Made by a program: the position numbers and the translations under genes
Notes under the pieces: generated by a model
Told to the model about the DNA's origin: nothing
What the model saw: the letters and a program-made list of their open reading frames with translations, nothing else
Databases searched by the model: none
In this document: positions 1 to 64,000 of the stretch, in pieces
Position numbering within the stretch: the first letter of the stretch is position 1
Layout of the letters: each line of letters opens with the position of its first letter
Origin: Spirochaetales bacterium
Lineage (GTDB): Bacteria; Spirochaetota; Leptospiria; Leptospirales; Leptonemataceae
Length of the DNA: 64,000 nt
Assembly: GCA_015075425.1 (NCBI GenBank)
Contig: JABTUL010000001.1
Coordinates: 124,001 to 188,000, forward strand
Reading direction: 5' to 3'

Positions 1-30
1 GGCAGGAGGACCGAGCTCCACCTGCAGGAA

Positions 31-921
31 ATGACCGAACTCTTTGGTCGTGAAATCTTCGCAATGTCACCTAAGGCTTATCGACTGATGGTGCGCTTGA
101 ACGCAGCACGAAACCACTGCGAACCGACCCTCTTTGTCGGTGAAACGGGAAGTGGCAAAGCATTGCTGGCCAGGGCCCTGCACTATGCGAAGGGAGGGGG
201 TGAGTTGGTCGAACTCTCTTGCGAATTTGAATCGGTTACCTCATTGCGGCAAGCCATTCGGAAATTCATTGCGAATTCCGAGCAGGGTGGGGAGAAAATT
301 GGGCTCCTGCTTCTTCATATTGACGCTCTGGCCTCTACCGGAGTGCATCTTCTGGAGCCCCTGTTCAGACTGGATGAAGGCCGTAGCCGGGTTTACTTTA
401 CAACAAACCCCGATTCAGCTCTCGACCGCAGCGAGGTTCCAGAATCCGTGCGCCAGGGTCTGGCCCGATGCCTGAAATATGAAACCATCCCGCTGCGGGA
501 TCGGCCCGAAGATTTGCGAGCCGCTACGTTGCATGCCCTTTCCCGAAAGGGCCCTGGTTTTCTTCTGGAGCCGCAGTTGCTTCAGGGTATAGAGAATCGG
601 AACTGGCCAGGAAATTTTAGGGAACTCAAGGGAGTACTGCAATCTCTCTTGCTGACCGGAGGCACCGGGCCAGCATTTGCTGCAGAGAGCTTGCTTGAGA
701 TACCGGCTCCTGAAGAAATTTTGCCTCCGGGACTGACGCCCCTGGAAGACGCCGAACGACGGGTGATCATCCGGTATTTGAAGAAGCACGCTTACAATAA
801 AAGTCGGACCTTTCGGGACCTTGGTATCACAATGAACACCCTCAAGGCAAAAATTGATAGGTACGGAATACCTTTACCCACACGCCGGCAAGGCCCAGCT
901 ATAAGAAAAGAATTGCCATAA
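31..921 (+). CDS. Degenerate sigma-54-activator-like AAA+ protein with Fis-type HTH
   Basis: The 296-residue protein has the outline of a bacterial enhancer-binding protein without a receiver domain. Walker A is intact (GETGSGK, residues 37-43), the sensor-II-type motif WPGNFREL starts at W192, and a Fis-like helix-turn-helix occupies about residues 235-280. The GAFTGA loop that contacts sigma-54 is absent, and the Walker B region reads LLLLHIDAL instead of a hydrophobic run ending in DE. It is therefore probably not a normal sigma-54 ATPase; it may be a DNA-binding regulator that kept the fold. The frame is open upstream to base 1 and an AGGAGG lies at 4-9, so the true start could be upstream of the ATG at 31. 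It is followed at 1118 by a REC-STAS protein on the same strand. Confidence 0.85.
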   Translation: MTELFGREIFAMSPKAYRLMVRLNAARNHCEPTLFVGETGSGKALLARALHYAKGGGELVELSCEFESVTSLRQAIRKFIANSEQGGEKIGLLLLHIDALASTGVHLLEPLFRLDEGRSRVYFTTNPDSALDRSEVPESVRQGLARCLKYETIPLRDRPEDLRAATLHALSRKGPGFLLEPQLLQGIENRNWPGNFRELKGVLQSLLLTGGTGPAFAAESLLEIPAPEEILPPGLTPLEDAERRVIIRYLKKHAYNKSRTFRDLGITMNTLKAKIDRYGIPLPTRRQGPAIRKELP

Positions 922-961
922 AAGTCGAAGGAACGGATATTAGCGCACGGTGCTTTGTGTA

Positions 962-977
962 TCCGCCGTCTGGCGGA
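962..977. repeat. Short inverted repeat in the 31-921/1118 gap
   Basis: TCCGCC and GGCGGA form a 6-bp stem around a GTCT loop, about 40 bases after the regulator gene. No T-run follows directly, so this may be a weak transcript-end hairpin or an operator. A separate T-rich tract lies near 1035-1070, ahead of the REC-STAS gene. Confidence 0.35.
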
Positions 978-1117
978 CCGCAAGCAGAAGTGAGGTATCA
1001 ATCTTTGAAGGGTGCGCGTGATCGGCTGTGTTGTCTTTTTTCTCTTTTTTTTCGCAACGGCAGGTTTTTTGAGATAAATTCTGTCCGGGACTGTATCTAA
1101 TCCATCCTGGGGGCATC

Positions 1118-1867
1118 ATGGGCAGTACGATTCTTATAGTGGATGATGAAGAAGATGTTCGCAAGCTCTTTGCGGGCTTTCTCAAGCGTAAGGGATACGA
1201 GTGCCTGCTGGCGGGGGATGCCCTCTCTGCGCTGCGCTTTGTTCGCAAGGAGGCATTGGATCTGGTCCTCACCGACTATTCGATGCCCGAGGTCAATGGT
1301 ATCACTTTGCTCAAAGAGATCCGGCAAATCCGGCCCGAGCTTCCGGTGGTCATGATCAGCGGCACAGCGGATATGCAAACAGCCATGCACGCTCTCAAGG
1401 AGCATGCCTTTGATTTTCTGGGCAAACCCGTGGATTCCGGTGAACTCCTTTCCGTAATCGAACAGGCCTTAAAACGCCCGCTTCCTGATACTGCCGGGGA
1501 AGGGCCGCCTGCCAGAGAATTGGGTCCCATCCTTGTTAGTGCTACGGCTCAGCCCGATGTTCAGGTAGTCCACTTCAATCGGCCTCTGGATGAGTACTCC
1601 ATCAAAGCCTTTACCCAATCTCTGGCGCAACTGACGCCAACCTTCAGCCGGCGATTGATTTTTGTGCTGCGCAACGTGAGTTACATAAATAGCGTGGGTC
1701 TCAATTTCCTGCTTGAATTTCTCCAGAGAATCAAAGCCAGCAAACGACAGGCTGTGCTCGCCAGTGTGTCCGAGCCCGTGTACCGCTATCTAAAACTGCT
1801 CGGTTATCTCGATCATCTATCGGTTGTGCCCACGGTGGAGGCCGGCCTGGAATTTCTGAGAGACTGA
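1118..1867 (+). CDS. Response regulator with receiver (REC) and STAS domains
   Basis: Residues 1-120 form a canonical receiver domain: acidic pair D9/D10, phospho-acceptor D53 (VLTDYSMP), S81 and K103 (GKP). After a short linker, residues about 150-249 match a STAS (anti-sigma antagonist) fold. The loop that carries the phosphorylatable serine in SpoIIAA-type proteins (DSSG) reads N191-S192-V193-G194, so the usual phospho-Ser position is valine. I infer that aspartate phosphorylation of REC, not Ser phosphorylation, controls the STAS output. The stop overlaps the start of the hybrid kinase gene (TGATG), so kinase and regulator are probably co-transcribed. Confidence 0.88.
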   Translation: MGSTILIVDDEEDVRKLFAGFLKRKGYECLLAGDALSALRFVRKEALDLVLTDYSMPEVNGITLLKEIRQIRPELPVVMISGTADMQTAMHALKEHAFDFLGKPVDSGELLSVIEQALKRPLPDTAGEGPPARELGPILVSATAQPDVQVVHFNRPLDEYSIKAFTQSLAQLTPTFSRRLIFVLRNVSYINSVGLNFLLEFLQRIKASKRQAVLASVSEPVYRYLKLLGYLDHLSVVPTVEAGLEFLRD

Positions 1868-4821
1868 TGCAGGATAAAATAGTGAAATGGTGGCGCAGTC
1901 CTATCCTGCATGTAGTCCTTGGTTATCTTCTTGCCGGAAGCGTCTGGATCTACTATTCCGATGGCTGGCTGGCCAGCCTCATCCCCCGGGAAAGCGAGCG
2001 CGCCCTCTGGTCTATCTACAAAGGCTGGCTTTTCATATTTATCACAGCCCTGCTTCTTACTGTGCTCATGTGGCGGGAATTTCAGCGACGCGATCGAATT
2101 ATGGCGATGCTCGAGCACGAGCGCAGATTGCTCGCTGCCATGTCGCGCGTGGCTCATGTTGGTGGCTGGGATTTTGACACAGAAAGCGGCAAAGGGAACT
2201 GGACGGAGGAAGTAGCGCGCATCCATGACCTGGATCCCACTGATCCCACGAGCCGCGACATCGGTCTTTCCTTTTTTACAAAAGAAAGCCGCGCGCGCGT
2301 GGAAGCTGCCATTGAAAGGGCCATCAGCGCCGGAGAGCCCTATGATCTGGAACTCGATATGATTTCCGCGACGGGCAAAAGCAAAAGGGTTCGTACGCGG
2401 GGCGAACCTGTGTTGTCTGCCGGCCGGGTGGTCCGCTTGCAGGGGGCTTTCCAGGACATCAGTCAACAGCATCTTTTTCAGGTGCGGCTGGCCACCTTGA
2501 TACAGGCAATCCAGGGATTGGCCCGCGCCCGCAACTTACCGGAAATCATGGATATAATCCGCAAGAGTGCCCGTCGTTTGAGCGGAGCGGACGGTGTAAC
2601 CATTGTCCTTAAAGAGGATGGTCATTGTTACTATGCCGATGAAGATGCGATTGGTCCGCTCTGGAAGGGCCAGCGCTTCCCGCTGGAACGGTGCATCAGC
2701 GGCTGGGCCATGCTGCATCGGGAGGTTACCCTTATAGCTGACATTTACGCAGACGATCGTGTACCCCAGGAAGCCTACCGGCCCACCTTTGTGAAAAGTC
2801 TGGCCATGATTCCTGTGAATCGCCATGAGCCTTCAGGAGCCCTCGGTTTTTACTGGGCCCGTAATCACACCCCGGGTCCCGAAGAGGTTGAACTTCTCAC
2901 CACGCTTGCCGACGCAACAGCGATTGCCATGGATAATGCACGTCATCTGGAACGGCTGGAGGCAGAAATCAATGACCACAAGCAGACCCGTGCGCAACTG
3001 CATTTGAATGCCACGGCCCTTAAAGCGACGGCTAATCCCGTGTTGATTTCTGATCGCTCCGGGAAAATTGAATGGGTGAACCCGGCCTTTACGCATTTGA
3101 CCGGTTACAGCTTTCAAGAAAGCGTTGGTCAGCGCACCAATCTTTTGAACTCAGGGACGCACAACGCGGCTTTTCATAGTGATCTGTGGAACACCATCCT
3201 GTCCGGTAAATCCTGGCACGGAATCATGGTCAATCGGCGTAAAGACGGGTCCGAGTACGTAGAGGAGCAAACCATCACTCCGGTTTTTGAAAACCAGGTC
3301 ATCACTCACTTCATTGCAATTAAGGAGGACATCACCGATCGAATCAAACAAACTCAGGAAGTGGAACGTCGCGAACGGTATTTCCGGTCGCTCATCGAAA
3401 ATTCCCATGATCTTATCACTTTGATCGATGCCACCGGCCTGATTATTTTTCAGAGCGCATCCGTTCAGAACATATTGGGATACGCAGTAGCAGACATGCA
3501 GGGGCGAAGCGTTTTTGACTTTCTGCACCCGTCGGACCTTGAGGTAGCACGACAGGGGCTCAGTGAAGCCCTGACGCGGAATATTCTGAGGACTTTGCTC
3601 TTAAACATCAGGCATGCTAATGGCAGCTACAGACTCCTGGAAGCGATTGGCCATCCGATTCTCTGGGAAGGAGAATGGCACCTGGTGATCAACTCCCGCG
3701 ATCAAACGGAGAAGAACGAACTGCAAGCGCAGCTTCTCCAGGCTCAGAAAATGGAAAGTGTGGGACAACTGGCCGGAGGAATTGCCCATGATTTCAATAA
3801 TATCCTGACCGTGATCAATGGCACGGCGGAACTGCTGCTCATGGACATTGTGGATGAGAGCCCCCTGCGGCCAGAGCTCGAAACGATTAAACGGGCCGGA
3901 GACCGGGCGGCCGCTCTCACAAGGCAGCTTCTTGTATTCAGCCGCCGCCAGAGTCTGCAGCCGGTCATGGCCAATTTGAATCAGATCTGTGATCAGATGC
4001 ATCCCATGCTTGAGAGGGTAATTCCGGAAAACATTGAAGTGCGCTGTGAGCTTGAAGCGGGTCTTCCAGATGTTCTTGCCGATCACGGTCAGTTAGAACA
4101 GGTCATTCTCAATCTGGCCATCAATGCGCGGGATGCCATGCCGGAAGGCGGAGTGCTGCGCATTCAAACCCGAACACTGACGCAGGGAGAACCTCATGTA
4201 GAACTTATCGTTGAGGATACCGGCACGGGCATGAGTGAATCGATCCGCCAGCGGGCCTTTGATCCCTTCTTCACCACAAAAGAGCCGGGCAAAGGGACCG
4301 GTCTTGGTCTGGCAATGGTGTATGGCATTGTTCAACAATCTGGAGGGACGATTGAAATCCATTCTTCGCCGGGGGAGGGCGCGCGCTTCCGCATTGTTTT
4401 TCCGGCAGCCGTTGCCAGAGTGGACGAGAAGCGTGTCACTGAAGAACCTGGCAGCCAGGAGCCGGCGGAGGGTACTATTTTGCTTGTAGAGGACAATGTT
4501 GAAGTGCAGCAACTAACGGCCCGAATTCTGGAAAAGGAAGGCTACAGGGTACAATTGGTCAAAAATCCAGAGGAAGCCCTTAAAATAACTTCGCCACCTG
4601 ATCTACTGGTGACAGACGTTGTCATGCCTGAAATGAGTGGACCGGCCATGGCCAGACTACTCCGCGAGCGTTTCCCGGATCTGCCGGTGCTTTTTATGTC
4701 TGGCTATGCAAACGAGGACTTGAGTTCCCTGACCCGGATGGATCATACGGATTTCATCGAAAAACCTTTTGTGACGGAAGATTTGAAAAGCCGTATCCAG
4801 AATCTGTTTCAGCGTCGCTGA
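1867..4821 (+). CDS. Hybrid sensor histidine kinase (TM-PAS-GAF-PAS-PAS-HisKA-HATPase-REC)
   Basis: This 984-residue membrane sensor kinase has two hydrophobic segments (about 12-30 and 52-70) with a short intervening loop. It continues with a PAS-like domain (about 82-205), a GAF domain (about 210-365), two PAS domains (about 375-500 and 505-620), HisKA with phospho-acceptor H641 in GGIAHDFNN, an HATPase domain with N-box ([14 protein letters not shown]) and G-boxes (GTGLGLAM), and a C-terminal receiver with D917 ([11 protein letters not shown]). The GGIAHDFNN motif is typical of PAS-rich HPK4-type kinases. The start overlaps the REC-STAS stop by one base. Phosphotransfer to D53 of the REC-STAS protein is plausible but inferred. 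The ligand is unknown. Confidence 0.93.
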
Positions 4822-4889
4822 TAGAAAAGGCCCGTCCGCTCCTGAAAAAAAGTTGCATCAGATCTTCCTTCTTACTACCTTCCTTTTTT

Positions 4890-5168
4890 ATGACACCCGA
4901 TCAACTCATCGTCATTTTGCTCATCGCTGGACCGGTGCTTCTGGGAGTTCTGATTATTTACGTTATTCTGGATGGGAGGGCGGGAAGTCAGGCCATCCGC
5001 CAGCAGAACGCGCTTCTGGCGCATCAGACCGGGCTGATTGTGCGGCGAATGAAAGCGGATACGGACCGCAAACTCGAGCGCATGCACCGGGCTACGCAGA
5101 TCGCCCTGGGCATGGTTCTTGAGCGGGTGGATGGTTTTCCGGACGATAAATCTGAGGATAAAGAATAA
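4890..5168 (+). CDS. Small single-span membrane protein, unknown function
   Basis: A 92-residue protein with one N-terminal hydrophobic helix (about residues 6-27) and a charged, probably helical tail rich in Arg, Lys and Glu that would face the cytoplasm. No family is recognised. There is no convincing ribosome-binding site; the bases before the ATG are pyrimidine-rich. It sits 68 bases after the hybrid kinase gene on the same strand, so it may be read through from that operon. The clean hydrophobic-then-charged pattern favours a real gene. Confidence 0.5.
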   Translation: MTPDQLIVILLIAGPVLLGVLIIYVILDGRAGSQAIRQQNALLAHQTGLIVRRMKADTDRKLERMHRATQIALGMVLERVDGFPDDKSEDKE

Positions 5169-5206
5169 GACCGGTAACCTGTCTGGCCCTGAAAAGTCTA
5201 AAAGAC

Positions 5207-5279
5207 TGCCCAGGGGCGGGATCGAACCACCGACACGTGGATTTTCAGTCCACTGCTCTACCGACTGAGCTACCTGGGC
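5207..5279 (-). tRNA. tRNA-Phe (anticodon GAA)
   Basis: Read on the minus strand, the sequence folds as a full 73-base cloverleaf. The acceptor GCCCAGG pairs with CCTGGGC, the D-arm is GCTC/GAGC, the anticodon stem GTGGA/TCCAC encloses loop CTGAAAA, and the T-arm carries GGTTCGATCC. The anticodon is GAA. The CCA tail is not encoded (the next bases would read GTC), so a CCA-adding enzyme is required. Confidence 0.97.
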
Positions 5280-5320
5280 TAAGAGATTCCACGTCTTTCG
5301 TAAGGAGAACATTGTCAAGT

Positions 5321-5719
5321 ATGAACCTGGATTTAGTCCCCTATCTTAGAACCAATCCCGGCATCGCTCTGGTCGGTGCCACAAACCAGAAGGAAAAGTA
5401 CGGTAATATCATATTGCAAGATATGGTCAGCAAAGGCTACAAAATCATTCCTATCAATCCGCGCGCCAAAGAGGTCGATGGCCTGACCTGCTACCCGGAC
5501 TTAAAAGCGGCCAGCGGTCAGGAAAACATTGGCCTGGTAGTTTATGTGATTCCGCCCAAATTCACCCGTCAGAGTCTGGAAGAAGCAAAGGAGTTAGGCT
5601 TAAAAAAGGTCTGGGTGCAGCCCGGAGCGGGAGACGATTCCGTACGCGAATACCTGGAGGCCAATAACTTTGAATTTCTAATGGATGCCTGCGTCATGGT
5701 GGAAACGCGACAGAAATAA
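5321..5719 (+). CDS. CoA-binding Rossmann-fold protein (CoA_binding_2 / YccU-like)
   Basis: The 132-residue single-domain protein has the N-terminal dinucleotide/CoA-binding signature (IALVGATNQKEKYGN), then YKIIPINPRA, VVYVIPP and VWVQPGAG, which are the conserved strands of YccU-like CoA-binding proteins. The biochemical role of this family is not well established. The ATG at 5321 follows TAAGGAG at 5301-5307. An in-frame GTG at 5237 would begin inside tRNA-Phe and is rejected. The 3' end overlaps the convergent lipB gene by 42 bases. Confidence 0.85.
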   Translation: MNLDLVPYLRTNPGIALVGATNQKEKYGNIILQDMVSKGYKIIPINPRAKEVDGLTCYPDLKAASGQENIGLVVYVIPPKFTRQSLEEAKELGLKKVWVQPGAGDDSVREYLEANNFEFLMDACVMVETRQK

Positions 5720-6319
5720 AGCCAGTTGATCCTGCCAGGTTTTACGGAACAAAAATTCCTGGTGGGGTTTTCCGCCGCAGTCCTGTACCGTGGCTATCTT
5801 CTGACCCGCTCGACCGCAGGGATGAATTGCCATGAAAGTCTGACCATCGTTGGTTAAGTTGACCGCCACGCCATGCGACGTAAAGAACTTGCTGGCATCA
5901 ATTCCAATGGAAACGAGTTTGGCGCCGTCTTCCGTATAGAGCCCCGGTGCTTTCTGCTCCGGGTGCACTGTAATCCGGTAAACCAGCTGCAGCGCTTCTT
6001 GCGTGATTTCCAGAAGCCTCTGAAAGTAAAGTCCCAGAGGAAGGTTGCGCCGGCGCAGATCCACATGAGGGTAGATGCAAAGTTGTCCGGGTTCATGAGC
6101 GGTAAAATCTCCGCCGCGACGGATGGGAAAAAGACCGATTCCGAGCCGGGAAAGTTCCGTCGCTGGAAAAAGCAGATTCTCTGGACGGGATTTGATTCCC
6201 GCGGTGATGGTGGGAGGATGCTGGCAGAATAGGAGAAATTCCCGGCGATCTTTGCGCAATTTTTCTTGAAATTTTACATAGTCTTCATATAAAAAAATGT
6301 CCCGCCATGCGTTCCGCAT
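5678..6319 (-). CDS. lipB: Octanoyl-[acyl-carrier protein]:protein N-octanoyltransferase LipB
   Basis: LipB transfers octanoyl groups from acyl carrier protein to lipoyl domains, the first step of endogenous lipoate synthesis. With the start at 6319 the protein has 213 residues, normal for the family. Signature motifs are present: RRGGDFTAHEPGQ, the lysine segment GAKLVSIGI (K134), SHGVAVNL and the catalytic cysteine in IHPCG (C168). The start lies two bases after the helicase stop, and the upstream in-frame extension lies inside the helicase gene, so 6319 is preferred. It is the last gene of the minus-strand cluster. The C-terminal codons overlap the convergent CoA-binding gene. Confidence 0.92.
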   Translation of the reverse strand: MRNAWRDIFLYEDYVKFQEKLRKDRREFLLFCQHPPTITAGIKSRPENLLFPATELSRLGIGLFPIRRGGDFTAHEPGQLCIYPHVDLRRRNLPLGLYFQRLLEITQEALQLVYRITVHPEQKAPGLYTEDGAKLVSIGIDASKFFTSHGVAVNLTNDGQTFMAIHPCGRAGQKIATVQDCGGKPHQEFLFRKTWQDQLALFLSRFHHDAGIH

Positions 6320-6321
6320 AG

Positions 6322-8580
6322 TCAGAAGGATTGGGCAAGGAGGCTCAGCACATGTCTGGCGCTCTCTTTGATCTGTGTTTCTTCGTCCGGCAGGCCGGTG
6401 CAGGACGGGCAACCGTTCTGGCAGGCACAGCCGGCTATCAAATCCGCTGCGGCTCTGGCAATCACGGCAAGATTTTTGACCACATGGTAGGCCAGCTCCA
6501 GACCCCCCGGATACGAATCGTAAAAATAGATGGTGGCCTCCTGGAAAGCTGAATCGCGGACGGCGCTCCGAAAGCGCAGGTCTCTTGGTTCACAGAGCAC
6601 ATGCAGCGGAGCAACAACGGAAAGAGCCTGGGCTGCCCCGGCCAGCGTTGCTCCCAGTTGGTGACGTGATAGGTCCGCTCCCCCGTCCGGCAGGGTGATC
6701 CAGGCGGCCTGGGTGTGCATGTCGATTTCCGGCGTGTGCACATCGCCCCATCCCAGGTTTTCATGCGTTTCCAGCTTGATTTTTTTAAACATCACGACTT
6801 TTCGTCTGAGCGCCAGTTCACCCCGATGGACCTTAAACGAAGAAGTTTCTTTCACTTTCTCATCTTCCAGAATCTCCACCTCCACTTTCTCCTGTGCATC
6901 GGTATAGTAATCGACGCGGATTTTGCGGACACGCGCTTGAAGCTGGTCCCAGAGCAACTCATCTACGTAGTACTGTTCACCCTGGTGCAGATAGATGGCA
7001 TCGGTGTGAATCATTGTCGGCGCAGAAAAATAGTCTATTTCACCTATGACTTTTTCTGCGCCGGGTTGCGTAACATCTATGATGGCAAAGTTCTGCCGGG
7101 GGCCGCTGCGCAGGCTGAAGGTATTGGCCGGATACACATCGCTCATCCAGTGGGTGGATGAGCCGCTCCGGATGAGGACTCCATGTTCGCACAGGTAGTT
7201 CAGGATTTCCTGGGTCGCCGGAAAATCAGCAAAAGCTTCCCCGTCTTGAAAGGGCAGCTCAAAAGCGGCGCACTTAATGTGGTCGCTTGCGATCAGGATG
7301 TTATCCGGATGGATGATTGCGTTCTCCGGTGACTCACCAAAAAAAACTTCCGGGTGGCGGGCAAGATACTGGTCGAGCCCCGCTGAGGTGGCCACCAGCA
7401 CGGCCAGTGAAGCGCTTTGCCGCCGTCCGGCCCGCCCAAATTGCTGCCACATGGAGCTGATGCTTCCGGGGTAGCCCATGGAGACCGCCACATCAAGAGA
7501 GCCGATGTCAATGCCCAGTTCCAGCGCATTGGTGCTGACCACTCCCAGGATATTGCCTGCGCGCAGCTCCTTTTCGATCGCCCGTCTTTCATCGGGCAAA
7601 TAGCCACCGCGATAGGAGCGCAGCCTGTCTTTTTCCAGCGGGCAGCGTTCGCAAAGATAACTGAAGAGCAGTTCTACCCGATTGCGGCTCTGGCCAAAAA
7701 AGATGGTTTTGATTCGGTTACGGATCAAATGAGCGCCCAGTCGGGCCGTCTCCTTAAGGGCGGAGGCACGAACCCCCAGGGCCGGATTCACAACAGGCGG
7801 ATTATAAAGAAATACATAGCGATCCCCGGACGGAGCACCATTTTGATCAATGAGTTCCACGTCCTCACCCAGTAGCGTCCGGGCGTGCCCGGCGGGGTTG
7901 CCAATGGTTGCCGAACAGGTCAAAAAACGCGGCCGGGAACCATAAAAGGCGCAGATTCTTTTCAGGCGACGGATCACATTGGCCACCTGACTGCCAAAGA
8001 TTCCGCGATAGGTATGCAATTCATCAATAACTACAAATTCCAGATTTTCAAATAGTTTGATCCAGGTTGTGTGGTGGGGCAGAATTCCGGCATGGAGCAT
8101 ATCAGGATTGGTGATAACAAAATCTCCAGCCTCACTGATCCGGCGCCGCACGGTGGGCGCTGTATCGCCATCATAGGTAAAGATTTTGATTTGCGCTTCC
8201 AGAGCCGTGTTGAATGCATCAAGGCCAGCGAGCTGATCCTGGGAAAGTGCCTTGGTGGGAAAAAGGAGCAAAGCCCGACTGTGTGGGTTTTCCAGTTTAC
8301 GCTGGAAGATGGGCAACAGGTAGGTGAGGGTTTTTCCCGAGGCGGTGGGTGTAACGACTACCGTATTATGACCGGCTCGCGCCGCTTCAAAGGCCTGTGC
8401 TTGATGGAGGTAGAGTTGGCCCTGCCCGGATCCGGTCAGGACGGTCTGCAACCGTTCACTGAGTCCCTCCGGCATTTCCGCGTAACGAGCCGGTCGCGCC
8501 GGGATGTGAATTTCTCCGCTGATGCAACCGGAAAGAGTCGGGTCGCTTTTTAGAAAGTCTCTAAATTGCTCTGGATTCAT
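6322..8580 (-). CDS. mrfA: DEAH-box helicase with C-terminal DUF1998 zinc module (MrfA/YprA-like)
   Basis: The 752-residue superfamily 2 helicase has Walker A TPTASGKT (K83), DELH box (D186-H189), motif III CSAT, motif V region ALELGIDIG and motif VI QQFGRAGRR. The C-terminal half matches DUF1998, with four close cysteines at 718, 720, 724 and 727 (C-x-C-x3-C-x2-C), a probable metal site. Together these define the YprA/MrfA family, which in Bacillus subtilis acts with the exonuclease MrfB (YprB) in repair of mitomycin C damage. The gene directly upstream encodes a YprB-like protein and shares an ATGA overlap (8577-8580), which strongly supports the assignment. The repair role in this organism is inferred. 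Confidence 0.9.
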   Translation of the reverse strand: MNPEQFRDFLKSDPTLSGCISGEIHIPARPARYAEMPEGLSERLQTVLTGSGQGQLYLHQAQAFEAARAGHNTVVVTPTASGKTLTYLLPIFQRKLENPHSRALLLFPTKALSQDQLAGLDAFNTALEAQIKIFTYDGDTAPTVRRRISEAGDFVITNPDMLHAGILPHHTTWIKLFENLEFVVIDELHTYRGIFGSQVANVIRRLKRICAFYGSRPRFLTCSATIGNPAGHARTLLGEDVELIDQNGAPSGDRYVFLYNPPVVNPALGVRASALKETARLGAHLIRNRIKTIFFGQSRNRVELLFSYLCERCPLEKDRLRSYRGGYLPDERRAIEKELRAGNILGVVSTNALELGIDIGSLDVAVSMGYPGSISSMWQQFGRAGRRQSASLAVLVATSAGLDQYLARHPEVFFGESPENAIIHPDNILIASDHIKCAAFELPFQDGEAFADFPATQEILNYLCEHGVLIRSGSSTHWMSDVYPANTFSLRSGPRQNFAIIDVTQPGAEKVIGEIDYFSAPTMIHTDAIYLHQGEQYYVDELLWDQLQARVRKIRVDYYTDAQEKVEVEILEDEKVKETSSFKVHRGELALRRKVVMFKKIKLETHENLGWGDVHTPEIDMHTQAAWITLPDGGADLSRHQLGATLAGAAQALSVVAPLHVLCEPRDLRFRSAVRDSAFQEATIYFYDSYPGGLELAYHVVKNLAVIARAAADLIAGCACQNGCPSCTGLPDEETQIKESARHVLSLLAQSF

Positions 8581-9701
8581 GCCAGCTTCTGGCGCAGCCG
8601 ATCGCGACGTTTCATCAAGGTATCAGAAGCAAACAGGCGGGATCGTCGTTCGTGACTCAGACGGAGCAGTGCCTCTGTTGCGGCCAGAGCTTCTTGAATA
8701 TTCCCGAATATTCTTTCCTGCAAACGTGCCGCAGACAGGAGAGCGTAAGGACAGGCAAAGCGCTGCTGGATTTCCACAAAAAGACGCAGTGCCTCTTTGT
8801 AGCTACCCTGCTTGCGATGCAAACAGGCAAGCAAGAGCTGATCGCGGTAGAGAAGATCGGGGTGCGATGGACCAGCTTCCAGAAGGGCGATAGCCTCAGG
8901 GTCGCGATGGTTGCGGGAAAGAATTCGCGCCATACCCGAGCGCAGTGCACTGTGGCTGACCGTTTTGCTTTCATAGATCTGGATGGCGGCAAGAAAGAGC
9001 AGAGCGAGTCCCAAAAGATCACGGCCATTGTGCTCAAAAACGGCGGACAGTTGATCGTCCTGACCATACTTAACAAAATCAAAGTAAATCTGAGGTATGG
9101 CCGCTCCAGGCAAATCATGCAGGCGTTCCATTCCCAGCATCTCCTTTTCCATCCGACTCTGGGCATAGCTACCCAGCACACGCCCCGGATACAGTCGGCG
9201 CAAAATATGCAGGAGATCAAAGTGTAATACGGGAAGGGGTTTCTTTTTCCTGTGCAGGATCAGTCGATTGGCCAGCAAAGGCATGTCAAAGCTCTTACCA
9301 TTGTAACTAACAAGATAGGGAAAGCGAAGCAAGAGTGATTCGATATGCTCCAGGTATTCTTTTTCACAGGCAGGATTTCTTAGAAAAAACTGTTCTATAA
9401 CAAGATTATTTTCCTTAAAATAAGCGACACCGGTCAAAAAAGGGATGGTACCAACGCCCCGGGAAAGCCCGGTCGTTTCTGTGTCCAGAAAGATTACTTC
9501 ACCGGGGTGTAGCGGGACTTTTTCTTTGACCAGTGCCAGTTCCAGAATTCCCGAGAGCGATAGTGGCAAAAAAGGCTGCAGGCGACTCTGTAAATCAGGA
9601 TGCGTAAAGGAGCGCACTTCAAAGCCCTGCGCCTCATTTGCAGCCGCCACCGACTTTACCTGATCTGGACTGTAGCGAGCCAGTTTCTGTGCCAGGTTCA
9701 T
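8577..9701 (-). CDS. mrfB: RNase H-fold exonuclease with TPR-like tail (MrfB/YprB-like)
   Basis: With the ATG at 9701 the protein has 374 residues. The N-terminal half is a DEDD-type exonuclease fold: VIFLDTETTGLS gives D73 and E75, LVSYNGKSFDMPLL gives the second acidic motif, and later acidic residues follow (HNGRDLLGL). The C-terminal third is helical and TPR-like (YRDQLLLACLHRKQGSYKEA). B. subtilis MrfB has the same exonuclease-plus-TPR layout and works with the MrfA helicase; here the two genes overlap by four bases. An in-frame start at 9740 would overlap the preceding glycosyltransferase gene, so 9701, four bases after that gene, is chosen. Confidence 0.87.
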   Translation of the reverse strand: MNLAQKLARYSPDQVKSVAAANEAQGFEVRSFTHPDLQSRLQPFLPLSLSGILELALVKEKVPLHPGEVIFLDTETTGLSRGVGTIPFLTGVAYFKENNLVIEQFFLRNPACEKEYLEHIESLLLRFPYLVSYNGKSFDMPLLANRLILHRKKKPLPVLHFDLLHILRRLYPGRVLGSYAQSRMEKEMLGMERLHDLPGAAIPQIYFDFVKYGQDDQLSAVFEHNGRDLLGLALLFLAAIQIYESKTVSHSALRSGMARILSRNHRDPEAIALLEAGPSHPDLLYRDQLLLACLHRKQGSYKEALRLFVEIQQRFACPYALLSAARLQERIFGNIQEALAATEALLRLSHERRSRLFASDTLMKRRDRLRQKLA

Positions 9702-9705
9702 GACG

Positions 9706-10503
9706 TTAGAATGAGTCCCGGCTTTCCCTCTTCCTGTCAAGAATTATGTCGCGCTGGCCCAGTTCCCATAACTTAATGTACTTTAAGAAGTTGTAGTAGG
9801 CGGCAAGAACGGCAATCACGAAACCCGGCCGCCCGTCCAGAAATCCCAGACGGTAAAAATAGGTGAGCACAAACTTGCTGATGCTCTTGGCCAGAGCCCA
9901 GAGGGGGGTTGATCGTTGCCCGCGTTTGAATTTATCCCGAGCAATCAGATCGGAATACTGGTTCATCCTTTCAATATGGCTGGCGATGCGGTCGTAGCTG
10001 TAATGCAAAAGAGGGTTCCGGAGCAGGCCAACCGTCCCCCGGGTCTGAAATTGTTCATGCACCGTTCCGCCTACAAAGGCACCGCTGCCGCGTCGGAAAA
10101 AGCGAACATTGTAATCGGGAAACCAGCCACTGTAGCGAATCCAGCGGCCCAGATAGAAAGTCAGACGCGGGATGCGATAGGCATCCGCCGTCCCGCTGCT
10201 TTGTGCCACTGCTTGAAGTTCCCGGGCCAGAGCCGGACTTACAATCTCATCGGCGTCCAGACTTAAAATCCAGTCGGAAGTTGCCAGTGCAATGGCCGCG
10301 TTCTTTTGTTCTACAAAACCCTGGAAGGATTTTTCATAAACGCGGGCCCCGGCCTTCTTTGCCAGCTTGCGAGTCGCATCGGTTGAGCCACTATCAAGCA
10401 CTACAATTTCCGTCGCGAAATCAAGGGCTTTCAAACATTCTGGAAGGCGAGCTGCTTCATTCCTGGTGATGATGCAGACGCTGATGTTTGTTCGATCTCT
10501 CAG
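9706..10503 (-). CDS. Family 2 glycosyltransferase (WaaE/KdtX-like), likely CTG start
   Basis: GT2-type catalytic domain: nucleotide-binding strand ISVCIITRNEA, VVLDSGSTDAT, the DXD motif D83-A84-D85 in LSLDADE, and GGTVHEQF. It resembles lipopolysaccharide core glucosyltransferases such as WaaE. No ATG, GTG or TTG precedes the essential ISVCIITRNEA strand in frame: a TTG at 10434 would delete it, and a stop lies upstream within the preceding gene. The best candidate is CTG at 10503, overlapping the upstream TGA as CTGA in the same way as the ATGA overlaps nearby. That gives 265 residues. The donor and acceptor are unknown; lipopolysaccharide or glycan synthesis is likely. Confidence 0.85.
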   Translation of the reverse strand: MRDRTNISVCIITRNEAARLPECLKALDFATEIVVLDSGSTDATRKLAKKAGARVYEKSFQGFVEQKNAAIALATSDWILSLDADEIVSPALARELQAVAQSSGTADAYRIPRLTFYLGRWIRYSGWFPDYNVRFFRRGSGAFVGGTVHEQFQTRGTVGLLRNPLLHYSYDRIASHIERMNQYSDLIARDKFKRGQRSTPLWALAKSISKFVLTYFYRLGFLDGRPGFVIAVLAAYYNFLKYIKLWELGQRDIILDRKRESRDSF

Positions 10504-11204
10504 ACCTGTATCTGCCGGGCCTGCTGGCGCTTGCTGACGAACTTATCATTAAAGGGAATCTCCACGCGAGCAATGGTGCGCGTTTCTTCTATCAGAATGC
10601 GGAAGTACTGGGGATCAATGTTTTCCCCTTTGAGCAAAATGATGATTAAGGCAATGCCCAGGCCGGCGCCCTCTGATTCGCCGGACATGGCCTGATCCAT
10701 ATAGAACTCAGCAATATCATTGTAACCCATAGCACGCTTGAGCTTTTCGCGCATGCTGGCCTCTTCCTCTCTGGCAATGGGGGTATTGTTTACCACCTCC
10801 ATGGTCAGGCCATTTTCATCGAAATGAAAATCGATCATTACATAGAAGCCACGAGCTCTGGCCTTAAGTCCGTATTCCAGAGCCATTTCTTCGCTGAATA
10901 AATTCTTATATTCTTGCATGCCACGAGCATAGTCATCCGGATTTTCCAGGTCCAGATGGTGTTCATCGAAAAAAATTCGTTTCTGATTAGCCTTGCAACC
11001 GTTGATGACGAGTTCTTTGAGAATGGTATACAGGATATGAATGTAGTTGCTGTGATCGGATTTGGCTAAGATACTCTCCAGCGCGTATTGTATATGCCTT
11101 TCCACCATCTCTGTCATCCGATGGGTCTTAAGCGTTAGATAGCGCCCGTCCCGCACAGCAATGGCGATATTTTCGTTGATCTCCTCAAGGCTGGGAGCGC
11201 TCAT
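10500..11204 (-). CDS. Stand-alone HATPase-domain protein (histidine-kinase-like ATPase)
   Basis: The 234-residue soluble protein has a GHKL ATPase outline. The N-box is ILKELVINGCKANQK (E64, N68) and a G-box reads GAGLGIALI (about residues 182-190). No HisKA dimerisation helix, membrane segment or sensor domain is visible, so it is not a classical sensor kinase. An anti-sigma-like Ser kinase or ATP-dependent switch is possible. It is first in the minus-strand cluster, with its stop overlapping the glycosyltransferase start. The N-terminal helices (about 1-55) are unlike RsbW. The function is not assigned. Confidence 0.75.
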   Translation of the reverse strand: MSAPSLEEINENIAIAVRDGRYLTLKTHRMTEMVERHIQYALESILAKSDHSNYIHILYTILKELVINGCKANQKRIFFDEHHLDLENPDDYARGMQEYKNLFSEEMALEYGLKARARGFYVMIDFHFDENGLTMEVVNNTPIAREEEASMREKLKRAMGYNDIAEFYMDQAMSGESEGAGLGIALIIILLKGENIDPQYFRILIEETRTIARVEIPFNDKFVSKRQQARQIQV

Positions 11205-11288
11205 AGTTGTGATTTTCCTTTTATGTCAGTGCTGTCAAGCCCTTGTCAAAAGCTTGCCTCCGTTACAGTGCACAGGAAAGTAGGGTCC

Positions 11289-11765
11289 ATGCATCTCATT
11301 TTGATGAGACATGCTGAAGCAGCTCCAGCACCAGGTGGTCTTGATGCCTCCCGTCCGCTTACAGCGTTCGGGATGGAGCAGGCCCGTACCTTCGGTCTTT
11401 TTCTAAAAGAGCAAGAGTTTCCCCTTTCCGCGATTGAGCACAGTCCGCTGCTGCGGACCACACAAACAGCCCGCCTGGTGGCCGAATCCCTGAGCCGGGG
11501 CCTTGAGCCCGGGGTGAATTCTGAACTTGCTCCCGGCGCAGACACGTTTTCCATTCTGGGTGGGCTGCGCAGCAGAGCGGAGGAGGGTTTGCTCTATATC
11601 CTGCACGCTCCCGATGTGGGAGAGCTTTCCGTCGCCCTGCTCGGTGCGCCGGCACTCGGCTTTCGCTTTGCTCCGGGGGCGGCCCTGGCTTTGCATTTTG
11701 AGAACGGCCAGGGCCGATTGATCTGGCATCATTCCTTTGAATCGTACGCGCGCTCTCTGGCCTGA
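11289..11765 (+). CDS. sixA: SixA-like phosphohistidine phosphatase
   Basis: A small histidine phosphatase (158 residues) with the N-terminal RHG-type motif LILMRHAEA (R7-H8), the conserved arginine segment SPLLRTTQTA, and a C-terminal histidine in YILHAPDVGEL. SixA proteins remove phosphate from histidine-containing phosphotransfer domains, or from the PTS protein NPr. The size and lack of an extra domain fit SixA better than phosphoglycerate mutase. The ATG at 11289 is preferred; an in-frame start at 11223 adds a non-conserved tail. The 3' end overlaps the following membrane protein gene by 29 bases. Confidence 0.82.
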   Translation: MHLILMRHAEAAPAPGGLDASRPLTAFGMEQARTFGLFLKEQEFPLSAIEHSPLLRTTQTARLVAESLSRGLEPGVNSELAPGADTFSILGGLRSRAEEGLLYILHAPDVGELSVALLGAPALGFRFAPGAALALHFENGQGRLIWHHSFESYARSLA

Positions 11766-13134
11766 ACCGGGCCTGGCCGCTCTGGCCTGGATTCTGAGCG
11801 GAGTCGTTCTTTTAACTCAGGTCCATAGCCATCTGCTCTGGAATTCCGATGCTCTTTTTGGGGAATCGCTTGCCCGTGCCGTCTTTTCAGGAAAGTCTCT
11901 TGCTCCCTTTTTCTTCCCGCCGCCTGGTTTTTTCTTTCCTGATCTGTCGGTGTATCTGGCTTTTCGTCTTACCATCCCGGATTTCCGGCTTGCCCTGTCT
12001 TTTCATCTTGTATTTCAATATTTAGTTTTATTTTTTTGTTTGCTGGTGTTTCAGAAGACCCTGGGCCGTCCAGTGCTTTCGCTGGCATTTGTGCCGATTG
12101 GTTTGCTTTTTTGTTTTTCCTGGTTTCCGGAGGCTCAGGCCTTGCTTTTGCCATTGCACCACGGCATACAGGCCGGTCTAACTCTGTTTCTGCTTTCCTC
12201 TGTCCTTGGCAGTAAGCCAGACTACCTTTTCCTGTATCTTATCATAGTTCCGGCACTTGCCAGTGATCCCTTACTGATCACCTGGCTTTTGATTCCCGGT
12301 CTCTTACTTTTGCTGCAATCGAGAGCGCCGCTTCGATTCTGGATGGTCGCCGTTGTGCTGGCCGCCCTGCTACGCTACGGACTGAAACGTTTCTTTTATT
12401 TGCCCGACCCTTTTGCGGGCTACTTGACAACCGGTTTTTTCCTGTCCCGCCCTCATCTGGCCCTTTTCTGCCTGTTTATGCTTCCGGTCTTCCTGCTGAT
12501 TCTCTGGAGAACTTTCCATTTAATTTCGCGGATCTCGATTTCCAGAAGGCTCCGGGTTCTGCTGGCAATTGTTTCCGGTCAATTTATAAGTGTATTGTTC
12601 TTTATTTTGAATAATCAGGAAGTCTCTTTGCGCTATGTCCTGCCCCTGGTATTGCTTTTCATTCTTCTGGCATCAGAGCTACTCTTGTGGCTATGGAAAC
12701 GCAATCGCCTGGTGGCTCTGGTAATCACAGGTCTCATTCTGGGGGATCATTTGATGCACCGGCAACAAAAATCGGAAGGAGACTGGTCAGCCTGCCTGGA
12801 AGCCCTTGCCGGGAAGAAAACCAGCGGCATGGCTGATTCTTTCAAAGCTCGACCCTTTTCTTTGCATTCAGGGCAGCTTTTTGTTCAGGTCGATGGCGCT
12901 CTGAGACCCCATGTCTGGATGAATTCTTATGAGGACTACTACGATTTTCTCAGAGCCCCCACCCAAGAAGTCTTTGTGGTCAGAGAAGGCCTTGAGGGCC
13001 CTTCCCTGGACCAGCTGCCCCGGCCTGGAACCATCTCCTGCTCAGCCGGCAGCCTGTACATAGTCCGGTCCGACCATGCCCGATTTTGGACCACGGAAGA
13101 GCTGGATCTCTGGCGGAAGTTGACCGGCCGCTAA
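11737..13134 (+). CDS. Polytopic membrane protein, possible GT-C-type glycosyltransferase
   Basis: A 465-residue protein with roughly nine to ten hydrophobic helices and a C-terminal soluble tail of about 110 residues. The first inter-helix loop is long and contains an acidic site (NSDALFGESLARAV), the arrangement seen in lipid-linked-sugar GT-C transferases, but no diagnostic motif confirms that. The start is a TTG at 11737 overlapping the phosphatase gene; a later start would cut into helix 1. A strong hairpin terminator follows at once. A second polytopic protein of similar plan lies at 13792, with a lipoprotein between. Confidence 0.7.
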   Translation: MNRTRALWPEPGLAALAWILSGVVLLTQVHSHLLWNSDALFGESLARAVFSGKSLAPFFFPPPGFFFPDLSVYLAFRLTIPDFRLALSFHLVFQYLVLFFCLLVFQKTLGRPVLSLAFVPIGLLFCFSWFPEAQALLLPLHHGIQAGLTLFLLSSVLGSKPDYLFLYLIIVPALASDPLLITWLLIPGLLLLLQSRAPLRFWMVAVVLAALLRYGLKRFFYLPDPFAGYLTTGFFLSRPHLALFCLFMLPVFLLILWRTFHLISRISISRRLRVLLAIVSGQFISVLFFILNNQEVSLRYVLPLVLLFILLASELLLWLWKRNRLVALVITGLILGDHLMHRQQKSEGDWSACLEALAGKKTSGMADSFKARPFSLHSGQLFVQVDGALRPHVWMNSYEDYYDFLRAPTQEVFVVREGLEGPSLDQLPRPGTISCSAGSLYIVRSDHARFWTTEELDLWRKLTGR

Positions 13135-13208
13135 CCCGGATGATTCTGCAACCAGCGGGCGCAGGCGATCTATACCCGCTTTATGAATCATCCGGGGCAT
13201 TTTTTTTT
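13135..13208 (+). terminator. Nested-hairpin terminator / palindromic element
   Basis: Arms 13135-13146 and 13185-13196 are perfect 12-base inverted repeats (CCCGGATGATTC against GAATCATCCGGG). A second inverted repeat lies inside (AGCGGG 13154-13159 and CCCGCT 13175-13180). Nine T residues follow at 13200-13208. It begins at the base after the stop codon of the preceding gene. The outer arm resembles motifs at 27207, 31973 and 47215. Confidence 0.75.
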
Positions 13209-13243
13209 GATTGCCGCGACCTTTCTTCCCGGCAGATTGTTTC

Positions 13244-13792
13244 ATGCGCCATTTCGCTTTTCTTCTGATGGGTTCATTGATCTTTCTGCTGTCCTGCCGC
13301 AGCAGCCATCCCGATGAGGCCCTGGCACGCTGGAATCGCCGGGCAGTTCCGGACTATTACTATCTACGGCTGGATGCACAGCCGCTTCTGGGAATTTCGC
13401 GACTAACAGGTGTCGTTGTGCGATCCGGGGAAGTGGATCGCGTGTTTGGTAAAGCAATTTCGCGAAATCCAGCCGGAGATCCGGTCATTCTGGGAACTTC
13501 CTACTCCCGGACTCCCTATCGTGACGATGGACGCATCAACCCGGCGTACAGTCTTACCATGCCGCGCCTCCTGGAAGAGTGCCGGCTGGCCTTCAGTCAG
13601 GGAGAAAAGGGCAAACGCACTTTTAAGGCAGGAAGTTCCGGAGAGTTGAAAAGTTGCACTGTCAGACCTCCCGGCTGTCAGGACAACTGCGGTCAGAGCA
13701 TTGAAGTGATTGAGTTTGTCGTCGGCTCTCTGAGTGATGAAGAAATAAAGTCTTACTTACAGAATACACGGACCTTTCTGCGGGACCGTTGA
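13244..13792 (+). CDS. Putative lipoprotein, unknown function
   Basis: The ATG at 13244 gives 182 residues with an N-terminal signal of lipoprotein type: MRHF, a hydrophobic stretch, then FLLSC with Cys18 as the likely lipidated residue. The mature part holds a paired-cysteine segment (SCTVRPPGCQDNCGQS) and an acidic helix near the C terminus. No family is recognised. An in-frame start 33 bases upstream would add residues before the signal peptide and is not favoured. The stop overlaps the next gene by one base (TGATG), so the lipoprotein and the following membrane protein are probably co-expressed. Confidence 0.75.
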   Translation: MRHFAFLLMGSLIFLLSCRSSHPDEALARWNRRAVPDYYYLRLDAQPLLGISRLTGVVVRSGEVDRVFGKAISRNPAGDPVILGTSYSRTPYRDDGRINPAYSLTMPRLLEECRLAFSQGEKGKRTFKAGSSGELKSCTVRPPGCQDNCGQSIEVIEFVVGSLSDEEIKSYLQNTRTFLRDR

Positions 13793-15306
13793 TGGGAAGA
13801 ATTCAGGCCGTGCTGAACGCCCTGCTTCAGCGCGATAAGCTATTTTTGATACTTACTCAGGGAACTTTGTTACTTGCTTTATTCTGGTACTATCCGGGGA
13901 ATGCTCCCTCGGGTGATGCCGGCTATAAGTATTTGCAGGCAGAAGATCTTGTTCGCTCTGGCTTTTCTACTTTTGATTGCCATTACCCATCGCGTGATCT
14001 GGATTCAGGTTTAACCTATATACCTTTTCTGGAGCCTTTTTTATACAAAATAAATAGCAGTTGTTACTATGTATTCCCTTATGCCCTGGCTTTGATCAAT
14101 GCCCCCTTCTTCTGGCTTGCCGGGGGGGCGGGGCTGTACCTTGTTTCCGCCCTGGGTGGTATGGCCATCCTTTTCTTGCTGCATCGGCTAGGAGCTTTAA
14201 CCGGTCTTTTGCCCCGCGAGCGCAGTTTGCTGCTGCTGTTCTCCCTGGGTGCTTATGGTTTTTACAATTACAGCCTGGGTCAGAATGAGTACACCTTGAG
14301 TGCGGCCCTGGCCACGCTGGCCATCTATGGAATGATTCGCGCTGACCTTCAAGGTGCTCTGCTCTGCGGTGCGGCGACGGCAATCAATCTCCAACTACGG
14401 CCGGAGACCGGACTTCTGGCGCTCCTGCTGCCAGCAGGCTTTTTTTTGCTTCGCAGAGAGGTCCGGCTACCAGTCCTTGCCCTGCTTGCTTTTTTGCCCG
14501 GTGTAATCATCTTCTGGCTGGGCAATGAAATGATTTTTTCCAACAGTATGGGATTACGGGGTATTGTGTTTATGGACTATCAGCCCCCCGGCATTCTGGA
14601 TCGACTGCATCGGTTGGGCGAGTACTGGTTTGCACGGCGGACTTCACTTCTACTCCAAACACCTCTACTTCTGGCCGGTCTTCTGGTCTGGTGGCAGGCG
14701 GGAAAGACCAGGGACACGCTCTGGCGTCTACGCCTGATGTTCCTTTGCTGTCTGGGTTACATGATCGCTATTCCCCTGGCTGTACCCAATAATCCCGGTC
14801 CTCAATTTGGTGAACGATTTTTGTTCAATATTTTTCCAGCTCTGGGTCTACTGGCCTGGCATGGGATGCAAAAGGTTCGCTCGCGGCAGTTGGTGAAGCC
14901 CTTGATACTCGTTCTATGGCTCTATACGATGGTGACCGCGTTCATCCAGCTCCGCGAAGCCCGCCGGATGGACCGTGAAGTGTATGCATCGTCAAAGCTG
15001 CTGCGTCGGGAAACGCAGAAGGCGGAGGCGGTAATTTTACGAACCCACATCCTTGCCAATGCGATCTTTGCGCATTACCGTGAGAACCGTTATTTCCTGG
15101 CGATGAGTCCGGAGCGCTTCAGCGATCTTACGCAACTGCTCCGGGAGAGGGGCATCAAAACCATTGCCGTGGTGCACAGTAAGGAATTGTTTCGTAAATT
15201 ATATGGACTCGATGAGCGTTTCCTGCCGGCGCCTCTGGATTACGAAACAGGCTCGCGTGATCTGGGAAATGATTTGTTTGAACTGCGCCTCTATACCTTA
15301 CCGTAG
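13792..15306 (+). CDS. Polytopic membrane protein, possible GT-C glycosyltransferase
   Basis: A 504-residue integral membrane protein with about ten hydrophobic helices. After helix 1 there is a large extracytoplasmic loop with an acidic motif (APSGDAGYKYLQAEDLV), then many tightly packed helices and a soluble C-terminal domain of about 110 residues. This layout is shared with ArnT/PMT-like GT-C enzymes that use polyprenyl-phosphate sugars. The similarity is architectural only; no signature motif is visible. The start overlaps the lipoprotein stop (TGATG). It parallels the membrane protein at 11737 in plan, so the three genes may serve one envelope-glycan function. Confidence 0.72.
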   Translation: MGRIQAVLNALLQRDKLFLILTQGTLLLALFWYYPGNAPSGDAGYKYLQAEDLVRSGFSTFDCHYPSRDLDSGLTYIPFLEPFLYKINSSCYYVFPYALALINAPFFWLAGGAGLYLVSALGGMAILFLLHRLGALTGLLPRERSLLLLFSLGAYGFYNYSLGQNEYTLSAALATLAIYGMIRADLQGALLCGAATAINLQLRPETGLLALLLPAGFFLLRREVRLPVLALLAFLPGVIIFWLGNEMIFSNSMGLRGIVFMDYQPPGILDRLHRLGEYWFARRTSLLLQTPLLLAGLLVWWQAGKTRDTLWRLRLMFLCCLGYMIAIPLAVPNNPGPQFGERFLFNIFPALGLLAWHGMQKVRSRQLVKPLILVLWLYTMVTAFIQLREARRMDREVYASSKLLRRETQKAEAVILRTHILANAIFAHYRENRYFLAMSPERFSDLTQLLRERGIKTIAVVHSKELFRKLYGLDERFLPAPLDYETGSRDLGNDLFELRLYTLP

Positions 15307-15747
15307 TCAGAGTCCCTTCATGGGGTAGGGGAGTTTTAACTCAGCATACTTTCTGATCTGCTTTTTTTCGAACCACCCTCTGTCCGTTTCTACGGCGTAA
15401 AGGGCTGGTTCCATGCTGGAATACCGTTTTTTGCCATCGTCTGTGTCCATGCTGTGGGTCAGAATCAGGAAACCCTGGTCATCAAAAAAGCCAATATCCA
15501 GCGGGATGAGCGTATTCTTCATCCAGAAAGTTTGAACATCGGGCTTACGAAATACAAAAAGCATTCCATGATCTGGATCCAGACTGCTGCGGTACATGAG
15601 GCCACGCTCCCGACTTTCCGGCGTGGCCGCAATCTCAACCGTCAGCTTGTTTGTTCCAATGTAGATCGTTTCTTTTTTGAGTGACGGCGCAGTTAATCCG
15701 TTGCAGGCAATCAGGAAGGAAATCAGGATCGTGAACGTTAGTTTCAT
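15307..15747 (-). CDS. DUF192 family lipoprotein
   Basis: A 146-residue exported protein with a lipoprotein-type signal (MKLTFTILISFLIAC, lipidation at the Cys of LIAC). The mature part matches DUF192: RERGLMYRSSLDPDHGMLFVF, then TFWMKNTLIPLDIGFFDDQG. The family is widespread but its biochemical role is unclear. The ATG at 15747 overlaps the pth stop (ATGA); the in-frame ATG 12 bases upstream lies deeper in pth and is not preferred. The 3' end abuts the end of the convergent membrane protein gene at 15306. Confidence 0.85.
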   Translation of the reverse strand: MKLTFTILISFLIACNGLTAPSLKKETIYIGTNKLTVEIAATPESRERGLMYRSSLDPDHGMLFVFRKPDVQTFWMKNTLIPLDIGFFDDQGFLILTHSMDTDDGKKRYSSMEPALYAVETDRGWFEKKQIRKYAELKLPYPMKGL

Positions 15748-16286
15748 GGCTGCAGCCATTCCTCTATAAGCTGGACAGATCTGTCAAGCAGGGACGGTAG
15801 TCGTTCTTTCTCCTCGGGGGAGAAGTTGGAAAGCACGTGACCGGCCACATCACCATGATCGGGTCTACCCACTCCGAATCGCAGCCGTTCAAAATCGGCT
15901 GTGCAGCTGGCCATGATACTGCGCAGTCCATTCTGCCCCTTATGTCCGCCACCCGCTTTGCGCCGCACCTCCCCGAAGGGAAGCTCGATTTCATCATGAA
16001 TCACAAGGAGGTCTGAAACGGTCAACCTGTAGTAGGCAAGAGCCGGCGCTATCGCCTTGCCAGAAAGATTCATGAAAGTTTGTGGTTTTATAAGAATGAG
16101 CCGGATTTTTTGTCCATCAGATCTTCGAAAATCGGCTTCAGAGAGTTCAGATTGCCATTTCTTTCCAGCGGGATGGGCATCCAGCCGATTTTTAAACCAA
16201 TCAAGGACCATGAAGCCCGCATTGTGACGATGGTAAAGGTATTCCGGGCCGGGATTTCCCAGGCCCGCTATTAAACGGATGCTCAT
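15744..16286 (-). CDS. pth: Peptidyl-tRNA hydrolase
   Basis: Pth releases peptides from peptidyl-tRNA that drops off ribosomes. The 180-residue protein has the family pattern: IAGLGNPGPEYLYHRHNAGF with catalytic-type H21 and substrate-binding N11, KPQTFMNLSG, DLLVIHDEIELPFGEVRRK with the catalytic Asp, GGGHKGQNGLRS, and FGVGRP. Length and motifs are normal. It shares an ATGA overlap with the DUF192 gene downstream. Confidence 0.97.
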   Translation of the reverse strand: MSIRLIAGLGNPGPEYLYHRHNAGFMVLDWFKNRLDAHPAGKKWQSELSEADFRRSDGQKIRLILIKPQTFMNLSGKAIAPALAYYRLTVSDLLVIHDEIELPFGEVRRKAGGGHKGQNGLRSIMASCTADFERLRFGVGRPDHGDVAGHVLSNFSPEEKERLPSLLDRSVQLIEEWLQP

Positions 16287-16328
16287 CTCCTACTCCGCGT
16301 GTTCGAACATCAGGCAATGGCCCAGGCC

Positions 16329-16547
16329 TCATGCCGATGTGGAGTCTGACTCTCCGGACTGATCGGTCATATGCAATTCCATGGAAAGTTCATTTAAGTA
16401 TTCAAAGTAATCGGGTATCATGTTGTGTTTTTCCAGAAAGAGGATCAGGCTGGCGGTGTAATGCTCCAGGTCCTCACGATTTTTCTGGCGCAAATGTTTC
16501 TGGAGAAACTTAATTCTTTTATATACTTCAAAAACTTCCGTGTCCAT
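16329..16547 (-). CDS. Small acidic helical protein, unknown
   Basis: A 72-residue protein, mostly predicted helix (VYKRIKFLQKHLRQKNREDL, then FLEKHNMIPDYFEYLNELS), ending in an acidic Ser-rich tail. No family is recognised. The start lies five bases after the stop of the CAP-domain gene on the same strand, and pth follows 42 bases after its end. The tight spacing suggests a real gene in the CAP-small protein-pth-DUF192 unit. Confidence 0.6.
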   Translation of the reverse strand: MDTEVFEVYKRIKFLQKHLRQKNREDLEHYTASLILFLEKHNMIPDYFEYLNELSMELHMTDQSGESDSTSA

Positions 16548-16552
16548 GGCTT

Positions 16553-17227
16553 TCAGTTAGCCGGGCCTTTGACGCTGGCAAAGTTTTGGGTGAACTGAAA
16601 GTTATCCATATTAAAAAATTCACGTTTCTGAAAATGGTAGCCGCCTGTTCCCAGGAAGGTGAATTTTGGGTTCAAAATATTCGCCCGGTGCCCAGGGGAA
16701 TCCATCCACTGTTTCACCACAGCACGGGCCAGGCCCGCATAGGTATGATTTTCAATCGGGTCACCTTTGTGGGTATAACTGAAATAGCCGCCATTTTGGT
16801 CCGGTCCAAAAACGCTTTTCCCGGCTTCGTATTCAATGCCAAAAGAAGTAGCAATGTTTTCTCCCCGGAAACCTGTGTCGATGCCTTCGAGGGCCAGACG
16901 TTTCCCCATAGTTTCCTTGCCACGCACGGGGCTGTTGTGGGAGAAAAACTTTCTTTTGACCATATCCATACTGTGCCCGAAGGCTGCTCGCTCAAGTCCC
17001 GGAGAATGGGAGAATTCGCTGAGGCGATGTGCTTTGCGCATCCGATTGGTTTCATAAAACACCGCAGCATTGAGCAAAGGATAGTCGATTTTCTCAAAAT
17101 CAATGCGACTGTTGACTTCTTCCAGCTTGAAAAAGGAGGTAACGGAGTGTTTCTCGTAATCGGCTACGTCCCAGGCGAGCAGGGAAGCGGTCATACCAAG
17201 GTAGGCAAGGAAGATCAGCGTTCGCAT
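16553..17227 (-). CDS. Secreted CAP (SCP/PR-1/Ag5) domain protein
   Basis: A 224-residue protein with an N-terminal signal peptide (MRTLIFLAYLGMTASLLAW). The CAP-domain hallmarks appear in order: helix with NRMRKAH, FGHSMDM, FFSHNSP, GENIA, and WMDSPGHRANILNPKFTFLGTGGY. The histidines and glutamate that line the CAP cavity are present. Bacterial CAP proteins are extracytoplasmic and mostly of unknown activity. It heads the minus-strand group that continues with a small protein, pth and DUF192. Confidence 0.88.
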   Translation of the reverse strand: MRTLIFLAYLGMTASLLAWDVADYEKHSVTSFFKLEEVNSRIDFEKIDYPLLNAAVFYETNRMRKAHRLSEFSHSPGLERAAFGHSMDMVKRKFFSHNSPVRGKETMGKRLALEGIDTGFRGENIATSFGIEYEAGKSVFGPDQNGGYFSYTHKGDPIENHTYAGLARAVVKQWMDSPGHRANILNPKFTFLGTGGYHFQKREFFNMDNFQFTQNFASVKGPAN

Positions 17228-17514
17228 GCCACACCATCGAGGGCTGTTGCCCGCGTGTCAAGAATGTCCTGGCTCTGCCTTTTTGCTGATATCCCGTCAT
17301 CAGTATAGTAAAGGTTCCCCACCGTTCACCCCGTAGTTCCCACAGTTTTTTGATTATGTCGCATGAGACGACGCATGGGAGAAATTTCCGCGAGAGAAAC
17401 GCGAAAAATCGCTGTGAGTGGCCTGAAATGCCCGGAATCTCTCGTCCCAAAGGGTGTGGGCCTTTCCAGAACGCCAGCGGCCGGAACCGATAGGTTAGCG
17501 AGGCGAATATTTAG
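17228..17514. other. Divergent intergenic region, no gene seen
   Basis: The 287 bases separate the CAP gene (minus) from the giant Ig-like gene (plus). Both promoters should lie here, but I see no convincing -35/-10 pair, riboswitch or strong hairpin. Confidence 0.5.
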
Positions 17515-20500
17515 ATGATGCTGAAGGGGCAATGGATCGGGCGTGTTCTTGCTCTGCTCTTTGCACTGCTGCTCAATCAGTGTGTGGCCTGGCCTGCGTC
17601 ACTATTGCTCGGTCTGGCCGGTGGTGCTGAGAAAAAAGGCGGAGTTTCTCCCCTTGTGGCGCTCCTTTTGGGAGGAAGTTCGGGCAGTGGCGGGACCGGT
17701 GGATCGGGAACAACGTCCCCGGCAAACCCCGGAGAGGCCACGATCTCAGGCGCACCCAGCGGTACAAGCAATGTAGGGAAAGCGGGTAATGAAAACCTCA
17801 GCGTTACCGTCGGTGGCACGGACGTGGTATCCTATAAGTTCAAGGTGGGCCCGGCTGCGACAACCGATTGCGCAGATGCAACAGGATACTCCGCGGATCC
17901 GGGCGTGGATATCGGCACACTGATTACAGAGAATATCTCCGGCCTGACTGATGGAGTGATCCGCCTCTGCGTGATTGGTGAAGATGGGGAGGGGAACTGG
18001 CAGGAGCTGACATCAGCCACCACTGTTACCTGGACCAAAGACACCGTCAATCCGACATCGGCTTCCGGTGTATCCGGCCCGGGCTATTCAGGATCGAATG
18101 TCAGCATATCTTATACGGCGGGTGCGGATGCCACAAGCACGGTCACAAATAACGTCAAGCTCTGTACGAACGCTACTTGCGACGCGGGCTGTACTGCTGC
18201 CGTTTCCAGCTCCGGCAGTCCGGCTGCCCTGAGCGGTGTGGCAGACGGGTCCTATTATTCCTGCGTGGAAACCGTTGATGCGGCTGGCAACAGTGCAGGC
18301 TTTGCGGCATCGCCCGGCACGACCATCGTCGATACCATTAACCCCACAGCGGTAGCCAACGTCGCTACAAGTCCAAACAGCTACACATCAAGCACCACCC
18401 TTACCGTGAACTTCGATAACGGATCGGATGCTAATATCAACCACAGCCAGTACAATATCAAAATGTGCAGTGGAAGCGATTGTTCCACCGGCTGTGGAAC
18501 TGTCAGCCAGGGCGGAAGCGGTGCCAGTCAGTCAGGCCTGAGTGATGGCGCGTACTATGCCTGTGTGCAGAGCGTTGATCTCGCGGGCAATACCGCTGCT
18601 TATGTGGCCTCCTCCCAGGTGACGATTGATACGCAAACTCCCGGAGTTGCCTCCGGAATATCACCCACGGCCGCCTCCTACACCACCACAGATTCTTATT
18701 CTATTTCTTTTACTGCTGGCTCTGATACAAATCCTGCTGCAAGTAACATTAAGCTCTGCACCAGCAATGATTGCAGTACGGGCTGCATGGGAGGCACGAC
18801 CGGCAATTCCGGCACTGCCATTTCCGGTCTGGTAGAAGGAACGGCCTACTACAGCTGCGTGCAGTCCGTTGATCTTGCGGGCAACGTCTCCGCCTGGACT
18901 CCATCCACACAGACGATAACCCGTGACAGTACGGCCCCAGCCCTTTCCATAACGGCACCGTCAGGTGGTGCTGGCGTGGCCGGGACTTCCACGATTTCTT
19001 TTAGCGGAGGCGAAGGAAACACTCAGGTTTCCATCGACGGCGGGACTACCTGGACCACAGTCAGCAGCGGCTTTGCCCTCTCCAGCCTGCCGGACTGGAG
19101 CAGTGCAACCTCTAATGGGTCACCTTTCACTCTGAGGCTTCGTGAAACTGACGCGGCCGGGAACATCGGAACGGCCGGTCCGGTCACCTACACAAGAGAT
19201 GATACCCTGCCCGTAGCCTCGGCTTCCGGTCAGCCCACGGGTGTCAGTAACTTCAACGCTGCTCTCTCCATAACAGTGGGCGGCGTGGGCCCGGTTACGC
19301 ACTATCGTCATAAGCTGGGAAATAGTTCCATCGATTGTACGGATAGTGGCGGGTACAGCGCGGAAACTCCCATCGCCACGCTCATCACCAACAACATCAG
19401 CGGTCTGGCCGAAGGCGGCGTCAAGCTCTGCATCGTCGGTCGCAAAACGACACCCGATACCTGGCAGGAATATACGGCGGCAACGGAAGTTACCTGGACG
19501 AAAGACACCCAGGACCCCGCCGCTCCGGCAGGCGCGACCATAACGGGCGGCAGCCACCAGAACATCACCCAACTCGAAGTTTCTTTCACCAATGGAACGG
19601 ACACCCATTTCAGTACCCATAATGTTAAAGCCTGCACCAATGCAGCCTGCAGCCTGGGCTGCGTTGGCGAAACAACAGATAGCGCTTCACCGGCGACGGT
19701 TACAAGCCTTGCCGATGGCAGTACCTATTACGCTTGTGTGCAATCCGTGGATCAGGCGGGCAACATCTCTGCCTGGGTAGCCTCCGGCGATACGGTCGTT
19801 GTGGATCGGACCAATCCCACGTCTCCGTCAGACGTTTCTCCGGTGGCCAGCACATATTCGAACAGCACTTCCTATTCTGTTACCTTCACTGCCGGCACGG
19901 ATGCCAATCTAACCGATAGCATTGCCCGTCTCTGTACGTCCAGCGACTGCGCCACCGGTTGCGTGACGGATGTGGCCGGTAGCTCTCCCATCAATGTGAC
20001 CGGACTGAGCAATGGCAGCACCTACTATGCTTGCGTGCAGTCTGTGGACCTGGCGGGCAATACCTCTTCATTTGTAGCGTCCGCTCAAACGATTGTTGTG
20101 GATACAACGGCACCGGTATTTACTTCCCTGGCACTGGCCAATGATGCTCTGGATGGCTATGTGAATGATGCGGAGACCGCAAACAGCAGTGCTCTGGGCG
20201 GCACATTGACCGGCTCCGGTTACGATACGGCAGAGTACAAACTGGTCACTCAGGCCACGGCCTGCGATGGTGCTCTGAGCTACGGGAGTATGCCCGGCAG
20301 TAATTCAGCCGATTTTGGTGCTGACGGAAATTATAAAATTTGTGTAAGACTGGCTGACCTGGCCGGTAACATCACCTATGGATCAAGTAGCAGTTTTGCT
20401 TTAAAGAAAACGTCAGCCGCTTTCACCTCCCTTTCTCTGGCCAACGATGCCACGGACGGCTACATCAGTAACGCAGAAAGCTCAAGCACTTCTGTTATGG

Positions 20501-23500
20501 GTGGCACCCTCACAGCCACCGGATACGATACGGCAGACTATAAACTGGTCACTCAGGCCACGAACTGCGATGGTGCGCTGAGCTATGGCAGCATGCCGGC
20601 CAGCAATTCTTCCGATTTTGGATCCGATGGTAACTACAAAATCTGCGTACGACTGCGCGATGATGCCGGCAATCCAGCCGTTTACGGGAACAGCGCCACG
20701 ATAGTACTCAAGAAAACTCCACCGGCATTTACCTCCCTTACACTGGCCAATGATGCAGCCGATGGCTACATTAACAATGCCGAGAGTAGCAGCAGCAGTG
20801 CTCTGGGCGGCACGCTTACTGCGACCGGATACGATTCTGTGGATTACAGGCTCGTCGGAACGGCTACAAGTTGCGATGGCGGACTGACGTATGGGGCCAT
20901 GCCGGCCAGCAATTCCGCCGATTTTGGTGTTGACGGTGATTATAAGATTTGTATAAGACTCTCCGACAATGCCGGAAACGTCACCTATGGTGCCAGCGGC
21001 ACCATTACGCTGAAAAAGACGGCTCCTTCTTTCACTTCTCTGGCCCTGGCAAACGACGCAACGGATGGCTATATCAACAACGCAGAAAGAGCAAGCACCG
21101 CTGCTCTGGGCGGAAGTTTAACGGCCTCCGGTTATGACACGGCAGAATACAAACTGGTTACGAACGTAACAACCTGTGACGCAGTGCTCACCTATGGTGC
21201 CATGCCGACCAGTGATTCTGTAGACTTTGGGGCCAATGGCAGCTACAAAATCTGCGTTAAGCTTTCGGATAATGCGGGCAATGTTGTCTACAATGCCAGT
21301 GCATCATTTACTCTGGATGCTACCCTTCCGGTGATTTCAGGCGTGGCCCCGGCCGCAGGCGGAACGGTTGCCAGCACCCTGGTCAGCTTCACACTGTCAG
21401 AAGTCTGTGCATCGGGCAGCACGACCTGGACTCAGGTGGGTGGAGCTGCCGATTCGAATTCGCCGCACGAGCAGGCCTGGAGTGGCGCTGAGCTTAACGC
21501 CGGGGCCCATAACAATATAACCCTGGTCAACAATCCCACTCTGGAAGACGGATCGGTTTACGATATTACCTTTGAGTGTACCGATTCCGCTGGCAATGAG
21601 GCGGCCGCGGTCACTGCGAGCGGTGTGACCTATTCTCCAGGACCGCTACAGATTTCCTTTGCGGAAACCCTTGATACGGATGGGGACGGAAAGATTGATA
21701 CTTATAAGATATCGCTTAACAAGCCGGTCAGTGATGACAGCTTTCCGGGTTACCAGTTGAATGCCCTGGGCAATGTCACTTCAGCGTGGCTCATTGCCGG
21801 TTATGCCAACGTTCGTTTGATCCACGGTTCCGCGGTGACCTTTGCCACAGACACGGTGGACGACAGCACTATTTACTTGCGATTTGATGAGAATTCCCTG
21901 ACCTGCGACAGCAGCTCACAGGTGGGTTGCGACACAGGATCCAAGCCCGACCTGACCACAACGGCAAGTCCGGGACTGGAAGATCTTGCCGCGCAGGTGC
22001 TGGCTCAAGTGACCACCGTGGCCGTTACCGAGTCTGATGGAGCACGACCGATTGTCGTCGGTGCGCGTTCGCTGGGTGCCACGGCCGTGGACGTATATTT
22101 TAGCGAAGCCGTCGATACCTCGACAGCCGACGTCTCCGGTAATTACAGCATTGCCAGCGGAGTAAGTGTATCTGCGGCCAGTCGCGATGGCACGAATCAG
22201 AAAGTCGTGCACCTGACGACCTCAGCTCAGGTGGGTGGAGAATCCTATACCCTCACGGTAAATACAAACGTTACTGATCTGGCCAACTACAATGTAAGTG
22301 CCAGTTCCAACACAGCCAGTTTTAATGGACTGGTGAAGCCTGTGGTATCGAGCATGTCAGCCACCAATGCTACGACCATTCAGCTTGTGTTCAATGAAAC
22401 CATGATCGCCTCCACTGTGGAGTGTTCAACCCTCTCTTCCTGCGCCGACATTTTTGATAGTATTGCTCTGCCGATTCTGAGCGCCGTCTCATCCGCCGGC
22501 AGTGGCAATGACTCGGCTACGTTCCTGTTGACAGTCAATCCCATGATAGAGGGCCAATCGTACACGGTCACAGTTATTGAGGATACAGCCCAGGCAGAGG
22601 CTACTCTGGAACTAATCGGTGATACAAACAATAGCGGTACCTTCACCGGCGATGGCCGTCCGGCCGCAACGGTGAGCACGGACACAGCGACGGCCTGTCC
22701 GGCCAACAATGGCTCGACCGGCGTGGCTCGCCGCGTTGTTTTACAGTACGATCAAACCGTGACTGCCGATGGTGGTGCGAACGCAGCCAATAACCCGTCC
22801 AACTATGCCATTCCCTCTGCAGTGAATGGTGGTTGTATCAGCGGCGCTTGCGGTAGCGGACTCAATCAGTCTTCTGCCTCTTCCGTGACCGATCTTGGTG
22901 GCAATAAATACGCTGTGGACTGGAGTACGAACTTTGCTACAGACGATAGCGTTTATAGACTCAACATTACCAATGTCCAGGATGCTGCGGGAAATACCGT
23001 AGCCACACCCACCTATGTTACCTTTCAGTGCGGCACGGACAATACTCCGCCCAGTCTCATATCCATAAGTGTGGTTACGGCCACTGCCGGAACAACAGTG
23101 CTGATGCTCACTTTCTCTGAAGCGGTGGACAGTGTAACGGCCAACACCTCTACGAATTACAAATATGATACAAATGCCTACGGGCACAATGTCAGCACGG
23201 CCGCGCGTCAGTCGAATCAAGCTCAGGTCCAGGTAACCTTTGTGCCTGCCATCGCCAATGGCGGCCACCAGCTACTCGTTCAGAATGTCCAGGACCTCTC
23301 CGGAAATACGATTCTGGCCAATGGGGTCAACAATGCTCAGCCATTCATCGTGAATGCACCCCAGGGATTTGTGGGTGGCCCGGTATTTGAAGATCCCTTT
23401 GCCGACGGAACACCGGCCGGACAACTGGTCATTTACGACAGCAAGCTCTATTTGGGAGCCGATACGAACGGATCCAAACTCTTTGAGATGGATCTGGGGC

Positions 23501-25074
23501 TTACCCAGGCACAGACCATTTCCATTGATGCCGATGGAACCATGGGTGCTCCCGTGGAGCAATTCAACGGCTATACAACGGACTACAGCGGCTGTCAAAC
23601 ACTGACCTATCCCAATTGCACGACCGGTTCTCCGACAGCAACCACCTCTGTGGATCAGATCTACTCTGCCTGCGTGGGTGGAACATCTACCCCGGCGATG
23701 ACCGGGTCAGAGTGTACGGATGAGTCCGGGACAGAATACTTTTTCATCGGTGCAGCCAATACAACAGGTTACTATAGATCCTTCTGGTATACAACGATGA
23801 AGTCCAGCGTGAGCACGATGTTTCCTTTCACTGAAGAGTGGTCAGGCGATCCGGCAGGCGTTGCCGCCTATCGCTCTGCGAATATCTTGCTCTTCAAGGA
23901 TCAATTGTTTGTTAACTATGGTGCAGAACTGGGTGGGGGAGGGCGGGGTGGCCGCGTTTGCATGAAGTCTGGCGGGTGCGATAATGGCAATTCCTTTCTG
24001 GGGCAAACCAGCCTGGATCAGTGGCAGCGCATCCGCCGCATTGGCGCGAATAATAACAACACACTGCGCAACGGTGCTTATCCCGGCGTTACGGGATACA
24101 GCGGCAGCAGTCCCGATAATCAGGTGCTCAATGCTATCAATGTCATGTATGAGTACGACAACGATGGCAGTGGCGGCAATGAATCGCAGCTGTACATTGC
24201 CAATGGTGGTTTCTATACGGGCAGCCTTGGCGCAGCAAGGACCGGAAACTCCGACGGTGGAATCATGCGCAGTGTGCTTTCTTACTCATCGCGTTCCTCT
24301 TTGATCCTGAACTGCCCGACAGACAGCAGCGGTTGCTCTACCTACTGGGAAGATGTTACTCCAGATTCTTTAAGCAAATGGAATACGTACCTGTCCACCC
24401 CGTTGCCGCAGAATTCGGCGGTGACCGGTGCTGGCAATTGCGCGACCAGTCTCATTGAAATGGATTGTGTCTTACCCTACAATGTATTCATACCGTCGCT
24501 CAAAGCGATTCCCTACATGCGTACGGCTCCCAATGGAGACCTGTACATGGTCCGCAATGCCTGCAGTACAACGTCGCTCAACCGCAACGGAGTCAATGGC
24601 GCCGGGGGCCAGGATTTCCGGACCGAGCGCCAGGTCTGCCCCCAGGGATACGAAGTACCGCAACTCTGGATGCTGCCTAAAGGCACTACCGGCTCACCCA
24701 AAGGTGCTGCAGACTGGGTACTCGTCGCAGAAAACGGGACGACGGGAAAAACCAATATGGGCACATCCAACAACACACATTTTAGTTTGCTGGAAATCGT
24801 TGGGGACTATCTATATATAGGCTTTGACAATGCAACTGGCGGGGCATCCGTATATCGTGTCGATATCAGTGGCTATGCGTCAGGCACAGCGCCTGCGCAG
24901 GGCAATTTTTCCATCGTGAATGTTCAGGGGATTGATGCCAGCGGTGGCGGCACAAACGTCAAAATCTTCTCCCATGTTACGGTGGAAGAAGGCGGGACGA
25001 ACTGGCTGATCATCACAACGCGCGATGGCACCGGAGCGATGCGGATCTATCGTACCGCGAATGACCAGACTTAG
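17515..25074 (+). CDS. Giant Ig-like repeat surface lipoprotein (2519 residues)
   Basis: The N terminus is a lipoprotein signal ending LLLNQC (Cys23), followed by a Gly/Ser-rich linker (about residues 50-80). Next come about eight Ig-like units of roughly 98 residues (about 80-865), most carrying C-x4-C-x3-C and CVQSVDLAGN. Four near-identical 101-102-residue units follow (869-1273), then a DxDxDG calcium-type loop (D1387) with SwmB/Big-like units to about 1945. A different C-terminal region of about 570 residues (from FVGGPVFEDP) has short repeated aromatic/Gly segments that look beta-propeller-like. The product is probably anchored in the outer membrane and exposed; an adhesin or structural role is inferred. 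There are many cysteine pairs. The start is the first of two adjacent ATGs. Confidence 0.85.
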   Translation: MMLKGQWIGRVLALLFALLLNQCVAWPASLLLGLAGGAEKKGGVSPLVALLLGGSSGSGGTGGSGTTSPANPGEATISGAPSGTSNVGKAGNENLSVTVGGTDVVSYKFKVGPAATTDCADATGYSADPGVDIGTLITENISGLTDGVIRLCVIGEDGEGNWQELTSATTVTWTKDTVNPTSASGVSGPGYSGSNVSISYTAGADATSTVTNNVKLCTNATCDAGCTAAVSSSGSPAALSGVADGSYYSCVETVDAAGNSAGFAASPGTTIVDTINPTAVANVATSPNSYTSSTTLTVNFDNGSDANINHSQYNIKMCSGSDCSTGCGTVSQGGSGASQSGLSDGAYYACVQSVDLAGNTAAYVASSQVTIDTQTPGVASGISPTAASYTTTDSYSISFTAGSDTNPAASNIKLCTSNDCSTGCMGGTTGNSGTAISGLVEGTAYYSCVQSVDLAGNVSAWTPSTQTITRDSTAPALSITAPSGGAGVAGTSTISFSGGEGNTQVSIDGGTTWTTVSSGFALSSLPDWSSATSNGSPFTLRLRETDAAGNIGTAGPVTYTRDDTLPVASASGQPTGVSNFNAALSITVGGVGPVTHYRHKLGNSSIDCTDSGGYSAETPIATLITNNISGLAEGGVKLCIVGRKTTPDTWQEYTAATEVTWTKDTQDPAAPAGATITGGSHQNITQLEVSFTNGTDTHFSTHNVKACTNAACSLGCVGETTDSASPATVTSLADGSTYYACVQSVDQAGNISAWVASGDTVVVDRTNPTSPSDVSPVASTYSNSTSYSVTFTAGTDANLTDSIARLCTSSDCATGCVTDVAGSSPINVTGLSNGSTYYACVQSVDLAGNTSSFVASAQTIVVDTTAPVFTSLALANDALDGYVNDAETANSSALGGTLTGSGYDTAEYKLVTQATACDGALSYGSMPGSNSADFGADGNYKICVRLADLAGNITYGSSSSFALKKTSAAFTSLSLANDATDGYISNAESSSTSVMGGTLTATGYDTADYKLVTQATNCDGALSYGSMPASNSSDFGSDGNYKICVRLRDDAGNPAVYGNSATIVLKKTPPAFTSLTLANDAADGYINNAESSSSSALGGTLTATGYDSVDYRLVGTATSCDGGLTYGAMPASNSADFGVDGDYKICIRLSDNAGNVTYGASGTITLKKTAPSFTSLALANDATDGYINNAERASTAALGGSLTASGYDTAEYKLVTNVTTCDAVLTYGAMPTSDSVDFGANGSYKICVKLSDNAGNVVYNASASFTLDATLPVISGVAPAAGGTVASTLVSFTLSEVCASGSTTWTQVGGAADSNSPHEQAWSGAELNAGAHNNITLVNNPTLEDGSVYDITFECTDSAGNEAAAVTASGVTYSPGPLQISFAETLDTDGDGKIDTYKISLNKPVSDDSFPGYQLNALGNVTSAWLIAGYANVRLIHGSAVTFATDTVDDSTIYLRFDENSLTCDSSSQVGCDTGSKPDLTTTASPGLEDLAAQVLAQVTTVAVTESDGARPIVVGARSLGATAVDVYFSEAVDTSTADVSGNYSIASGVSVSAASRDGTNQKVVHLTTSAQVGGESYTLTVNTNVTDLANYNVSASSNTASFNGLVKPVVSSMSATNATTIQLVFNETMIASTVECSTLSSCADIFDSIALPILSAVSSAGSGNDSATFLLTVNPMIEGQSYTVTVIEDTAQAEATLELIGDTNNSGTFTGDGRPAATVSTDTATACPANNGSTGVARRVVLQYDQTVTADGGANAANNPSNYAIPSAVNGGCISGACGSGLNQSSASSVTDLGGNKYAVDWSTNFATDDSVYRLNITNVQDAAGNTVATPTYVTFQCGTDNTPPSLISISVVTATAGTTVLMLTFSEAVDSVTANTSTNYKYDTNAYGHNVSTAARQSNQAQVQVTFVPAIANGGHQLLVQNVQDLSGNTILANGVNNAQPFIVNAPQGFVGGPVFEDPFADGTPAGQLVIYDSKLYLGADTNGSKLFEMDLGLTQAQTISIDADGTMGAPVEQFNGYTTDYSGCQTLTYPNCTTGSPTATTSVDQIYSACVGGTSTPAMTGSECTDESGTEYFFIGAANTTGYYRSFWYTTMKSSVSTMFPFTEEWSGDPAGVAAYRSANILLFKDQLFVNYGAELGGGGRGGRVCMKSGGCDNGNSFLGQTSLDQWQRIRRIGANNNNTLRNGAYPGVTGYSGSSPDNQVLNAINVMYEYDNDGSGGNESQLYIANGGFYTGSLGAARTGNSDGGIMRSVLSYSSRSSLILNCPTDSSGCSTYWEDVTPDSLSKWNTYLSTPLPQNSAVTGAGNCATSLIEMDCVLPYNVFIPSLKAIPYMRTAPNGDLYMVRNACSTTSLNRNGVNGAGGQDFRTERQVCPQGYEVPQLWMLPKGTTGSPKGAADWVLVAENGTTGKTNMGTSNNTHFSLLEIVGDYLYIGFDNATGGASVYRVDISGYASGTAPAQGNFSIVNVQGIDASGGGTNVKIFSHVTVEEGGTNWLIITTRDGTGAMRIYRTANDQT
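18061..20118 (+). repeat. Ig-like domain array, C-x4-C-x3-C type
   Basis: Units begin near 18061, 18355, 18652, 18946, 19219, 19519 and 19822. Most share a strand with CTx-x-CxxGC, a DGSxYYxCVQSVD segment and a terminal DxxxPT linker. The units at about 18946 and 19219 diverge: the first lacks the cysteines, and the second matches the unit before the array (about 17755-18060). Conservation of the paired cysteines suggests a disulfide in each unit. Confidence 0.75.
20119..21333 (+). repeat. Four tandem 303-306 bp repeats (FTSLxLANDAxDGY units)
   Basis: The repeats run 20119-20421, 20422-20727, 20728-21030 and 21031-21333. Each begins FTSL-LANDA-DGY and contains GGxLTxxGYDxxxYxLV, a CDxxLxYGxMP loop and DFGxxGxYKICV-L-DxAGN. 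DNA similarity is high by eye, so recent duplication and copy-number variation are likely. Confidence 0.85.
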
Positions 25075-25469
25075 CCTGGATTTTACTCAATGCCCGCGGC
25101 TTTTTTTTAACTCCTCCAGCTTCAGCCCGGTGTCAAGCCCGGAAGGTATCTGTGCGCTGGATTATTGTCGCCAGGTCAGGCAGGCGCTCCGGTAGCGCGT
25201 AGGCGGCGAGAAAATAGGAATCATAGCAAGAAAGAGCAAGATTTATTTAGATCAAACACACGACGCCCTGTTTTAGATTGCCGCACTTCCGCACTTCCGA
25301 CACATTTTCTGGAATCGGCGGCATTCATCCGGACCAGGCCGTATCGGCCGACCTGGCGTGGCTGGTTCCTGCTCCCGGCGGCGGCCTTCAAGGAAGCTGG
25401 CCCAACCAGGCATCTGCAGAAAGGAAAGGACGGTGACAGGCCCGAACCGCTTGTGATTGCCTGGCTTCA
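25075..25469. other. Gene-free stretch after the giant lipoprotein gene
   Basis: There is a T-run at 25101-25108 after a very short GC stem (GCC-CGC-GGC), possibly a weak terminator. Downstream I see no ORF with coding character and no RNA fold. The 3' part may be eroded DNA belonging to the adjacent ATPase pseudogene. Confidence 0.4.
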
Positions 25470-25938
25470 GCCAGGCCCAGATCAGACCAGAGATCGACTG
25501 CTTTCTTCAAGTGGCCGGCCACCATGTTTTTCAAAACGCGGGCCGTCTTCACGCACCTGGGACCAGTCCCACAGATAGTATTTTCTCTGGCGAACCAGGC
25601 TCCGACTGATCCGCGTTGTAAACGGAGGGATCGACCAGCTGATGTACAATCGATCAAAAGTATCGAGCCAGCGGATTACCGTGGGGGCAGAGACAGAAAG
25701 GTCCCCTGCCAGATTGGAAGCATTAACCTGACCTCCGGCCCGCTCCTCTACGTAGAATTTGTTCGCGGTCGGCCGGGTCATCGTAGAGCAGGTACTGTCC
25801 GCCCATTCTGAGGGCCAGGCCACGGGCAAGGGTCGTTTTTCCAACCTGGCGCGGACCTGCCAGAAGAACCATTTTCCGGGCCAGATCCGCCTCGATGGCC
25901 GCTTCCAGATTACGAGAGAAGCCAAATTGAATGCCCAT
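25470..25938 (-). pseudogene. DUF4143-type AAA ATPase remnant (internal deletion and frameshift)
   Basis: From ATG 25938 the reading begins like an intact family member: an N-terminal helix, then VLLAGPRQVGKTTLAR (Walker A) and YLLYDDPADREQIL. It then jumps to another frame carrying the winged-helix part (NASNLAGDLSVSAPTVIRWL) and the strand YYLWDWSQVREDGPRFE. A second shift near 25530 is needed to continue with LKNMVAGHLKKAVDLW. Against the intact gene at 47336 (family reference in this window), the Walker B and sensor region of about 150 codons is missing and the nuclease-like C terminus is lost. The boundaries are approximate. Confidence 0.8.
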
Positions 25939-26052
25939 GTTAGAATTGGCGTCCTTTCGAGATAGGGCCGTCAAGCCCAAAAGTTGGCCTTCTCGCGCGT
26001 GTCCGCCAGGCTTTACTCGATCCTCTATTATCATTGACAACTCTATCGTTGA

Positions 26053-26064
26053 TCATCATGATGA
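26053..26064. repeat. 12-bp perfect palindrome at the ATPase start
   Basis: TCATCATGATGA reads the same on both strands and contains the two candidate ATG codons. It may be coincidental or an operator for the divergent pair. Confidence 0.3.
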
Positions 26065-27212
26065 GCGTCGGAATGCATGTTTCTCGTCATATTGATCTGA
26101 AATCCCTGCTCAAAGAAAAATCCTATTTTTTGCTGGGCCCGCGCCAGACCGGAAAATCTGCTCTGATCCGCGAGGAACTGCGCCCCTCACGGGTCTACGA
26201 CCTCCTGGAATCTGAAACTTACCTGGTACTGAGTCGGGAACCGGCTCGCCTGCGCCAGGAATTGCAGCCATCGGACCAGCTCATAGCCATAGATGAAATT
26301 CAAAGATTGCCCGATCTGCTCAATGAAGTCCATTCCATAATCGAGACCAGCAAGATCCATTTTCTGCTCACCGGTTCGAGCGCACGCAAGTTGCGCCGGG
26401 GTGGGGTGAATCTACTCGGTGGCCGCGCCCGGACCATCCATTTGCATCCTCTGATCAGGGCAGAACTCGGTGCACAGTTCGATCTACTAAAAGCCCTGAA
26501 CTATGGAACCCTGCCCTCGATCTATTTTTCAAAAAATCCGGCCGCCGATCTGCAAGCCTACTGTGGTAACTATTTGCAGCAGGAAATCGCTGCCGAGGGT
26601 CTGGCCCGCAATTTGCCTGCCTTCAGTCGCTTTTTGACGACAGCTGCGGCCTCAAGTGGCCAGTTGATCCGTTACGCAGCCGTAGCAAGTGATGCTCAAG
26701 TAGCAAGGAGCACTGTCATCGAATATTTTGAGATACTGCGCGATACGATGATTGGCTTTGACGTCCCGGCGTTCGGGAAAACGACGAAGCGCAAGGCCAT
26801 CCAGACCGCGAAGTTTTATTTCTTTGATGTGGGCGTTCAACGTGCTTTACTGGACGCCGGAAAAATCAAAGAGCGCAGTCCCGATTTTGGACAGGCTCTG
26901 GAAGCCTACATTGCGCATGAACTGCGTTCCTTTGTGGACTATACTGGCAAAGGGTCGCTTGAATACTGGCGCTCCGCTTCCGGTTTTGAAGTCGATTTTG
27001 TGCTCAACCGGAAACTTGCCATTGAAGTGAAGTCAAGTGCGGTGGTGGCCGAGCGCGACCTAAAAGGGCTGCGCGCTTTGCGTGAAGAAGGGCTTCTTGA
27101 CCGTTATGTCTGTATGTGCCGGGAAGGACGCCGCCGCGAAAGCGACGGCATCGAAATCGTTCCCTGGGATTTGTTTCTTACCGAACTCTGGCAGACACAC
27201 TTTCATGAATAA
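26058..27212 (+). CDS. AAA ATPase with DUF4143 C-terminal domain
   Basis: The protein has 384 residues from ATG 26058 (TTG 26034 and ATG 26073 are alternatives). It has AAA_14-type motifs: Walker A LLGPRQTGKSA, Walker B LIAIDEIQRLPDL and sensor LLTGSSARKLRR. A helical/winged-helix part (SSGQLIRYAAVASDAQVARSTVIEY) is followed by a C-terminal DUF4143 region ending with a PD-(D/E)XK-like signature: FEVDFVLNRKLAIEVKSS. The cellular role of this family is unsettled. It is divergently oriented to a decayed relative just upstream, and its stop codon lies within a GAATAATCCGGG motif. Confidence 0.88.
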   Translation: MMSVGMHVSRHIDLKSLLKEKSYFLLGPRQTGKSALIREELRPSRVYDLLESETYLVLSREPARLRQELQPSDQLIAIDEIQRLPDLLNEVHSIIETSKIHFLLTGSSARKLRRGGVNLLGGRARTIHLHPLIRAELGAQFDLLKALNYGTLPSIYFSKNPAADLQAYCGNYLQQEIAAEGLARNLPAFSRFLTTAAASSGQLIRYAAVASDAQVARSTVIEYFEILRDTMIGFDVPAFGKTTKRKAIQTAKFYFFDVGVQRALLDAGKIKERSPDFGQALEAYIAHELRSFVDYTGKGSLEYWRSASGFEVDFVLNRKLAIEVKSSAVVAERDLKGLRALREEGLLDRYVCMCREGRRRESDGIEIVPWDLFLTELWQTHFHE

Positions 27213-27267
27213 TCCGGGTTTTTAGTATCAGCCTTGCCAGGGATGGTCGCCCTGCGACAAAGCCTCC

Positions 27268-27684
27268 ATGAAGATCCAGGTTACCGCTTTCTTTTTGCTT
27301 CTCGCCTGTTCCGATTCGGATGATTGGAAAAAAGGAAAGATCGTTCCTCAAAAAGAGTACACTAAAGACAGTCCGCGGGAGTGGGCAGACATTGCTCCCG
27401 AGCACGTACCTCTGGCCCGCAAATCCATGGACAAAGGTAAGGATGCTATTCTGATAGAGCTTCCCGATTTCCAGCCCGATTACGAGCATTACATTGAGAA
27501 ATTCGGCATGATGGATTTACAGGGCAAGGAGCTGGGCATTGTTGCCGTTGAGCGTAGCGGTCGTCCGCGCAACTTTGGTTACATTCCCCTGGATACAAGC
27601 ACAATGCGCGGAAAGGTTAAGGTATTTGCCAAATGCAACAACCATGATCTGTGGGTGAGCGAAGTCGATCTCGATCGCCTTTGA
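27268..27684 (+). CDS. Superoxide-reductase-fold lipoprotein (desulfoferrodoxin-like)
   Basis: The 138-residue product begins with a lipoprotein signal (MKIQVTAFFLLLAC, lipidation at Cys14). The mature region follows superoxide reductase center II: E45-H46-V-P, DYEHYIEKF with H74, and the C-N-x-H-x-L-W motif C123-N-N-H126-D-L-W. In known enzymes four histidines and one cysteine bind the iron. Here the histidine normally six residues before H74 is phenylalanine (F68, in PDFQPDYEHYI), so one equatorial ligand appears to be missing. The fold assignment is good; activity is uncertain. Being exported as a lipoprotein is unusual for the family. Confidence 0.78.
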   Translation: MKIQVTAFFLLLACSDSDDWKKGKIVPQKEYTKDSPREWADIAPEHVPLARKSMDKGKDAILIELPDFQPDYEHYIEKFGMMDLQGKELGIVAVERSGRPRNFGYIPLDTSTMRGKVKVFAKCNNHDLWVSEVDLDRL

Positions 27685-27751
27685 GGAGCTTCCGCAGCTT
27701 TTTTGCGTCTTTTTTTGATTGCCGGGCCGCTGTGTGCTCATACGCCATGCC

Positions 27752-29062
27752 ATGTTCCTGCAGCGCTTCTTTCAGCCCGCTCCTCACATAGACCGGAGGC
27801 CACAGTCGGAGTGGCCCCAACTCTATCGCTCCTACCGCTGGGCAATCCTGGAAGCGACCTTTGTTGGCTATTCTGTCTTTTATTTTGTGCGAACCAATTT
27901 TGGTGTCGTTTCCCGTGAGATGGGTCAGGCTGTAGGTTACAGCAAGACGGAGCTGGGCTGGATGCTGACGGGACTCGCTCTGGCTTATGCTTTTGGTAAA
28001 TTTATCAATGGATCTCTCTCCGACCGTTCCAATCCGCGCAAATTTATGCCCGTCGGCCTGCTCCTTACAGCGGGCTGCAATATTGCTTTTGGCAGTGTCC
28101 ATTCTTTTGGTTTGCATATGACTCTCTGGACGCTCAACGGTTTTGTCCAGGGCATGGGCTGGCCTCCCTGCGGGCGTTCGCTGGGACACTGGTACAGTCT
28201 GCGGGAACGTGGTTTCATCTTTGCCATCTGGAATACAGCGCACAACGTGGGTGGTGCGCTCATCGGCATCATTGCTGCTTACTCTGCCTCTCACTGGGGG
28301 TGGCAGTACGCGTTTTACGTGCCGGCTGCGATTGCTATTGTAACGGCCTTTTACCTCATGATTCGCCTGCGGGACACGCCGCAGAGTGTGGGCCTGCCTC
28401 CCGTGGAGGAATTCAAAAACGACTGGCCGGAAAAACATATCGATCATGAAAAGGAACTTTCTTCCCGCGAACTTTTTTTGCAGTATGTTCTGACCAGCAA
28501 GGCAATATGGGCTCTGGCAGCGGCCAACTTTTTTGTGTACATTGCTCGCTATGCCATGCTGTCCTGGGGCCCTACATTTCTTAAAGAAGTCAAAGGAGCC
28601 TCGCTGGAGACGGGAGGCTGGAGCGCTTTTATTTATGAAGGCTCGGCCATTTTCAGTACCATTCTTGTCGGCTGGCTTTCTGATAAGGTCGATGGACGTC
28701 GTGCCCTTTTATCTCTGGTCTGTATGTTTCCTGTCCTGGGTGCCTTTGTGGCCCTGCTGTATGCGCCCCCTGGATCAACCACTCTGCCGCTGATTTACTT
28801 TGCCATCATTGGCGCTTTTATCTATCCTCCGGTCATGCTCCTTGGTGTGGCCGCTCTGGATTTTTCTTCCAAGAAGGCTGTGGGTACGGCGGCGGGCTTT
28901 GTGGGTCTTTTTGGCTACGCCGGCACCGCCGTCCAGAGTGTGGGTCTGGGCTATCTTGCCCAGCATCATGGATGGGATGTGGCTATTGGCGCTATCATTG
29001 CCTGTGCGGTCCTGGCCATATTCCTTTTGCTTTATGCAACTCGATTTAAGCCCAGCAGTTGA
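27752..29062 (+). CDS. MFS organophosphate:phosphate antiporter (GlpT/UhpT family)
   Basis: A 436-residue, 12-helix major facilitator. Family signals are the N-terminal YxxFYFVRTNFGV segment, the MFS loop GSLSDRSNPRKFMPVG, NGFVQGMGWPPCGRSLGHWY and FAIWNTAHNVGGALIG, all characteristic of the organophosphate antiporter (GlpT, UhpT, UhpC, PgtP) group. The substrate could be glycerol-3-phosphate or a hexose phosphate; it cannot be told apart here, and a UhpC-like sensor role is possible. The ATG at 27752 is preferred over the TTG at 27719. The stop overlaps the cyclase start (TGATG). Confidence 0.88.
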   Translation: MFLQRFFQPAPHIDRRPQSEWPQLYRSYRWAILEATFVGYSVFYFVRTNFGVVSREMGQAVGYSKTELGWMLTGLALAYAFGKFINGSLSDRSNPRKFMPVGLLLTAGCNIAFGSVHSFGLHMTLWTLNGFVQGMGWPPCGRSLGHWYSLRERGFIFAIWNTAHNVGGALIGIIAAYSASHWGWQYAFYVPAAIAIVTAFYLMIRLRDTPQSVGLPPVEEFKNDWPEKHIDHEKELSSRELFLQYVLTSKAIWALAAANFFVYIARYAMLSWGPTFLKEVKGASLETGGWSAFIYEGSAIFSTILVGWLSDKVDGRRALLSLVCMFPVLGAFVALLYAPPGSTTLPLIYFAIIGAFIYPPVMLLGVAALDFSSKKAVGTAAGFVGLFGYAGTAVQSVGLGYLAQHHGWDVAIGAIIACAVLAIFLLLYATRFKPSS

Positions 29063-30369
29063 TGGAATCGATAGCCTCTCAGATTCTCCACGATGAACAA
29101 CGTGCCGGTGAGCAGCGCCTGGCCCGAGCCCGGCTGGCGGTTCTGGCATTTTGTTTTTTTATTAATTTCATTTATTTGATTTTTGTTCCGGAAAAGGAGT
29201 TCGATACTCACCTGCGAACCGCAGCTGCATTTGGTCTGGGTCTCCTTTACAGTCTGCTCTGGCTGATCTACATTCACACAATTACCTACCGTCGCTACCA
29301 TCGCTACGCATCTTCTGCGATTGATTTTACTTTTATAGTGGGTTTTAATATTCTCTGGAGCATGTACTCAGGGCACACGGATTTGAGTGCGCAGCTCAAA
29401 CTCACTTCCGGCTACATTGCTCTTCTGGTCCTGATTGTCCTTACCGGGGTGCGCTTTGACTACCGCACGGTCCGCTTTGTGACTTTGCTCAGCGCAATCT
29501 TTTATGGTCTCTATATCTACTACGGATTCCGGTTCACAAATCATACGTTGACTCTGGACTGGAATACCTCCCTTGAGGAGCCTCGAGTTTTTAGCACCAT
29601 TGATCTTTTTGCCCGCTGGCTGGGCCTGGTTGTAGCCGGCAGCCTGATGAGTTTCATACTCCGTCGCGTGGATCGTCTTTTGCAAAAAAGTGTTTTTGAA
29701 TCGATCAAGAATCAGCAGCTCAAGCAATATGTGAGCCATAACGTGGCCGGTGAAATCGAGGCCGGCCGTGGCAATCTGGACCTCACCGGACAGCGCAAAA
29801 GGGTAGCGGTTCTCTTCTGTGACATCCAGGGCTTCACAGCTTTGAGTGAAGAGCTTAGCCCCGAAGACTTGCTGACCATGCTGAATCGCTACTATGAATT
29901 TATGGTTGATGTGATTTTCCGACATGAAGGGACACTGGATAAATACATAGGAGACGGGGTGATGGCCCTTTTTGGAGCGCCCCGCGATCTGGAAAATCCG
30001 GCTCTCTCCGCTCTGTCCTGTGCCATTGCCATGCTGCAGGCCCTGAAAGAATTGAATGCCAAATTTTCCTATGGTCTGTCCATCGGTGTGGGCATCCACG
30101 TGGATCAGGTGGTGGTGGGCAACCTGGGCACGGAAACATATAAAAACTATACTGCTGTGGGGCGCGGAGTCAATATTGCCTCACGCATAGAAAGTCTGAC
30201 CCGTGAAACCGCTCAGCCGATTCTTTTTTCTGAGGCCGTGGCCGCTGATACAAAAGAATACATTGTGCCCCGGCTTGCCGGGCGCTATCCTCTGAAAGGT
30301 ATCAGTGAATCCTTTGCTCTGTATACGATTGATCCGGCTCGTCTGGCCGGGCTTGCCGGGAAAAAATAG
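29062..30369 (+). CDS. Membrane-bound class III adenylate/guanylate cyclase
   Basis: A 435-residue protein with about six N-terminal transmembrane helices (about 25-210), a linker with helix KNQQLKQYVSHNVAGEIE, and a C-terminal class III cyclase domain. Catalytic features include VAVLFCDIQGFT and KYIGDGVMALFGAP, giving the two metal-binding aspartates and the purine-contact lysine, GIHVDQVVVGNLGT, and YTAVGRGVNIASRIE with the transition-state Asn and Arg. Threonine in YTAVG favours ATP as substrate. Membrane-anchored cyclases in high numbers are typical of Leptospira relatives. The start overlaps the transporter stop by one base, which links cAMP signalling to the transporter operon. Confidence 0.92.
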   Translation: MESIASQILHDEQRAGEQRLARARLAVLAFCFFINFIYLIFVPEKEFDTHLRTAAAFGLGLLYSLLWLIYIHTITYRRYHRYASSAIDFTFIVGFNILWSMYSGHTDLSAQLKLTSGYIALLVLIVLTGVRFDYRTVRFVTLLSAIFYGLYIYYGFRFTNHTLTLDWNTSLEEPRVFSTIDLFARWLGLVVAGSLMSFILRRVDRLLQKSVFESIKNQQLKQYVSHNVAGEIEAGRGNLDLTGQRKRVAVLFCDIQGFTALSEELSPEDLLTMLNRYYEFMVDVIFRHEGTLDKYIGDGVMALFGAPRDLENPALSALSCAIAMLQALKELNAKFSYGLSIGVGIHVDQVVVGNLGTETYKNYTAVGRGVNIASRIESLTRETAQPILFSEAVAADTKEYIVPRLAGRYPLKGISESFALYTIDPARLAGLAGKK

Positions 30370-30480
30370 TCGCTGCTCGCAGGGTCATCTGAATTTCAGG
30401 TTTCCTATTAACGCTATCGGCGTCAAAATACCTGTCGTTTCAGGCTCTTTTTGCGTTGCGGCAGAATTCCAAACAGGTAG

Positions 30481-30500
30481 AAATTTGCCGCGGCAAATTT
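30481..30500. repeat. 20-bp perfect palindrome
   Basis: AAATTTGCCG is followed directly by its exact reverse complement CGGCAAATTT. A degenerate half-copy (AAATCTGCCGTGGC) lies about 12 bases further on. It sits between the cyclase gene and the decayed ATPase. It could be an operator or a mobile-element trace. It is too tight, without a loop, for a classic terminator. Confidence 0.7.
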
Positions 30501-30559
30501 TCAGTTGACTGTAAATCTGCCGTGGCGCCTATCCGGGATATGATAAAGCGATAGGGGAT

Positions 30560-31201
30560 CGGGACCCATTTTACTCGACGAGACAAGGATGCGCAATGGA
30601 AGAGACGATTGAAGGGTTTGTATGATTTGCGTAAAGGCGATTAGAGTTGCTTGCGGATTTACTTCCTGAACGTGTTGCCTCCGTCCTCTCTTTAAACAGT
30701 CTCCGCGAAGATTTGAGCCTGGCACATGACACAGTCAAAATGTGGATTGATGCGCTCAGTAGCGTTTACTATTGCTTTTTGGTGTCACCCTGGTCCCGCC
30801 GCATCTCCCGGACAGTCCGGTCCGAGAAAAAACTATACCTTTTTGATTTCCTCGCTGTTGAGGACGATGGCAGGCGTCTGGAAAACATTGTTGCTTTGCA
30901 CTTATTGAAGGCCTGTCAGTTCTGGACAGATTCGGCAGCCGGTGAATTCAACCTGCACTTCATCCGTACCCGGGACGGCCAGGAGATTGACTTTCTGATC
31001 GTACGCGACGGCAGACCCTAGATGCTCATCGAAGTTAAGAGCGGCGAAACCAATCCAACGAAAAGCCTGATCCGTTTTTCCCAAATTTTGCAAACAACGC
31101 TTAATTTTCAGTTGGTACGAAAAGCCAACGTACGAAAGCAATTTCCGGATTCAAAAATTGAAATCCTTTCTGTGGAGAGGTTTTTAGCGGGGTTGGTGTA
31201 A
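30560..31201 (+). pseudogene. DUF4143-type AAA ATPase remnant with frameshifts and in-frame stop
   Basis: The 5' part shows KDAQWKRRLKGLYD, matching HKFRTWRNFLKGLYD of the intact homologue at 47336, then breaks. A shifted frame from about 30635 gives ADLLPERVASVLSLNSLRED, LYLFDFLAVEDDGRRLENIV and RDGQEIDFLIVRDGRP. A TAG at 31019-31021 interrupts, after which the same frame continues MLIEVKSGETNP to a TAA at 31199. The Walker A region is gone, and most of the AAA core is missing. This is a different decay pattern from the copy at 25470. Confidence 0.82.
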
Positions 31202-31215
31202 ATTATCGTTGCGAC

Positions 31216-31247
31216 CCTGCGCTCTATCCGTGGAGCTGACCGGGCGC
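31216..31247 (-). pseudogene. Partial tRNA 5' half, inverted next to tRNA-Arg
   Basis: Read on the minus strand, the 32 bases align with the first 30 bases of the adjacent tRNA-Arg: the same GCGCC acceptor start, AGCTC, and an exact 14-base GGATAGAGCGCAGG segment. The similarity stops at the anticodon stem. The fragment is head-to-head with the intact tRNA, sharing the GCGC centre. Confidence 0.6.
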
Positions 31248-31317
31248 GCCTATAGCTCAATGGATAGAGCGCAGGTCTCCGGAACCTGAAATCGGGGTTC
31301 GAATCCCTGTAGGCGCA
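31246..31317 (+). tRNA. tRNA-Arg (anticodon CCG)
   Basis: The 72-base sequence folds as a cloverleaf: acceptor GCGCCTA/TAGGCGC, D-arm GCTC/GAGC, anticodon stem CAGGT/ACCTG with loop CTCCGGA, T-arm GGGGTTCGAATCCC. The anticodon is CCG, reading CGG. CCA is not encoded. An inverted partial copy lies directly upstream. Confidence 0.96.
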
Positions 31318-31334
31318 AATCAACGGAGGTTGCC

Positions 31335-31967
31335 ATGCTCGGTCGCAGGAGAGTAATTACCGGAGCATCGGAAGAACGGCTATTCCGTCTTCTGCAAGAA
31401 AGGCTGCAGGCCGGCGCAGACAAGAAGGAAATTGATGAACGGATCTGGGATCTCTTTGGAGAGAACTGGTGTATCATGTTTACAGACCTCTCCGGATTTT
31501 CACGACAGGTGGCCCAGTTTGGCATCATCCATTTTTTACAGACCATCCATGAGTCAGAGAGGCTCCTGATTCCAGCTATAGACGATCATGATGGAATACT
31601 ATTGAAAATTGAAGGTGATAGTTTCCTGGTCATTTTCCGCAGTCCCCGGCGTGCCCTGCAATGTTCTATTGAGATGCAAAAGATTCTGGAAAAATACAAT
31701 CAGGAACGATCAGCCGAGGAGCAGGTTCTCCTCTGCGTGGGTCTGGGCTATGGCAAAGTCCTGAAAATTGGCGACCACGATGTATTTGGAGCGGAAGTCA
31801 ATGCGGCCAGCAAACTGGGTGAGGACACGGCCGGTCCCGGTGAAATTCTGGTAACCGGTGCGGTGCAGGAGGCGACTAAGGACATGCCCGGGGTTACCTT
31901 TAAGAAACTGGATGTGATTCCGCCTGGAGCAAGCGCCGCTTATCTGGTAAAGCACAGCATCCGTTAA
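31335..31967 (+). CDS. Soluble class III cyclase homologue, divergent catalytic Arg
   Basis: A 210-residue cytosolic protein preceded by a good ribosome-binding site (GGAGG at 31324-31328). The cyclase fold is clear: CIMFTDLSGFS with D51, KIEGDSFLVIF with K91 and D95, GLGYGKVLKIGD, and FGAEVNAASKLGED. The transition-state arginine of VNxAxR is replaced by lysine here, so catalytic activity is doubtful or altered. There is no membrane or sensor domain beyond a short N-terminal helix. It may act as a nucleotide sensor or a low-activity cyclase. It starts 17 bases after tRNA-Arg. Confidence 0.85.
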   Translation: MLGRRRVITGASEERLFRLLQERLQAGADKKEIDERIWDLFGENWCIMFTDLSGFSRQVAQFGIIHFLQTIHESERLLIPAIDDHDGILLKIEGDSFLVIFRSPRRALQCSIEMQKILEKYNQERSAEEQVLLCVGLGYGKVLKIGDHDVFGAEVNAASKLGEDTAGPGEILVTGAVQEATKDMPGVTFKKLDVIPPGASAAYLVKHSIR

Positions 31968-31999
31968 GGTTAGCCCTTATTCATGAAAACAGGTGTTCG

Positions 32000-33238
32000 T
32001 CAGAGCTGGCTTTCAAACAGCCGGTAAAATCGTTCTTTGACTTTCTGACTCCATGGTCGCGCCTGGTGGCTTTCCAGTGTAATTTCAATTGAATCTTTAA
32101 GATCTGATTCAACGATACTTTTGAGTCTTCGAGCGATTTTGCGGTCATAGATATCAAGACCTGCTTCCCGACTCAGCTTGAAGCTGCGATTGTCAAAGTT
32201 TGTGGAGCCAACGGCACTCCAGATATCATCGGCAACGGCGAATTTTGAGTGCAGGTGCTTTTTCTGGTAAGCGTAGAGCCGGACGCCTCCTTTGAGCAGT
32301 TGTTTGTAATAGGAATGGGAAGCCAGGCCGACCATGGGAATATCCGTGGTATGCAGGGCAGGCACCAGAATGCGAACATCGACGCCGCGTTTCACTGCGT
32401 CGATCAGAGCGCGCCGTGCCGCACGATCGGGCAGAAAATAGCTCTGCTCCATCCAGATGTATTTGCGCGCCGAATGAATGGCATAAAGATAGATTTTCCG
32501 GGCCGCGCTGCTTCCTCTGTGCGGCTTGCTGCCAATGAATCGTGCGGTGACATTGCCTTCGCGGTGCAACTCCGGAAAGTACTCATCTCCGGTCAGAAGT
32601 TCGCCTGTGGTTTCCTGCCAGTTCTCCAGGAAAACCGACTGCATCTGAAAGACGATGGGTCCTTTGAGAAAAGCCTGTAGATCCCGGGCGCTGCTCTGTG
32701 GATCTGACGGATTGAGCCAGTACTCTGAGATGCCAAAGCCGCCGGTCATTCCGGAGCGCCCATCTACAATCACCAGTTTGCGATGAGTCCTTTCGTTGAT
32801 GCTACCCTCTGACATGGGAGTGCGAAAAAAGCGAAAATCAATACCCAGCTCCTGCATTCGATCGGGGAGGTTGCCAGCATATCGCCCGCCAATGTAATCG
32901 ATCAGGACATTGACGCGAACACCTTCTTTCACTTTCTCGCCCAGCACATCAACCAGCTTCTGGCCCACTGCATCATCTTCCAGGAGATACATTTCAATGT
33001 TTATGGTCCGTCTGGCTCCGCGGAGCATACGAAACATCTTGCTGAAAGTTTCATCGCTCTGCTCAAGCAGATCGATTTGATTCCCCCGCAAAAGTTCCCT
33101 GTTGCCGATGCCGGAAACCGAGCGACGGAAAGCTGCATCGGATATGGCGGATTTCAGGCCAGAGAAGCGCAGGTCCGGTGGTGTGGAGCAACTGTAAAAG
33201 AGGGCAATAAGGAAAAGAGCTGGAAACCATCCGGTCAT
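32000..33238 (-). CDS. Phospholipase D / cardiolipin-synthase-like lipoprotein
   Basis: From ATG 33238 the 412-residue protein begins with a lipoprotein signal (FLIALFYSC). Two HxKxxxxD motifs define the phospholipase D superfamily: THRKLVIVD with downstream GGFGISEYW, and HLHSKFAVAD followed by VGSTNFDNRSF. The order and spacing are like cardiolipin synthases (ClsA/B), but the membrane anchor is a lipid rather than helices. Phosphatidyl transfer or phospholipid hydrolysis at the periplasmic or outer membrane face is likely. It lies seven bases after a small lipoprotein gene on the same strand, so they are probably co-expressed. Confidence 0.9.
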   Translation of the reverse strand: MTGWFPALFLIALFYSCSTPPDLRFSGLKSAISDAAFRRSVSGIGNRELLRGNQIDLLEQSDETFSKMFRMLRGARRTINIEMYLLEDDAVGQKLVDVLGEKVKEGVRVNVLIDYIGGRYAGNLPDRMQELGIDFRFFRTPMSEGSINERTHRKLVIVDGRSGMTGGFGISEYWLNPSDPQSSARDLQAFLKGPIVFQMQSVFLENWQETTGELLTGDEYFPELHREGNVTARFIGSKPHRGSSAARKIYLYAIHSARKYIWMEQSYFLPDRAARRALIDAVKRGVDVRILVPALHTTDIPMVGLASHSYYKQLLKGGVRLYAYQKKHLHSKFAVADDIWSAVGSTNFDNRSFKLSREAGLDIYDRKIARRLKSIVESDLKDSIEITLESHQARPWSQKVKERFYRLFESQL

Positions 33239-33245
33239 GGGCAGC

Positions 33246-33665
33246 TCAATAGTTCTGCGGGTGGCAGGGGAATTGGACATTTACCCGGCAGCCTTCCGGT
33301 TCATCGAAGTAGGCCCCTTTGATCCGGGCCCTGGTCAAACAGCGGGCCCAGTTCCCGCTATAGCCATCTTTAATCCGGGCCTCCCACTCCGCCTGGGTTG
33401 CCCGGTCACTTTTGATGAGACTCAACCATTTGGTCTGGCTATTGCGCAGAGCATAGGCCAGGCAGAGTTTGCGCCGTTCTTCGATGGTCAAAAAAAGGTT
33501 GCGATTTCCCCGGGAACCGCCAATATAATGCTTCACAGCAGGGAGGCTTGCTTTACCCTGGATGCGTACGCTAAAGGTTGTAAAGTAATAGTCTTTGTTC
33601 CAGAGTTTTGTTTCCGTGGCACATCCCAGACAGAGTATTCCCAGAATCATTGCTATCTTCTTCAT
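33246..33665 (-). CDS. Small lipoprotein, unknown function
   Basis: The ATG at 33665 gives 139 residues with a signal peptide ending ILCLGC (lipidated Cys). GGAGAG lies about eight bases before the start, supporting it over longer in-frame starts. The mature protein is basic and rich in Arg/Lys and aromatic residues, with two cysteines near the end. No family is recognised. It precedes the phospholipase-D lipoprotein in the same direction. Its 5' end overlaps the start region of the divergent vWA gene. Confidence 0.72.
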   Translation of the reverse strand: MKKIAMILGILCLGCATETKLWNKDYYFTTFSVRIQGKASLPAVKHYIGGSRGNRNLFLTIEERRKLCLAYALRNSQTKWLSLIKSDRATQAEWEARIKDGYSGNWARCLTRARIKGAYFDEPEGCRVNVQFPCHPQNY

Positions 33666-35253
33666 AGGTGTCTCTCTCCAGGCGGAGAGTGGCATTGCCG
33701 TGCTGCCCTTCCGGATCAGTGGTGAAGTGGATCCTTTGCTCTTCACCAGATCCGAATTACCGGCGCTACTGCAACAGGCTACCCATTTTCTGGTTCGAAC
33801 AGGGCTACAGTATCCTGTGCTGGATCTGCAGGCAAGTAACAGTGCAGCAGAAAGGCAGAAGTACGGTCCCTCTTCCCCATTCACTCCAGAAAAGGCGAGT
33901 GCGCTGTGCATCGATACCGGCAGCAATTATCTGCTGGCCGGCAGTGCCAACTGGACCAAACAAGATCAGGTAGTCATCAACATCATCAGCTTCCAGTGTC
34001 GTGGCGGCCAGGTTCTGGCTCGCGGGCGGCACAGTGGTTCCCTCTCCCGATTGCAGTCGCTACTCCGCGACGCTTTGTTCGATTCCACTCCCTTTGCTCG
34101 CAGGCGCACGGTTGTGGAGCAGGCCATCAAAAAAAAGGCAGTGGATCTGGCCGTGGTACTGGACACTTCCGGATCGATGGCACCGGTTCTACCGCACATC
34201 CATTCTTTGCTCCGTAACTTGAGTCGTTCTATGCCGGTGGGCAGCCGGATGGCTGCATTTGTTCTGGAAAATCGGCAGGGGGAAAAGGTCGATTCCCTTT
34301 CCTATACCGCCAACGTTATGCGCATGACAGAGCTGCTGGAGTCCCGGCAGCCGGCCGCTGAAATCAGCGAGAAGACTCTTGAAGCTGCACTGTCGCGAGC
34401 GCTTACTTTACGTGCGGAGCCAAGGGGAGGCAGTGATTCTGTTCGCAAGCTGCTCGTTTTTTCTGACGTTCCTCTGGGGCAAAATCAGGCCCCGGGCCTC
34501 GAAGATCGCCTGCGACAGTTGCGGCATTCGGGAATGCAAATTGCCCTGTATCAGCTGGCCAGTCAGGGACCCACAGAGCGCCAGGAATGGGCCCGGCTTT
34601 CCCGCAGCCTGGCTCTGGAAAATCCAGAGATCCTCTGGGGGCGGAGATCGGGATTTTTGCAGGGCTATTCGGTATTTTTTATCCATCGCGGAAATCGCTT
34701 CTTCCGTGCGAATACCGATTTAAAATCCGCACTGGAACAGGATCAGGTGGATATGGAATCACTCATTCCCCTGGAAATGGCCACGTACACGCGCGAGGAA
34801 TTGAATTTACTGGCTCTGCCTGAGGCCTACGCGCGCCGCAACAATCTGAAGTTGACAGGAAACGGGCCACTGGTAACGAACCTGGAAAAAAAAGCTCATA
34901 TGTTTGTCATGCGCGGCACAGCGGATATGCGTGCCCCTTACAAAGTGCTGCTGCAGCAGGAGGGCAATGCGTTCTGGGTGCAGATCGCCGATCCCCGGCT
35001 TTACCGGCAAATGTCGGAAAAAACCGGGGAGAAGGTTTTTGTCGGAGTTCACCTGACACGTAATGCTGCCGGTGAGCTTGTCAACCTGCCGGATTCTGTT
35101 TATCTTTACAGAGAGCAGGATGTGCCGCGATTATTTGTCAATAACTGGAGCCACATTATGAAGGTTTCCGGGGATTACATTCAGCCGGCAGATATCTGGT
35201 TTTTTCAAGCAACGATTAAGGAATTTAGCGGTGGCCAGGACCTCCTCGAGTAA
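33616..35253 (+). CDS. Exported von Willebrand factor A domain protein
   Basis: A signal peptide (RIIAIFFIGVSLQA) precedes an N-terminal region resembling FlgT/CsgG-type periplasmic folds (GIAVLPF, LLAGSANWT). A vWA domain follows, with MIDAS motif VVLDTSGSMAP (D183) and later LLVFSDVPLG, and a C-terminal beta-rich region of about 200 residues. vWA domains bind protein partners through a metal ion. The start is uncertain: GTG 33616 and TTG 33595 are both possible, neither has a clear ribosome-binding site, and both lie inside the 5' end of the divergent lipoprotein gene. The 3' end overlaps the following histidine kinase gene by 23 bases. Confidence 0.82.
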   Translation: MAHPRQSIPRIIAIFFIGVSLQAESGIAVLPFRISGEVDPLLFTRSELPALLQQATHFLVRTGLQYPVLDLQASNSAAERQKYGPSSPFTPEKASALCIDTGSNYLLAGSANWTKQDQVVINIISFQCRGGQVLARGRHSGSLSRLQSLLRDALFDSTPFARRRTVVEQAIKKKAVDLAVVLDTSGSMAPVLPHIHSLLRNLSRSMPVGSRMAAFVLENRQGEKVDSLSYTANVMRMTELLESRQPAAEISEKTLEAALSRALTLRAEPRGGSDSVRKLLVFSDVPLGQNQAPGLEDRLRQLRHSGMQIALYQLASQGPTERQEWARLSRSLALENPEILWGRRSGFLQGYSVFFIHRGNRFFRANTDLKSALEQDQVDMESLIPLEMATYTREELNLLALPEAYARRNNLKLTGNGPLVTNLEKKAHMFVMRGTADMRAPYKVLLQQEGNAFWVQIADPRLYRQMSEKTGEKVFVGVHLTRNAAGELVNLPDSVYLYREQDVPRLFVNNWSHIMKVSGDYIQPADIWFFQATIKEFSGGQDLLE

Positions 35254-35977
35254 AGATCTGGCTCTCATCCCGTCGGCGGATCTGCCTGTCGTGGCCGCAA
35301 GCCTGGTCCACGAAGTCAAGAATCCACTGGCGGCCATCCATCTGCATTTGCAATTGCTACAGAGTTACACCGCCCGCGTTGATGATCCAGTTCTGCGCGA
35401 AACTCTGCAGAATAAAATTGATTTTATAAAAAATGAAATTTCTGGCCTGAATACCACTCTGCAAGAGTTCATTCGTAAAATCAAACCCGGCTCTCCCGCG
35501 GGCGAGCATAAAAGCGCCATCAATCAGATTGTGCGCGAAACTCTTGAGCTGCTGGAAATTCAGGCTCACAGTCGGGATATAGATTTGCAACTGCATTTGA
35601 ATCTGGCCGATGCCGTGGTGGCAGAAGACGCCGTCATGCTCAAACAGGTACTCATCAATCTCATCCTCAATGCTATCGAAGCTTTGTCGGAAGATGGTCG
35701 CCAGGTGCAGCGCAAAGGTTTGATTGCCGTGGAGACCGGCAGCGTTCAGAAAGTCCCGTTTGTTAGAGTGCATGACAATGGCCCGGGCATTGCCCCGGAT
35801 CTACAGGAAAAAATCTTTGATCCCTTCTTTACAACGCGTAAAGAAGGGAGCGGCCTTGGTCTGGCCATCGTCAAAAAAATGGTAACACTGGCCGGTGGCC
35901 AGATTGAGGTGGACTGCGGACCGGAAGGAACCGACTTCACTGTGTACCTTGGTAGAGTGGGCAAATCCATTCCATGA
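35231..35977 (+). CDS. NtrB-type soluble histidine kinase
   Basis: A 248-residue kinase with no membrane segment and only a short N-terminal tail. HisKA has H27 in SLVHEVKNPLAAI; the HATPase has N-box NLILNAIEAL, G1 DNGPGI, F-box DPFFTTRKEGSG and G2 GLGLAIVKK. The start is GTG 35231, within the 3' end of the vWA gene. The stop overlaps the response regulator start (ATGA), so this is a cognate pair. The lack of a PAS or other sensor domain suggests the input comes from a partner protein. Confidence 0.92.
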   Translation: MARTSSSKDLALIPSADLPVVAASLVHEVKNPLAAIHLHLQLLQSYTARVDDPVLRETLQNKIDFIKNEISGLNTTLQEFIRKIKPGSPAGEHKSAINQIVRETLELLEIQAHSRDIDLQLHLNLADAVVAEDAVMLKQVLINLILNAIEALSEDGRQVQRKGLIAVETGSVQKVPFVRVHDNGPGIAPDLQEKIFDPFFTTRKEGSGLGLAIVKKMVTLAGGQIEVDCGPEGTDFTVYLGRVGKSIP

Positions 35978-37323
35978 CGGAAATTCTCCTTCTTGAAGAC
36001 GATCCGGCCCAGCGGAATGCCCTGAAAGAGTTCATCGGCCTTGAACTGCCCGGGTTAAAAGTCCATGAAGCCGATTCGATTGCTGCGGCCCGGCTGTTGA
36101 TCCGCAGCCGACCCGATCTGAGTGTGATCGTATCGGATCTTATGCTGCCGGATGGCCAGGGAACGGATCTGCTGGCAGAAAAAAATGAAGATACGCCGCT
36201 ACTCATTCTGACGGCGCAGCCCAGCATTGAATCGGCTGTGCTGGCCATACAGGCGGGAGCCAGTGACTACCTGAGCAAACCCGTAGATCTGCGTCTTTTC
36301 AAAGACAAACTGAGTCACCTGGTGGCCCATGTTTCCCTCAAGGCAGAGAATCGCCGGCTACGGCAGCGACTGGGCGCTGTTGCTTCCAGCAATTTCATCG
36401 GGAATTCGCCGGCCATCCAGGGAATAATAAAAAAAATTGATCAAATCGCTGCCACCGATGTCACGGTTCTCATTGAAGGGGAGAGCGGAACCGGTAAGGA
36501 ACTGGTGGCCGGCCTGATCCACGAATCGTCGCAGCGGGCGGGAAAGCCTTTCCTCAAGGTCAATTGCGGTGCTTTGACCAAAAGCATCCTTGAGTCGGAA
36601 CTTTTTGGTGTGACCCGCGGCGCTTTTACCGGTGCCGATCGCGATCGTGCAGGTTATTTTGAAGCGGCAAATCAGGGCACCCTGTTTCTCGACGAAATTG
36701 GCGAGATGGACATGGAAAGCCAGGTGCGTCTGTTGCGAGTCTTAGAAGAGCGGGTGGTGACCAGACTTGGTTCCACGCAACCCGTGGCCGTGGATGTGCG
36801 TATCGTTGCCGCTACCAATCAGAAGTTACTGCGCATTGTGGATGAGCATCGCTTCCGCGAAGATCTTTATTATCGCCTGGCCGTTGTGCCGGTGACACTG
36901 CCTCCGCTGCGCGAGCGGGTGGAAGACATCCCTTTACTTTTCAATCATTTTGTGATCGGGTTCAATGAAAAATACAGTAAATCCGTTACCACACTGACTC
37001 CTGATCTATTACAGTTTTTTAAAAATTACGACTGGCCTGGGAATATCAGACAGTTTCGCAATGTGATTGAGGGTATGGTGGTGCTTACCCGTGAAGATGT
37101 GTTGCATCGTGAAGATCTGCCCGCAGAACTGCTGCAGGTAAGCCCTGGTTCGGAAAAAAAGCTGGATAGCAGTATTTTGCCCGGTGTCTCCCTCGAAGCC
37201 TATGAGAGGGCAATCATCAAAAAGAATCTCAATGTCAACAATGGCAATCGCGAACGGACTGCAGAACAACTGGGGATTTCTGAACGGACCCTGTACCGTA
37301 AAATAAAAGAATACGATCTTTAG
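35974..37323 (+). CDS. NtrC-family sigma-54-dependent response regulator
   Basis: A 449-residue regulator with receiver domain (D55 in VIVSDLMLPDGQG), AAA+ core with Walker A GESGTGKE, GAFTGA loop (G216 onward) and Walker B GTLFLDEIGEM, arginine finger region RFREDLYYRLAVVP, WPGNIRQ and a C-terminal Fis-type helix-turn-helix (RTAEQLGISERTLYRKI). All catalytic elements for sigma-54 activation are present, unlike the degenerate relative at 31. It is paired with the kinase upstream by an ATGA overlap. The recO start follows one base after its stop. Confidence 0.96.
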   Translation: MTEILLLEDDPAQRNALKEFIGLELPGLKVHEADSIAAARLLIRSRPDLSVIVSDLMLPDGQGTDLLAEKNEDTPLLILTAQPSIESAVLAIQAGASDYLSKPVDLRLFKDKLSHLVAHVSLKAENRRLRQRLGAVASSNFIGNSPAIQGIIKKIDQIAATDVTVLIEGESGTGKELVAGLIHESSQRAGKPFLKVNCGALTKSILESELFGVTRGAFTGADRDRAGYFEAANQGTLFLDEIGEMDMESQVRLLRVLEERVVTRLGSTQPVAVDVRIVAATNQKLLRIVDEHRFREDLYYRLAVVPVTLPPLRERVEDIPLLFNHFVIGFNEKYSKSVTTLTPDLLQFFKNYDWPGNIRQFRNVIEGMVVLTREDVLHREDLPAELLQVSPGSEKKLDSSILPGVSLEAYERAIIKKNLNVNNGNRERTAEQLGISERTLYRKIKEYDL

Positions 37324-37324
37324 C

Positions 37325-38074
37325 ATGTCCGCTCTGCAGAAGCTCTCCGGCATAGTGATCCATCGTCGGCGACTGGGAGAAGGGGATGTTCTGGTGCAGA
37401 TCCTTTTGCCCTCTGGCGAAACAATCGACGTGCGGGCCTTTGGGCTTCTTGAGTCCAGGCGTCGTTCGCTCCTTTTTGCCGAACCTGCCTCTCTGGTAGA
37501 AGCGGAAGTTTACACGCAGGAAGGCAAAGCCGCTCTTAAAGAAGGTAGAGTGATTCGCAGTCTGTATCAGGGCAGGTCCTACCAGGACCTGGTCCGCACG
37601 GCCTATATTCTGGAAACAGCCGGACTTGCCGCCCGGGCCGGGGCCGGGCCGGATGTGTACCGGCTACTCGAAGGAGCGCTGGAATCGAATCCGGCAGATC
37701 TACTCCTTCTGGGCTTCGTTTTGATCCGGGTGCAAAAACTGCTGGGAATCCTCGGGTTCATGGAGCATTGCATGAAATGTCAGTCGGCCTTGAGTGACGC
37801 CGTGTACTGGAGTCCACTGGAAACGCTGATCCTGTGCGCTCGCTGCGATGAAAGAGCCTCGCGTCGTGATCTGCGTCTCGTCCGCGCCATTCATCTGGGG
37901 CTGAGTCGTCGTTTTGGCTTTTATAAAGAAGAGCCCTTGATTTGCAGCATGACTGATTCCGAGCGTTTGCATCTATTCTGGCAGTTACAGCGTTCCCTGG
38001 AACAATTTCTGGGCCATCCACTGCGCAGCGCAAAACAGTTGGCAGCGGTCTATCCCCTTCCAGCGCATTTTTGA
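37325..38074 (+). CDS. recO: DNA repair protein RecO
   Basis: RecO helps load RecA at gaps in the RecFOR pathway. The 249-residue protein has an N-terminal OB-fold (GIVIHRRRLGEGDVLVQILLPSG with DVRAFG and ARR-type contacts), a central helical part and a paired-cysteine zinc motif (CMKC and CARC). The last residues AKQLAAVYPLP lie in a 34-bp sequence repeated at 38886-38919. The second copy would end the frame as PLPG-stop, so the present AHF ending seems to have been created by an insertion. Confidence 0.82.
   Translation: MSALQKLSGIVIHRRRLGEGDVLVQILLPSGETIDVRAFGLLESRRRSLLFAEPASLVEAEVYTQEGKAALKEGRVIRSLYQGRSYQDLVRTAYILETAGLAARAGAGPDVYRLLEGALESNPADLLLLGFVLIRVQKLLGILGFMEHCMKCQSALSDAVYWSPLETLILCARCDERASRRDLRLVRAIHLGLSRRFGFYKEEPLICSMTDSERLHLFWQLQRSLEQFLGHPLRSAKQLAAVYPLPAHF
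38030..38063 (+). repeat. 34-bp direct repeat, copy 1 (inside recO 3' end)
   Basis: The sequence begins GCAAAACAGTTGG, ends CCCCTTCCAG, and is identical over 34 bases to 38886-38919. It encodes the C-terminal AKQLAAVYPLP of RecO. Confidence 0.95.
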
Positions 38075-38177
38075 AACCAAATGCCTTCATGCTTTGCTTT
38101 CCAATCTTTCTCCGCCATCCGATCCGGATCCAGCAGGTCGTTGCGAGCCCGGCAAAGTCTCCAGGGGCCCAGGGGCC

Positions 38178-38747
38178 TCACGAGACCGGAAAAATAGCAG
38201 AGAGGTTTACAAAAATAGAGGGCTCTCTTTTGAGAGCAATGCGATCCTGAGCTGAGTAGACCTCCATAGTGCCGTACAGCCCTTCCTGAAGGTTCGAGTA
38301 CCTTTCAACGGACCGTTCTCCCAGGTTGAATAGCCAGAATTCAGGGATGCCAGCAGACGCGTAGATCTCTGCCATGGCCCGATCTTCAGCCAGAGTGCTC
38401 ACAGAAACTTCAATTACGAGTTCAGCGGTTCGTGGGTGTGCACTTGCATAGTCATCCACGGAACCGGCCACTACAGCCAGGTCGGGCTCGGGCTCTGACC
38501 GCTCCAGGGTCAGGGGTTGCTCGGACCGCAAATGCAGGCCAGTGGGCATTCGTTCTGAAAAGGCTTTGAGCAGCCGCAGCACGGTCGTAGTATGCAGGGG
38601 AGATTTTGGCATTTTCTCGAGGACCATTCCTTCGATCAATTCAGTGCGCTCGGAGAGAAAGCCCAGCTCTCCAAGGGCATGGTATTCCGCCAGGCTCAAG
38701 GGGCGGGCACGCTGTCTTAGGGCTTGGTTTTCCAGAACAGAAAGCAT
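38178..38747 (-). CDS. Uma2 family (DUF820) putative endonuclease
   Basis: The 189-residue protein has the Uma2 restriction-endonuclease-like core: YHALGELGFLSERTELIEG, PEPDLAVVAG (acidic PD motif), ELVIEVSVSTLAEDRAMAEIYA (E-x-S in place of ExK), then AGIPEFWLFNL. Members are PD-(D/E)XK-like and are greatly expanded in cyanobacteria and some other lineages; their function is unproven. It runs against the surrounding operon and lies between the two 34-bp repeats, consistent with a cargo gene. Confidence 0.87.
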   Translation of the reverse strand: MLSVLENQALRQRARPLSLAEYHALGELGFLSERTELIEGMVLEKMPKSPLHTTTVLRLLKAFSERMPTGLHLRSEQPLTLERSEPEPDLAVVAGSVDDYASAHPRTAELVIEVSVSTLAEDRAMAEIYASAGIPEFWLFNLGERSVERYSNLQEGLYGTMEVYSAQDRIALKREPSIFVNLSAIFPVS

Positions 38748-38885
38748 AGATGTAGTTTATAGCATTTCCTTGCGCATGTCAATCAGACTTTGACCCAGGA
38801 CGTCCCGCCCTCTTCCGATTCATTACATCCGATAGTCGGGGGATGGCAACCGATTGAGTGCGGCTGTGAGGCTGGAGTAACAGCA

Positions 38886-38919
38886 GCAAAACAGTTGGCA
38901 GCGGTCTATCCCCTTCCAG
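38886..38919 (+). repeat. 34-bp direct repeat, copy 2
   Basis: Identical to 38030-38063. Directly after it, GTTGACC would give RecO a Gly and then a TGA stop (38922-38924), suggesting this is the original recO terminus. Confidence 0.95.
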
Positions 38920-38920
38920 G

Positions 38921-39154
38921 TTGACCGTAGTGGTAAAGATCAGGCTGATCTTCCGATTGGGACTCTTACTCCTCCCCCTGTGCATTGCGGCTATTGCCAT
39001 CGCCTGGCCCGATCGTTACGCAAATCTGGCTGCCTCTCTGGCCCGCCTGAAATCAGAGCAAAACGGACTTGTTCCGCTGCTCAGCTCACCGCTTTTTGAA
39101 CCACCGTCCCTGAAAGAACGTCGCTCCCAGGAAAGGCTAAAGCCGCAGCTCTGA
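38921..39154 (+). CDS. Small membrane-anchored protein before argS
   Basis: A 77-residue protein with one N-terminal hydrophobic segment (LIFRLGLLLLPLCIAAIAIAW) and a polar tail. The frame is open from TTG 38921; GTG 38930 is an alternative. The stop is directly followed by the argS ATG. No family is recognised. Its start lies at the edge of the 34-bp repeat, where it would have overlapped the original recO end. Confidence 0.5.
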   Translation: MTVVVKIRLIFRLGLLLLPLCIAAIAIAWPDRYANLAASLARLKSEQNGLVPLLSSPLFEPPSLKERRSQERLKPQL

Positions 39155-41005
39155 ATGACTGTTAAAGAAAATGTAGAAAAAGAAATACGCTCTGCTCTGC
39201 GTAAACTAAAGATTCAGGCGGATTTACCTCTGAAAATAGAGTATGCGCGGGAAGAAAAATTTGGCGACTACGCCTGCACTGTTGCGATGGACCAGCGGTT
39301 TCGGCAGGTCGCCGCAGAGCAGGATCCTCTCTATCGCAACCCTCTGACCTTTGCGCAGGCTCTGGCTGGCGTTTTGAGCAAAACCAATAAGTTCAGCAAT
39401 GTGAGTGCCGTGCCGCCAGGCTTTTTGAACCTGAGTCTCGCAGATGAGACCCTGGCGAGTATGGTCCGGAGCGCAGCGGACCGGCCCGCTGCCTACGGCC
39501 GCAGGCGGCGCAAAAAGGACGCGAGGCGAATCATTTTTGAATTTGTTTCTGCCAATCCCACGGGGCCGCTCAATGTGGTTTCTGCTCGGGCGGCCGCCCT
39601 GGGCGACAGTTGCTGCAATCTACTCGAAGCAAGCGGTGAATCCGTGCATCGCGAATACTACGTCAACGACCATGGCAACCAGGTCACCTTGCTGGGAATC
39701 AGTTGCTTTCTGCGTTATCTGGAGGGTCAGGGCATCCCTTTGAAATTCGCCCGCAAGGACAAAGAAGGAAATCCGCTGTATCCATCCGGACCGGGCCTGG
39801 CTTTCCCCGCCGAGGGCTACCACGGGAGTTATCTGAAAACCGTTGCTCGCCGCATTGCTAAAGAATATTCAACCATTCTTCCCCCGGCGACAGTGGTGGC
39901 GCATTTGAAGTCCCTGGCCCTGAAAACAGAGCAGCCGGCAGACCTGAGTGCATCTCTCAATGGCTGCGAAGCGTACTGCGAGGCCTTCGGGAGGCATGCG
40001 ACGCAGTACTTTCTCAAGACCCAGCAGCAGGATTTGAAGAAGTTTCGCGTGCGCTACGACAGTTTCTTTCTCGAGAGCACTCTGCACGAGTCCGGCGCGG
40101 TTGAACAGGCCGCAGACAGGATCGCCGCCCAAACATACGTTGCAGAAGGAAAGACACTTTTTCGCAGCACAGAATACGGTGACGATAAAGATAGGGTCAT
40201 TGTGCGCGAGGATGGCCGGCCTACCTACTTGCTGGCGGACATTGCTTATCATAAAAGTAAAGTGGACAGAGGATTTACAGAAATATACGATATCTGGGGT
40301 CCGGACCATCACGGCTACATTGCTCGCTTGCAGGGTGCCATGCAGGCCCTGGGATTTCCTGCAGATCATTTCCGTGTCCTGATTGCCCAGCAGGTGAATA
40401 TGTTTGACCAGGGGCAGCCGGTGGTGATGAGCAAAAGATCAGGAAAACTTATCACCATGAAAGATTTGCTGAAAGATATTCCTGTTGATGTGCTGCGTTA
40501 TTTTTTTGTGATGCGTTCCTTTGATGCGCATCTGGACTTCGATTTGAGTCAGGCACGCGATACCTCAGAAAAAAATCCTTTCTATTACGTTGCCTATGCT
40601 CATGCGCGCATCCGGTCCATTTTTCAGAAGGCCAGAGAACGTGGTCTGGAGCCAGACTCCAGCGGGGACCTGCCGATGACTCCGGAAAGGCGCAGGCTCT
40701 TTTTCCTGGTGGCCCGCTTTCCGGAAGAGGTGGCTGACTGCGCACGAACGCTGGAGCCACATCGGCTGGTAACGTTTCTTTACCAGATGGCCACGGCTCT
40801 GGCACAATTTTATGATCCCCGGGAGAATCGGATCATTGAACAGGATAAAATCATTGCCGGCCGTTTGCTGGAACTTCTGGCCGCAGTGGCCGCCTGCTTG
40901 AAGAATGGTCTGGCATTGCTGGGCATGAAAGCACCGGATCGGATGCATCGCGAGAAAACCGATGCCTCTCCAGGGACAGAGAAGCCCGAGGAGCCCTCTG
41001 ATTAA
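39155..41005 (+). CDS. argS: Arginyl-tRNA synthetase
   Basis: A 616-residue class I synthetase. It shows the ArgRS N-terminal tRNA-binding domain, the SANPTGPLNVVSARAAALGD catalytic segment, YYVNDHGNQ, and the KMSKS-equivalent VVMSKRSGK (M425-K427), then the anticodon-binding DALR domain with YAHARIRS. The HIGH tetrapeptide, usually HVGH after PTGPL, reads N140-V-V-S143. All other landmarks are normal, and it is the only argS in the window, so it is probably functional. The 3' end overlaps hflX by 44 bases. Confidence 0.95.
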   Translation: MTVKENVEKEIRSALRKLKIQADLPLKIEYAREEKFGDYACTVAMDQRFRQVAAEQDPLYRNPLTFAQALAGVLSKTNKFSNVSAVPPGFLNLSLADETLASMVRSAADRPAAYGRRRRKKDARRIIFEFVSANPTGPLNVVSARAAALGDSCCNLLEASGESVHREYYVNDHGNQVTLLGISCFLRYLEGQGIPLKFARKDKEGNPLYPSGPGLAFPAEGYHGSYLKTVARRIAKEYSTILPPATVVAHLKSLALKTEQPADLSASLNGCEAYCEAFGRHATQYFLKTQQQDLKKFRVRYDSFFLESTLHESGAVEQAADRIAAQTYVAEGKTLFRSTEYGDDKDRVIVREDGRPTYLLADIAYHKSKVDRGFTEIYDIWGPDHHGYIARLQGAMQALGFPADHFRVLIAQQVNMFDQGQPVVMSKRSGKLITMKDLLKDIPVDVLRYFFVMRSFDAHLDFDLSQARDTSEKNPFYYVAYAHARIRSIFQKARERGLEPDSSGDLPMTPERRRLFFLVARFPEEVADCARTLEPHRLVTFLYQMATALAQFYDPRENRIIEQDKIIAGRLLELLAAVAACLKNGLALLGMKAPDRMHREKTDASPGTEKPEEPSD

Positions 41006-42626
41006 GGAGCTGCAGGGAAATTTAAATGGCCTCAAGCCCAATCAGCTCGATCGCCTTTCCCGGTTGTCGCGCCGGCGCATCCAGGGGGATCTGGTGGTCA
41101 GTCAGGAATTTGCTCGCGAACTCACCGCGCTTTCCAGTGAACTGCATCGCCAGATTGGTGTGCTCATCGATCGCCAGGGGAGAGTGCAAACCGTGCTTGT
41201 CGGAGATGCCCACAGGATTGTCATTCCGGCGCTGGAAAAAAAAGCCGGGCGGTTGCGAGGCATTCGTCTGGTACACACCCATTTGTTTGATGAACCGCTC
41301 TCAGAAGAAGATCTGTATGACTTAACATTACTGCGACTTGATTTTATCACGGCCATTACTATAGACGCTTCCGGTTTTCCCGCACTCTTCCATCATGCCC
41401 ATGCCATTCCGGGTCCCCCAGGCTATGCAAAGGAAAAACCAGGAAAGCCCGGGCAGGAGATTCCGTTTCAGCAAACCATTGAAGAGCTTGAAGCGGCTTT
41501 TCAGCGACAGGGGCTGGAGTCCAGAGAAGTAGCAGCCCGTACGCGAGCATTTCTGGTTGGAGTGTACACACCGGCCATGCGCGCACGCCGTTCGCCGGAA
41601 GAATCTATGGCCGAGTTGCGCGAACTGTGTCGCACAGCCGGCGTTGTGGCCGCAGAATGTTTTGTGCAAAATCGTAGCGCTCTGGATCCGGTGACCGTTG
41701 CCGGATCGGGAAAAATCAAAGAACTCACCTTCAAAGCTGTGCAGGCCAATGTGGATCTGATGATCTTTGATTGCGAGCTCACTCCCGCTCAGGCACGCCG
41801 TATCTCTCAATTATCTGAACTGAAGATCGTGGATCGTACCCAGCTCATTCTCGACATCTTTGCCCGCAACGCCCACAGCCGGGATGGCAAGTTGCAGGTG
41901 GAGCTTGCGCAGTTGCGCTATCTGAAAGAACGACTCAGTGAGAAGGACGACAATATGTCCCGGTTGACCGGTGGCATTGGTGGTAGAGGGCCAGGTGAAA
42001 CAAAGCTGGAAATTGGTCGGCGGCGGGTCAGTGATCGCATCCATCGACTCGAAAAGGAGCTGGAGTCACTGGAAAAGCGCCGCATGCTGCTGCGCCGGCG
42101 ACGCTCCCGCAGTGAGACGCCGGTGGTTTCCATTGTGGGTTACACCAATGCCGGTAAGTCCACTCTGCTCAATGCACTTACGGAATCGACGGTCGCGGCG
42201 GAAGACCGATTGTTTGCCACCCTGGATCCCACAACTCGTCGGCTTCGCTTTCCAGAAGAGAGAGAAATTATACTTACAGATACTGTTGGTTTTATTCATG
42301 ATTTGCCTCCAGAGTTACGCAAAGCTTTCTATGCCACGCTGGAGGAGTTGCGCGATTCTTCCCTGCTCTTGCATGTCATCGACGCTTCCGACCCGGACAG
42401 CATTCATAAAAAGCAGGTTGTGGAAGGAATCCTCTCAGAACTGGAGCTGGGTGATCTGCCGATCATCCACGTTTACAACAAATGTGACCTTCTGAGCAGC
42501 GTGCCGCCGGACAGCGGCAATTCTGTAACCATCAGTGCCGCTTCTCGAACCAATTTGCAAAAGCTATTTACTGTGCTGGAAGGACAGGTTGCATGTCTTT
42601 ATCAGAAAAAGCAGCCCGTGTCGTAA
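40962..42626 (+). CDS. hflX: GTPase HflX with long N-terminal extension
   Basis: HflX binds ribosomes and rescues stalled or stressed ones. The typical HflX core runs from about residue 205 (ELCRTAGVVAAE, GSGKIKEL), through LTGGIGGRGPGETKLE, to the G domain: G1 GYTNAGKST (from G393), G3 DTVGF, G4 NKCD. An extra N-terminal region of about 190 residues (IGVLIDRQGRVQTVLVGDAH, IRLVHTHLF) precedes the core, giving 554 residues instead of about 430. The start lies inside argS. The 3' end overlaps the J-domain gene by 34 bases. Confidence 0.93.
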   Translation: MPLQGQRSPRSPLIKELQGNLNGLKPNQLDRLSRLSRRRIQGDLVVSQEFARELTALSSELHRQIGVLIDRQGRVQTVLVGDAHRIVIPALEKKAGRLRGIRLVHTHLFDEPLSEEDLYDLTLLRLDFITAITIDASGFPALFHHAHAIPGPPGYAKEKPGKPGQEIPFQQTIEELEAAFQRQGLESREVAARTRAFLVGVYTPAMRARRSPEESMAELRELCRTAGVVAAECFVQNRSALDPVTVAGSGKIKELTFKAVQANVDLMIFDCELTPAQARRISQLSELKIVDRTQLILDIFARNAHSRDGKLQVELAQLRYLKERLSEKDDNMSRLTGGIGGRGPGETKLEIGRRRVSDRIHRLEKELESLEKRRMLLRRRRSRSETPVVSIVGYTNAGKSTLLNALTESTVAAEDRLFATLDPTTRRLRFPEEREIILTDTVGFIHDLPPELRKAFYATLEELRDSSLLLHVIDASDPDSIHKKQVVEGILSELELGDLPIIHVYNKCDLLSSVPPDSGNSVTISAASRTNLQKLFTVLEGQVACLYQKKQPVS

Positions 42627-43411
42627 AGGATCTGGCAGCCGCTGCCTGCCATAAAGACTGGCATTTTGAGCTGGCCGCCCATTACAATGATCTTGGACTG
42701 GAAGTTACCGAATACATACGTTATGCCTATGACCGGCGTTGCTATGATCCACAGCCTCTGCATGAAGGAAACATCCCGGTCTTTCTGGATTTTGTCCGGA
42801 AAAAAAAACCTGAGTTATTTGAACAGTTGCAGCGGGCGGGTTTTTTTTCCGGGCCCGGTGATGAGCTACAGCTGCTGGATTTTCTGACTTCTGCCGGCCT
42901 TTCGCGCCTGGGAGCGCTTCCTATCGACCCATCGCTTTTAGAAATTTTGCTTGCGGCAAGTCAGGACACGTTGGGCGCACTGGAAATGTATATAGCAACT
43001 GCCGTGCCGCTGGATGCGTTACTCTCAGAACTCGTTGGCCTGTATGTCCGATCCCGGGATTTGTTGCCTGAGGCCGCTGAGCTTATGCTTGCCCACATAT
43101 TGCATTCTCATGATTACTACCGCAGTCGTCAAACGCTGGAGCAGGCCATGCTACTGCATCTGCAAAAGGAAGCGGAGCGGCTGGGACTTCTTTCCCGGAC
43201 GTCGGGCCTGAGCGCTGCGGCTCTGGCTGCTTTAAAAGAACTGGGTTTGGATCCGTTCAAGTCCTATTCGTTTGCCGCTATCAAGAAACAGTACAGGGCA
43301 GAGCTCAAGCTACACCACCCGGATCGCAACCCTGCCGGTCAGGAAAAAACGATGGCCCTCATCCAGGCTTACGCAATTCTGAGCATCGAGTATGAAGAAA
43401 GTGCGACTTAG
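42593..43411 (+). CDS. Protein with C-terminal J domain
   Basis: The 272-residue protein is mostly helical with no known N-terminal domain. The last 60 residues form a J domain with the HPD tripeptide (LKLHHPDRNPAGQEKTMALI), which stimulates DnaK-type chaperone ATPase. A helical substrate- or complex-binding part (1-205) precedes it. The start is inside the hflX 3' end, and the stop overlaps the next gene by 20 bases, so it is embedded in the hflX operon. Confidence 0.85.
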   Translation: MSLSEKAARVVKDLAAAACHKDWHFELAAHYNDLGLEVTEYIRYAYDRRCYDPQPLHEGNIPVFLDFVRKKKPELFEQLQRAGFFSGPGDELQLLDFLTSAGLSRLGALPIDPSLLEILLAASQDTLGALEMYIATAVPLDALLSELVGLYVRSRDLLPEAAELMLAHILHSHDYYRSRQTLEQAMLLHLQKEAERLGLLSRTSGLSAAALAALKELGLDPFKSYSFAAIKKQYRAELKLHHPDRNPAGQEKTMALIQAYAILSIEYEESAT

Positions 43412-44207
43412 TCCGGTGCTTTTCGTCCTGTGCTGGCAGAGTGCCTTCGCCCAGGATTGGCTGGGCAGTCTGGCAGAAGCGCGGGATGCTGCCCGGCAAA
43501 GCGGCAAGCCGGTCTATCTGGACATCTATGCCGAATGGTGCGGTTTTTGCCGCAAGCTCTTCCATGAAGAGTACCCGCGAAGCGAATTTCAGGAAGCCAT
43601 ACAGCACTTTGTGCGCGTGCGCCTGGACGGGGAGAAGCATCCGCGAATCATGCAGGAGTTCGGGATCCGCGGCTTTCCCACGATCGTGATTTTCAACTCC
43701 CAGGGCCAGGAAATCGAACGCATTCAGGGTTACAAACCGGCAGCGCAAATCGCGCGGATTCTGCGCGACATCACCCGCAGAAGTCAGGGGCCGGCAGACC
43801 CCGTTCCCGAGGGTGGCCCGCCACCCGTCGGGCTACAGGCGCATTACAAGCTTGCCACGCAATACTTTGAAAACAATCAGTGGTCTAAGGCAAGGGAACA
43901 CTTTCTACAAGCCTATTTCAGTGAGGATGCCACTTTAAGTCCGGGATTGCAGCAGGTATCGCTCTACAACGCTGCGGTGGCGGCCATGAAGAATCAGGAT
44001 TTTGTCCTCGCGATTTCTTACTGGCATGTTTATACGGCAGCCTATCCGGAAAGCAAAGATCTGGCAGAGGCCCGCTACTTTCGTGCTCGTGCTTACCGCT
44101 TTCTGGGCATGCAGAGCGAAGCTCGTCCGGATCTGGTCTACGCGGCCAAACACTTAAAATCAGCTAAAGACCGCGAGCAGGCTTTGCGCGAGCTCAAGGC
44201 TCTATGA
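43392..44207 (+). CDS. Exported thioredoxin-like protein with TPR tail
   Basis: A signal peptide (LSPVLFVLCWQSAFAQ) is followed by a thioredoxin fold of DUF255/thiol-disulfide type: YLDIYAEWCGFCRKL with the redox CxxC, and FGIRGFPTIVIFNSQG with the cis-Pro. Residues about 145-271 form tetratricopeptide-like helices (YKLATQYFENNQWSKAREHF). The likely site is the periplasm, and the role is disulfide reduction or isomerisation tied to a protein partner via the TPRs. It overlaps the J-domain gene by 20 bases, and its stop overlaps hisC (ATGA). Confidence 0.88.
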   Translation: MKKVRLSPVLFVLCWQSAFAQDWLGSLAEARDAARQSGKPVYLDIYAEWCGFCRKLFHEEYPRSEFQEAIQHFVRVRLDGEKHPRIMQEFGIRGFPTIVIFNSQGQEIERIQGYKPAAQIARILRDITRRSQGPADPVPEGGPPPVGLQAHYKLATQYFENNQWSKAREHFLQAYFSEDATLSPGLQQVSLYNAAVAAMKNQDFVLAISYWHVYTAAYPESKDLAEARYFRARAYRFLGMQSEARPDLVYAAKHLKSAKDREQALRELKAL

Positions 44208-45289
44208 CCTTTGAGGTGCAGGATTTCATCCCTGAACATATTTTGCGGATGGAGGCCTATGTCCCCGGTATGCAGCCGGCCAGTCCCGATATCATTAAAC
44301 TCAATACAAATGAAAACCCTTTTCCCCCGCTGCCCGCTGTCATCAGCGCCATAAATCAGGCTGCCGGGAAGCTCCAGCTTTATCCGGAACCTTCCTCACG
44401 CCCATTACGCGAAAAACTCAGTTCCCTTTATGGTCAGAGCCCGGAATCTTTTTTGATTGGAAATGGATCCGACGAAATCCTCAGCCTGCTTTTCCGTCTC
44501 CTGCTTCCAGATGGCGGCAGTTGCCTGAGCAGCGATCCAGCCTACAGTCTTTATCCGGTCCTCGCTGCCATGCAGAACGGAGAGATCTTGAATGTTGCGG
44601 TGAAGTCTGACTGGTATCTGGATCTGGCGGCCATGGCCGCGCGCGCCAAAGAATCCAGCCGATTTATCATCATCACCCATCCCAATGCGCCCACCGGCCT
44701 GATCGAAAAACGGGAGGACGTAACGCGGCTCATCCAGGAGGTCCCGTGCTTTGTCATTCTGGACGAGGCCTACATGGACTTTGCACCAGCTGGCCAGAGT
44801 TTTGTAAGGGAAGCGGGAACGGATTTTCCCAACTTGATTGTGGTGCGAACCTTCAGCAAATCGGCAAGCCTCGCCGGGATGCGGACCGGCTGGTGCGTGG
44901 GTCATCCGGACGTCATTGCCCAGTTGCACAAGATTCGGGACTCCTACAATGTTTCCCTTATCGCTCAGGCCGCGGCCCTTGCCATTCTGGCAGAAGAGGA
45001 AGCCAACCGGGCGCGCATCAACACGATCTGCCAGACACGCGATGCATTTGCCCGGACGCTGCAACAGATGGGTTTTACCGTACTGCCCTCAGCCACTAAT
45101 TTTCTTTTTGTAAAACCACCGGAAGAATGCACGGCTCGGTCTCTTTATGATTCTTTACTGTCCCGAAATATTCTGGTCCGTCACTTTGATCGGCCTGGCC
45201 TGCGGGACTATTTGCGCATCAGCATAGGTAGCGGCCAGGCCATGGAAAAGGTTCAGAAAGTCCTGGGAGAGGTGCTTCCGTCGGCATGA
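44204..45289 (+). CDS. hisC: Histidinol-phosphate aminotransferase
   Basis: A 361-residue fold-type I PLP enzyme of histidine biosynthesis. Motifs are KLNTNENPFPP, IGNGSDEIL, HPNAPTG, VILDEAYMDF and the PLP lysine K219 in TFSKSASLAGMRTGW, plus LRISIG near the end with the phosphate-binding Arg. All agree with HisC. It starts with an ATGA overlap on the thioredoxin-TPR gene and ends with one on the FGE-like gene. No other his genes are nearby. Confidence 0.93.
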   Translation: MTFEVQDFIPEHILRMEAYVPGMQPASPDIIKLNTNENPFPPLPAVISAINQAAGKLQLYPEPSSRPLREKLSSLYGQSPESFLIGNGSDEILSLLFRLLLPDGGSCLSSDPAYSLYPVLAAMQNGEILNVAVKSDWYLDLAAMAARAKESSRFIIITHPNAPTGLIEKREDVTRLIQEVPCFVILDEAYMDFAPAGQSFVREAGTDFPNLIVVRTFSKSASLAGMRTGWCVGHPDVIAQLHKIRDSYNVSLIAQAAALAILAEEEANRARINTICQTRDAFARTLQQMGFTVLPSATNFLFVKPPEECTARSLYDSLLSRNILVRHFDRPGLRDYLRISIGSGQAMEKVQKVLGEVLPSA

Positions 45290-46131
45290 AACAAGGGCTG
45301 CCCGGGTATATCGTTACAGGTCTTTTGCTTTTAGGCGGACTGCACTGTCGCACGGGGATTCTTGCAGATTCCTCTTGCCCGCATATGTATCCTGATATGG
45401 CCTGTATTCCGGCCGGTCCCTTCCTGCGCGGCAGTGAGCGTGAATCCATTGACGAGGACAGTCATCGCCGGGTCCGCGATGAATCCCCGGTGGAAAGAAT
45501 CGTTCTTTCTGCTTTTTATATGGATATCTATGAAGTAACCGCCGCCGGGTACGATGCCTGTGTTGCTGCGGGCGGGTGTTCCTACGCAAAGACCAACTAT
45601 AAAGGATACAGTGAACCGCGCATGCCCAAGCTGGGCATCAGCTGGTTTCAGGCCCGCGACTACTGCGTCTGGAAAGGGAAGCGACTGCCCACGGAAGCGG
45701 AATGGGAAAAGGCAGCCCGGGGAGAAGAGGGCGGTCTTTATCCCTGGGGCAATGATAAAGCCACCTGCCAGCGAGCCATCATCAAAGAAGGCGGACGGCG
45801 CGGTTGTGGCACGGGAAAAACCTGGGATGTAGGTTCAAGGCCGGTCGGATTGTACGGTCTGTATGATATGGCCGGTAACTCCTGGGAGTGGGTCGCAGAC
45901 TGGTATTCCAGTAGCTACGCAGCCTGTGGGGCAAACTGTCAGGGCAAAGATCCAAAGGGTCCCTGTGGCGGTGCTCCTGAATGTCCGGGTTCGATCTACC
46001 GGGTGGTCCGCGGCGGTTCCTGGTGGTGGGATGCTGCGTCGGCTCTGTCTTCTAATCGAAGGCCGCACTTTCCTTCCAATAAACCCTACCATCATTTTGG
46101 ATTTCGCTGCGCTCGGGATGCCCGGCCCTGA
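45286..46131 (+). CDS. FGE-sulfatase (SUMF1) domain lipoprotein
   Basis: A 281-residue protein with a lipoprotein-type N terminus (GLLLLGGLHC). It has a formylglycine-generating-enzyme fold: DMACIPAGPFLRGS, FYMDIYEVTAAGYDACV, the core RLPTEAEWEKAARG, YPWGN, GLYDMAGNSWEWVADWY, RVVRGGSWWW and FGFRCAR. This fold includes true sulfatase-maturing enzymes and many divergent relatives; the catalytic Cys pair was not identified with certainty. It is last in the compact plus-strand cluster and faces a convergent gene. Confidence 0.88.
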   Translation: MKQGLPGYIVTGLLLLGGLHCRTGILADSSCPHMYPDMACIPAGPFLRGSERESIDEDSHRRVRDESPVERIVLSAFYMDIYEVTAAGYDACVAAGGCSYAKTNYKGYSEPRMPKLGISWFQARDYCVWKGKRLPTEAEWEKAARGEEGGLYPWGNDKATCQRAIIKEGGRRGCGTGKTWDVGSRPVGLYGLYDMAGNSWEWVADWYSSSYAACGANCQGKDPKGPCGGAPECPGSIYRVVRGGSWWWDAASALSSNRRPHFPSNKPYHHFGFRCARDARP

Positions 46132-46142
46132 TTTAGAAAAAT

Positions 46143-46544
46143 TCAGGATCGGCCAGCAAGTATGGCCAGTGCCTGTTCACGGAGGGCCGGCGCGACAGGA
46201 ACTAAAATCTGGCCTTCCGTGTCTCTTTGCACGTTGTACTGCCGAGCTTGCATGAGGAGTTGCGATTCGGGTTTGAATTTATCCTGGCCTACCCACTGAG
46301 CAAATGCGCCAATCATTCGCCGCTGTAGATCTTCTACTTTGCTGTGGGCGCGGGCTTTTTTGTAGTAGCCGTAGGCCAGAAGCGGTAAACGGCGCTCATA
46401 CATGTAGTAGTCTCCCAGACGGATGAGTCCACTCTGGTAATCGGCTTTGAGGAAACACTCCCGGGCGCGAACAAAATCTTTCTTGTTAAATGCTTCATTT
46501 CCCTGACGGATGAGCTCAATACGATCCTTCTCCTGCACATTCAT
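46143..46544 (-). CDS. Small TPR-like helical protein
   Basis: The 133-residue soluble protein begins with a TPR-like helix pair (IRQGNEAFNKKDFVRARECF) and a second one (LGDYYMYERRLPLLAYGYYKKA), then a less regular tail. No enzyme motif is visible. It is convergent with the FGE-like gene and divergent from the GyrI-like gene. It may be a protein-protein adaptor. Confidence 0.7.
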   Translation of the reverse strand: MNVQEKDRIELIRQGNEAFNKKDFVRARECFLKADYQSGLIRLGDYYMYERRLPLLAYGYYKKARAHSKVEDLQRRMIGAFAQWVGQDKFKPESQLLMQARQYNVQRDTEGQILVPVAPALREQALAILAGRS

Positions 46545-46591
46545 AGAATCGGAAAAATGTTGGTTCTGGCAACTTTTTTTTCCGGTGGATA

Positions 46592-46609
46592 CTTGACGTA
46601 GAAGTCAAG
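46592..46609. repeat. Inverted repeat CTTGAC-N6-GTCAAG upstream of the GyrI-like gene
   Basis: Six-base arms separated by GTAGAA, 18-35 bases before the start of the gene at 46627. The left arm could also act as a -35 box. It may be an operator. Confidence 0.4.
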
Positions 46610-46626
46610 AGTTCGATTCTGCGATC

Positions 46627-47214
46627 ATGAAGATCGTAAAAATCCTGCTTGGTCTCCTCGGGGGTCTGGCCATCATTTTAACAGTATTCTACGCTTATCT
46701 GGGAGGATTCCAGACGATTCAGGTTCAGGAAGCCACGGCCGGCCCGTTTCAGGTAATTGTCACAACCCATCGTGGGTCGTACTCCGGTCTGAGTAACTCC
46801 TGGGACCACTTTGTCGCACGGGTGCAGGAAGCGGGCCTGAAAGAATGTGATGCTCTGGCCTTTTATCTGGATCCGCCAGGCACTCCCGAAGATCAGTTAC
46901 GATCGGTTCTTGCCTGCCGCCTTGAGGCCATTCCGGAACCGGAGAGGCAAAAACTGGCCGCCGGTTTTTCTGTGTATAGCATGCCAGCCGTCCCGGCCTT
47001 ACACGCTACCTTCCCGTTCCGCAATTTTTTTTCCTACATGGTGGGTCCAACGAAGGTGTACCCGGCCATGCAGAAAGCAACAGAGGGAAAGCCCGCGCCG
47101 CGTTTTGCAATAGAAACCTACGGTGTTGATGGCCGCTCCACGGAAATCGGATTTTTTATGCCCCTTTCTGCGGATGAGGCTCTTGTAGCGCCACTCATTG
47201 CCCTTTTTCCCTAG
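46627..47214 (+). CDS. Membrane-anchored GyrI-like domain protein
   Basis: The 195-residue protein has one N-terminal transmembrane helix (about 5-26). The rest resembles GyrI-like small-molecule-binding domains, as in TEX264-type proteins: VIVTTHRGSYSGLSNSW, CDALAFYLDPPGTP and RFAIETYG. The ligand is unknown, and the match is by pattern only. The stop is immediately followed by the CCCGGATTATTC motif and, further on, an inverted repeat ahead of the ATPase gene. Confidence 0.65.
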   Translation: MKIVKILLGLLGGLAIILTVFYAYLGGFQTIQVQEATAGPFQVIVTTHRGSYSGLSNSWDHFVARVQEAGLKECDALAFYLDPPGTPEDQLRSVLACRLEAIPEPERQKLAAGFSVYSMPAVPALHATFPFRNFFSYMVGPTKVYPAMQKATEGKPAPRFAIETYGVDGRSTEIGFFMPLSADEALVAPLIALFP

Positions 47215-47273
47215 CCCGGATTATTCAAGAAAACGGCAGGGAGCCGTGGGCGATCCTTGCCCCGGCTACTGAA

Positions 47274-47297
47274 TTTTTCACGGTCCACCGTAAAAAA
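47274..47297. repeat. Imperfect palindrome upstream of the DUF4143 ATPase
   Basis: Arms TTTTTCACGGT and ACCGTAAAAAA, 11 bases each with one mismatch, around a CC centre; 38 bases before the ATPase ATG. It may be an operator or a hairpin ending upstream transcription. Confidence 0.55.
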
Positions 47298-47335
47298 TAA
47301 GCTTTCTTTTTCTGGTGCGCCGGAATTTTAGGTCC

Positions 47336-48445
47336 ATGGAGCGTTACCTGGAACAACAGGTCCAATCAGATCTGGGTGCCAAAATGGTCCTGCTGGGTGG
47401 GCCCCGTCAGGTGGGAAAAACCACCCTGGCGCGTAACCTCCAGGGACAGAATGCAACCGGGTACTTGAACTGGGACATCCCTGCCCACCGAGAGTTCATC
47501 CTGAAGCGTTCATTGCCGGATACACCCCTGTGGGTTCTGGATGAAATCCATAAATTCCGAACCTGGCGCAACTTCTTGAAAGGGCTTTATGATGAATACG
47601 GCCAGAGCCGCCAGATCCTGGTAACGGGTAGTGCCCGACTGGACTACTATCGATTTGGCGGCGATTCATTGCAGGGCCGCTACCATTACCTGCGCCTGCA
47701 CCCTTTCAGTTTTGCTGAATTGCAACTGCAGAACCGGGGCGATCTTCAGGATCTGCTCCGCTTGGGCGGGTTCCCTGAGCCTTTTTTGGGGGGATCTGAA
47801 AAGAAAGCCAGACGCTGGTCTCTGGAATACCGCAATCGGCTCATCCGGGAAGAAATTCTGTTTTTAGAACAGATTAAGGATCTGGGCCGACTGGAACAAC
47901 TGATGCTGCTCCTGCCAGAACGTGTAGGCAGCCCATTGTCATTGAATGGCTTGCGCGAAGATTTACAGGTCAACCATGAGACGGTTCGGCGCTGGATGGA
48001 AGTCCTGGAGCGTTTCTATGCCATTTTTAGGATTTCGCCTTTCAGTGCCAGACAACTGCGCGCCCTCAAAAAAGAACAGAAACACTATCATTTTGACTGG
48101 ACCCTGGTTCAAAAAGAAGGCCCCCGTTTTGAAAATCTTGTGGCCAGCCATTTGCTCAAGTGGGTCCATTTCCAGTATGATACAGAAGGTGTCGAGGCCG
48201 ATCTAAGTTACTTTCGCGACGTGGACGGCCGGGAGGTCGACTTTGTTGTTCTGGAGCGCCGCAAGCCGGTGCTATTTGTTGAATGCAAGCTCAGTGAAGG
48301 AGCCGCGGATCGCTCTTTGCGCTACCTGAAGGAGCGTTTTCCTGCCGTGCGGGCCGTTCAGGTCACGGCCTCTGCGACACAAAGACGGATACAGGACGGC
48401 ATTGAACTTATACCAGCGACGGATTTTCTGACTGAACTGGTGTGA
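47336..48445 (+). CDS. AAA ATPase with DUF4143 C-terminal domain
   Basis: A 369-residue protein from ATG 47336 (GTG 47315 adds seven residues). It is intact: Walker A LLGGPRQVGKTTLAR, Walker B LWVLDEIHKFRTW, sensor VTGSARLDYYR, winged-helix segment LSLNGLREDLQVNHETVRRW, and C-terminal PD-(D/E)XK-like EVDFVVLERRKPVLFVECK. It is much closer in sequence to the two decayed copies at 25470 and 30560 than to the intact one at 26058. The role of the family is unknown; it may be a mobile or defence-related ATPase. Downstream DNA shows no gene I can name. Confidence 0.9.
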   Translation: MERYLEQQVQSDLGAKMVLLGGPRQVGKTTLARNLQGQNATGYLNWDIPAHREFILKRSLPDTPLWVLDEIHKFRTWRNFLKGLYDEYGQSRQILVTGSARLDYYRFGGDSLQGRYHYLRLHPFSFAELQLQNRGDLQDLLRLGGFPEPFLGGSEKKARRWSLEYRNRLIREEILFLEQIKDLGRLEQLMLLLPERVGSPLSLNGLREDLQVNHETVRRWMEVLERFYAIFRISPFSARQLRALKKEQKHYHFDWTLVQKEGPRFENLVASHLLKWVHFQYDTEGVEADLSYFRDVDGREVDFVVLERRKPVLFVECKLSEGAADRSLRYLKERFPAVRAVQVTASATQRRIQDGIELIPATDFLTELV

Positions 48446-48678
48446 GGCGGGTAGGAGTTTCAGGAAGGCTTGTGAACGTGCATACCGGAGAAATCAAGGA
48501 AATCAACTTTATGGCCTACAGGCCTTTCTTCATCCAGTGGCGCGAAGCGGTCCTGCGCCATCTGGTACGCTCGAAGCATTCATTCAAGGAGAAATTCTGT
48601 CCGGACTGTCAGAAACCACTTATTTTTTTGTCTCCAGAATTGATTTTTTTCTTGCCCGGCGGTCAGGATGTGCTATAA
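48442..48678 (+). CDS. Possible small ORF with CxxC, doubtful
   Basis: A 78-codon frame overlaps the ATPase stop (GTG-type start). It contains FCPDCQKP, a single CxxC, and aromatic runs, but lacks a recognisable family. A second frame of similar length overlaps it. It is more likely eroded DNA than a working gene, and is listed because the overlap with the ATPase stop resembles local operon style. Confidence 0.22.
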   Translation: MRRVGVSGRLVNVHTGEIKEINFMAYRPFFIQWREAVLRHLVRSKHSFKEKFCPDCQKPLIFLSPELIFFLPGGQDVL

Positions 48679-48857
48679 ACTTGCATGAACTTGCGGGTTA
48701 TGCGCCATCCGGGCCTGGTTTTCGCGGGCAAAATTTTAAGGGGCTTGCAATCCAGGGCTTTTATACCAGAAATCACTACCGATAAGCGACTCCATGTCCC
48801 GTTTTGGTGGACCGGGGGAGCAGTAACTGGTCCGTAAGTTCCTATAAGATTAAGATT
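48679..48857. other. Non-coding stretch before the SRPBCC gene
   Basis: 179 bases with no recognised gene or strong hairpin. The last 20 bases before the ATG are AT-rich and have no Shine-Dalgarno match. Confidence 0.4.
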
Positions 48858-49349
48858 ATGAACAACGACAAAGTAAACATTACGTTAAAAGTTGAAATCA
48901 CACGTATATTTGACGCACCGATTGAGCGTGTCTGGGAGCTTTGGAGCGAATCCGAAAAAATAAAAAAATGGTGGGGACCAAAAATGTTTTCTTGCCCTGT
49001 TGCCGATGTTGATTTACGCGAAGGAGGCACAACGCTCGTGTGTATGCGCGGGCCACTTTTCGGATGGCCGACCATCTACAGTACCTGGGCATATACAAAA
49101 ATCGTACCCCACGAGCGAATAGAATATACCTTCAATTTTTCCGATGACAAAGGCAACAAGAAACCGCCGATAGAAGCCGGTATACCCGAAGATGGTCACC
49201 ACGTTGTCATATTTAAAGATTTAGGAGATGATAAAACGGAAATCCATATGGTGGAGTACGGCTACACCAAAAAGAAGGCGCGCAACCGATCGCAATCAGG
49301 ACTTGAGCAGTGTTTTAATAAGATGGCGCAGGTTCTGAATTACAACTAA
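48858..49349 (+). CDS. SRPBCC / AHSA1-like START-fold protein, probably acquired
   Basis: From ATG 48858 the protein has 163 residues. The activator-of-Hsp90 (AHSA1)-like pattern is clear: ITRIFDAPIERVWELWSESE, KKWWGPKMFSCP, DLREGG, HERIEYTFNF and EQCFNKMAQVL. Such domains bind hydrophobic ligands or act as chaperone cofactors. The codons are visibly more AT-rich and Lys/Ile/Asn-rich than in neighbouring genes, and no ribosome-binding site precedes the start, which would suit a Bacteroidetes-like donor. Acquisition is inferred. Confidence 0.85.
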   Translation: MNNDKVNITLKVEITRIFDAPIERVWELWSESEKIKKWWGPKMFSCPVADVDLREGGTTLVCMRGPLFGWPTIYSTWAYTKIVPHERIEYTFNFSDDKGNKKPPIEAGIPEDGHHVVIFKDLGDDKTEIHMVEYGYTKKKARNRSQSGLEQCFNKMAQVLNYN

Positions 49350-49709
49350 TGGCGATGCTTTTGGTGCCCCAGTTGATATACTTACGCGCCATCTATCGCT
49401 GTAAATGTCACGAACTCGACCGAAGCTAATAAGCGAACATAAGCAACACCGAGCAGGCAATGTGAACGTAAGTGAGCGGCCGGTGCGCGGTGCTTGCGGA
49501 GTATGAGCGAATAATAGGCACATTGGCATAGCTTGTCAAACGTGCGGACCCGATCACTGTAGTAGCCCTCGGGCCAGTATTTCTGCCAGATGCTTTTGTA
49601 GAGCGTCCAGCGGTCCAGCCCTGACCGCGCTGTTTACTTATGTTCGTGGTCCAGGCGGCCCCGGCTGATTTCTGCTTGCCAGGCTCTAAAACCTGTGTAA
49701 AAAGGGGGA
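49350..49709. other. 360-bp gene-free stretch
   Basis: I see no gene, RNA fold or repeat here. The composition is mixed, and the left half looks like a continuation of the foreign-looking segment. The TonB receptor promoter should lie at the right end. An AAAAAGGGGG tract at about 49698-49708 directly precedes the receptor ATG and includes its ribosome-binding region. Confidence 0.4.
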
Positions 49710-52523
49710 ATGAAGCCTGGCTATCTTTTCCTGTTCTGGATAGCCAGCCTGGGAAGTATTCTCCTGGCTGCGGAAGTTGAGCTACAATCATTCCGCCCCG
49801 ACAGGGGTGCGCCGGATCGTGCTCTGGAAGAGCAGATAGCGCAGCATTTACAGAAGGAATTGAAAGCCCAGGGTCTGGCTGTGCAGTCCGGTGCCCCGCT
49901 TAAGATTCGCGGTTTTTACAGAAAAGGCCGCATGCTGGTTTTGTATGGTGAAATATACGATTCTCAGGGGAACCTTCTCGATGCTTTCACTACCACGGAA
50001 GACTATGCTGGCCTTGCCGGCCTGCGACTGCCGGATGAAGAGTGGCAATCCAGTGATGATTCCATATTGGAAGAATTCAGTTCCATTCTGGTGCGGCGGA
50101 TCAAATCGAATCCCCGTCACAAAGTTCGCGCGGAAAATTTGGAGGAGTACGCTCTGTCCGCACCCGAGCCGGAGCGGCTGAAAACAAAAGAGGCGGCCAG
50201 CGAAGTGTTTGCGATGCTGGAAGAGCAGTTCGTGGTCACGGCCACACGCAGCAAAATTCGTTTGCGCGAAGCGCCGGCAGCAGTCTACGTGATTACCTCT
50301 CAAGATATCCGTGCTCGCGGATACAAGACTCTTGTGGAAGCCTTACACGATGTTCCTGGTTTTGATATCATTCATGTTTATGGCATTTTTCCGGATCTCA
50401 TCCATCAGCGCGGCCTTGTCGGCAATAACCAGCGCACTCTGCTCTATGTGGATGGAATCCCTGATAACAACATCACAGAGAACGCATTTCTTGCCGGAAG
50501 TACTCGCTTTCCGTTGCATCATGTGGAGAGAATTGAAATTGTTTCCGGTCCAGCCTCTGCCCTTTACGGCGCCAATGCATTCAACGGAATCATCAACATT
50601 ATCACTCGCGATGGAACGGGTCCGGATGCCACCCGGGTGGAAGCTTTTTATGGAAACTATGAGCCAGACGGCAAGAATCCAGGCCAGGGGTTCAGTCTGA
50701 CGACGGGCGGGGCGGCCACGGCAGAATTTCCCTTTCGCTACAATGCCAGCGCTTACTACTACCAGACTCAGGGCCCGTACTTTGGCGATCATCGTCGGCT
50801 GGATAAACCAACAAAAGATAGCGAAGAAGCCATCAAGCGCCGTTTCGATGCCGATTACTTTACCGAGGCCGCTCTCTGCCAGGGTCAGTGCGAGCCTGAT
50901 GAGAACTCCATTGGTTACTACTGGAGTCCCGGGTTCAATGTTTCCTATGAAGAAACATACAATATTGTAGCCCGATTTCAGGCGGGCAATGTCCGTTTTG
51001 AGACGGTAAACTGGCAGTATCTGCAGGGGGATGGTACCTTTGCCAATGGAACCCAGCAGATTGATACTAAAGAGCGGGGGCTGGAAACGGATCGTTATGA
51101 TGTACGCAACAATGCGCGTCGGCTGGCCATTGCCAACGGGCAGGCCGGACCACAGGGTTTTTCCGGTTCACAGTGGGATTTTCGCAATAACAGCATGGCT
51201 TTCGGGTACCTGCACGACTTTGCCGATAAACTGAGCCTCGACAGTGAACTTGTGGTGCGCCATACAGAAATTCTCAGTTCCAGCCGGGAGGAGTATCCCA
51301 ATGACCCCGGACCCTACGCCACCTATACTCCCGGGGACGATTTCAACACAGTAGCCGACGGTTACAGCCGACCGGATTACCAGTACAGCCTGAATGAGAA
51401 AATCAACTATGCCGGTAGCCGCCACGAAAGCACGGTCGGCCTGGAAGGAACCTATACCCAGGTTCCTCAGGGGTACGGGGCATCGCGGCAGTTCGTTTAC
51501 AAAAACTATGCTTTTTACTATCAGGGGCTGTGGCGACCTTTCTCTTTTATGAATTTTACCTTTGGCTACCGGCAGGACGACAACTCCATCTATGGGACCT
51601 CGCATACACCGCGCCTCGGCCTGGTATTCTTTCCCACCGGCAATCTCACTCTAAAATTTCTGGCCGGGACCGGTTTCCGGGCACCGACCGCCTGGGAGCT
51701 TTTCAATGCCACCCGTCAGCGCCGGGCCAATCCTGGCCTTAAACCGGAGCAACTGCGTAGCGGGGAAGCCGGCATCGCTTACCGTCTTACGGACCGTTAC
51801 TATTTCTCTCTAACGGCTTTTTATAATGAAATCAGTGATTTGATTTTAGAAGTGCAGACCAAAGAGCCCCGGGAGGATGACGCTGCCCAGAACTTCAATC
51901 AGAACCAGAACGTGGGTGAGGCAGTGATTTATGGATCAGAATCCCAGGCCGTCCTGGAAATCACGCCAGAGTTCAAAGTTCATCTGCATCATACTTACTC
52001 GCGCGGCAACTATGTCAATCTTCCGGGCCCGGAGGCACTGTCGACATCGCCGTCCACGCGAGGTCGTCCAGGAGATGATCCGCTCACCGACTATATCGTT
52101 CAAGAGTATCAGACCTGGGCTGCCACACACCCGCTGGAAGATCTGTATCTTCAGTCGATAGACGTGGAATATGAACCCTTCACCGGACCCATACCCAATA
52201 TCCCCGCTCACAAGGGTGGCATAGGCTTTACCTGGCAGGCCACTCCGCGGCTTTCCCTGCATCTGCGGCATAATTACGTGGACGTGCGGCGAACCGTTGG
52301 TACCAATCCGGAAAATACCATTCATGGCTATCACTGGTTCCACAGCAATGTGCGTCTGGAGGATGTTTTTGCCGAGGGTCTGTACATGCAGCTTTCATTT
52401 CGCAACATGGGCGATGCGCGGATCTATGATCCAGGGATTCGCACGGCCACCGGCGCCTACTATCCCACGCGTCATCCGCTCGAAGGGCGCAATGTCTGGT
52501 TTACTATGGGTTACAAATTTTAA
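49710..52523 (+). CDS. TonB-dependent outer membrane receptor with N-terminal extension
   Basis: A 937-residue protein with a signal peptide (YLFLFWIASLGSILLAAE). Residues about 20-160 form an extra periplasmic domain of unknown type. A TonB-box-like EEQFVVTATRSK follows (about residue 170). The plug domain (about 185-310) has AAVYVITSQDIRARG, LYVDGIPDNN, ERIEIVSGPASALYGANAFNGIINIIT. The beta-barrel ends with a C-terminal Phe (WFTMGYKF). The substrate is unknown. It is convergent with a periplasmic ABC_sub_bind-TPR gene nine bases away. Confidence 0.95.
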   Translation: MKPGYLFLFWIASLGSILLAAEVELQSFRPDRGAPDRALEEQIAQHLQKELKAQGLAVQSGAPLKIRGFYRKGRMLVLYGEIYDSQGNLLDAFTTTEDYAGLAGLRLPDEEWQSSDDSILEEFSSILVRRIKSNPRHKVRAENLEEYALSAPEPERLKTKEAASEVFAMLEEQFVVTATRSKIRLREAPAAVYVITSQDIRARGYKTLVEALHDVPGFDIIHVYGIFPDLIHQRGLVGNNQRTLLYVDGIPDNNITENAFLAGSTRFPLHHVERIEIVSGPASALYGANAFNGIINIITRDGTGPDATRVEAFYGNYEPDGKNPGQGFSLTTGGAATAEFPFRYNASAYYYQTQGPYFGDHRRLDKPTKDSEEAIKRRFDADYFTEAALCQGQCEPDENSIGYYWSPGFNVSYEETYNIVARFQAGNVRFETVNWQYLQGDGTFANGTQQIDTKERGLETDRYDVRNNARRLAIANGQAGPQGFSGSQWDFRNNSMAFGYLHDFADKLSLDSELVVRHTEILSSSREEYPNDPGPYATYTPGDDFNTVADGYSRPDYQYSLNEKINYAGSRHESTVGLEGTYTQVPQGYGASRQFVYKNYAFYYQGLWRPFSFMNFTFGYRQDDNSIYGTSHTPRLGLVFFPTGNLTLKFLAGTGFRAPTAWELFNATRQRRANPGLKPEQLRSGEAGIAYRLTDRYYFSLTAFYNEISDLILEVQTKEPREDDAAQNFNQNQNVGEAVIYGSESQAVLEITPEFKVHLHHTYSRGNYVNLPGPEALSTSPSTRGRPGDDPLTDYIVQEYQTWAATHPLEDLYLQSIDVEYEPFTGPIPNIPAHKGGIGFTWQATPRLSLHLRHNYVDVRRTVGTNPENTIHGYHWFHSNVRLEDVFAEGLYMQLSFRNMGDARIYDPGIRTATGAYYPTRHPLEGRNVWFTMGYKF

Positions 52524-52532
52524 GAAAGCCAA

Positions 52533-54050
52533 TCACTGGCGCTGTAGCAATTCTTCAATGGCGGCCCGCTTGCGTTGCGATAAGCGCAAGTATTCTGAAG
52601 CTTCTTTGTGTCCTGGAGCAATCAGCAAAATATTCTCATAGAGAGCGATAGCTTCTGTATAGTGTCGCGATGTGTAGTGGCCTTCTGCTTCTGCAAGGAG
52701 TGCGGGCAGGCGCGCCGCCTGTATGGCCCGTAGCTGGGAAAGCTCCCCGGCGGCGCGCTGGTTTTCCGGATTGGTCAGGACGGCCTGTTGTAGCAGGCGA
52801 ATCGCTCCAAAGGGATCACCGCCAGCAATCGCTTGCGCCCGCCCGCGTTGCTGTTCACTCAGGGCCGCCCTTGCTGCATCCAGGCCACGCAGAGCCTCCC
52901 GATTGCGCTCATGGACTTTGAGTACCGCGCGGTAATCCGCAATGGCCCGTTCGTACGCGCCCCGTTTGAAGTGCTCCTGAGCGGAGCCAAGCAGCTGTCC
53001 TGTGCGAGCGCCGGTGAGTTGTTCCACCACGCGTGCCCGGTAAAGTAGAGCCGATTCGTTGCGCGGATCATCGGCAAGGATTCGATCAAAAACAATCTGA
53101 GCCGATTTATAGCGACCGTCGCGATACAGATTGAGCCCTGCATGGAAGAGGCCGGTCATGCGAGCCCGTTCCTTGAGATTCTCCGGAATTTTCAGTCCTG
53201 ATGCACGCGCATATTCTTCATTTAAGTAAAAGGCTGTCTGGTCGGTGAACCGCACACCTTCGCGCTGACAGCTTGAACCTTTGAGCATCCTGTTGGCCAT
53301 TTCACCGGTGAGAGCACCCAGACGACCATAGTCTGCCGTGACCGCAAAGGTTGCCCCTGATCGCACAAGAGAGGCAAAGCCGGTCATGAGCACGATCCGG
53401 TTTTTTTTGGCGAAGTCTGATAGAAATTCAAAGTTGCTGCGATCGTAGATGGGATCAGCGGCTACAAAGATGGCATCGACCTTTTCCTGATCTTTAATGC
53501 GCGATATCAGCGCTGATCTTGTCGTCTTTACCTTCTGGAACCGCAGGCCGTGCTTTAAGTCCAGGTAATCGCCTTCTCCCAGAAGAAAAGCTGATTGTTC
53601 TGTGGAATAAAAGGCCACAACGGATTGCGCGTCCGGTTTGATCTCCTTTAGCACCCGGAAGTATTCTGCCAGAGAAATATGCAGGCTCAATCCGCAGCTC
53701 TTGCGGCGACTGTCCAGGGTGCGTGGAGAGTCAATCATACTGAAAAGGACGGGGAGGGCAGTCGCCTGATCCAGAGCCTGCTTTGTAGCAACCGGTCCCA
53801 CGGTAATGATGAGCTTGCGGTCGTTGCCCTGAGCACTGCGGAAGTAGGCTGTGAGGTCGCCGTATTTTTCTTCTATGGCATCCAGATACTGAATTTGAAT
53901 CGGGGCATCTATGCTCGACTGCAGGCCGTCCAGGCTACGGGCATACATGCTGGTGTCGGCAGAAATGAGGACGTCAACAGCAGTTTGTGCGGCTGCCGCC
54001 CGAAGCCAGACCAGAGCAGAAATCACAACCCATAAGCTTCGAGCAGGCAT
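52533..54050 (-). CDS. Periplasmic ABC_sub_bind-like sensor with TPR tail
   Basis: From ATG 54050 the 505-residue protein begins with a signal peptide (SLWVVISALVWLRAAAAQ). Residues about 25-290 resemble the ABC_sub_bind family (tandem Rossmann-like lobes: VDVLISADTSMYA, LIITVGPVATKQAL, PVLFSMI, AQSVVAFYSTEQSA, VDAIFVAADPIYD). Residues about 310-505 are tetratricopeptide-like (LNLYRDGRYKSAQIVFDRIL and later units). No ABC permease or ATPase is nearby. A ligand-sensing or scaffold role linked to the TonB receptor or the divergent PP2C is inferred. A longer start would enter the divergent gene. Confidence 0.8.
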   Translation of the reverse strand: MPARSLWVVISALVWLRAAAAQTAVDVLISADTSMYARSLDGLQSSIDAPIQIQYLDAIEEKYGDLTAYFRSAQGNDRKLIITVGPVATKQALDQATALPVLFSMIDSPRTLDSRRKSCGLSLHISLAEYFRVLKEIKPDAQSVVAFYSTEQSAFLLGEGDYLDLKHGLRFQKVKTTRSALISRIKDQEKVDAIFVAADPIYDRSNFEFLSDFAKKNRIVLMTGFASLVRSGATFAVTADYGRLGALTGEMANRMLKGSSCQREGVRFTDQTAFYLNEEYARASGLKIPENLKERARMTGLFHAGLNLYRDGRYKSAQIVFDRILADDPRNESALLYRARVVEQLTGARTGQLLGSAQEHFKRGAYERAIADYRAVLKVHERNREALRGLDAARAALSEQQRGRAQAIAGGDPFGAIRLLQQAVLTNPENQRAAGELSQLRAIQAARLPALLAEAEGHYTSRHYTEAIALYENILLIAPGHKEASEYLRLSQRKRAAIEELLQRQ

Positions 54051-54130
54051 CAAATCTACGAAATTACAGGAGATTATTTTTTCAATTGATTTCTTACCGC
54101 CTCCGGGGCAGTCTCTGCCGGGAGCTCTTT

Positions 54131-55651
54131 GTGGGAACACTGCTGAAAAAGTTCAATCGGATCCGTTTCAAGCTCATTGCTCTGGTGGCCACAGTGGTGT
54201 TTATTACGGTCAGCCTGCTTTCTGCCGTGGTTTTCATTCAGGTGCGCGATATTATCATTGACCGGACCTATGAAATCTGCTCAACTCTGGCCAATCAGCT
54301 CTCGGCGGCAGCGACAGAAGAATTGCTGGTCGATGAAGTCTATGATACAACGCGCAGCACCCTGGCCGGCCTGGATAAAGAGGCAATTCTGGGTCTGGAA
54401 AATTCCTACATACTCAATGTTAACCACAGGATTATTGCCCACACCAGTTCAGAGCTGGTGGGTCAGGCCGCGCCGGATGCGGATGTGAAATACTTTGAAA
54501 GCATCGGCGCACTGGATTTATCAGAAATAGACCAGGGGCGCACCATACTCCGTTTTTCTTTTCCTGTCTTGATCGATTACCGCGGACAAACATTGCGGCT
54601 GGGAACTGTTGTTTTTGAATTCGATAAAGATGCAATACTGCAACCCGTGGCCACGATTCGCTCTCTGGTTTTTTTTATCGCCCTGGCTTTATTCACCGCT
54701 TCTTTGCTTCTGGCCTACGTGTTGTCCAAACGTTTGAGCGGACCCATCATCGAACTGTCCGAGGCAGCGGGCCAGCTGGCCCGGGGAAATCTGGGACGGC
54801 AGGTCCGGGTCAGAAGCATGGATGAGATCGGCAACCTGGCCCAGACCTTTAACAGTATGTCCGTGAGTTTGCAGGAAGGAGAGAAAATCAAAATCGAAAA
54901 GGCAGCCCTGAGTCGTGAAATGGATCTGGCGCGCAACATCCAGATGTCTCTTTTGCCGCCCAACGGCGTGGTTTCCTGCTATGAATTTCTCGGTGGCATG
55001 GAAACAGCCGATGAAGTGGGCGGCGATTACCTCGATTGCATTCACATCAAGGAAGGTCGACACGACTACACCTGGTTTTTCATCGGAGACGTTTCCGGTC
55101 ACGGGCTACGGTCGGGACTCATCATGCTTATGGCGCAAACCGCTTTACACACTCTGCGTGAACTACGGCAAACGGAAGTGGACCAGGCTTTTCTAACGCT
55201 CAACAAAATACTGTACGACAATATCGTCCGTTTGAGCGAATTTAAATACATGACCGCAACGCTGTATCGCGCGGATCCTCAGGGGAATTTTGAGTTTGCC
55301 GGCCTCCATCAAGACATCTATATCTTTCGGCAGCGCACCAAAAAGGTGGAGACGATTCCCTCGCGTGGCATGTGGCTGGGCATAGAAGAGGACATCAAAG
55401 CAGCAACGCGCAGACACCGTTTCCGTCTGGAGAAAGGGGATTTGCTCTTCCTTTATACGGATGGAATCATAGAAACACACTCACCGGCCGAGGAGATGTT
55501 CGGACATGAAAGGCTCGTGGAAATACTGGAAAAAAATGGGCAGCGGGCCCTGCCGGAAATAAAGGAAAAGCTTGAGTCTACGTTGGTAGAGTTTAGAGGT
55601 GACTCTGTGCTGGATGACGATATCACCTTTGCCCTGATCCGCAGAAAATAA
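54131..55651 (+). CDS. Transmembrane HAMP-PP2C (RsbU-type) serine phosphatase
   Basis: The start is GTG 54131 with GGGAG seven bases upstream, giving 506 residues. TM1 (about 14-38), a periplasmic sensor region of about 135 residues (dCACHE-like), TM2 (about 178-198), HAMP (RLSGPIIELSEAAGQLARGN, about 200-255), a helical linker (MDLARNIQMSLLPP), then a PP2C/SpoIIE domain: EVGGDYLDC, FIGDVSGHGLRSG, LFLYTDGIIE, DDDITFALI. It should remove phosphate from an anti-sigma antagonist in response to an external cue. It is divergent to the ABC_sub_bind gene and heads a four-gene operon. Confidence 0.92.
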   Translation: MGTLLKKFNRIRFKLIALVATVVFITVSLLSAVVFIQVRDIIIDRTYEICSTLANQLSAAATEELLVDEVYDTTRSTLAGLDKEAILGLENSYILNVNHRIIAHTSSELVGQAAPDADVKYFESIGALDLSEIDQGRTILRFSFPVLIDYRGQTLRLGTVVFEFDKDAILQPVATIRSLVFFIALALFTASLLLAYVLSKRLSGPIIELSEAAGQLARGNLGRQVRVRSMDEIGNLAQTFNSMSVSLQEGEKIKIEKAALSREMDLARNIQMSLLPPNGVVSCYEFLGGMETADEVGGDYLDCIHIKEGRHDYTWFFIGDVSGHGLRSGLIMLMAQTALHTLRELRQTEVDQAFLTLNKILYDNIVRLSEFKYMTATLYRADPQGNFEFAGLHQDIYIFRQRTKKVETIPSRGMWLGIEEDIKAATRRHRFRLEKGDLLFLYTDGIIETHSPAEEMFGHERLVEILEKNGQRALPEIKEKLESTLVEFRGDSVLDDDITFALIRRK

Positions 55652-55652
55652 T

Positions 55653-56132
55653 ATGTCGTTTCATCTTACCATAGAACCGGAATGGAACATCATCAGCAAG
55701 ATCCGCCAGGCCATTGAAAAGGCAGAGGAGCTGGCCGGGCAGAACCGTGACTTCATGGAGGCCACCCGGCTGACGGCCATAGAACTGGTGGAGAACGCTT
55801 TGAAGTATTCGGATGCCGGAGGCGGGGATCGGCCTGTCTCCTTTGACTTTGAGCTCAACAATCGGAACGATCATATCACCATCACCGTGACCAATCCCTG
55901 CACGGATGAAAAGCGCAAGAGGGTGCTTGAGGAAACAATCGCTGAGATCCAGGGAGGAGATCCTTTTACACTGTACGTGCAGCGCCTGGAAGCTCTGAAG
56001 GATAACCCGGATGGCCACAGTCGAATGGGTTTGTACCGCATTGCCTACGAAGCGGAATTTAAGTTAACCCTGGAATTAAAGCCGGCTGAGGTGAAAATCA
56101 TGGCTGTCCGCAAGCTGGAGGGAGTCCCGTGA
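55653..56132 (+). CDS. RsbW-like HATPase (anti-sigma / switch kinase)
   Basis: A 159-residue single-domain GHKL ATPase: N-box AIELVENALKYSD (E44, N48) and a C-terminal G-type loop HSRMGLYRIAY. No HisKA is present. Position between a PP2C phosphatase and a STAS-like protein fits the partner-switching kinase role: it would phosphorylate the STAS protein and bind an alternative target. It starts one base after the PP2C stop and ends in a GTGA overlap with the STAS gene. Confidence 0.85.
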   Translation: MSFHLTIEPEWNIISKIRQAIEKAEELAGQNRDFMEATRLTAIELVENALKYSDAGGGDRPVSFDFELNNRNDHITITVTNPCTDEKRKRVLEETIAEIQGGDPFTLYVQRLEALKDNPDGHSRMGLYRIAYEAEFKLTLELKPAEVKIMAVRKLEGVP

Positions 56133-56497
56133 GTTTGCGTGATTTGCAGGTAGAAGATTTTCAAATCAAAGCCGTGGAAGAACCGGGCATTCTCAAGCTT
56201 GATTTTCTGGGTAGCATCCAGCAACTCAATCCAGAAGATTTCATGGTCCCTTATCTGACTGAGGTTTTTGAATTTGCCCGTCAGAAAAAATTGAAAATAG
56301 AATGTAATTTTGTAGGTCTGGAGTATATGAATTCCGCCAGCATTCCGCCGCTGATTACTCTGATGCGCAACATGGCAGACAAGAAAGTGCACGGTGTGTT
56401 CATCTATGATGCCAGTCGTAAGGTCCAGGCTGCCTCTTTTAAGGCTCTGGATGTAATTGCCAGGAAATCGGAATTCACCACAGTGAAGGGTGTCTGA
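56129..56497 (+). CDS. STAS-like switch protein (slr1659-type)
   Basis: A 122-residue protein starting with GTG in a GTGA overlap. The fold and length fit STAS/anti-anti-sigma proteins; the core segment is FVGLEYMNSASIPPLITLM. The canonical DSSG phospho-site reads N68-S69-A70-S71, so the usual phospho-Ser position is Ala, with Ser on either side. It resembles the slr1659-type regulators found with PP2C phosphatases and HATPases in other bacteria. It is the likely substrate of the HATPase upstream and of the two PP2C enzymes. Confidence 0.78.
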   Translation: MSLRDLQVEDFQIKAVEEPGILKLDFLGSIQQLNPEDFMVPYLTEVFEFARQKKLKIECNFVGLEYMNSASIPPLITLMRNMADKKVHGVFIYDASRKVQAASFKALDVIARKSEFTTVKGV

Positions 56498-57698
56498 AGT
56501 GACCGCGGATCTCTGGGAGCAGGCACCGGAAGCTGAATTCCTGCTCCAGCAGAGCAACATTTTGCGCATGAACCAATCAGGCCGGGATCTGCTCCAGGCT
56601 GCGGGACTGGATGCTGAGAAAATCAAGAAAACCAGCGATCTTGTAGACGCTCTGTTTTCTGAGCGGCACCGCAATCGTTTCTATGAGTTTCTGAAAAGTG
56701 AAATGAAATATTCTACCTTTGATTCTCTGTTTCCGGACGGGCGACAGTTCTATTTTCGCGCCGCAAAATGCAGGATGGCAGACGGATCTATTTTGATCAG
56801 TCTGCAGGACATAGCAGACATACAACTCAATGCAGAGGCCCTGCGCGCCGGGTATGATGAATTTTTGAAATTGAGTACGGACCTGGAAGCGGCTCTGGGG
56901 ACGATTGCCGAACAGAATCGCCAGCTGGAAAAACAAAAGAAAACTCTGGAAGAGGAAATGCAGCTGGCCCATGCGCTACAGGACCATGTCTTTGCTCAGG
57001 ATTTTGGCCGTTACCAGACTGTGCGTATAGCAGGCTATTACCGGGCCATGGAGCAACTCGGTGGCGACCTGTGGGAATTTTATGAAGGGCAGTCTTTTTT
57101 TGCCGGGATGGGAGATGTCATGGGCCACGGCATCGCTGCGGCTTTGATCTCTGTTGCCAGCAAAACCCTGCTGAAGAAAGGATTTGAGGCCGTGGACCAG
57201 GGAAAGTATGACTTGGGACAGATGGGCACGGCAATCAATCAAGAACTTTTAGAAATAACCAATGGTAGTTACTACGTGACTGCTGCGCTGGTATGCATCA
57301 ATCGCGATCACACCGTCCAGATCATGACCTGCGGTCATCCGGCCATCCTGATTGTTCCGGCGGCCGGCGGTGCCGTTGATGTTGCTTTTACCGAACAACC
57401 CATGCTCGGAATCATTCCGGGAACACGCTACCACCATATGGAAAGGAAATTGAATCCCGGAGACCGGGTATTCCTCTACACGGATTGCCTGATTGAGACA
57501 ATCAGTCCTGAAGGTGAGCCGATTGATCCGGAAGAACTTTCTACGTTACTGCATCTGCAACATGGATCTCCACAGAGCGTGATTGATAACGTTCTTCAGT
57601 TTCTGCGCAAACACCAGGGCAGTGATCATTTCAATGACGATCTGGCCATGCTATGCATTGAAATACCGCTTCCCGCAGCAGAGCCAGCCCGGATTTAA
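56490..57698 (+). CDS. PAS/coiled-coil PP2C (RsbU-type) phosphatase
   Basis: A 402-residue soluble protein: PAS-like N-terminal part (residues about 10-120), coiled coil (about 130-170, NRQLEKQKKTLEEEMQLAHA), and a PP2C/SpoIIE domain with QLGGDLWEF, MGDVMGHGIAAALIS, VFLYTDCLIET and FNDDLAML. The metal-binding aspartates are retained; the usual G of the YTDG motif is Cys. GTG 56490 overlaps the end of the STAS gene. A second, cytosolic phosphatase would allow internal and external signals to converge on one switch. The stop shares TTAA with the convergent trmL stop. Confidence 0.9.
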   Translation: MSEVTADLWEQAPEAEFLLQQSNILRMNQSGRDLLQAAGLDAEKIKKTSDLVDALFSERHRNRFYEFLKSEMKYSTFDSLFPDGRQFYFRAAKCRMADGSILISLQDIADIQLNAEALRAGYDEFLKLSTDLEAALGTIAEQNRQLEKQKKTLEEEMQLAHALQDHVFAQDFGRYQTVRIAGYYRAMEQLGGDLWEFYEGQSFFAGMGDVMGHGIAAALISVASKTLLKKGFEAVDQGKYDLGQMGTAINQELLEITNGSYYVTAALVCINRDHTVQIMTCGHPAILIVPAAGGAVDVAFTEQPMLGIIPGTRYHHMERKLNPGDRVFLYTDCLIETISPEGEPIDPEELSTLLHLQHGSPQSVIDNVLQFLRKHQGSDHFNDDLAMLCIEIPLPAAEPARI

Positions 57699-58156
57699 TT
57701 GGGCGCACCCAGTTGCCGGATGGCTTCATAGATGACAATGGCCACAGCATTGGCCAGATTCAATGAGCGGCAACGACCGGAAACAGGAATGCGCAAACAG
57801 CGGTCCTTTGGTAAAGAATCCATAATGAAAGGGGGAAGACCGCTGGTTTCCGGTCCAAAGAGAAACAGGTCAGATCTTTCAAAGGGGACATCTGTATAGA
57901 GGCGATGGGCATGGCGCGACAGAGCAAAGATACGTCCCGGCCTGGTTCTGCGTGACAGAAGGAAAGCTTCCCAGTTTTCGTGCAGAGTCAGATCGACTTC
58001 ATCCCAGTAGTCCAGCCCGGCTCTCTTCACTGCCGCTTCATCCATGGAGAAAGCAGGCCGGTCAATGATATGCAGCGGATTTCCACTGCAATAACTCAGG
58101 CGAACAATATTCCCCGTATTGGGTGGAATTTCCGGTCTGTAAAGCGCGATTTCTAT
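57695..58156 (-). CDS. trmL: tRNA (cytidine(34)-2'-O)-methyltransferase TrmL-like
   Basis: A SPOUT-family methyltransferase acting on tRNA wobble bases. Motifs are EIALYRPEIPPNTGNIVRL, FGPETSGLP and RIPVSGRCRSLNLANAVAIV (trefoil knot and AdoMet site). The expected start is just before EIALY, but no ATG, GTG or TTG lies there; an ATA codon is at 58156. The nearest in-frame ATG is 58312, which would overlap the divergent kinase gene by 120 bases. I give the core from 58156; the real N terminus needs experimental support. About 153 residues, normal for TrmL. Confidence 0.85.
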   Translation of the reverse strand: MEIALYRPEIPPNTGNIVRLSYCSGNPLHIIDRPAFSMDEAAVKRAGLDYWDEVDLTLHENWEAFLLSRRTRPGRIFALSRHAHRLYTDVPFERSDLFLFGPETSGLPPFIMDSLPKDRCLRIPVSGRCRSLNLANAVAIVIYEAIRQLGAPN

Positions 58157-58192
58157 GGCCGTCTGGCTCCCCGGTCGATTCTGTGGCCAGCG

Positions 58193-59179
58193 ATGCGCGG
58201 GGAAGCAGAAATTGCCCGTTTGACCGGACTCCTGGCGCAAGCCTTTCCCGGCGTTCAGCAGATTGAGCCCCTGCGTGCTGAAGTCTCTGCCCGGCGGTAT
58301 TTTCGAGTTCATTTAGCAAGTAGAACGGCCGTGGCCGCCATCTATCCCGGAGCCCTCGCAGACGATGACGATTTTTTGCGAATCCAGGAAATTCTCAAGC
58401 AAGGGGGCCTGCGTGTGCCCGGGATTCTGGACCGGCGGCTGGACCAGGGTATTCTGCTCCTGGAAGACGCTGGCGATACGGATCTCGGGATGGCACTGGC
58501 CCGGGCCACGGAGCCAGAGACCATGCGGTTGCTCTGCCAGGCCATTGACAGTATCGCCGCTCTACAGCAGCTCCGGCCTCTTTCTCCCATAGCAGAGCGA
58601 TTTTTCGATCTGGATAAACTATGGTGGGAAATGGAGTACACGTTTCGCGGCCTGGCTCTTGCCTGGCCGGACCTGGACGGGCAGACCATAACCTTTGGGG
58701 CGCGAACCTTCCTGGAAGAAATCTGTCAGTATTTGGCAACCAGAGCGCTTTTTGTCACCCATCGTGATTTTCACTCGCGCAACCTGATGGTCAGGGACGA
58801 CGCTCTGATCCTGATCGATTTTCAGGATGCACGCATGGGATCCTGCTACTATGATCTGGTCAGCCTGCTGTATGATCCCTACACTTCTGTTCCGGCTTCC
58901 ACCGTCGATTCATGTGTTCAGTACTACATAGATACTGTCCTGCCCCTGCTAAAAACGAAACACTCCAAACACCATTTTTACTGTCAGGCCGTGCAACGAT
59001 TGTTCAAAGCACTGGGGACCTACGCGCAGCAACTTTTTTCCCGCGGGGATGCGTCTTTCCGGCCGGCACTGCACGCCTGCCTGGAGCGCCTGGATCTCGT
59101 GGTCCAGCGTTCTACATTTCCCGATGCCCTCTACCTTTTTATTCAGGAGTTGCGTCGTCGCGCGGTTGCGCTATCATGA
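58193..59179 (+). CDS. amgK: AmgK-like N-acetylmuramate/N-acetylglucosamine kinase
   Basis: A 328-residue aminoglycoside-phosphotransferase-fold kinase. The P-loop-like segment RRYFRVHLASRTAVAAIYPG, ILLLEDAGDTDLG, catalytic THRDFHSRNLM (D192) and metal-binding LIDFQDARMG (D209), with YDLVSLLYDPY, are typical of AmgK. AmgK phosphorylates the anomeric carbon of MurNAc/GlcNAc for cell-wall recycling. The next gene is a MurU-like uridylyltransferase with an ATGA overlap, as in Pseudomonas, which supports the assignment. Confidence 0.85.
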   Translation: MRGEAEIARLTGLLAQAFPGVQQIEPLRAEVSARRYFRVHLASRTAVAAIYPGALADDDDFLRIQEILKQGGLRVPGILDRRLDQGILLLEDAGDTDLGMALARATEPETMRLLCQAIDSIAALQQLRPLSPIAERFFDLDKLWWEMEYTFRGLALAWPDLDGQTITFGARTFLEEICQYLATRALFVTHRDFHSRNLMVRDDALILIDFQDARMGSCYYDLVSLLYDPYTSVPASTVDSCVQYYIDTVLPLLKTKHSKHHFYCQAVQRLFKALGTYAQQLFSRGDASFRPALHACLERLDLVVQRSTFPDALYLFIQELRRRAVALS

Positions 59180-59889
59180 AGGCTTTCATTCCCTGTGCCG
59201 GGTTGGGTAGCCGAATGGGCAGCCTGACCGTATCAACACCCAAGCCTCTTCTACCTCTGGCCGGTGTTCCGCTGATCTTTTACACACTCTATCAGCTCTG
59301 GCGCTGGCACACAGAATTTGCCGTCATCAATGTGCATTACCTGGGAGAACAAATCAAGCATTGTCTGCGGCATTTTAGCTGGTTTGAACTGGCTTTCTCT
59401 CCGGAAGAACGATTGCTGGGAACAGCCGGTGGTATTCGCAATGCTTTGCCTCTATTTGAGAGCCATGGGCCGGAAAGAGAAATCGTCATTCTCAATCCCG
59501 ATGCTTTGACGCTGACAGGCGAACCCCTTCCGGCTCTTCCTGAAACTGCCACGTCCCTGTTGCATGTGCTCGAGCGCGGTGACGAACCGCACGCAGCCTG
59601 GGACCTTGCCCCGGACGGGCTCCTGCTGGACAGGCCCTCCGGAAACTATTTCTACAGCGGATATTCTCTGCTGCGGCTGGAACTGCTGCGTCCGCTGGCC
59701 CGCCAGGAAGTGGCTGAGCTTGGACCCCTCTGGCGCCGGGAAGCCCGCGAAGGTCGGCTTTTGGGGCGATTGTTTAAGGGTCTGCACCTGGATTTAGGCG
59801 ACGAAGCAAAATATCGTGCGCTACAGGATCTGGTTTTACCCCCGGAGAAGTTGCCCGGCTGGGATACCTTCTTGCGTAAAGCTCTGTAA
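59176..59889 (+). CDS. murU: MurU-like N-acetylmuramate-1-phosphate uridylyltransferase
   Basis: A 237-residue nucleotidyltransferase. AFIPCAGLGSRMGSLTVSTPKPLLPLAG is the signature of sugar-nucleotide pyrophosphorylases, split here as GLGSRMG and PKPLL. LLGTAGGIRNALPLF and VILNPDAL follow. The short length without a hexapeptide acetyltransferase domain matches MurU rather than GlmU. It would convert MurNAc-1-phosphate from AmgK to UDP-MurNAc, feeding peptidoglycan synthesis. It starts in an ATGA overlap with the kinase gene. Confidence 0.85.
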   Translation: MKAFIPCAGLGSRMGSLTVSTPKPLLPLAGVPLIFYTLYQLWRWHTEFAVINVHYLGEQIKHCLRHFSWFELAFSPEERLLGTAGGIRNALPLFESHGPEREIVILNPDALTLTGEPLPALPETATSLLHVLERGDEPHAAWDLAPDGLLLDRPSGNYFYSGYSLLRLELLRPLARQEVAELGPLWRREAREGRLLGRLFKGLHLDLGDEAKYRALQDLVLPPEKLPGWDTFLRKAL

Positions 59890-59937
59890 TGAGAATGTTA
59901 AGCAGGTAGAAACCGTAGGAACCATCGCGTTTTTTTC

Positions 59938-59966
59938 TTGAGTTTATAGGCGAGTCTGGTCTATTT
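59938..59966 (+). promoter_or_regulatory. Weak candidate sigma-70 promoter
   Basis: TTGAGT, 17 bases, then CTATTT, about 40 bases before the RCC1 lipoprotein start. The -35 is fair, the -10 is poor. Confidence 0.25.
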
Positions 59967-60007
59967 TCCCGGCGGCGAATTCTGGAACGATAAGTTGAGG
60001 GTAAATT

Positions 60008-61993
60008 TTGAAATGTTCTAAGATAGGGATCGTCCTTGTTTCTTTTCTGACTTTGCTCCATAATACGGGCTGCTTTCAGGCAGAAACGGACAATCCGATG
60101 GATCCAGAAAAACCTTCGGGGCTGCTATTGAGCCTCGGATCCTCCGGGGGACAGCAGGCGTTGCAATCGCTTTTGATCAGCGGTTATCCCGCAAGCCTGC
60201 GCGAGGGTGAGAGCGGGCATTTGCGCCTGGTGATGAACGGACCGGTAGGCGGGACCACCACTGTGGAAGTTGCCAGTAGCTCCAGCTCATTGCTTGTGGC
60301 GAACGCGGCAAACACCCAGGTGCAGTTTTCCGCCGCCGATGCAACCACGGAGAAACTCATTTCCCTCCATGCACCGCAAGATGACAATGCCACTTCTGAG
60401 GAAGTAACTCTCAGCATTCGCCACGGGTCCTCGCTGCGTACCGTTTCCATCGCCATAGAAGACGATGATGAGCAGGCCATTCTTCTGGTGGCTCCGTCAC
60501 TTGTGCGCGAAGGGGAAAGCAGCGACTTACAGATTTCTTTGCAAGCCAGACCGGAGGCAAGCGTGGAAGTCAGCATAGCATCGGGTGATCCCGCCCTTGA
60601 ACCTCATCCGCACACGTTAACTTTCTTACCGGAAAATTACGCTACCGCTCAGACGGTTTCACTGGTCGCGCCAGCGGATGCCAATCAGGTTTCAGAACGT
60701 GTATCCCTGCAGATTTCCAGCGGAGGACTTGCGGAAACGGCCTGGGTTGAAGTAATCGATAGCGATGCAGCCATTGTTCAGATTTCTTCAGGGATGCATC
60801 ATAACTGCGCCCTTTACGCAACCGGTACGATTCGCTGCTGGGGAAACAATGAATTCGGTCAGCTGGGCTATGGCAACACAACGAACATTGATACGGTAAC
60901 GGCCGTTGGCACCGTAGAAGCCGGAGCGAATATCAAACAGGTACTGGCTGTGGGGCATGTGACCTGCGTAGCCTACCAGAATGGCACGGTTCGTTGCTGG
61001 GGGAACAACGACTATGGTGAATTGGGCCAGGGCGATACGGTGCATCGCGGTCTGACGCCGGAAACAAGGCCGCTCCACATTCCGCTCATCAATATTGGTG
61101 GCACGGTGGATCGGCTATCAGGCGGCTATGACCACATCTGCGCTCTCTTGACCAATGGGAAAGTGCGCTGCTGGGGTAAGGGAACGGATCTGGGCTATTT
61201 GGGCTACAATGGAACCAACCATGTCGGTGATGATGAGCTGCCGGCTGAGGTGGGGGACATCAATATCGGCGGAACCGCCGTAGATATCGTGTCAGGTGGA
61301 TACCATAGTTGTGTTCTTCTGGATACAAAACGGATGCGCTGCTGGGGCCGCGGGCAACATGGCCGGCTGGGTTACGGACATACGATCAGCGTGGGAACCT
61401 TGTATGAGCCATGGGAGGCCGGGGATGTGCCTCTGGACAATGTTGTCAGCATGGCTGCCGGCGACAATCATACCTGTGCGAGTACGGCATCAGGCCAGTT
61501 GTACTGCTGGGGTTTTAATTCTTATGGAGGTCTGGGACGCGGTAACTATGAGCACCTGGGTGACAACGAAGCGATTACGGCCCACGGTCCTCTGGCTCTG
61601 GGCAGCGATGTTCCGGTGAGCAGTGTAAGCGCGGGTTTCGGGCATACCTGTGCTGTGCTGGATAACGGCCAGGCAAAGTGCTGGGGCTGGGATTTCCTGG
61701 GTCAACTGGGAGATGGAGGAGACTATGATCCGCTTCCGAGTGCTCAGGTAGCGCCCTTCCTGGACGCCGGTTCTTCCTTCCGGAAAATAACGGCCGGTTT
61801 TGCGCACACCTGCGGACTGCTTTCGAGCGGCAGGGTGCGATGTTGGGGGAACCATGCCTGGTCTGCGCTGGGAATCGGTCCGGCAACACATGACCCCTAC
61901 CCGGATGCATCTACGGTTCCTGATCTGGACCTTGCCTGGACGCATATACGCCAGGCATTCTTACTGGCACTGCGTTTTCTCACTGCGGGATGA
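60008..61993 (+). CDS. RCC1-propeller lipoprotein with Calx-beta-like domains
   Basis: The start is TTG 60008, supported by GAGGG at 59996-60000. The signal peptide ends LHNTGC (Cys22). Residues about 50-260 hold two Calx-beta/Big-like units (VREGESSDLQISL; TLTFLPENYATAQTVSL). From about 260 there are seven RCC1 repeats, each with C-x-L near the start and RCWG near the end (seven C-W-G motifs), consistent with a seven-bladed propeller. Each blade has a cysteine pair, suggesting disulfides as in exported bacterial RCC1 proteins. 661 residues. Likely a surface ligand-binding or adhesive protein. Its stop overlaps the next gene (ATGA). Confidence 0.88.
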   Translation: MKCSKIGIVLVSFLTLLHNTGCFQAETDNPMDPEKPSGLLLSLGSSGGQQALQSLLISGYPASLREGESGHLRLVMNGPVGGTTTVEVASSSSSLLVANAANTQVQFSAADATTEKLISLHAPQDDNATSEEVTLSIRHGSSLRTVSIAIEDDDEQAILLVAPSLVREGESSDLQISLQARPEASVEVSIASGDPALEPHPHTLTFLPENYATAQTVSLVAPADANQVSERVSLQISSGGLAETAWVEVIDSDAAIVQISSGMHHNCALYATGTIRCWGNNEFGQLGYGNTTNIDTVTAVGTVEAGANIKQVLAVGHVTCVAYQNGTVRCWGNNDYGELGQGDTVHRGLTPETRPLHIPLINIGGTVDRLSGGYDHICALLTNGKVRCWGKGTDLGYLGYNGTNHVGDDELPAEVGDINIGGTAVDIVSGGYHSCVLLDTKRMRCWGRGQHGRLGYGHTISVGTLYEPWEAGDVPLDNVVSMAAGDNHTCASTASGQLYCWGFNSYGGLGRGNYEHLGDNEAITAHGPLALGSDVPVSSVSAGFGHTCAVLDNGQAKCWGWDFLGQLGDGGDYDPLPSAQVAPFLDAGSSFRKITAGFAHTCGLLSSGRVRCWGNHAWSALGIGPATHDPYPDASTVPDLDLAWTHIRQAFLLALRFLTAG

Positions 61994-63228
61994 AGCTCCG
62001 GGGAATTTGCACGGCCGTTGTTTGTTTTTCTGCCGTGCCTTTGACATCCGAACCCCGCAGTCATGCCTCGCTTCCTGAGCCTGTCTACCGGGCCCGTGCT
62101 GTCGTGGATCCAACTCTTCCGCCCTCTGTTCCTACCTTGCTTGGTGTGGAGAATGAAGGAGTGTACATCGGAAGTGTGCGTCCTGTTTTTCATGCAGAAC
62201 GCGGAGTGACCGTCGATGCCAGGGTAAGCATCAATGGCGGAGGGCCACGCCCTTTTAAGAGTGGTGAGATCCTTTTTGTAGCCGGTGATTACCGGCTGGA
62301 TCTTTTAGCAACGCGCCTTTCCAATGGAAAGACCCGACAGAGCAGCACCTACTTCGAGCTCCGCCGGGCTGTTGTTGCCGTTGCAGAAATTAAAGCGGCG
62401 ACCGGAGCTTCTGGAGAAGATGCCAGAGAACTGGTAGCGCTCTTTCAGGCACAGCTGGTTGCCACCAACCTTTTCACAGTTCCCCACCAGAGTCAGGTGG
62501 ATCGGGTGCGTACCGTCATGGCCTCGGGTTGCAATGATACAATATGCGCGATTGAAATAGGACGAGGTCTGGATGCGGACTATGTCCTGAGTGGTCAGCT
62601 AACGTTCGTGCGCGGCCAGAAAATTCTCGAACTCACTGTTTCACATATTGAACGCAATACAGTAGAATTTTCCGAAAAGATACCGTACCCGGCACGGGGA
62701 CGTGACAGAGAAGCATCCGTGCGCTCTTCCACAAAGAAAGTTGCCGCCCGTATTCTGGGTCTTTCTCCCGCTGGTTTCCTTCTTCCCGACGAACGGATGG
62801 CCGCCATTGCGCGCAGTGCCCTGTTCCCGGGCTGGGGTCAACTGCATGAAGGCCAGCGAGCCCGGGGGCTTTCCCTGATGGGTGCGGGTGGGCTGGCGGC
62901 CGCGAACACTTTGTTTGCCTATCAGAATCTGGCTCGCGAACAGATCCAGTACAACAATACCTTCGGGCTTCCGGCAGGGAGCGCCGGGGATAATACTTTT
63001 TTACTTAATTCCTATATTTTTCGTCAGCGCAAAGAGCAGCTCTTGCAGGCAGAAGCCAACTACAACCGTTCCCTCTATTTACTGGGCGGGGTCTGGCTTT
63101 TCAGCCTGGCGGACATTGTATTTTTTCCCGACCACAGTCAGGTCGGTTTTTCTCTGTCGGCGGGAGATCTTTCCTGGAATCGGCCCGACGGGCCCGGATG
63201 GAACCTGGCTTTGCACTGGGCTTTTTGA
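61990..63228 (+). CDS. Exported CsgG/TolB-N-like protein with C-terminal membrane motif
   Basis: A 412-residue protein with a short N-terminal signal (ICTAVVCFSAVP). Residues about 130-260 show a CsgG/TolB_N-type pattern: AVVAVAEIKAATG, NLFTVPHQSQVDRV, CNDTICAIEIGRGLDADYVLSGQL, ILELTVSHIE. Near residue 275 comes SALFPGWGQLHEGQRARGLSLM, a DUF5683-type PGWGQL motif, with two hydrophobic helices after it. The function is unknown; it is probably envelope-associated. It overlaps the RCC1 gene upstream and the TPR gene downstream. Confidence 0.78.
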   Translation: MKLRGICTAVVCFSAVPLTSEPRSHASLPEPVYRARAVVDPTLPPSVPTLLGVENEGVYIGSVRPVFHAERGVTVDARVSINGGGPRPFKSGEILFVAGDYRLDLLATRLSNGKTRQSSTYFELRRAVVAVAEIKAATGASGEDARELVALFQAQLVATNLFTVPHQSQVDRVRTVMASGCNDTICAIEIGRGLDADYVLSGQLTFVRGQKILELTVSHIERNTVEFSEKIPYPARGRDREASVRSSTKKVAARILGLSPAGFLLPDERMAAIARSALFPGWGQLHEGQRARGLSLMGAGGLAAANTLFAYQNLAREQIQYNNTFGLPAGSAGDNTFLLNSYIFRQRKEQLLQAEANYNRSLYLLGGVWLFSLADIVFFPDHSQVGFSLSAGDLSWNRPDGPGWNLALHWAF

Positions 63229-64000
63229 TGCGGCGGCGCTTTTTCCTTCTTGCTTTTTCTGTCCAGGGGCTTGTGGCCCAGAGTCGTCCTGAACTTGCCG
63301 ATAGGGCCCGCCAGGCCCTATCAGCGGGTCGCATTGACCAGGCTTTGCTGCACTTAAGTCAGGCGATCCACAGTCCTGGTCCGGACCGGCTGTTACCGGA
63401 ACTGTACAATCAGATGGGTGTGGCCCTGAGCATGCGCGGAGACTATGTCCGTGCGGGTGAATTTTTTCAAAGAGCAGTGGTTACTTTACAGCAGCAGCTG
63501 GGAAAGGATCATTCGGGCAAGATACCGTATCTGCTCAATCTTGCAGAAGCAGAAAGAAAACTGGGCCGCAGCGCCGGCGCACTGATTTCCTACCAGGAAG
63601 CGTCTCAATTAATAAAAAAAAAGCATGGAAGTTCACACATACTTTACAGTATTGTTTTAAGTAACCTGGGACGACATTTTCTGGTTCTGGGTCAGCCCTT
63701 GAAGGCCCGGCCCTTGCTTGAAAAATCCGATCGCATTCTAAAAGGCCTTCATTCCCCCCCTGAGGGCCTGCTTTTAGCCGTCCGCGGTAACCTCTGTGAT
63801 GTCCACTTTCAGCTGGGAGATCGGCCGCAGGCAACCAGGATCTGTCAGGAGACTCTGGAATTGGCCGGGGCGGATTTTGCCACACAGAAAGCAGTTCTGC
63901 TTTTGACTCTTGGACAAATCCACAGAGCAGATGGGCAGCGTGAAGTGGCGGCGGAACATTTTCAAAAGGCCCTGCTACTTTTAGAAAGCGAACCTCTGGA
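63228..64000 (+). CDS. TPR-repeat exported protein, truncated by window end
   Basis: ATG 63228 overlaps the previous stop (TGATG). A signal peptide (FFLLAFSVQGLVAQ) is followed by at least five tetratricopeptide units, e.g. NQMGVALSMRGDYVRAGEFF, LNLAEAERKLGRSAGALISY, LSNLGRHFLVLGQPLKARPL, LTLGQIHRADGQREVAAEHF. The frame is open to base 64000, so at least 257 residues are visible and the 3' end is missing. It is probably a protein-interaction partner of the two upstream envelope proteins. Confidence 0.85.
   Translation, partial: MRRRFFLLAFSVQGLVAQSRPELADRARQALSAGRIDQALLHLSQAIHSPGPDRLLPELYNQMGVALSMRGDYVRAGEFFQRAVVTLQQQLGKDHSGKIPYLLNLAEAERKLGRSAGALISYQEASQLIKKKHGSSHILYSIVLSNLGRHFLVLGQPLKARPLLEKSDRILKGLHSPPEGLLLAVRGNLCDVHFQLGDRPQATRICQETLELAGADFATQKAVLLLTLGQIHRADGQREVAAEHFQKALLLLESEPL

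Follow-up and report, generated by a model that had tools for sequence, protein, structure and literature searches.

Trans-envelope signalling and partner switching

The well-known form of signalling by outer-membrane receptors runs inward through an anti-sigma factor and its sigma factor. Periplasmic binding proteins, in turn, can instruct membrane sensors, as in the TorT-TorS and LuxP-LuxQ systems. In the cytoplasm, the Rsb system of Bacillus (RsbU, RsbP, RsbV and RsbW) uses two PP2C phosphatases, one of which has a PAS domain, to act on one STAS protein that is phosphorylated by a HATPase kinase. The partner-switch mechanism of this system has been described (PMC8256260). In the SiaABC(D) system of Pseudomonas aeruginosa, a membrane HAMP-PP2C phosphatase, a HATPase-fold kinase and a STAS-like phosphoprotein are encoded in one operon (PMC7647112, PMC8457831), and the phosphosite of SiaC is T68, within the peptide LLYLNTSSIK (PMC7647112).

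The six-gene locus described here, from a bacterium related to Leptospira, probably encodes one relay of two joined modules, which would lead from an outer-membrane receptor via a periplasmic binding protein to a cytoplasmic phosphorylation switch. Its operon contains the same three kinds of protein as SiaABC, and the SiaC motif YLNTSS (T68) resembles YMNSAS (S69; LEYMNSAS) of the STAS protein found here. However, a linked SiaD diguanylate cyclase is missing (the flanks that were scanned contain no GGDEF gene), a second phosphatase, a PAS-PP2C, is added, the STAS protein is nearer to the slr1659 and SpoIIAA models than to PF09345 of SiaC, and gene context ties the sensor to a TonB receptor as well as a binding protein. 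With Rsb, the locus shares two PP2C phosphatases, one of them with PAS, for one STAS protein; in contrast to Rsb, no sigma factor is linked (ten flanking ORFs), and the membrane phosphatase has the input half of a wider triad. In FecA-FecR-FecI transducers, too, the receptor has an additional periplasmic domain in front of its TonB box, which could relay a signal inward, but the domain found here matches no Pfam family and has a predicted fold weakly like the TolB N-domain. FecA-type signalling was rejected, since there is neither an STN domain nor a FecR or FecI gene in the scanned flanks. Differences from TorT-TorS and LuxP-LuxQ are the TPRs of the binding protein, its link to a TonB receptor and a PP2C phosphatase as output. 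The earlier note knew of no described system of this full composition. This did not hold for the core, which is of a known type and would work like SiaABC or slr1658-slr1659; it stood for the modular input side, which is apparently undescribed, as no relevant paper on it was found in the open-licence literature.

Organisation of the locus

The window, the whole stretch of 64,000 nucleotides that was analysed, is part of a 4.13 Mb genome, whose relatives are Leptospirales MAGs. All six ORFs listed in the earlier note were recovered, at 49710-52523 (+), 52533-54140 (-), 53987-55651 (+), 55653-56132 (+), 56129-56497 (+) and 56490-57698 (+). The TonB receptor gene converges on the gene of the ABC_sub_bind-TPR binding protein with a gap of 9 bp, and the latter is divergent to a four-gene operon on the opposite strand, whose genes abut or overlap one another. 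On paper, the second and third ORFs overlap. The binding protein, however, likely starts at ATG 54050 (M31 of the ORF; the alternative start is 54140), as a predicted signal peptide follows this codon, and the membrane phosphatase likely starts at GTG 54131, which is preceded by GGGAG as a likely Shine-Dalgarno site and from which the homologues align. These starts replace the overlap with a divergent intergenic region of about 80 bp (54051..54130). It contains no consensus promoter, and consensus-promoter matches overall were at the level of shuffled sequence. A riboswitch or other structured RNA was rejected with zero Rfam matches. Neither a sigma factor nor an ABC transporter was found when ten ORFs in the flanks (44.2-49.3 kb and 57.7-63.2 kb) were scanned, in agreement with what had been noted before, and an ABC uptake system was rejected because no permease or ATPase is encoded in these flanks.

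The receptor and the input triad

The first gene (49710..52523, + strand) encodes a TonB-dependent outer-membrane receptor of 937 aa with a signal peptide, a plug (Pfam Plug, 3.8e-20) and a barrel (2.4e-31). When family models were used to look for its ligand, several TonB families matched, none of them near its own cut-off. Between approximately aa 20 and 165 (49767..50204, + strand) lies an extra periplasmic N-terminal domain without a name, which matches no Pfam family and nothing significant in the PDB by sequence. The domain is nevertheless real, as the earlier note had supposed: its family profile has matches in 23 of the 48 genomes sampled from the class, and it recurs in about 58 places. 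An AF2 model with a mean pLDDT of 76.5, built on a shallow alignment, was closest in Foldseek to the periplasmic TolB N-domain, PelC and LptE-type folds, at weak significance (E ~1e-3). The motif FVVTATRS (50229..50252, + strand), read from the translation between this domain and the plug, is presumably the TonB box, judging from general knowledge of the motif.

The second gene (52533..54050, - strand) encodes a periplasmic ABC_sub_bind-TPR protein of about 505 aa (PF04392, 4.4e-17; TPR_2, 3.2e-12), for which TrpX is the closest of the named models. The third encodes a SiaA-like membrane Cache-HAMP-PP2C phosphatase of about 506 aa when read from the predicted GTG (54131..55651, + strand; the ORF opens at 53987), with matches to HAMP (5.5e-12) and SpoIIE (1.2e-38). 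According to family alignments, AF2 and Foldseek, its first half (54140..54886) consists of TM1, a WalK-like Cache domain, TM2 and HAMP. The AF2 model of this sensor (pLDDT 82.6, again with a shallow alignment beneath) reached a TM-score of 0.73 of the target with the extracellular Cache domain of WalK.

Receptor domain, binding protein and Cache-HAMP sensor form a triad that is found across the class. The sample consists mostly of MAGs with contig breaks and does not clearly include named Leptospira isolates. The binding-protein-TPR family (threshold E <= 1e-100) and the sensor family are both present in an identical set of 22 of the 48 genomes, when strong matches and two sensors cut by contig ends are counted and the weak matches in G004 and G005 (~1e-37 and ~1e-40) are left out; the receptor domain is found in these 22 genomes and one more. 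A sensor lies within 5 kb of 28 of the 30 binding-protein genes, the two exceptions being in G023, where a contig may be broken, and in G006, where the sensor is on another contig. The receptor domain is within 6 kb of 24 of these genes, and 22 have both partners nearby. Pairwise distances of binding proteins and sensors are correlated (r = 0.835; 10,000 permutations, p <= 1e-4); the other two pairings gave 0.756 (receptor domain and binding protein) and 0.670, and shared ancestry can explain part of all three values. In a sample of 296 genomes from the whole phylum, strong members were confined to the class, the sole match elsewhere being weak (3e-31) and partial. On the co-occurrence across the class, a chance neighbourhood was rejected, and coupling of the binding protein to the sensor is quite likely on these sequence grounds.

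Behind the sensor domain, the outputs vary: PP2C-TPR proteins of about 850 aa are the commonest, and a PP2C protein of 517 aa, adenylate/guanylate cyclase and HisKA-HATPase outputs also occur. The binding protein and receptor belong to a wider module of their own, overlooked in the earlier note, which would feed other outputs elsewhere. There is about an even chance that the TolB-N-like TonB receptor, the binding-protein-TPR adaptor and the Cache-HAMP transmitter make up a modular trans-envelope family of Leptospiral-type spirochaetes, in which outputs are swapped among PP2C, cyclase and histidine kinase. In the lineage of the window, this input would have been attached to a SiaB/SiaC switch by gene fusion, so that ligand binding at the outer membrane would set a serine phospho-switch.

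Alternatively, binding protein and sensor could be coupled while the TonB receptor is only a regulated target or transport partner. Its linkage is weaker at the distances used (24 of 30 compared with 28 of 30), only 27 of the 58 receptors with the N-terminal domain lie beside a binding protein whereas 31 have none nearby, and in three genomes of genus g2 the receptors are 11-15 kb away. However, the domain occurs only in the genomes with the triad and in one further genome, its pairwise distances vary with those of the binding protein (r = 0.756), and it is placed ahead of the TonB box like the signalling domains of transducing TonB receptors. A receptor that serves only as target or partner is rather unlikely, and the receptor is, on balance, favoured as the source of the signal.

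The predicted cytoplasmic partner switch

The PP2C half of the membrane phosphatase (55064..55645, + strand) keeps the motifs GGD, GDVSGHG, TDG and DDD. In a tree of 37 PP2C domains, the triad PP2C-TPR proteins are split from all other PP2C domains with a support of 100/100, in a group that also takes in one other PP2C-TPR protein, which adjoins a SiaB/SiaC-like pair. Together with its orthologues, the phosphatase of the window makes up a single clade (100/99) inside the second group, the home of most SiaB/SiaC-associated PP2C domains. Since its Cache-HAMP half aligns as a member of the triad sensor family, the membrane phosphatase is a chimera, in which a triad sensor is joined to a SiaA-type phosphatase of the SiaB/SiaC-associated kind. 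The SiaA model NF038263 matched at 3.9e-18 and 65 bits, with HAMP and SpoIIE present, against a cut-off of 700.

The next two genes gave weak matches as single sequences, and family alignments were therefore built, whose profiles made both assignments firm. The HATPase (55653..56132, + strand) is a putative serine kinase and a remote relative of the slr1658 and SiaB kinases: it matches the slr1658 superfamily (1.6e-15), each of the 12 aligned relatives also matches this superfamily, and the N-box, the residues E44, E47, N48, K51 and Y52 and the motif G-x-S-x-x-G-L-x-R-I are conserved. The SiaB match is poorer than that to slr1658; the SiaB model NF038262 gave 2.6e-4 and 20.6 bits with a cut-off of 85 and was matched by three of the 12 relatives. 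The STAS protein (56129..56497, + strand), a predicted slr1659/SiaC-like phosphoprotein, has profile matches to TM1442 (2.5e-7) and SpoIIAA, and 14 of its 16 relatives match the slr1659 superfamily, whereas PF09345 (DUF1987, SiaC) gave 0.003, below its cut-off. The slr1658 and slr1659 superfamilies (NCBIfam NF047703 and NF047705) are the best-matching named families for the two proteins, although at 57 and 17.6 bits the curated cut-offs of 100 and 100 were not reached. No paper naming slr1658 or slr1659 in title or abstract was found. N68 and S69 are invariant across the 16 STAS-like homologues, and Ser69 (codon 56333..56335, + strand), the predicted phosphosite, aligns with the phosphosite serine of SpoIIAA in the PDB profile match.

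The last gene (56490..57698, + strand) encodes a cytoplasmic phosphatase (SpoIIE, 3.8e-36) that had been called a PAS-PP2C. The PP2C part stood; PAS was found in the orthologues but not in the copy of the window. The motifs GGD, GDVMGHG, TDC and DD are conserved, and the TDC in place of TDG is invariant among the orthologues. In both PP2C domains, the metal-binding aspartates are intact. Kinase, STAS phosphoprotein and PP2C are all encoded at the locus, and their catalytic and phosphosite residues are conserved, which fits the earlier reading as a two-phosphatase partner switch, as far as sequence can predict it. The invariant Ser69, the slr1658/SiaB-related HATPase and the kept PP2C motifs together point to a SiaABC-type partner switch without a linked SiaD, and a partner switch as the core is very likely.

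The HATPase could instead act as a classical anti-sigma factor, which holds a sigma factor encoded elsewhere, with the STAS protein as its antagonist. The STAS profile does match SpoIIAA and TM1442, the kinase profile also finds RsbW (0.003), and neither a cyclase nor another effector is linked. However, the families matched best belong with slr1658/slr1659 and SiaB, not with RsbW, and no sigma gene lies in the scanned flanks, which makes such a role rather unlikely.

Conservation in relatives

All six genes are found together in L031, L032 and L033, which are three species of a sister genus. Here, HAMP-PP2C, kinase, STAS, PAS-PP2C and binding protein form, in this order, one tightly packed operon that converges on the receptor, the four-gene block being inverted relative to the window; the receptor orthologues share ~47% identity with that of the window. 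The earlier note had made its reading depend on conserved co-occurrence of the receptor and binding-protein genes beside the operon in relatives, and both adjoin it in these three genomes. In G012, a contig break splits the locus: contig C86 ends with the start of the sensor beside the receptor and binding-protein genes, and contig C250 opens with the rest of the sensor, the kinase and STAS, followed by recA (recognised by eye), so that the PAS-PP2C is absent there. In G006 and G011, the orthologous operon lies next to another binding protein, which is an SBP_bac_3 protein in G011 and SBP_bac_3-like by eye in G006, and next to a putative porin, which is barrel-like by sequence and has no Pfam match. 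The idea of an input made of an outer-membrane protein and a binding protein thus recurs with other parts. Neither a cyclase nor a sigma factor nor any other constant neighbour was found linked to the operon; the SPOR-like and OmpA-like proteins (by eye) that flank the operons of genus g4 have no match in the window, and a linked effector gene is therefore unsupported.

It is improbable that receptor and binding protein serve nutrient uptake while the operon is a separate switch, which senses something else via its own Cache domain. In favour of this reading, Cache domains are as a rule ligand binders in their own right, the operon of G006 is not on the contig of the receptor and binding-protein genes, and G011 has kept kinase, STAS and PP2C without the triad. 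Against it, no ABC permease or ATPase was found in the scanned flanks, binding-protein and sensor families share the same 22 genomes with 28 of 30 adjacent, and the sister genus has both in one tightly packed operon.

Proposed relay

In the favoured relay, the coupling of receptor, binding protein and sensor is suggested by their conservation, while the direction of signalling, each protein-protein contact, the ligand and the effector are what we infer. The TonB receptor, with its N-terminal domain ahead of the TonB box, would bind or import a ligand from outside, and the ABC_sub_bind-TPR protein would capture this ligand or touch the N-terminal domain. The binding protein would then engage the membrane phosphatase at its Cache domain and thereby alter the HAMP output. 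The HATPase would phosphorylate Ser69 of the STAS/SiaC-like protein, and the phosphate would be removed by the membrane PP2C in response to outside input and by the PAS-PP2C in response to inside input. The unphosphorylated STAS protein may free or bind an effector encoded elsewhere.

If true, a conserved relay from receptor via binding protein to HAMP, whose outputs can be exchanged, would add a further way of signalling across the envelope, and relatives probably reuse the receptor-side parts with differing internal outputs. The relay would likewise suggest inputs, open to testing, for part of the large set of PP2C phosphatases in this group; the genome of the window has 35 SpoIIE-domain matches.

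A more distant, second version of the triad of TonB receptor, ABC_sub_bind-TPR binding protein and Cache-HAMP sensor is found at three loci (L063:5218-10646, L064:4835-10880 and L065:3134-8918), at which the receptor lacks the extra N-terminal periplasmic domain, the binding protein is shorter and the periplasmic domain of the HAMP-PP2C protein differs. In the window's genome, the N-terminal domain is also present on a second receptor (L068:6134-8785), which is adjoined by neither a binding protein nor a sensor. At L062:5135-12376, one binding-protein gene is directly preceded by two tandem receptors, both of which carry the N-terminal domain.

In the relatives G006 and G011, a different binding protein, which is SBP_bac_3 in G011, adjoins the orthologous kinase-STAS-PP2C operons (L034:8769-10355, L067:4527-7096). 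A barrel-like protein without a Pfam match also lies beside these operons, and both neighbours together suggest that an alternative outer-membrane input feeds the same switch. Across the class, many of the distant SiaB/SiaC-like pairs are adjoined by genes encoding proteins of around 460 to 475 amino acids (L076:3856-5283, L073:4983-6374), which are possible effectors; one is a putative methyltransferase, and one has no Pfam match.

The phosphatase set of the window's genome is large, with 35 SpoIIE/PP2C-domain matches in the whole 4.1 Mb. The window further encodes a very long ORF (17515-25074; 2519 amino acids) and an RCC1-repeat protein of 661 amino acids (60008-61993), a repeat type that is eukaryote-like.
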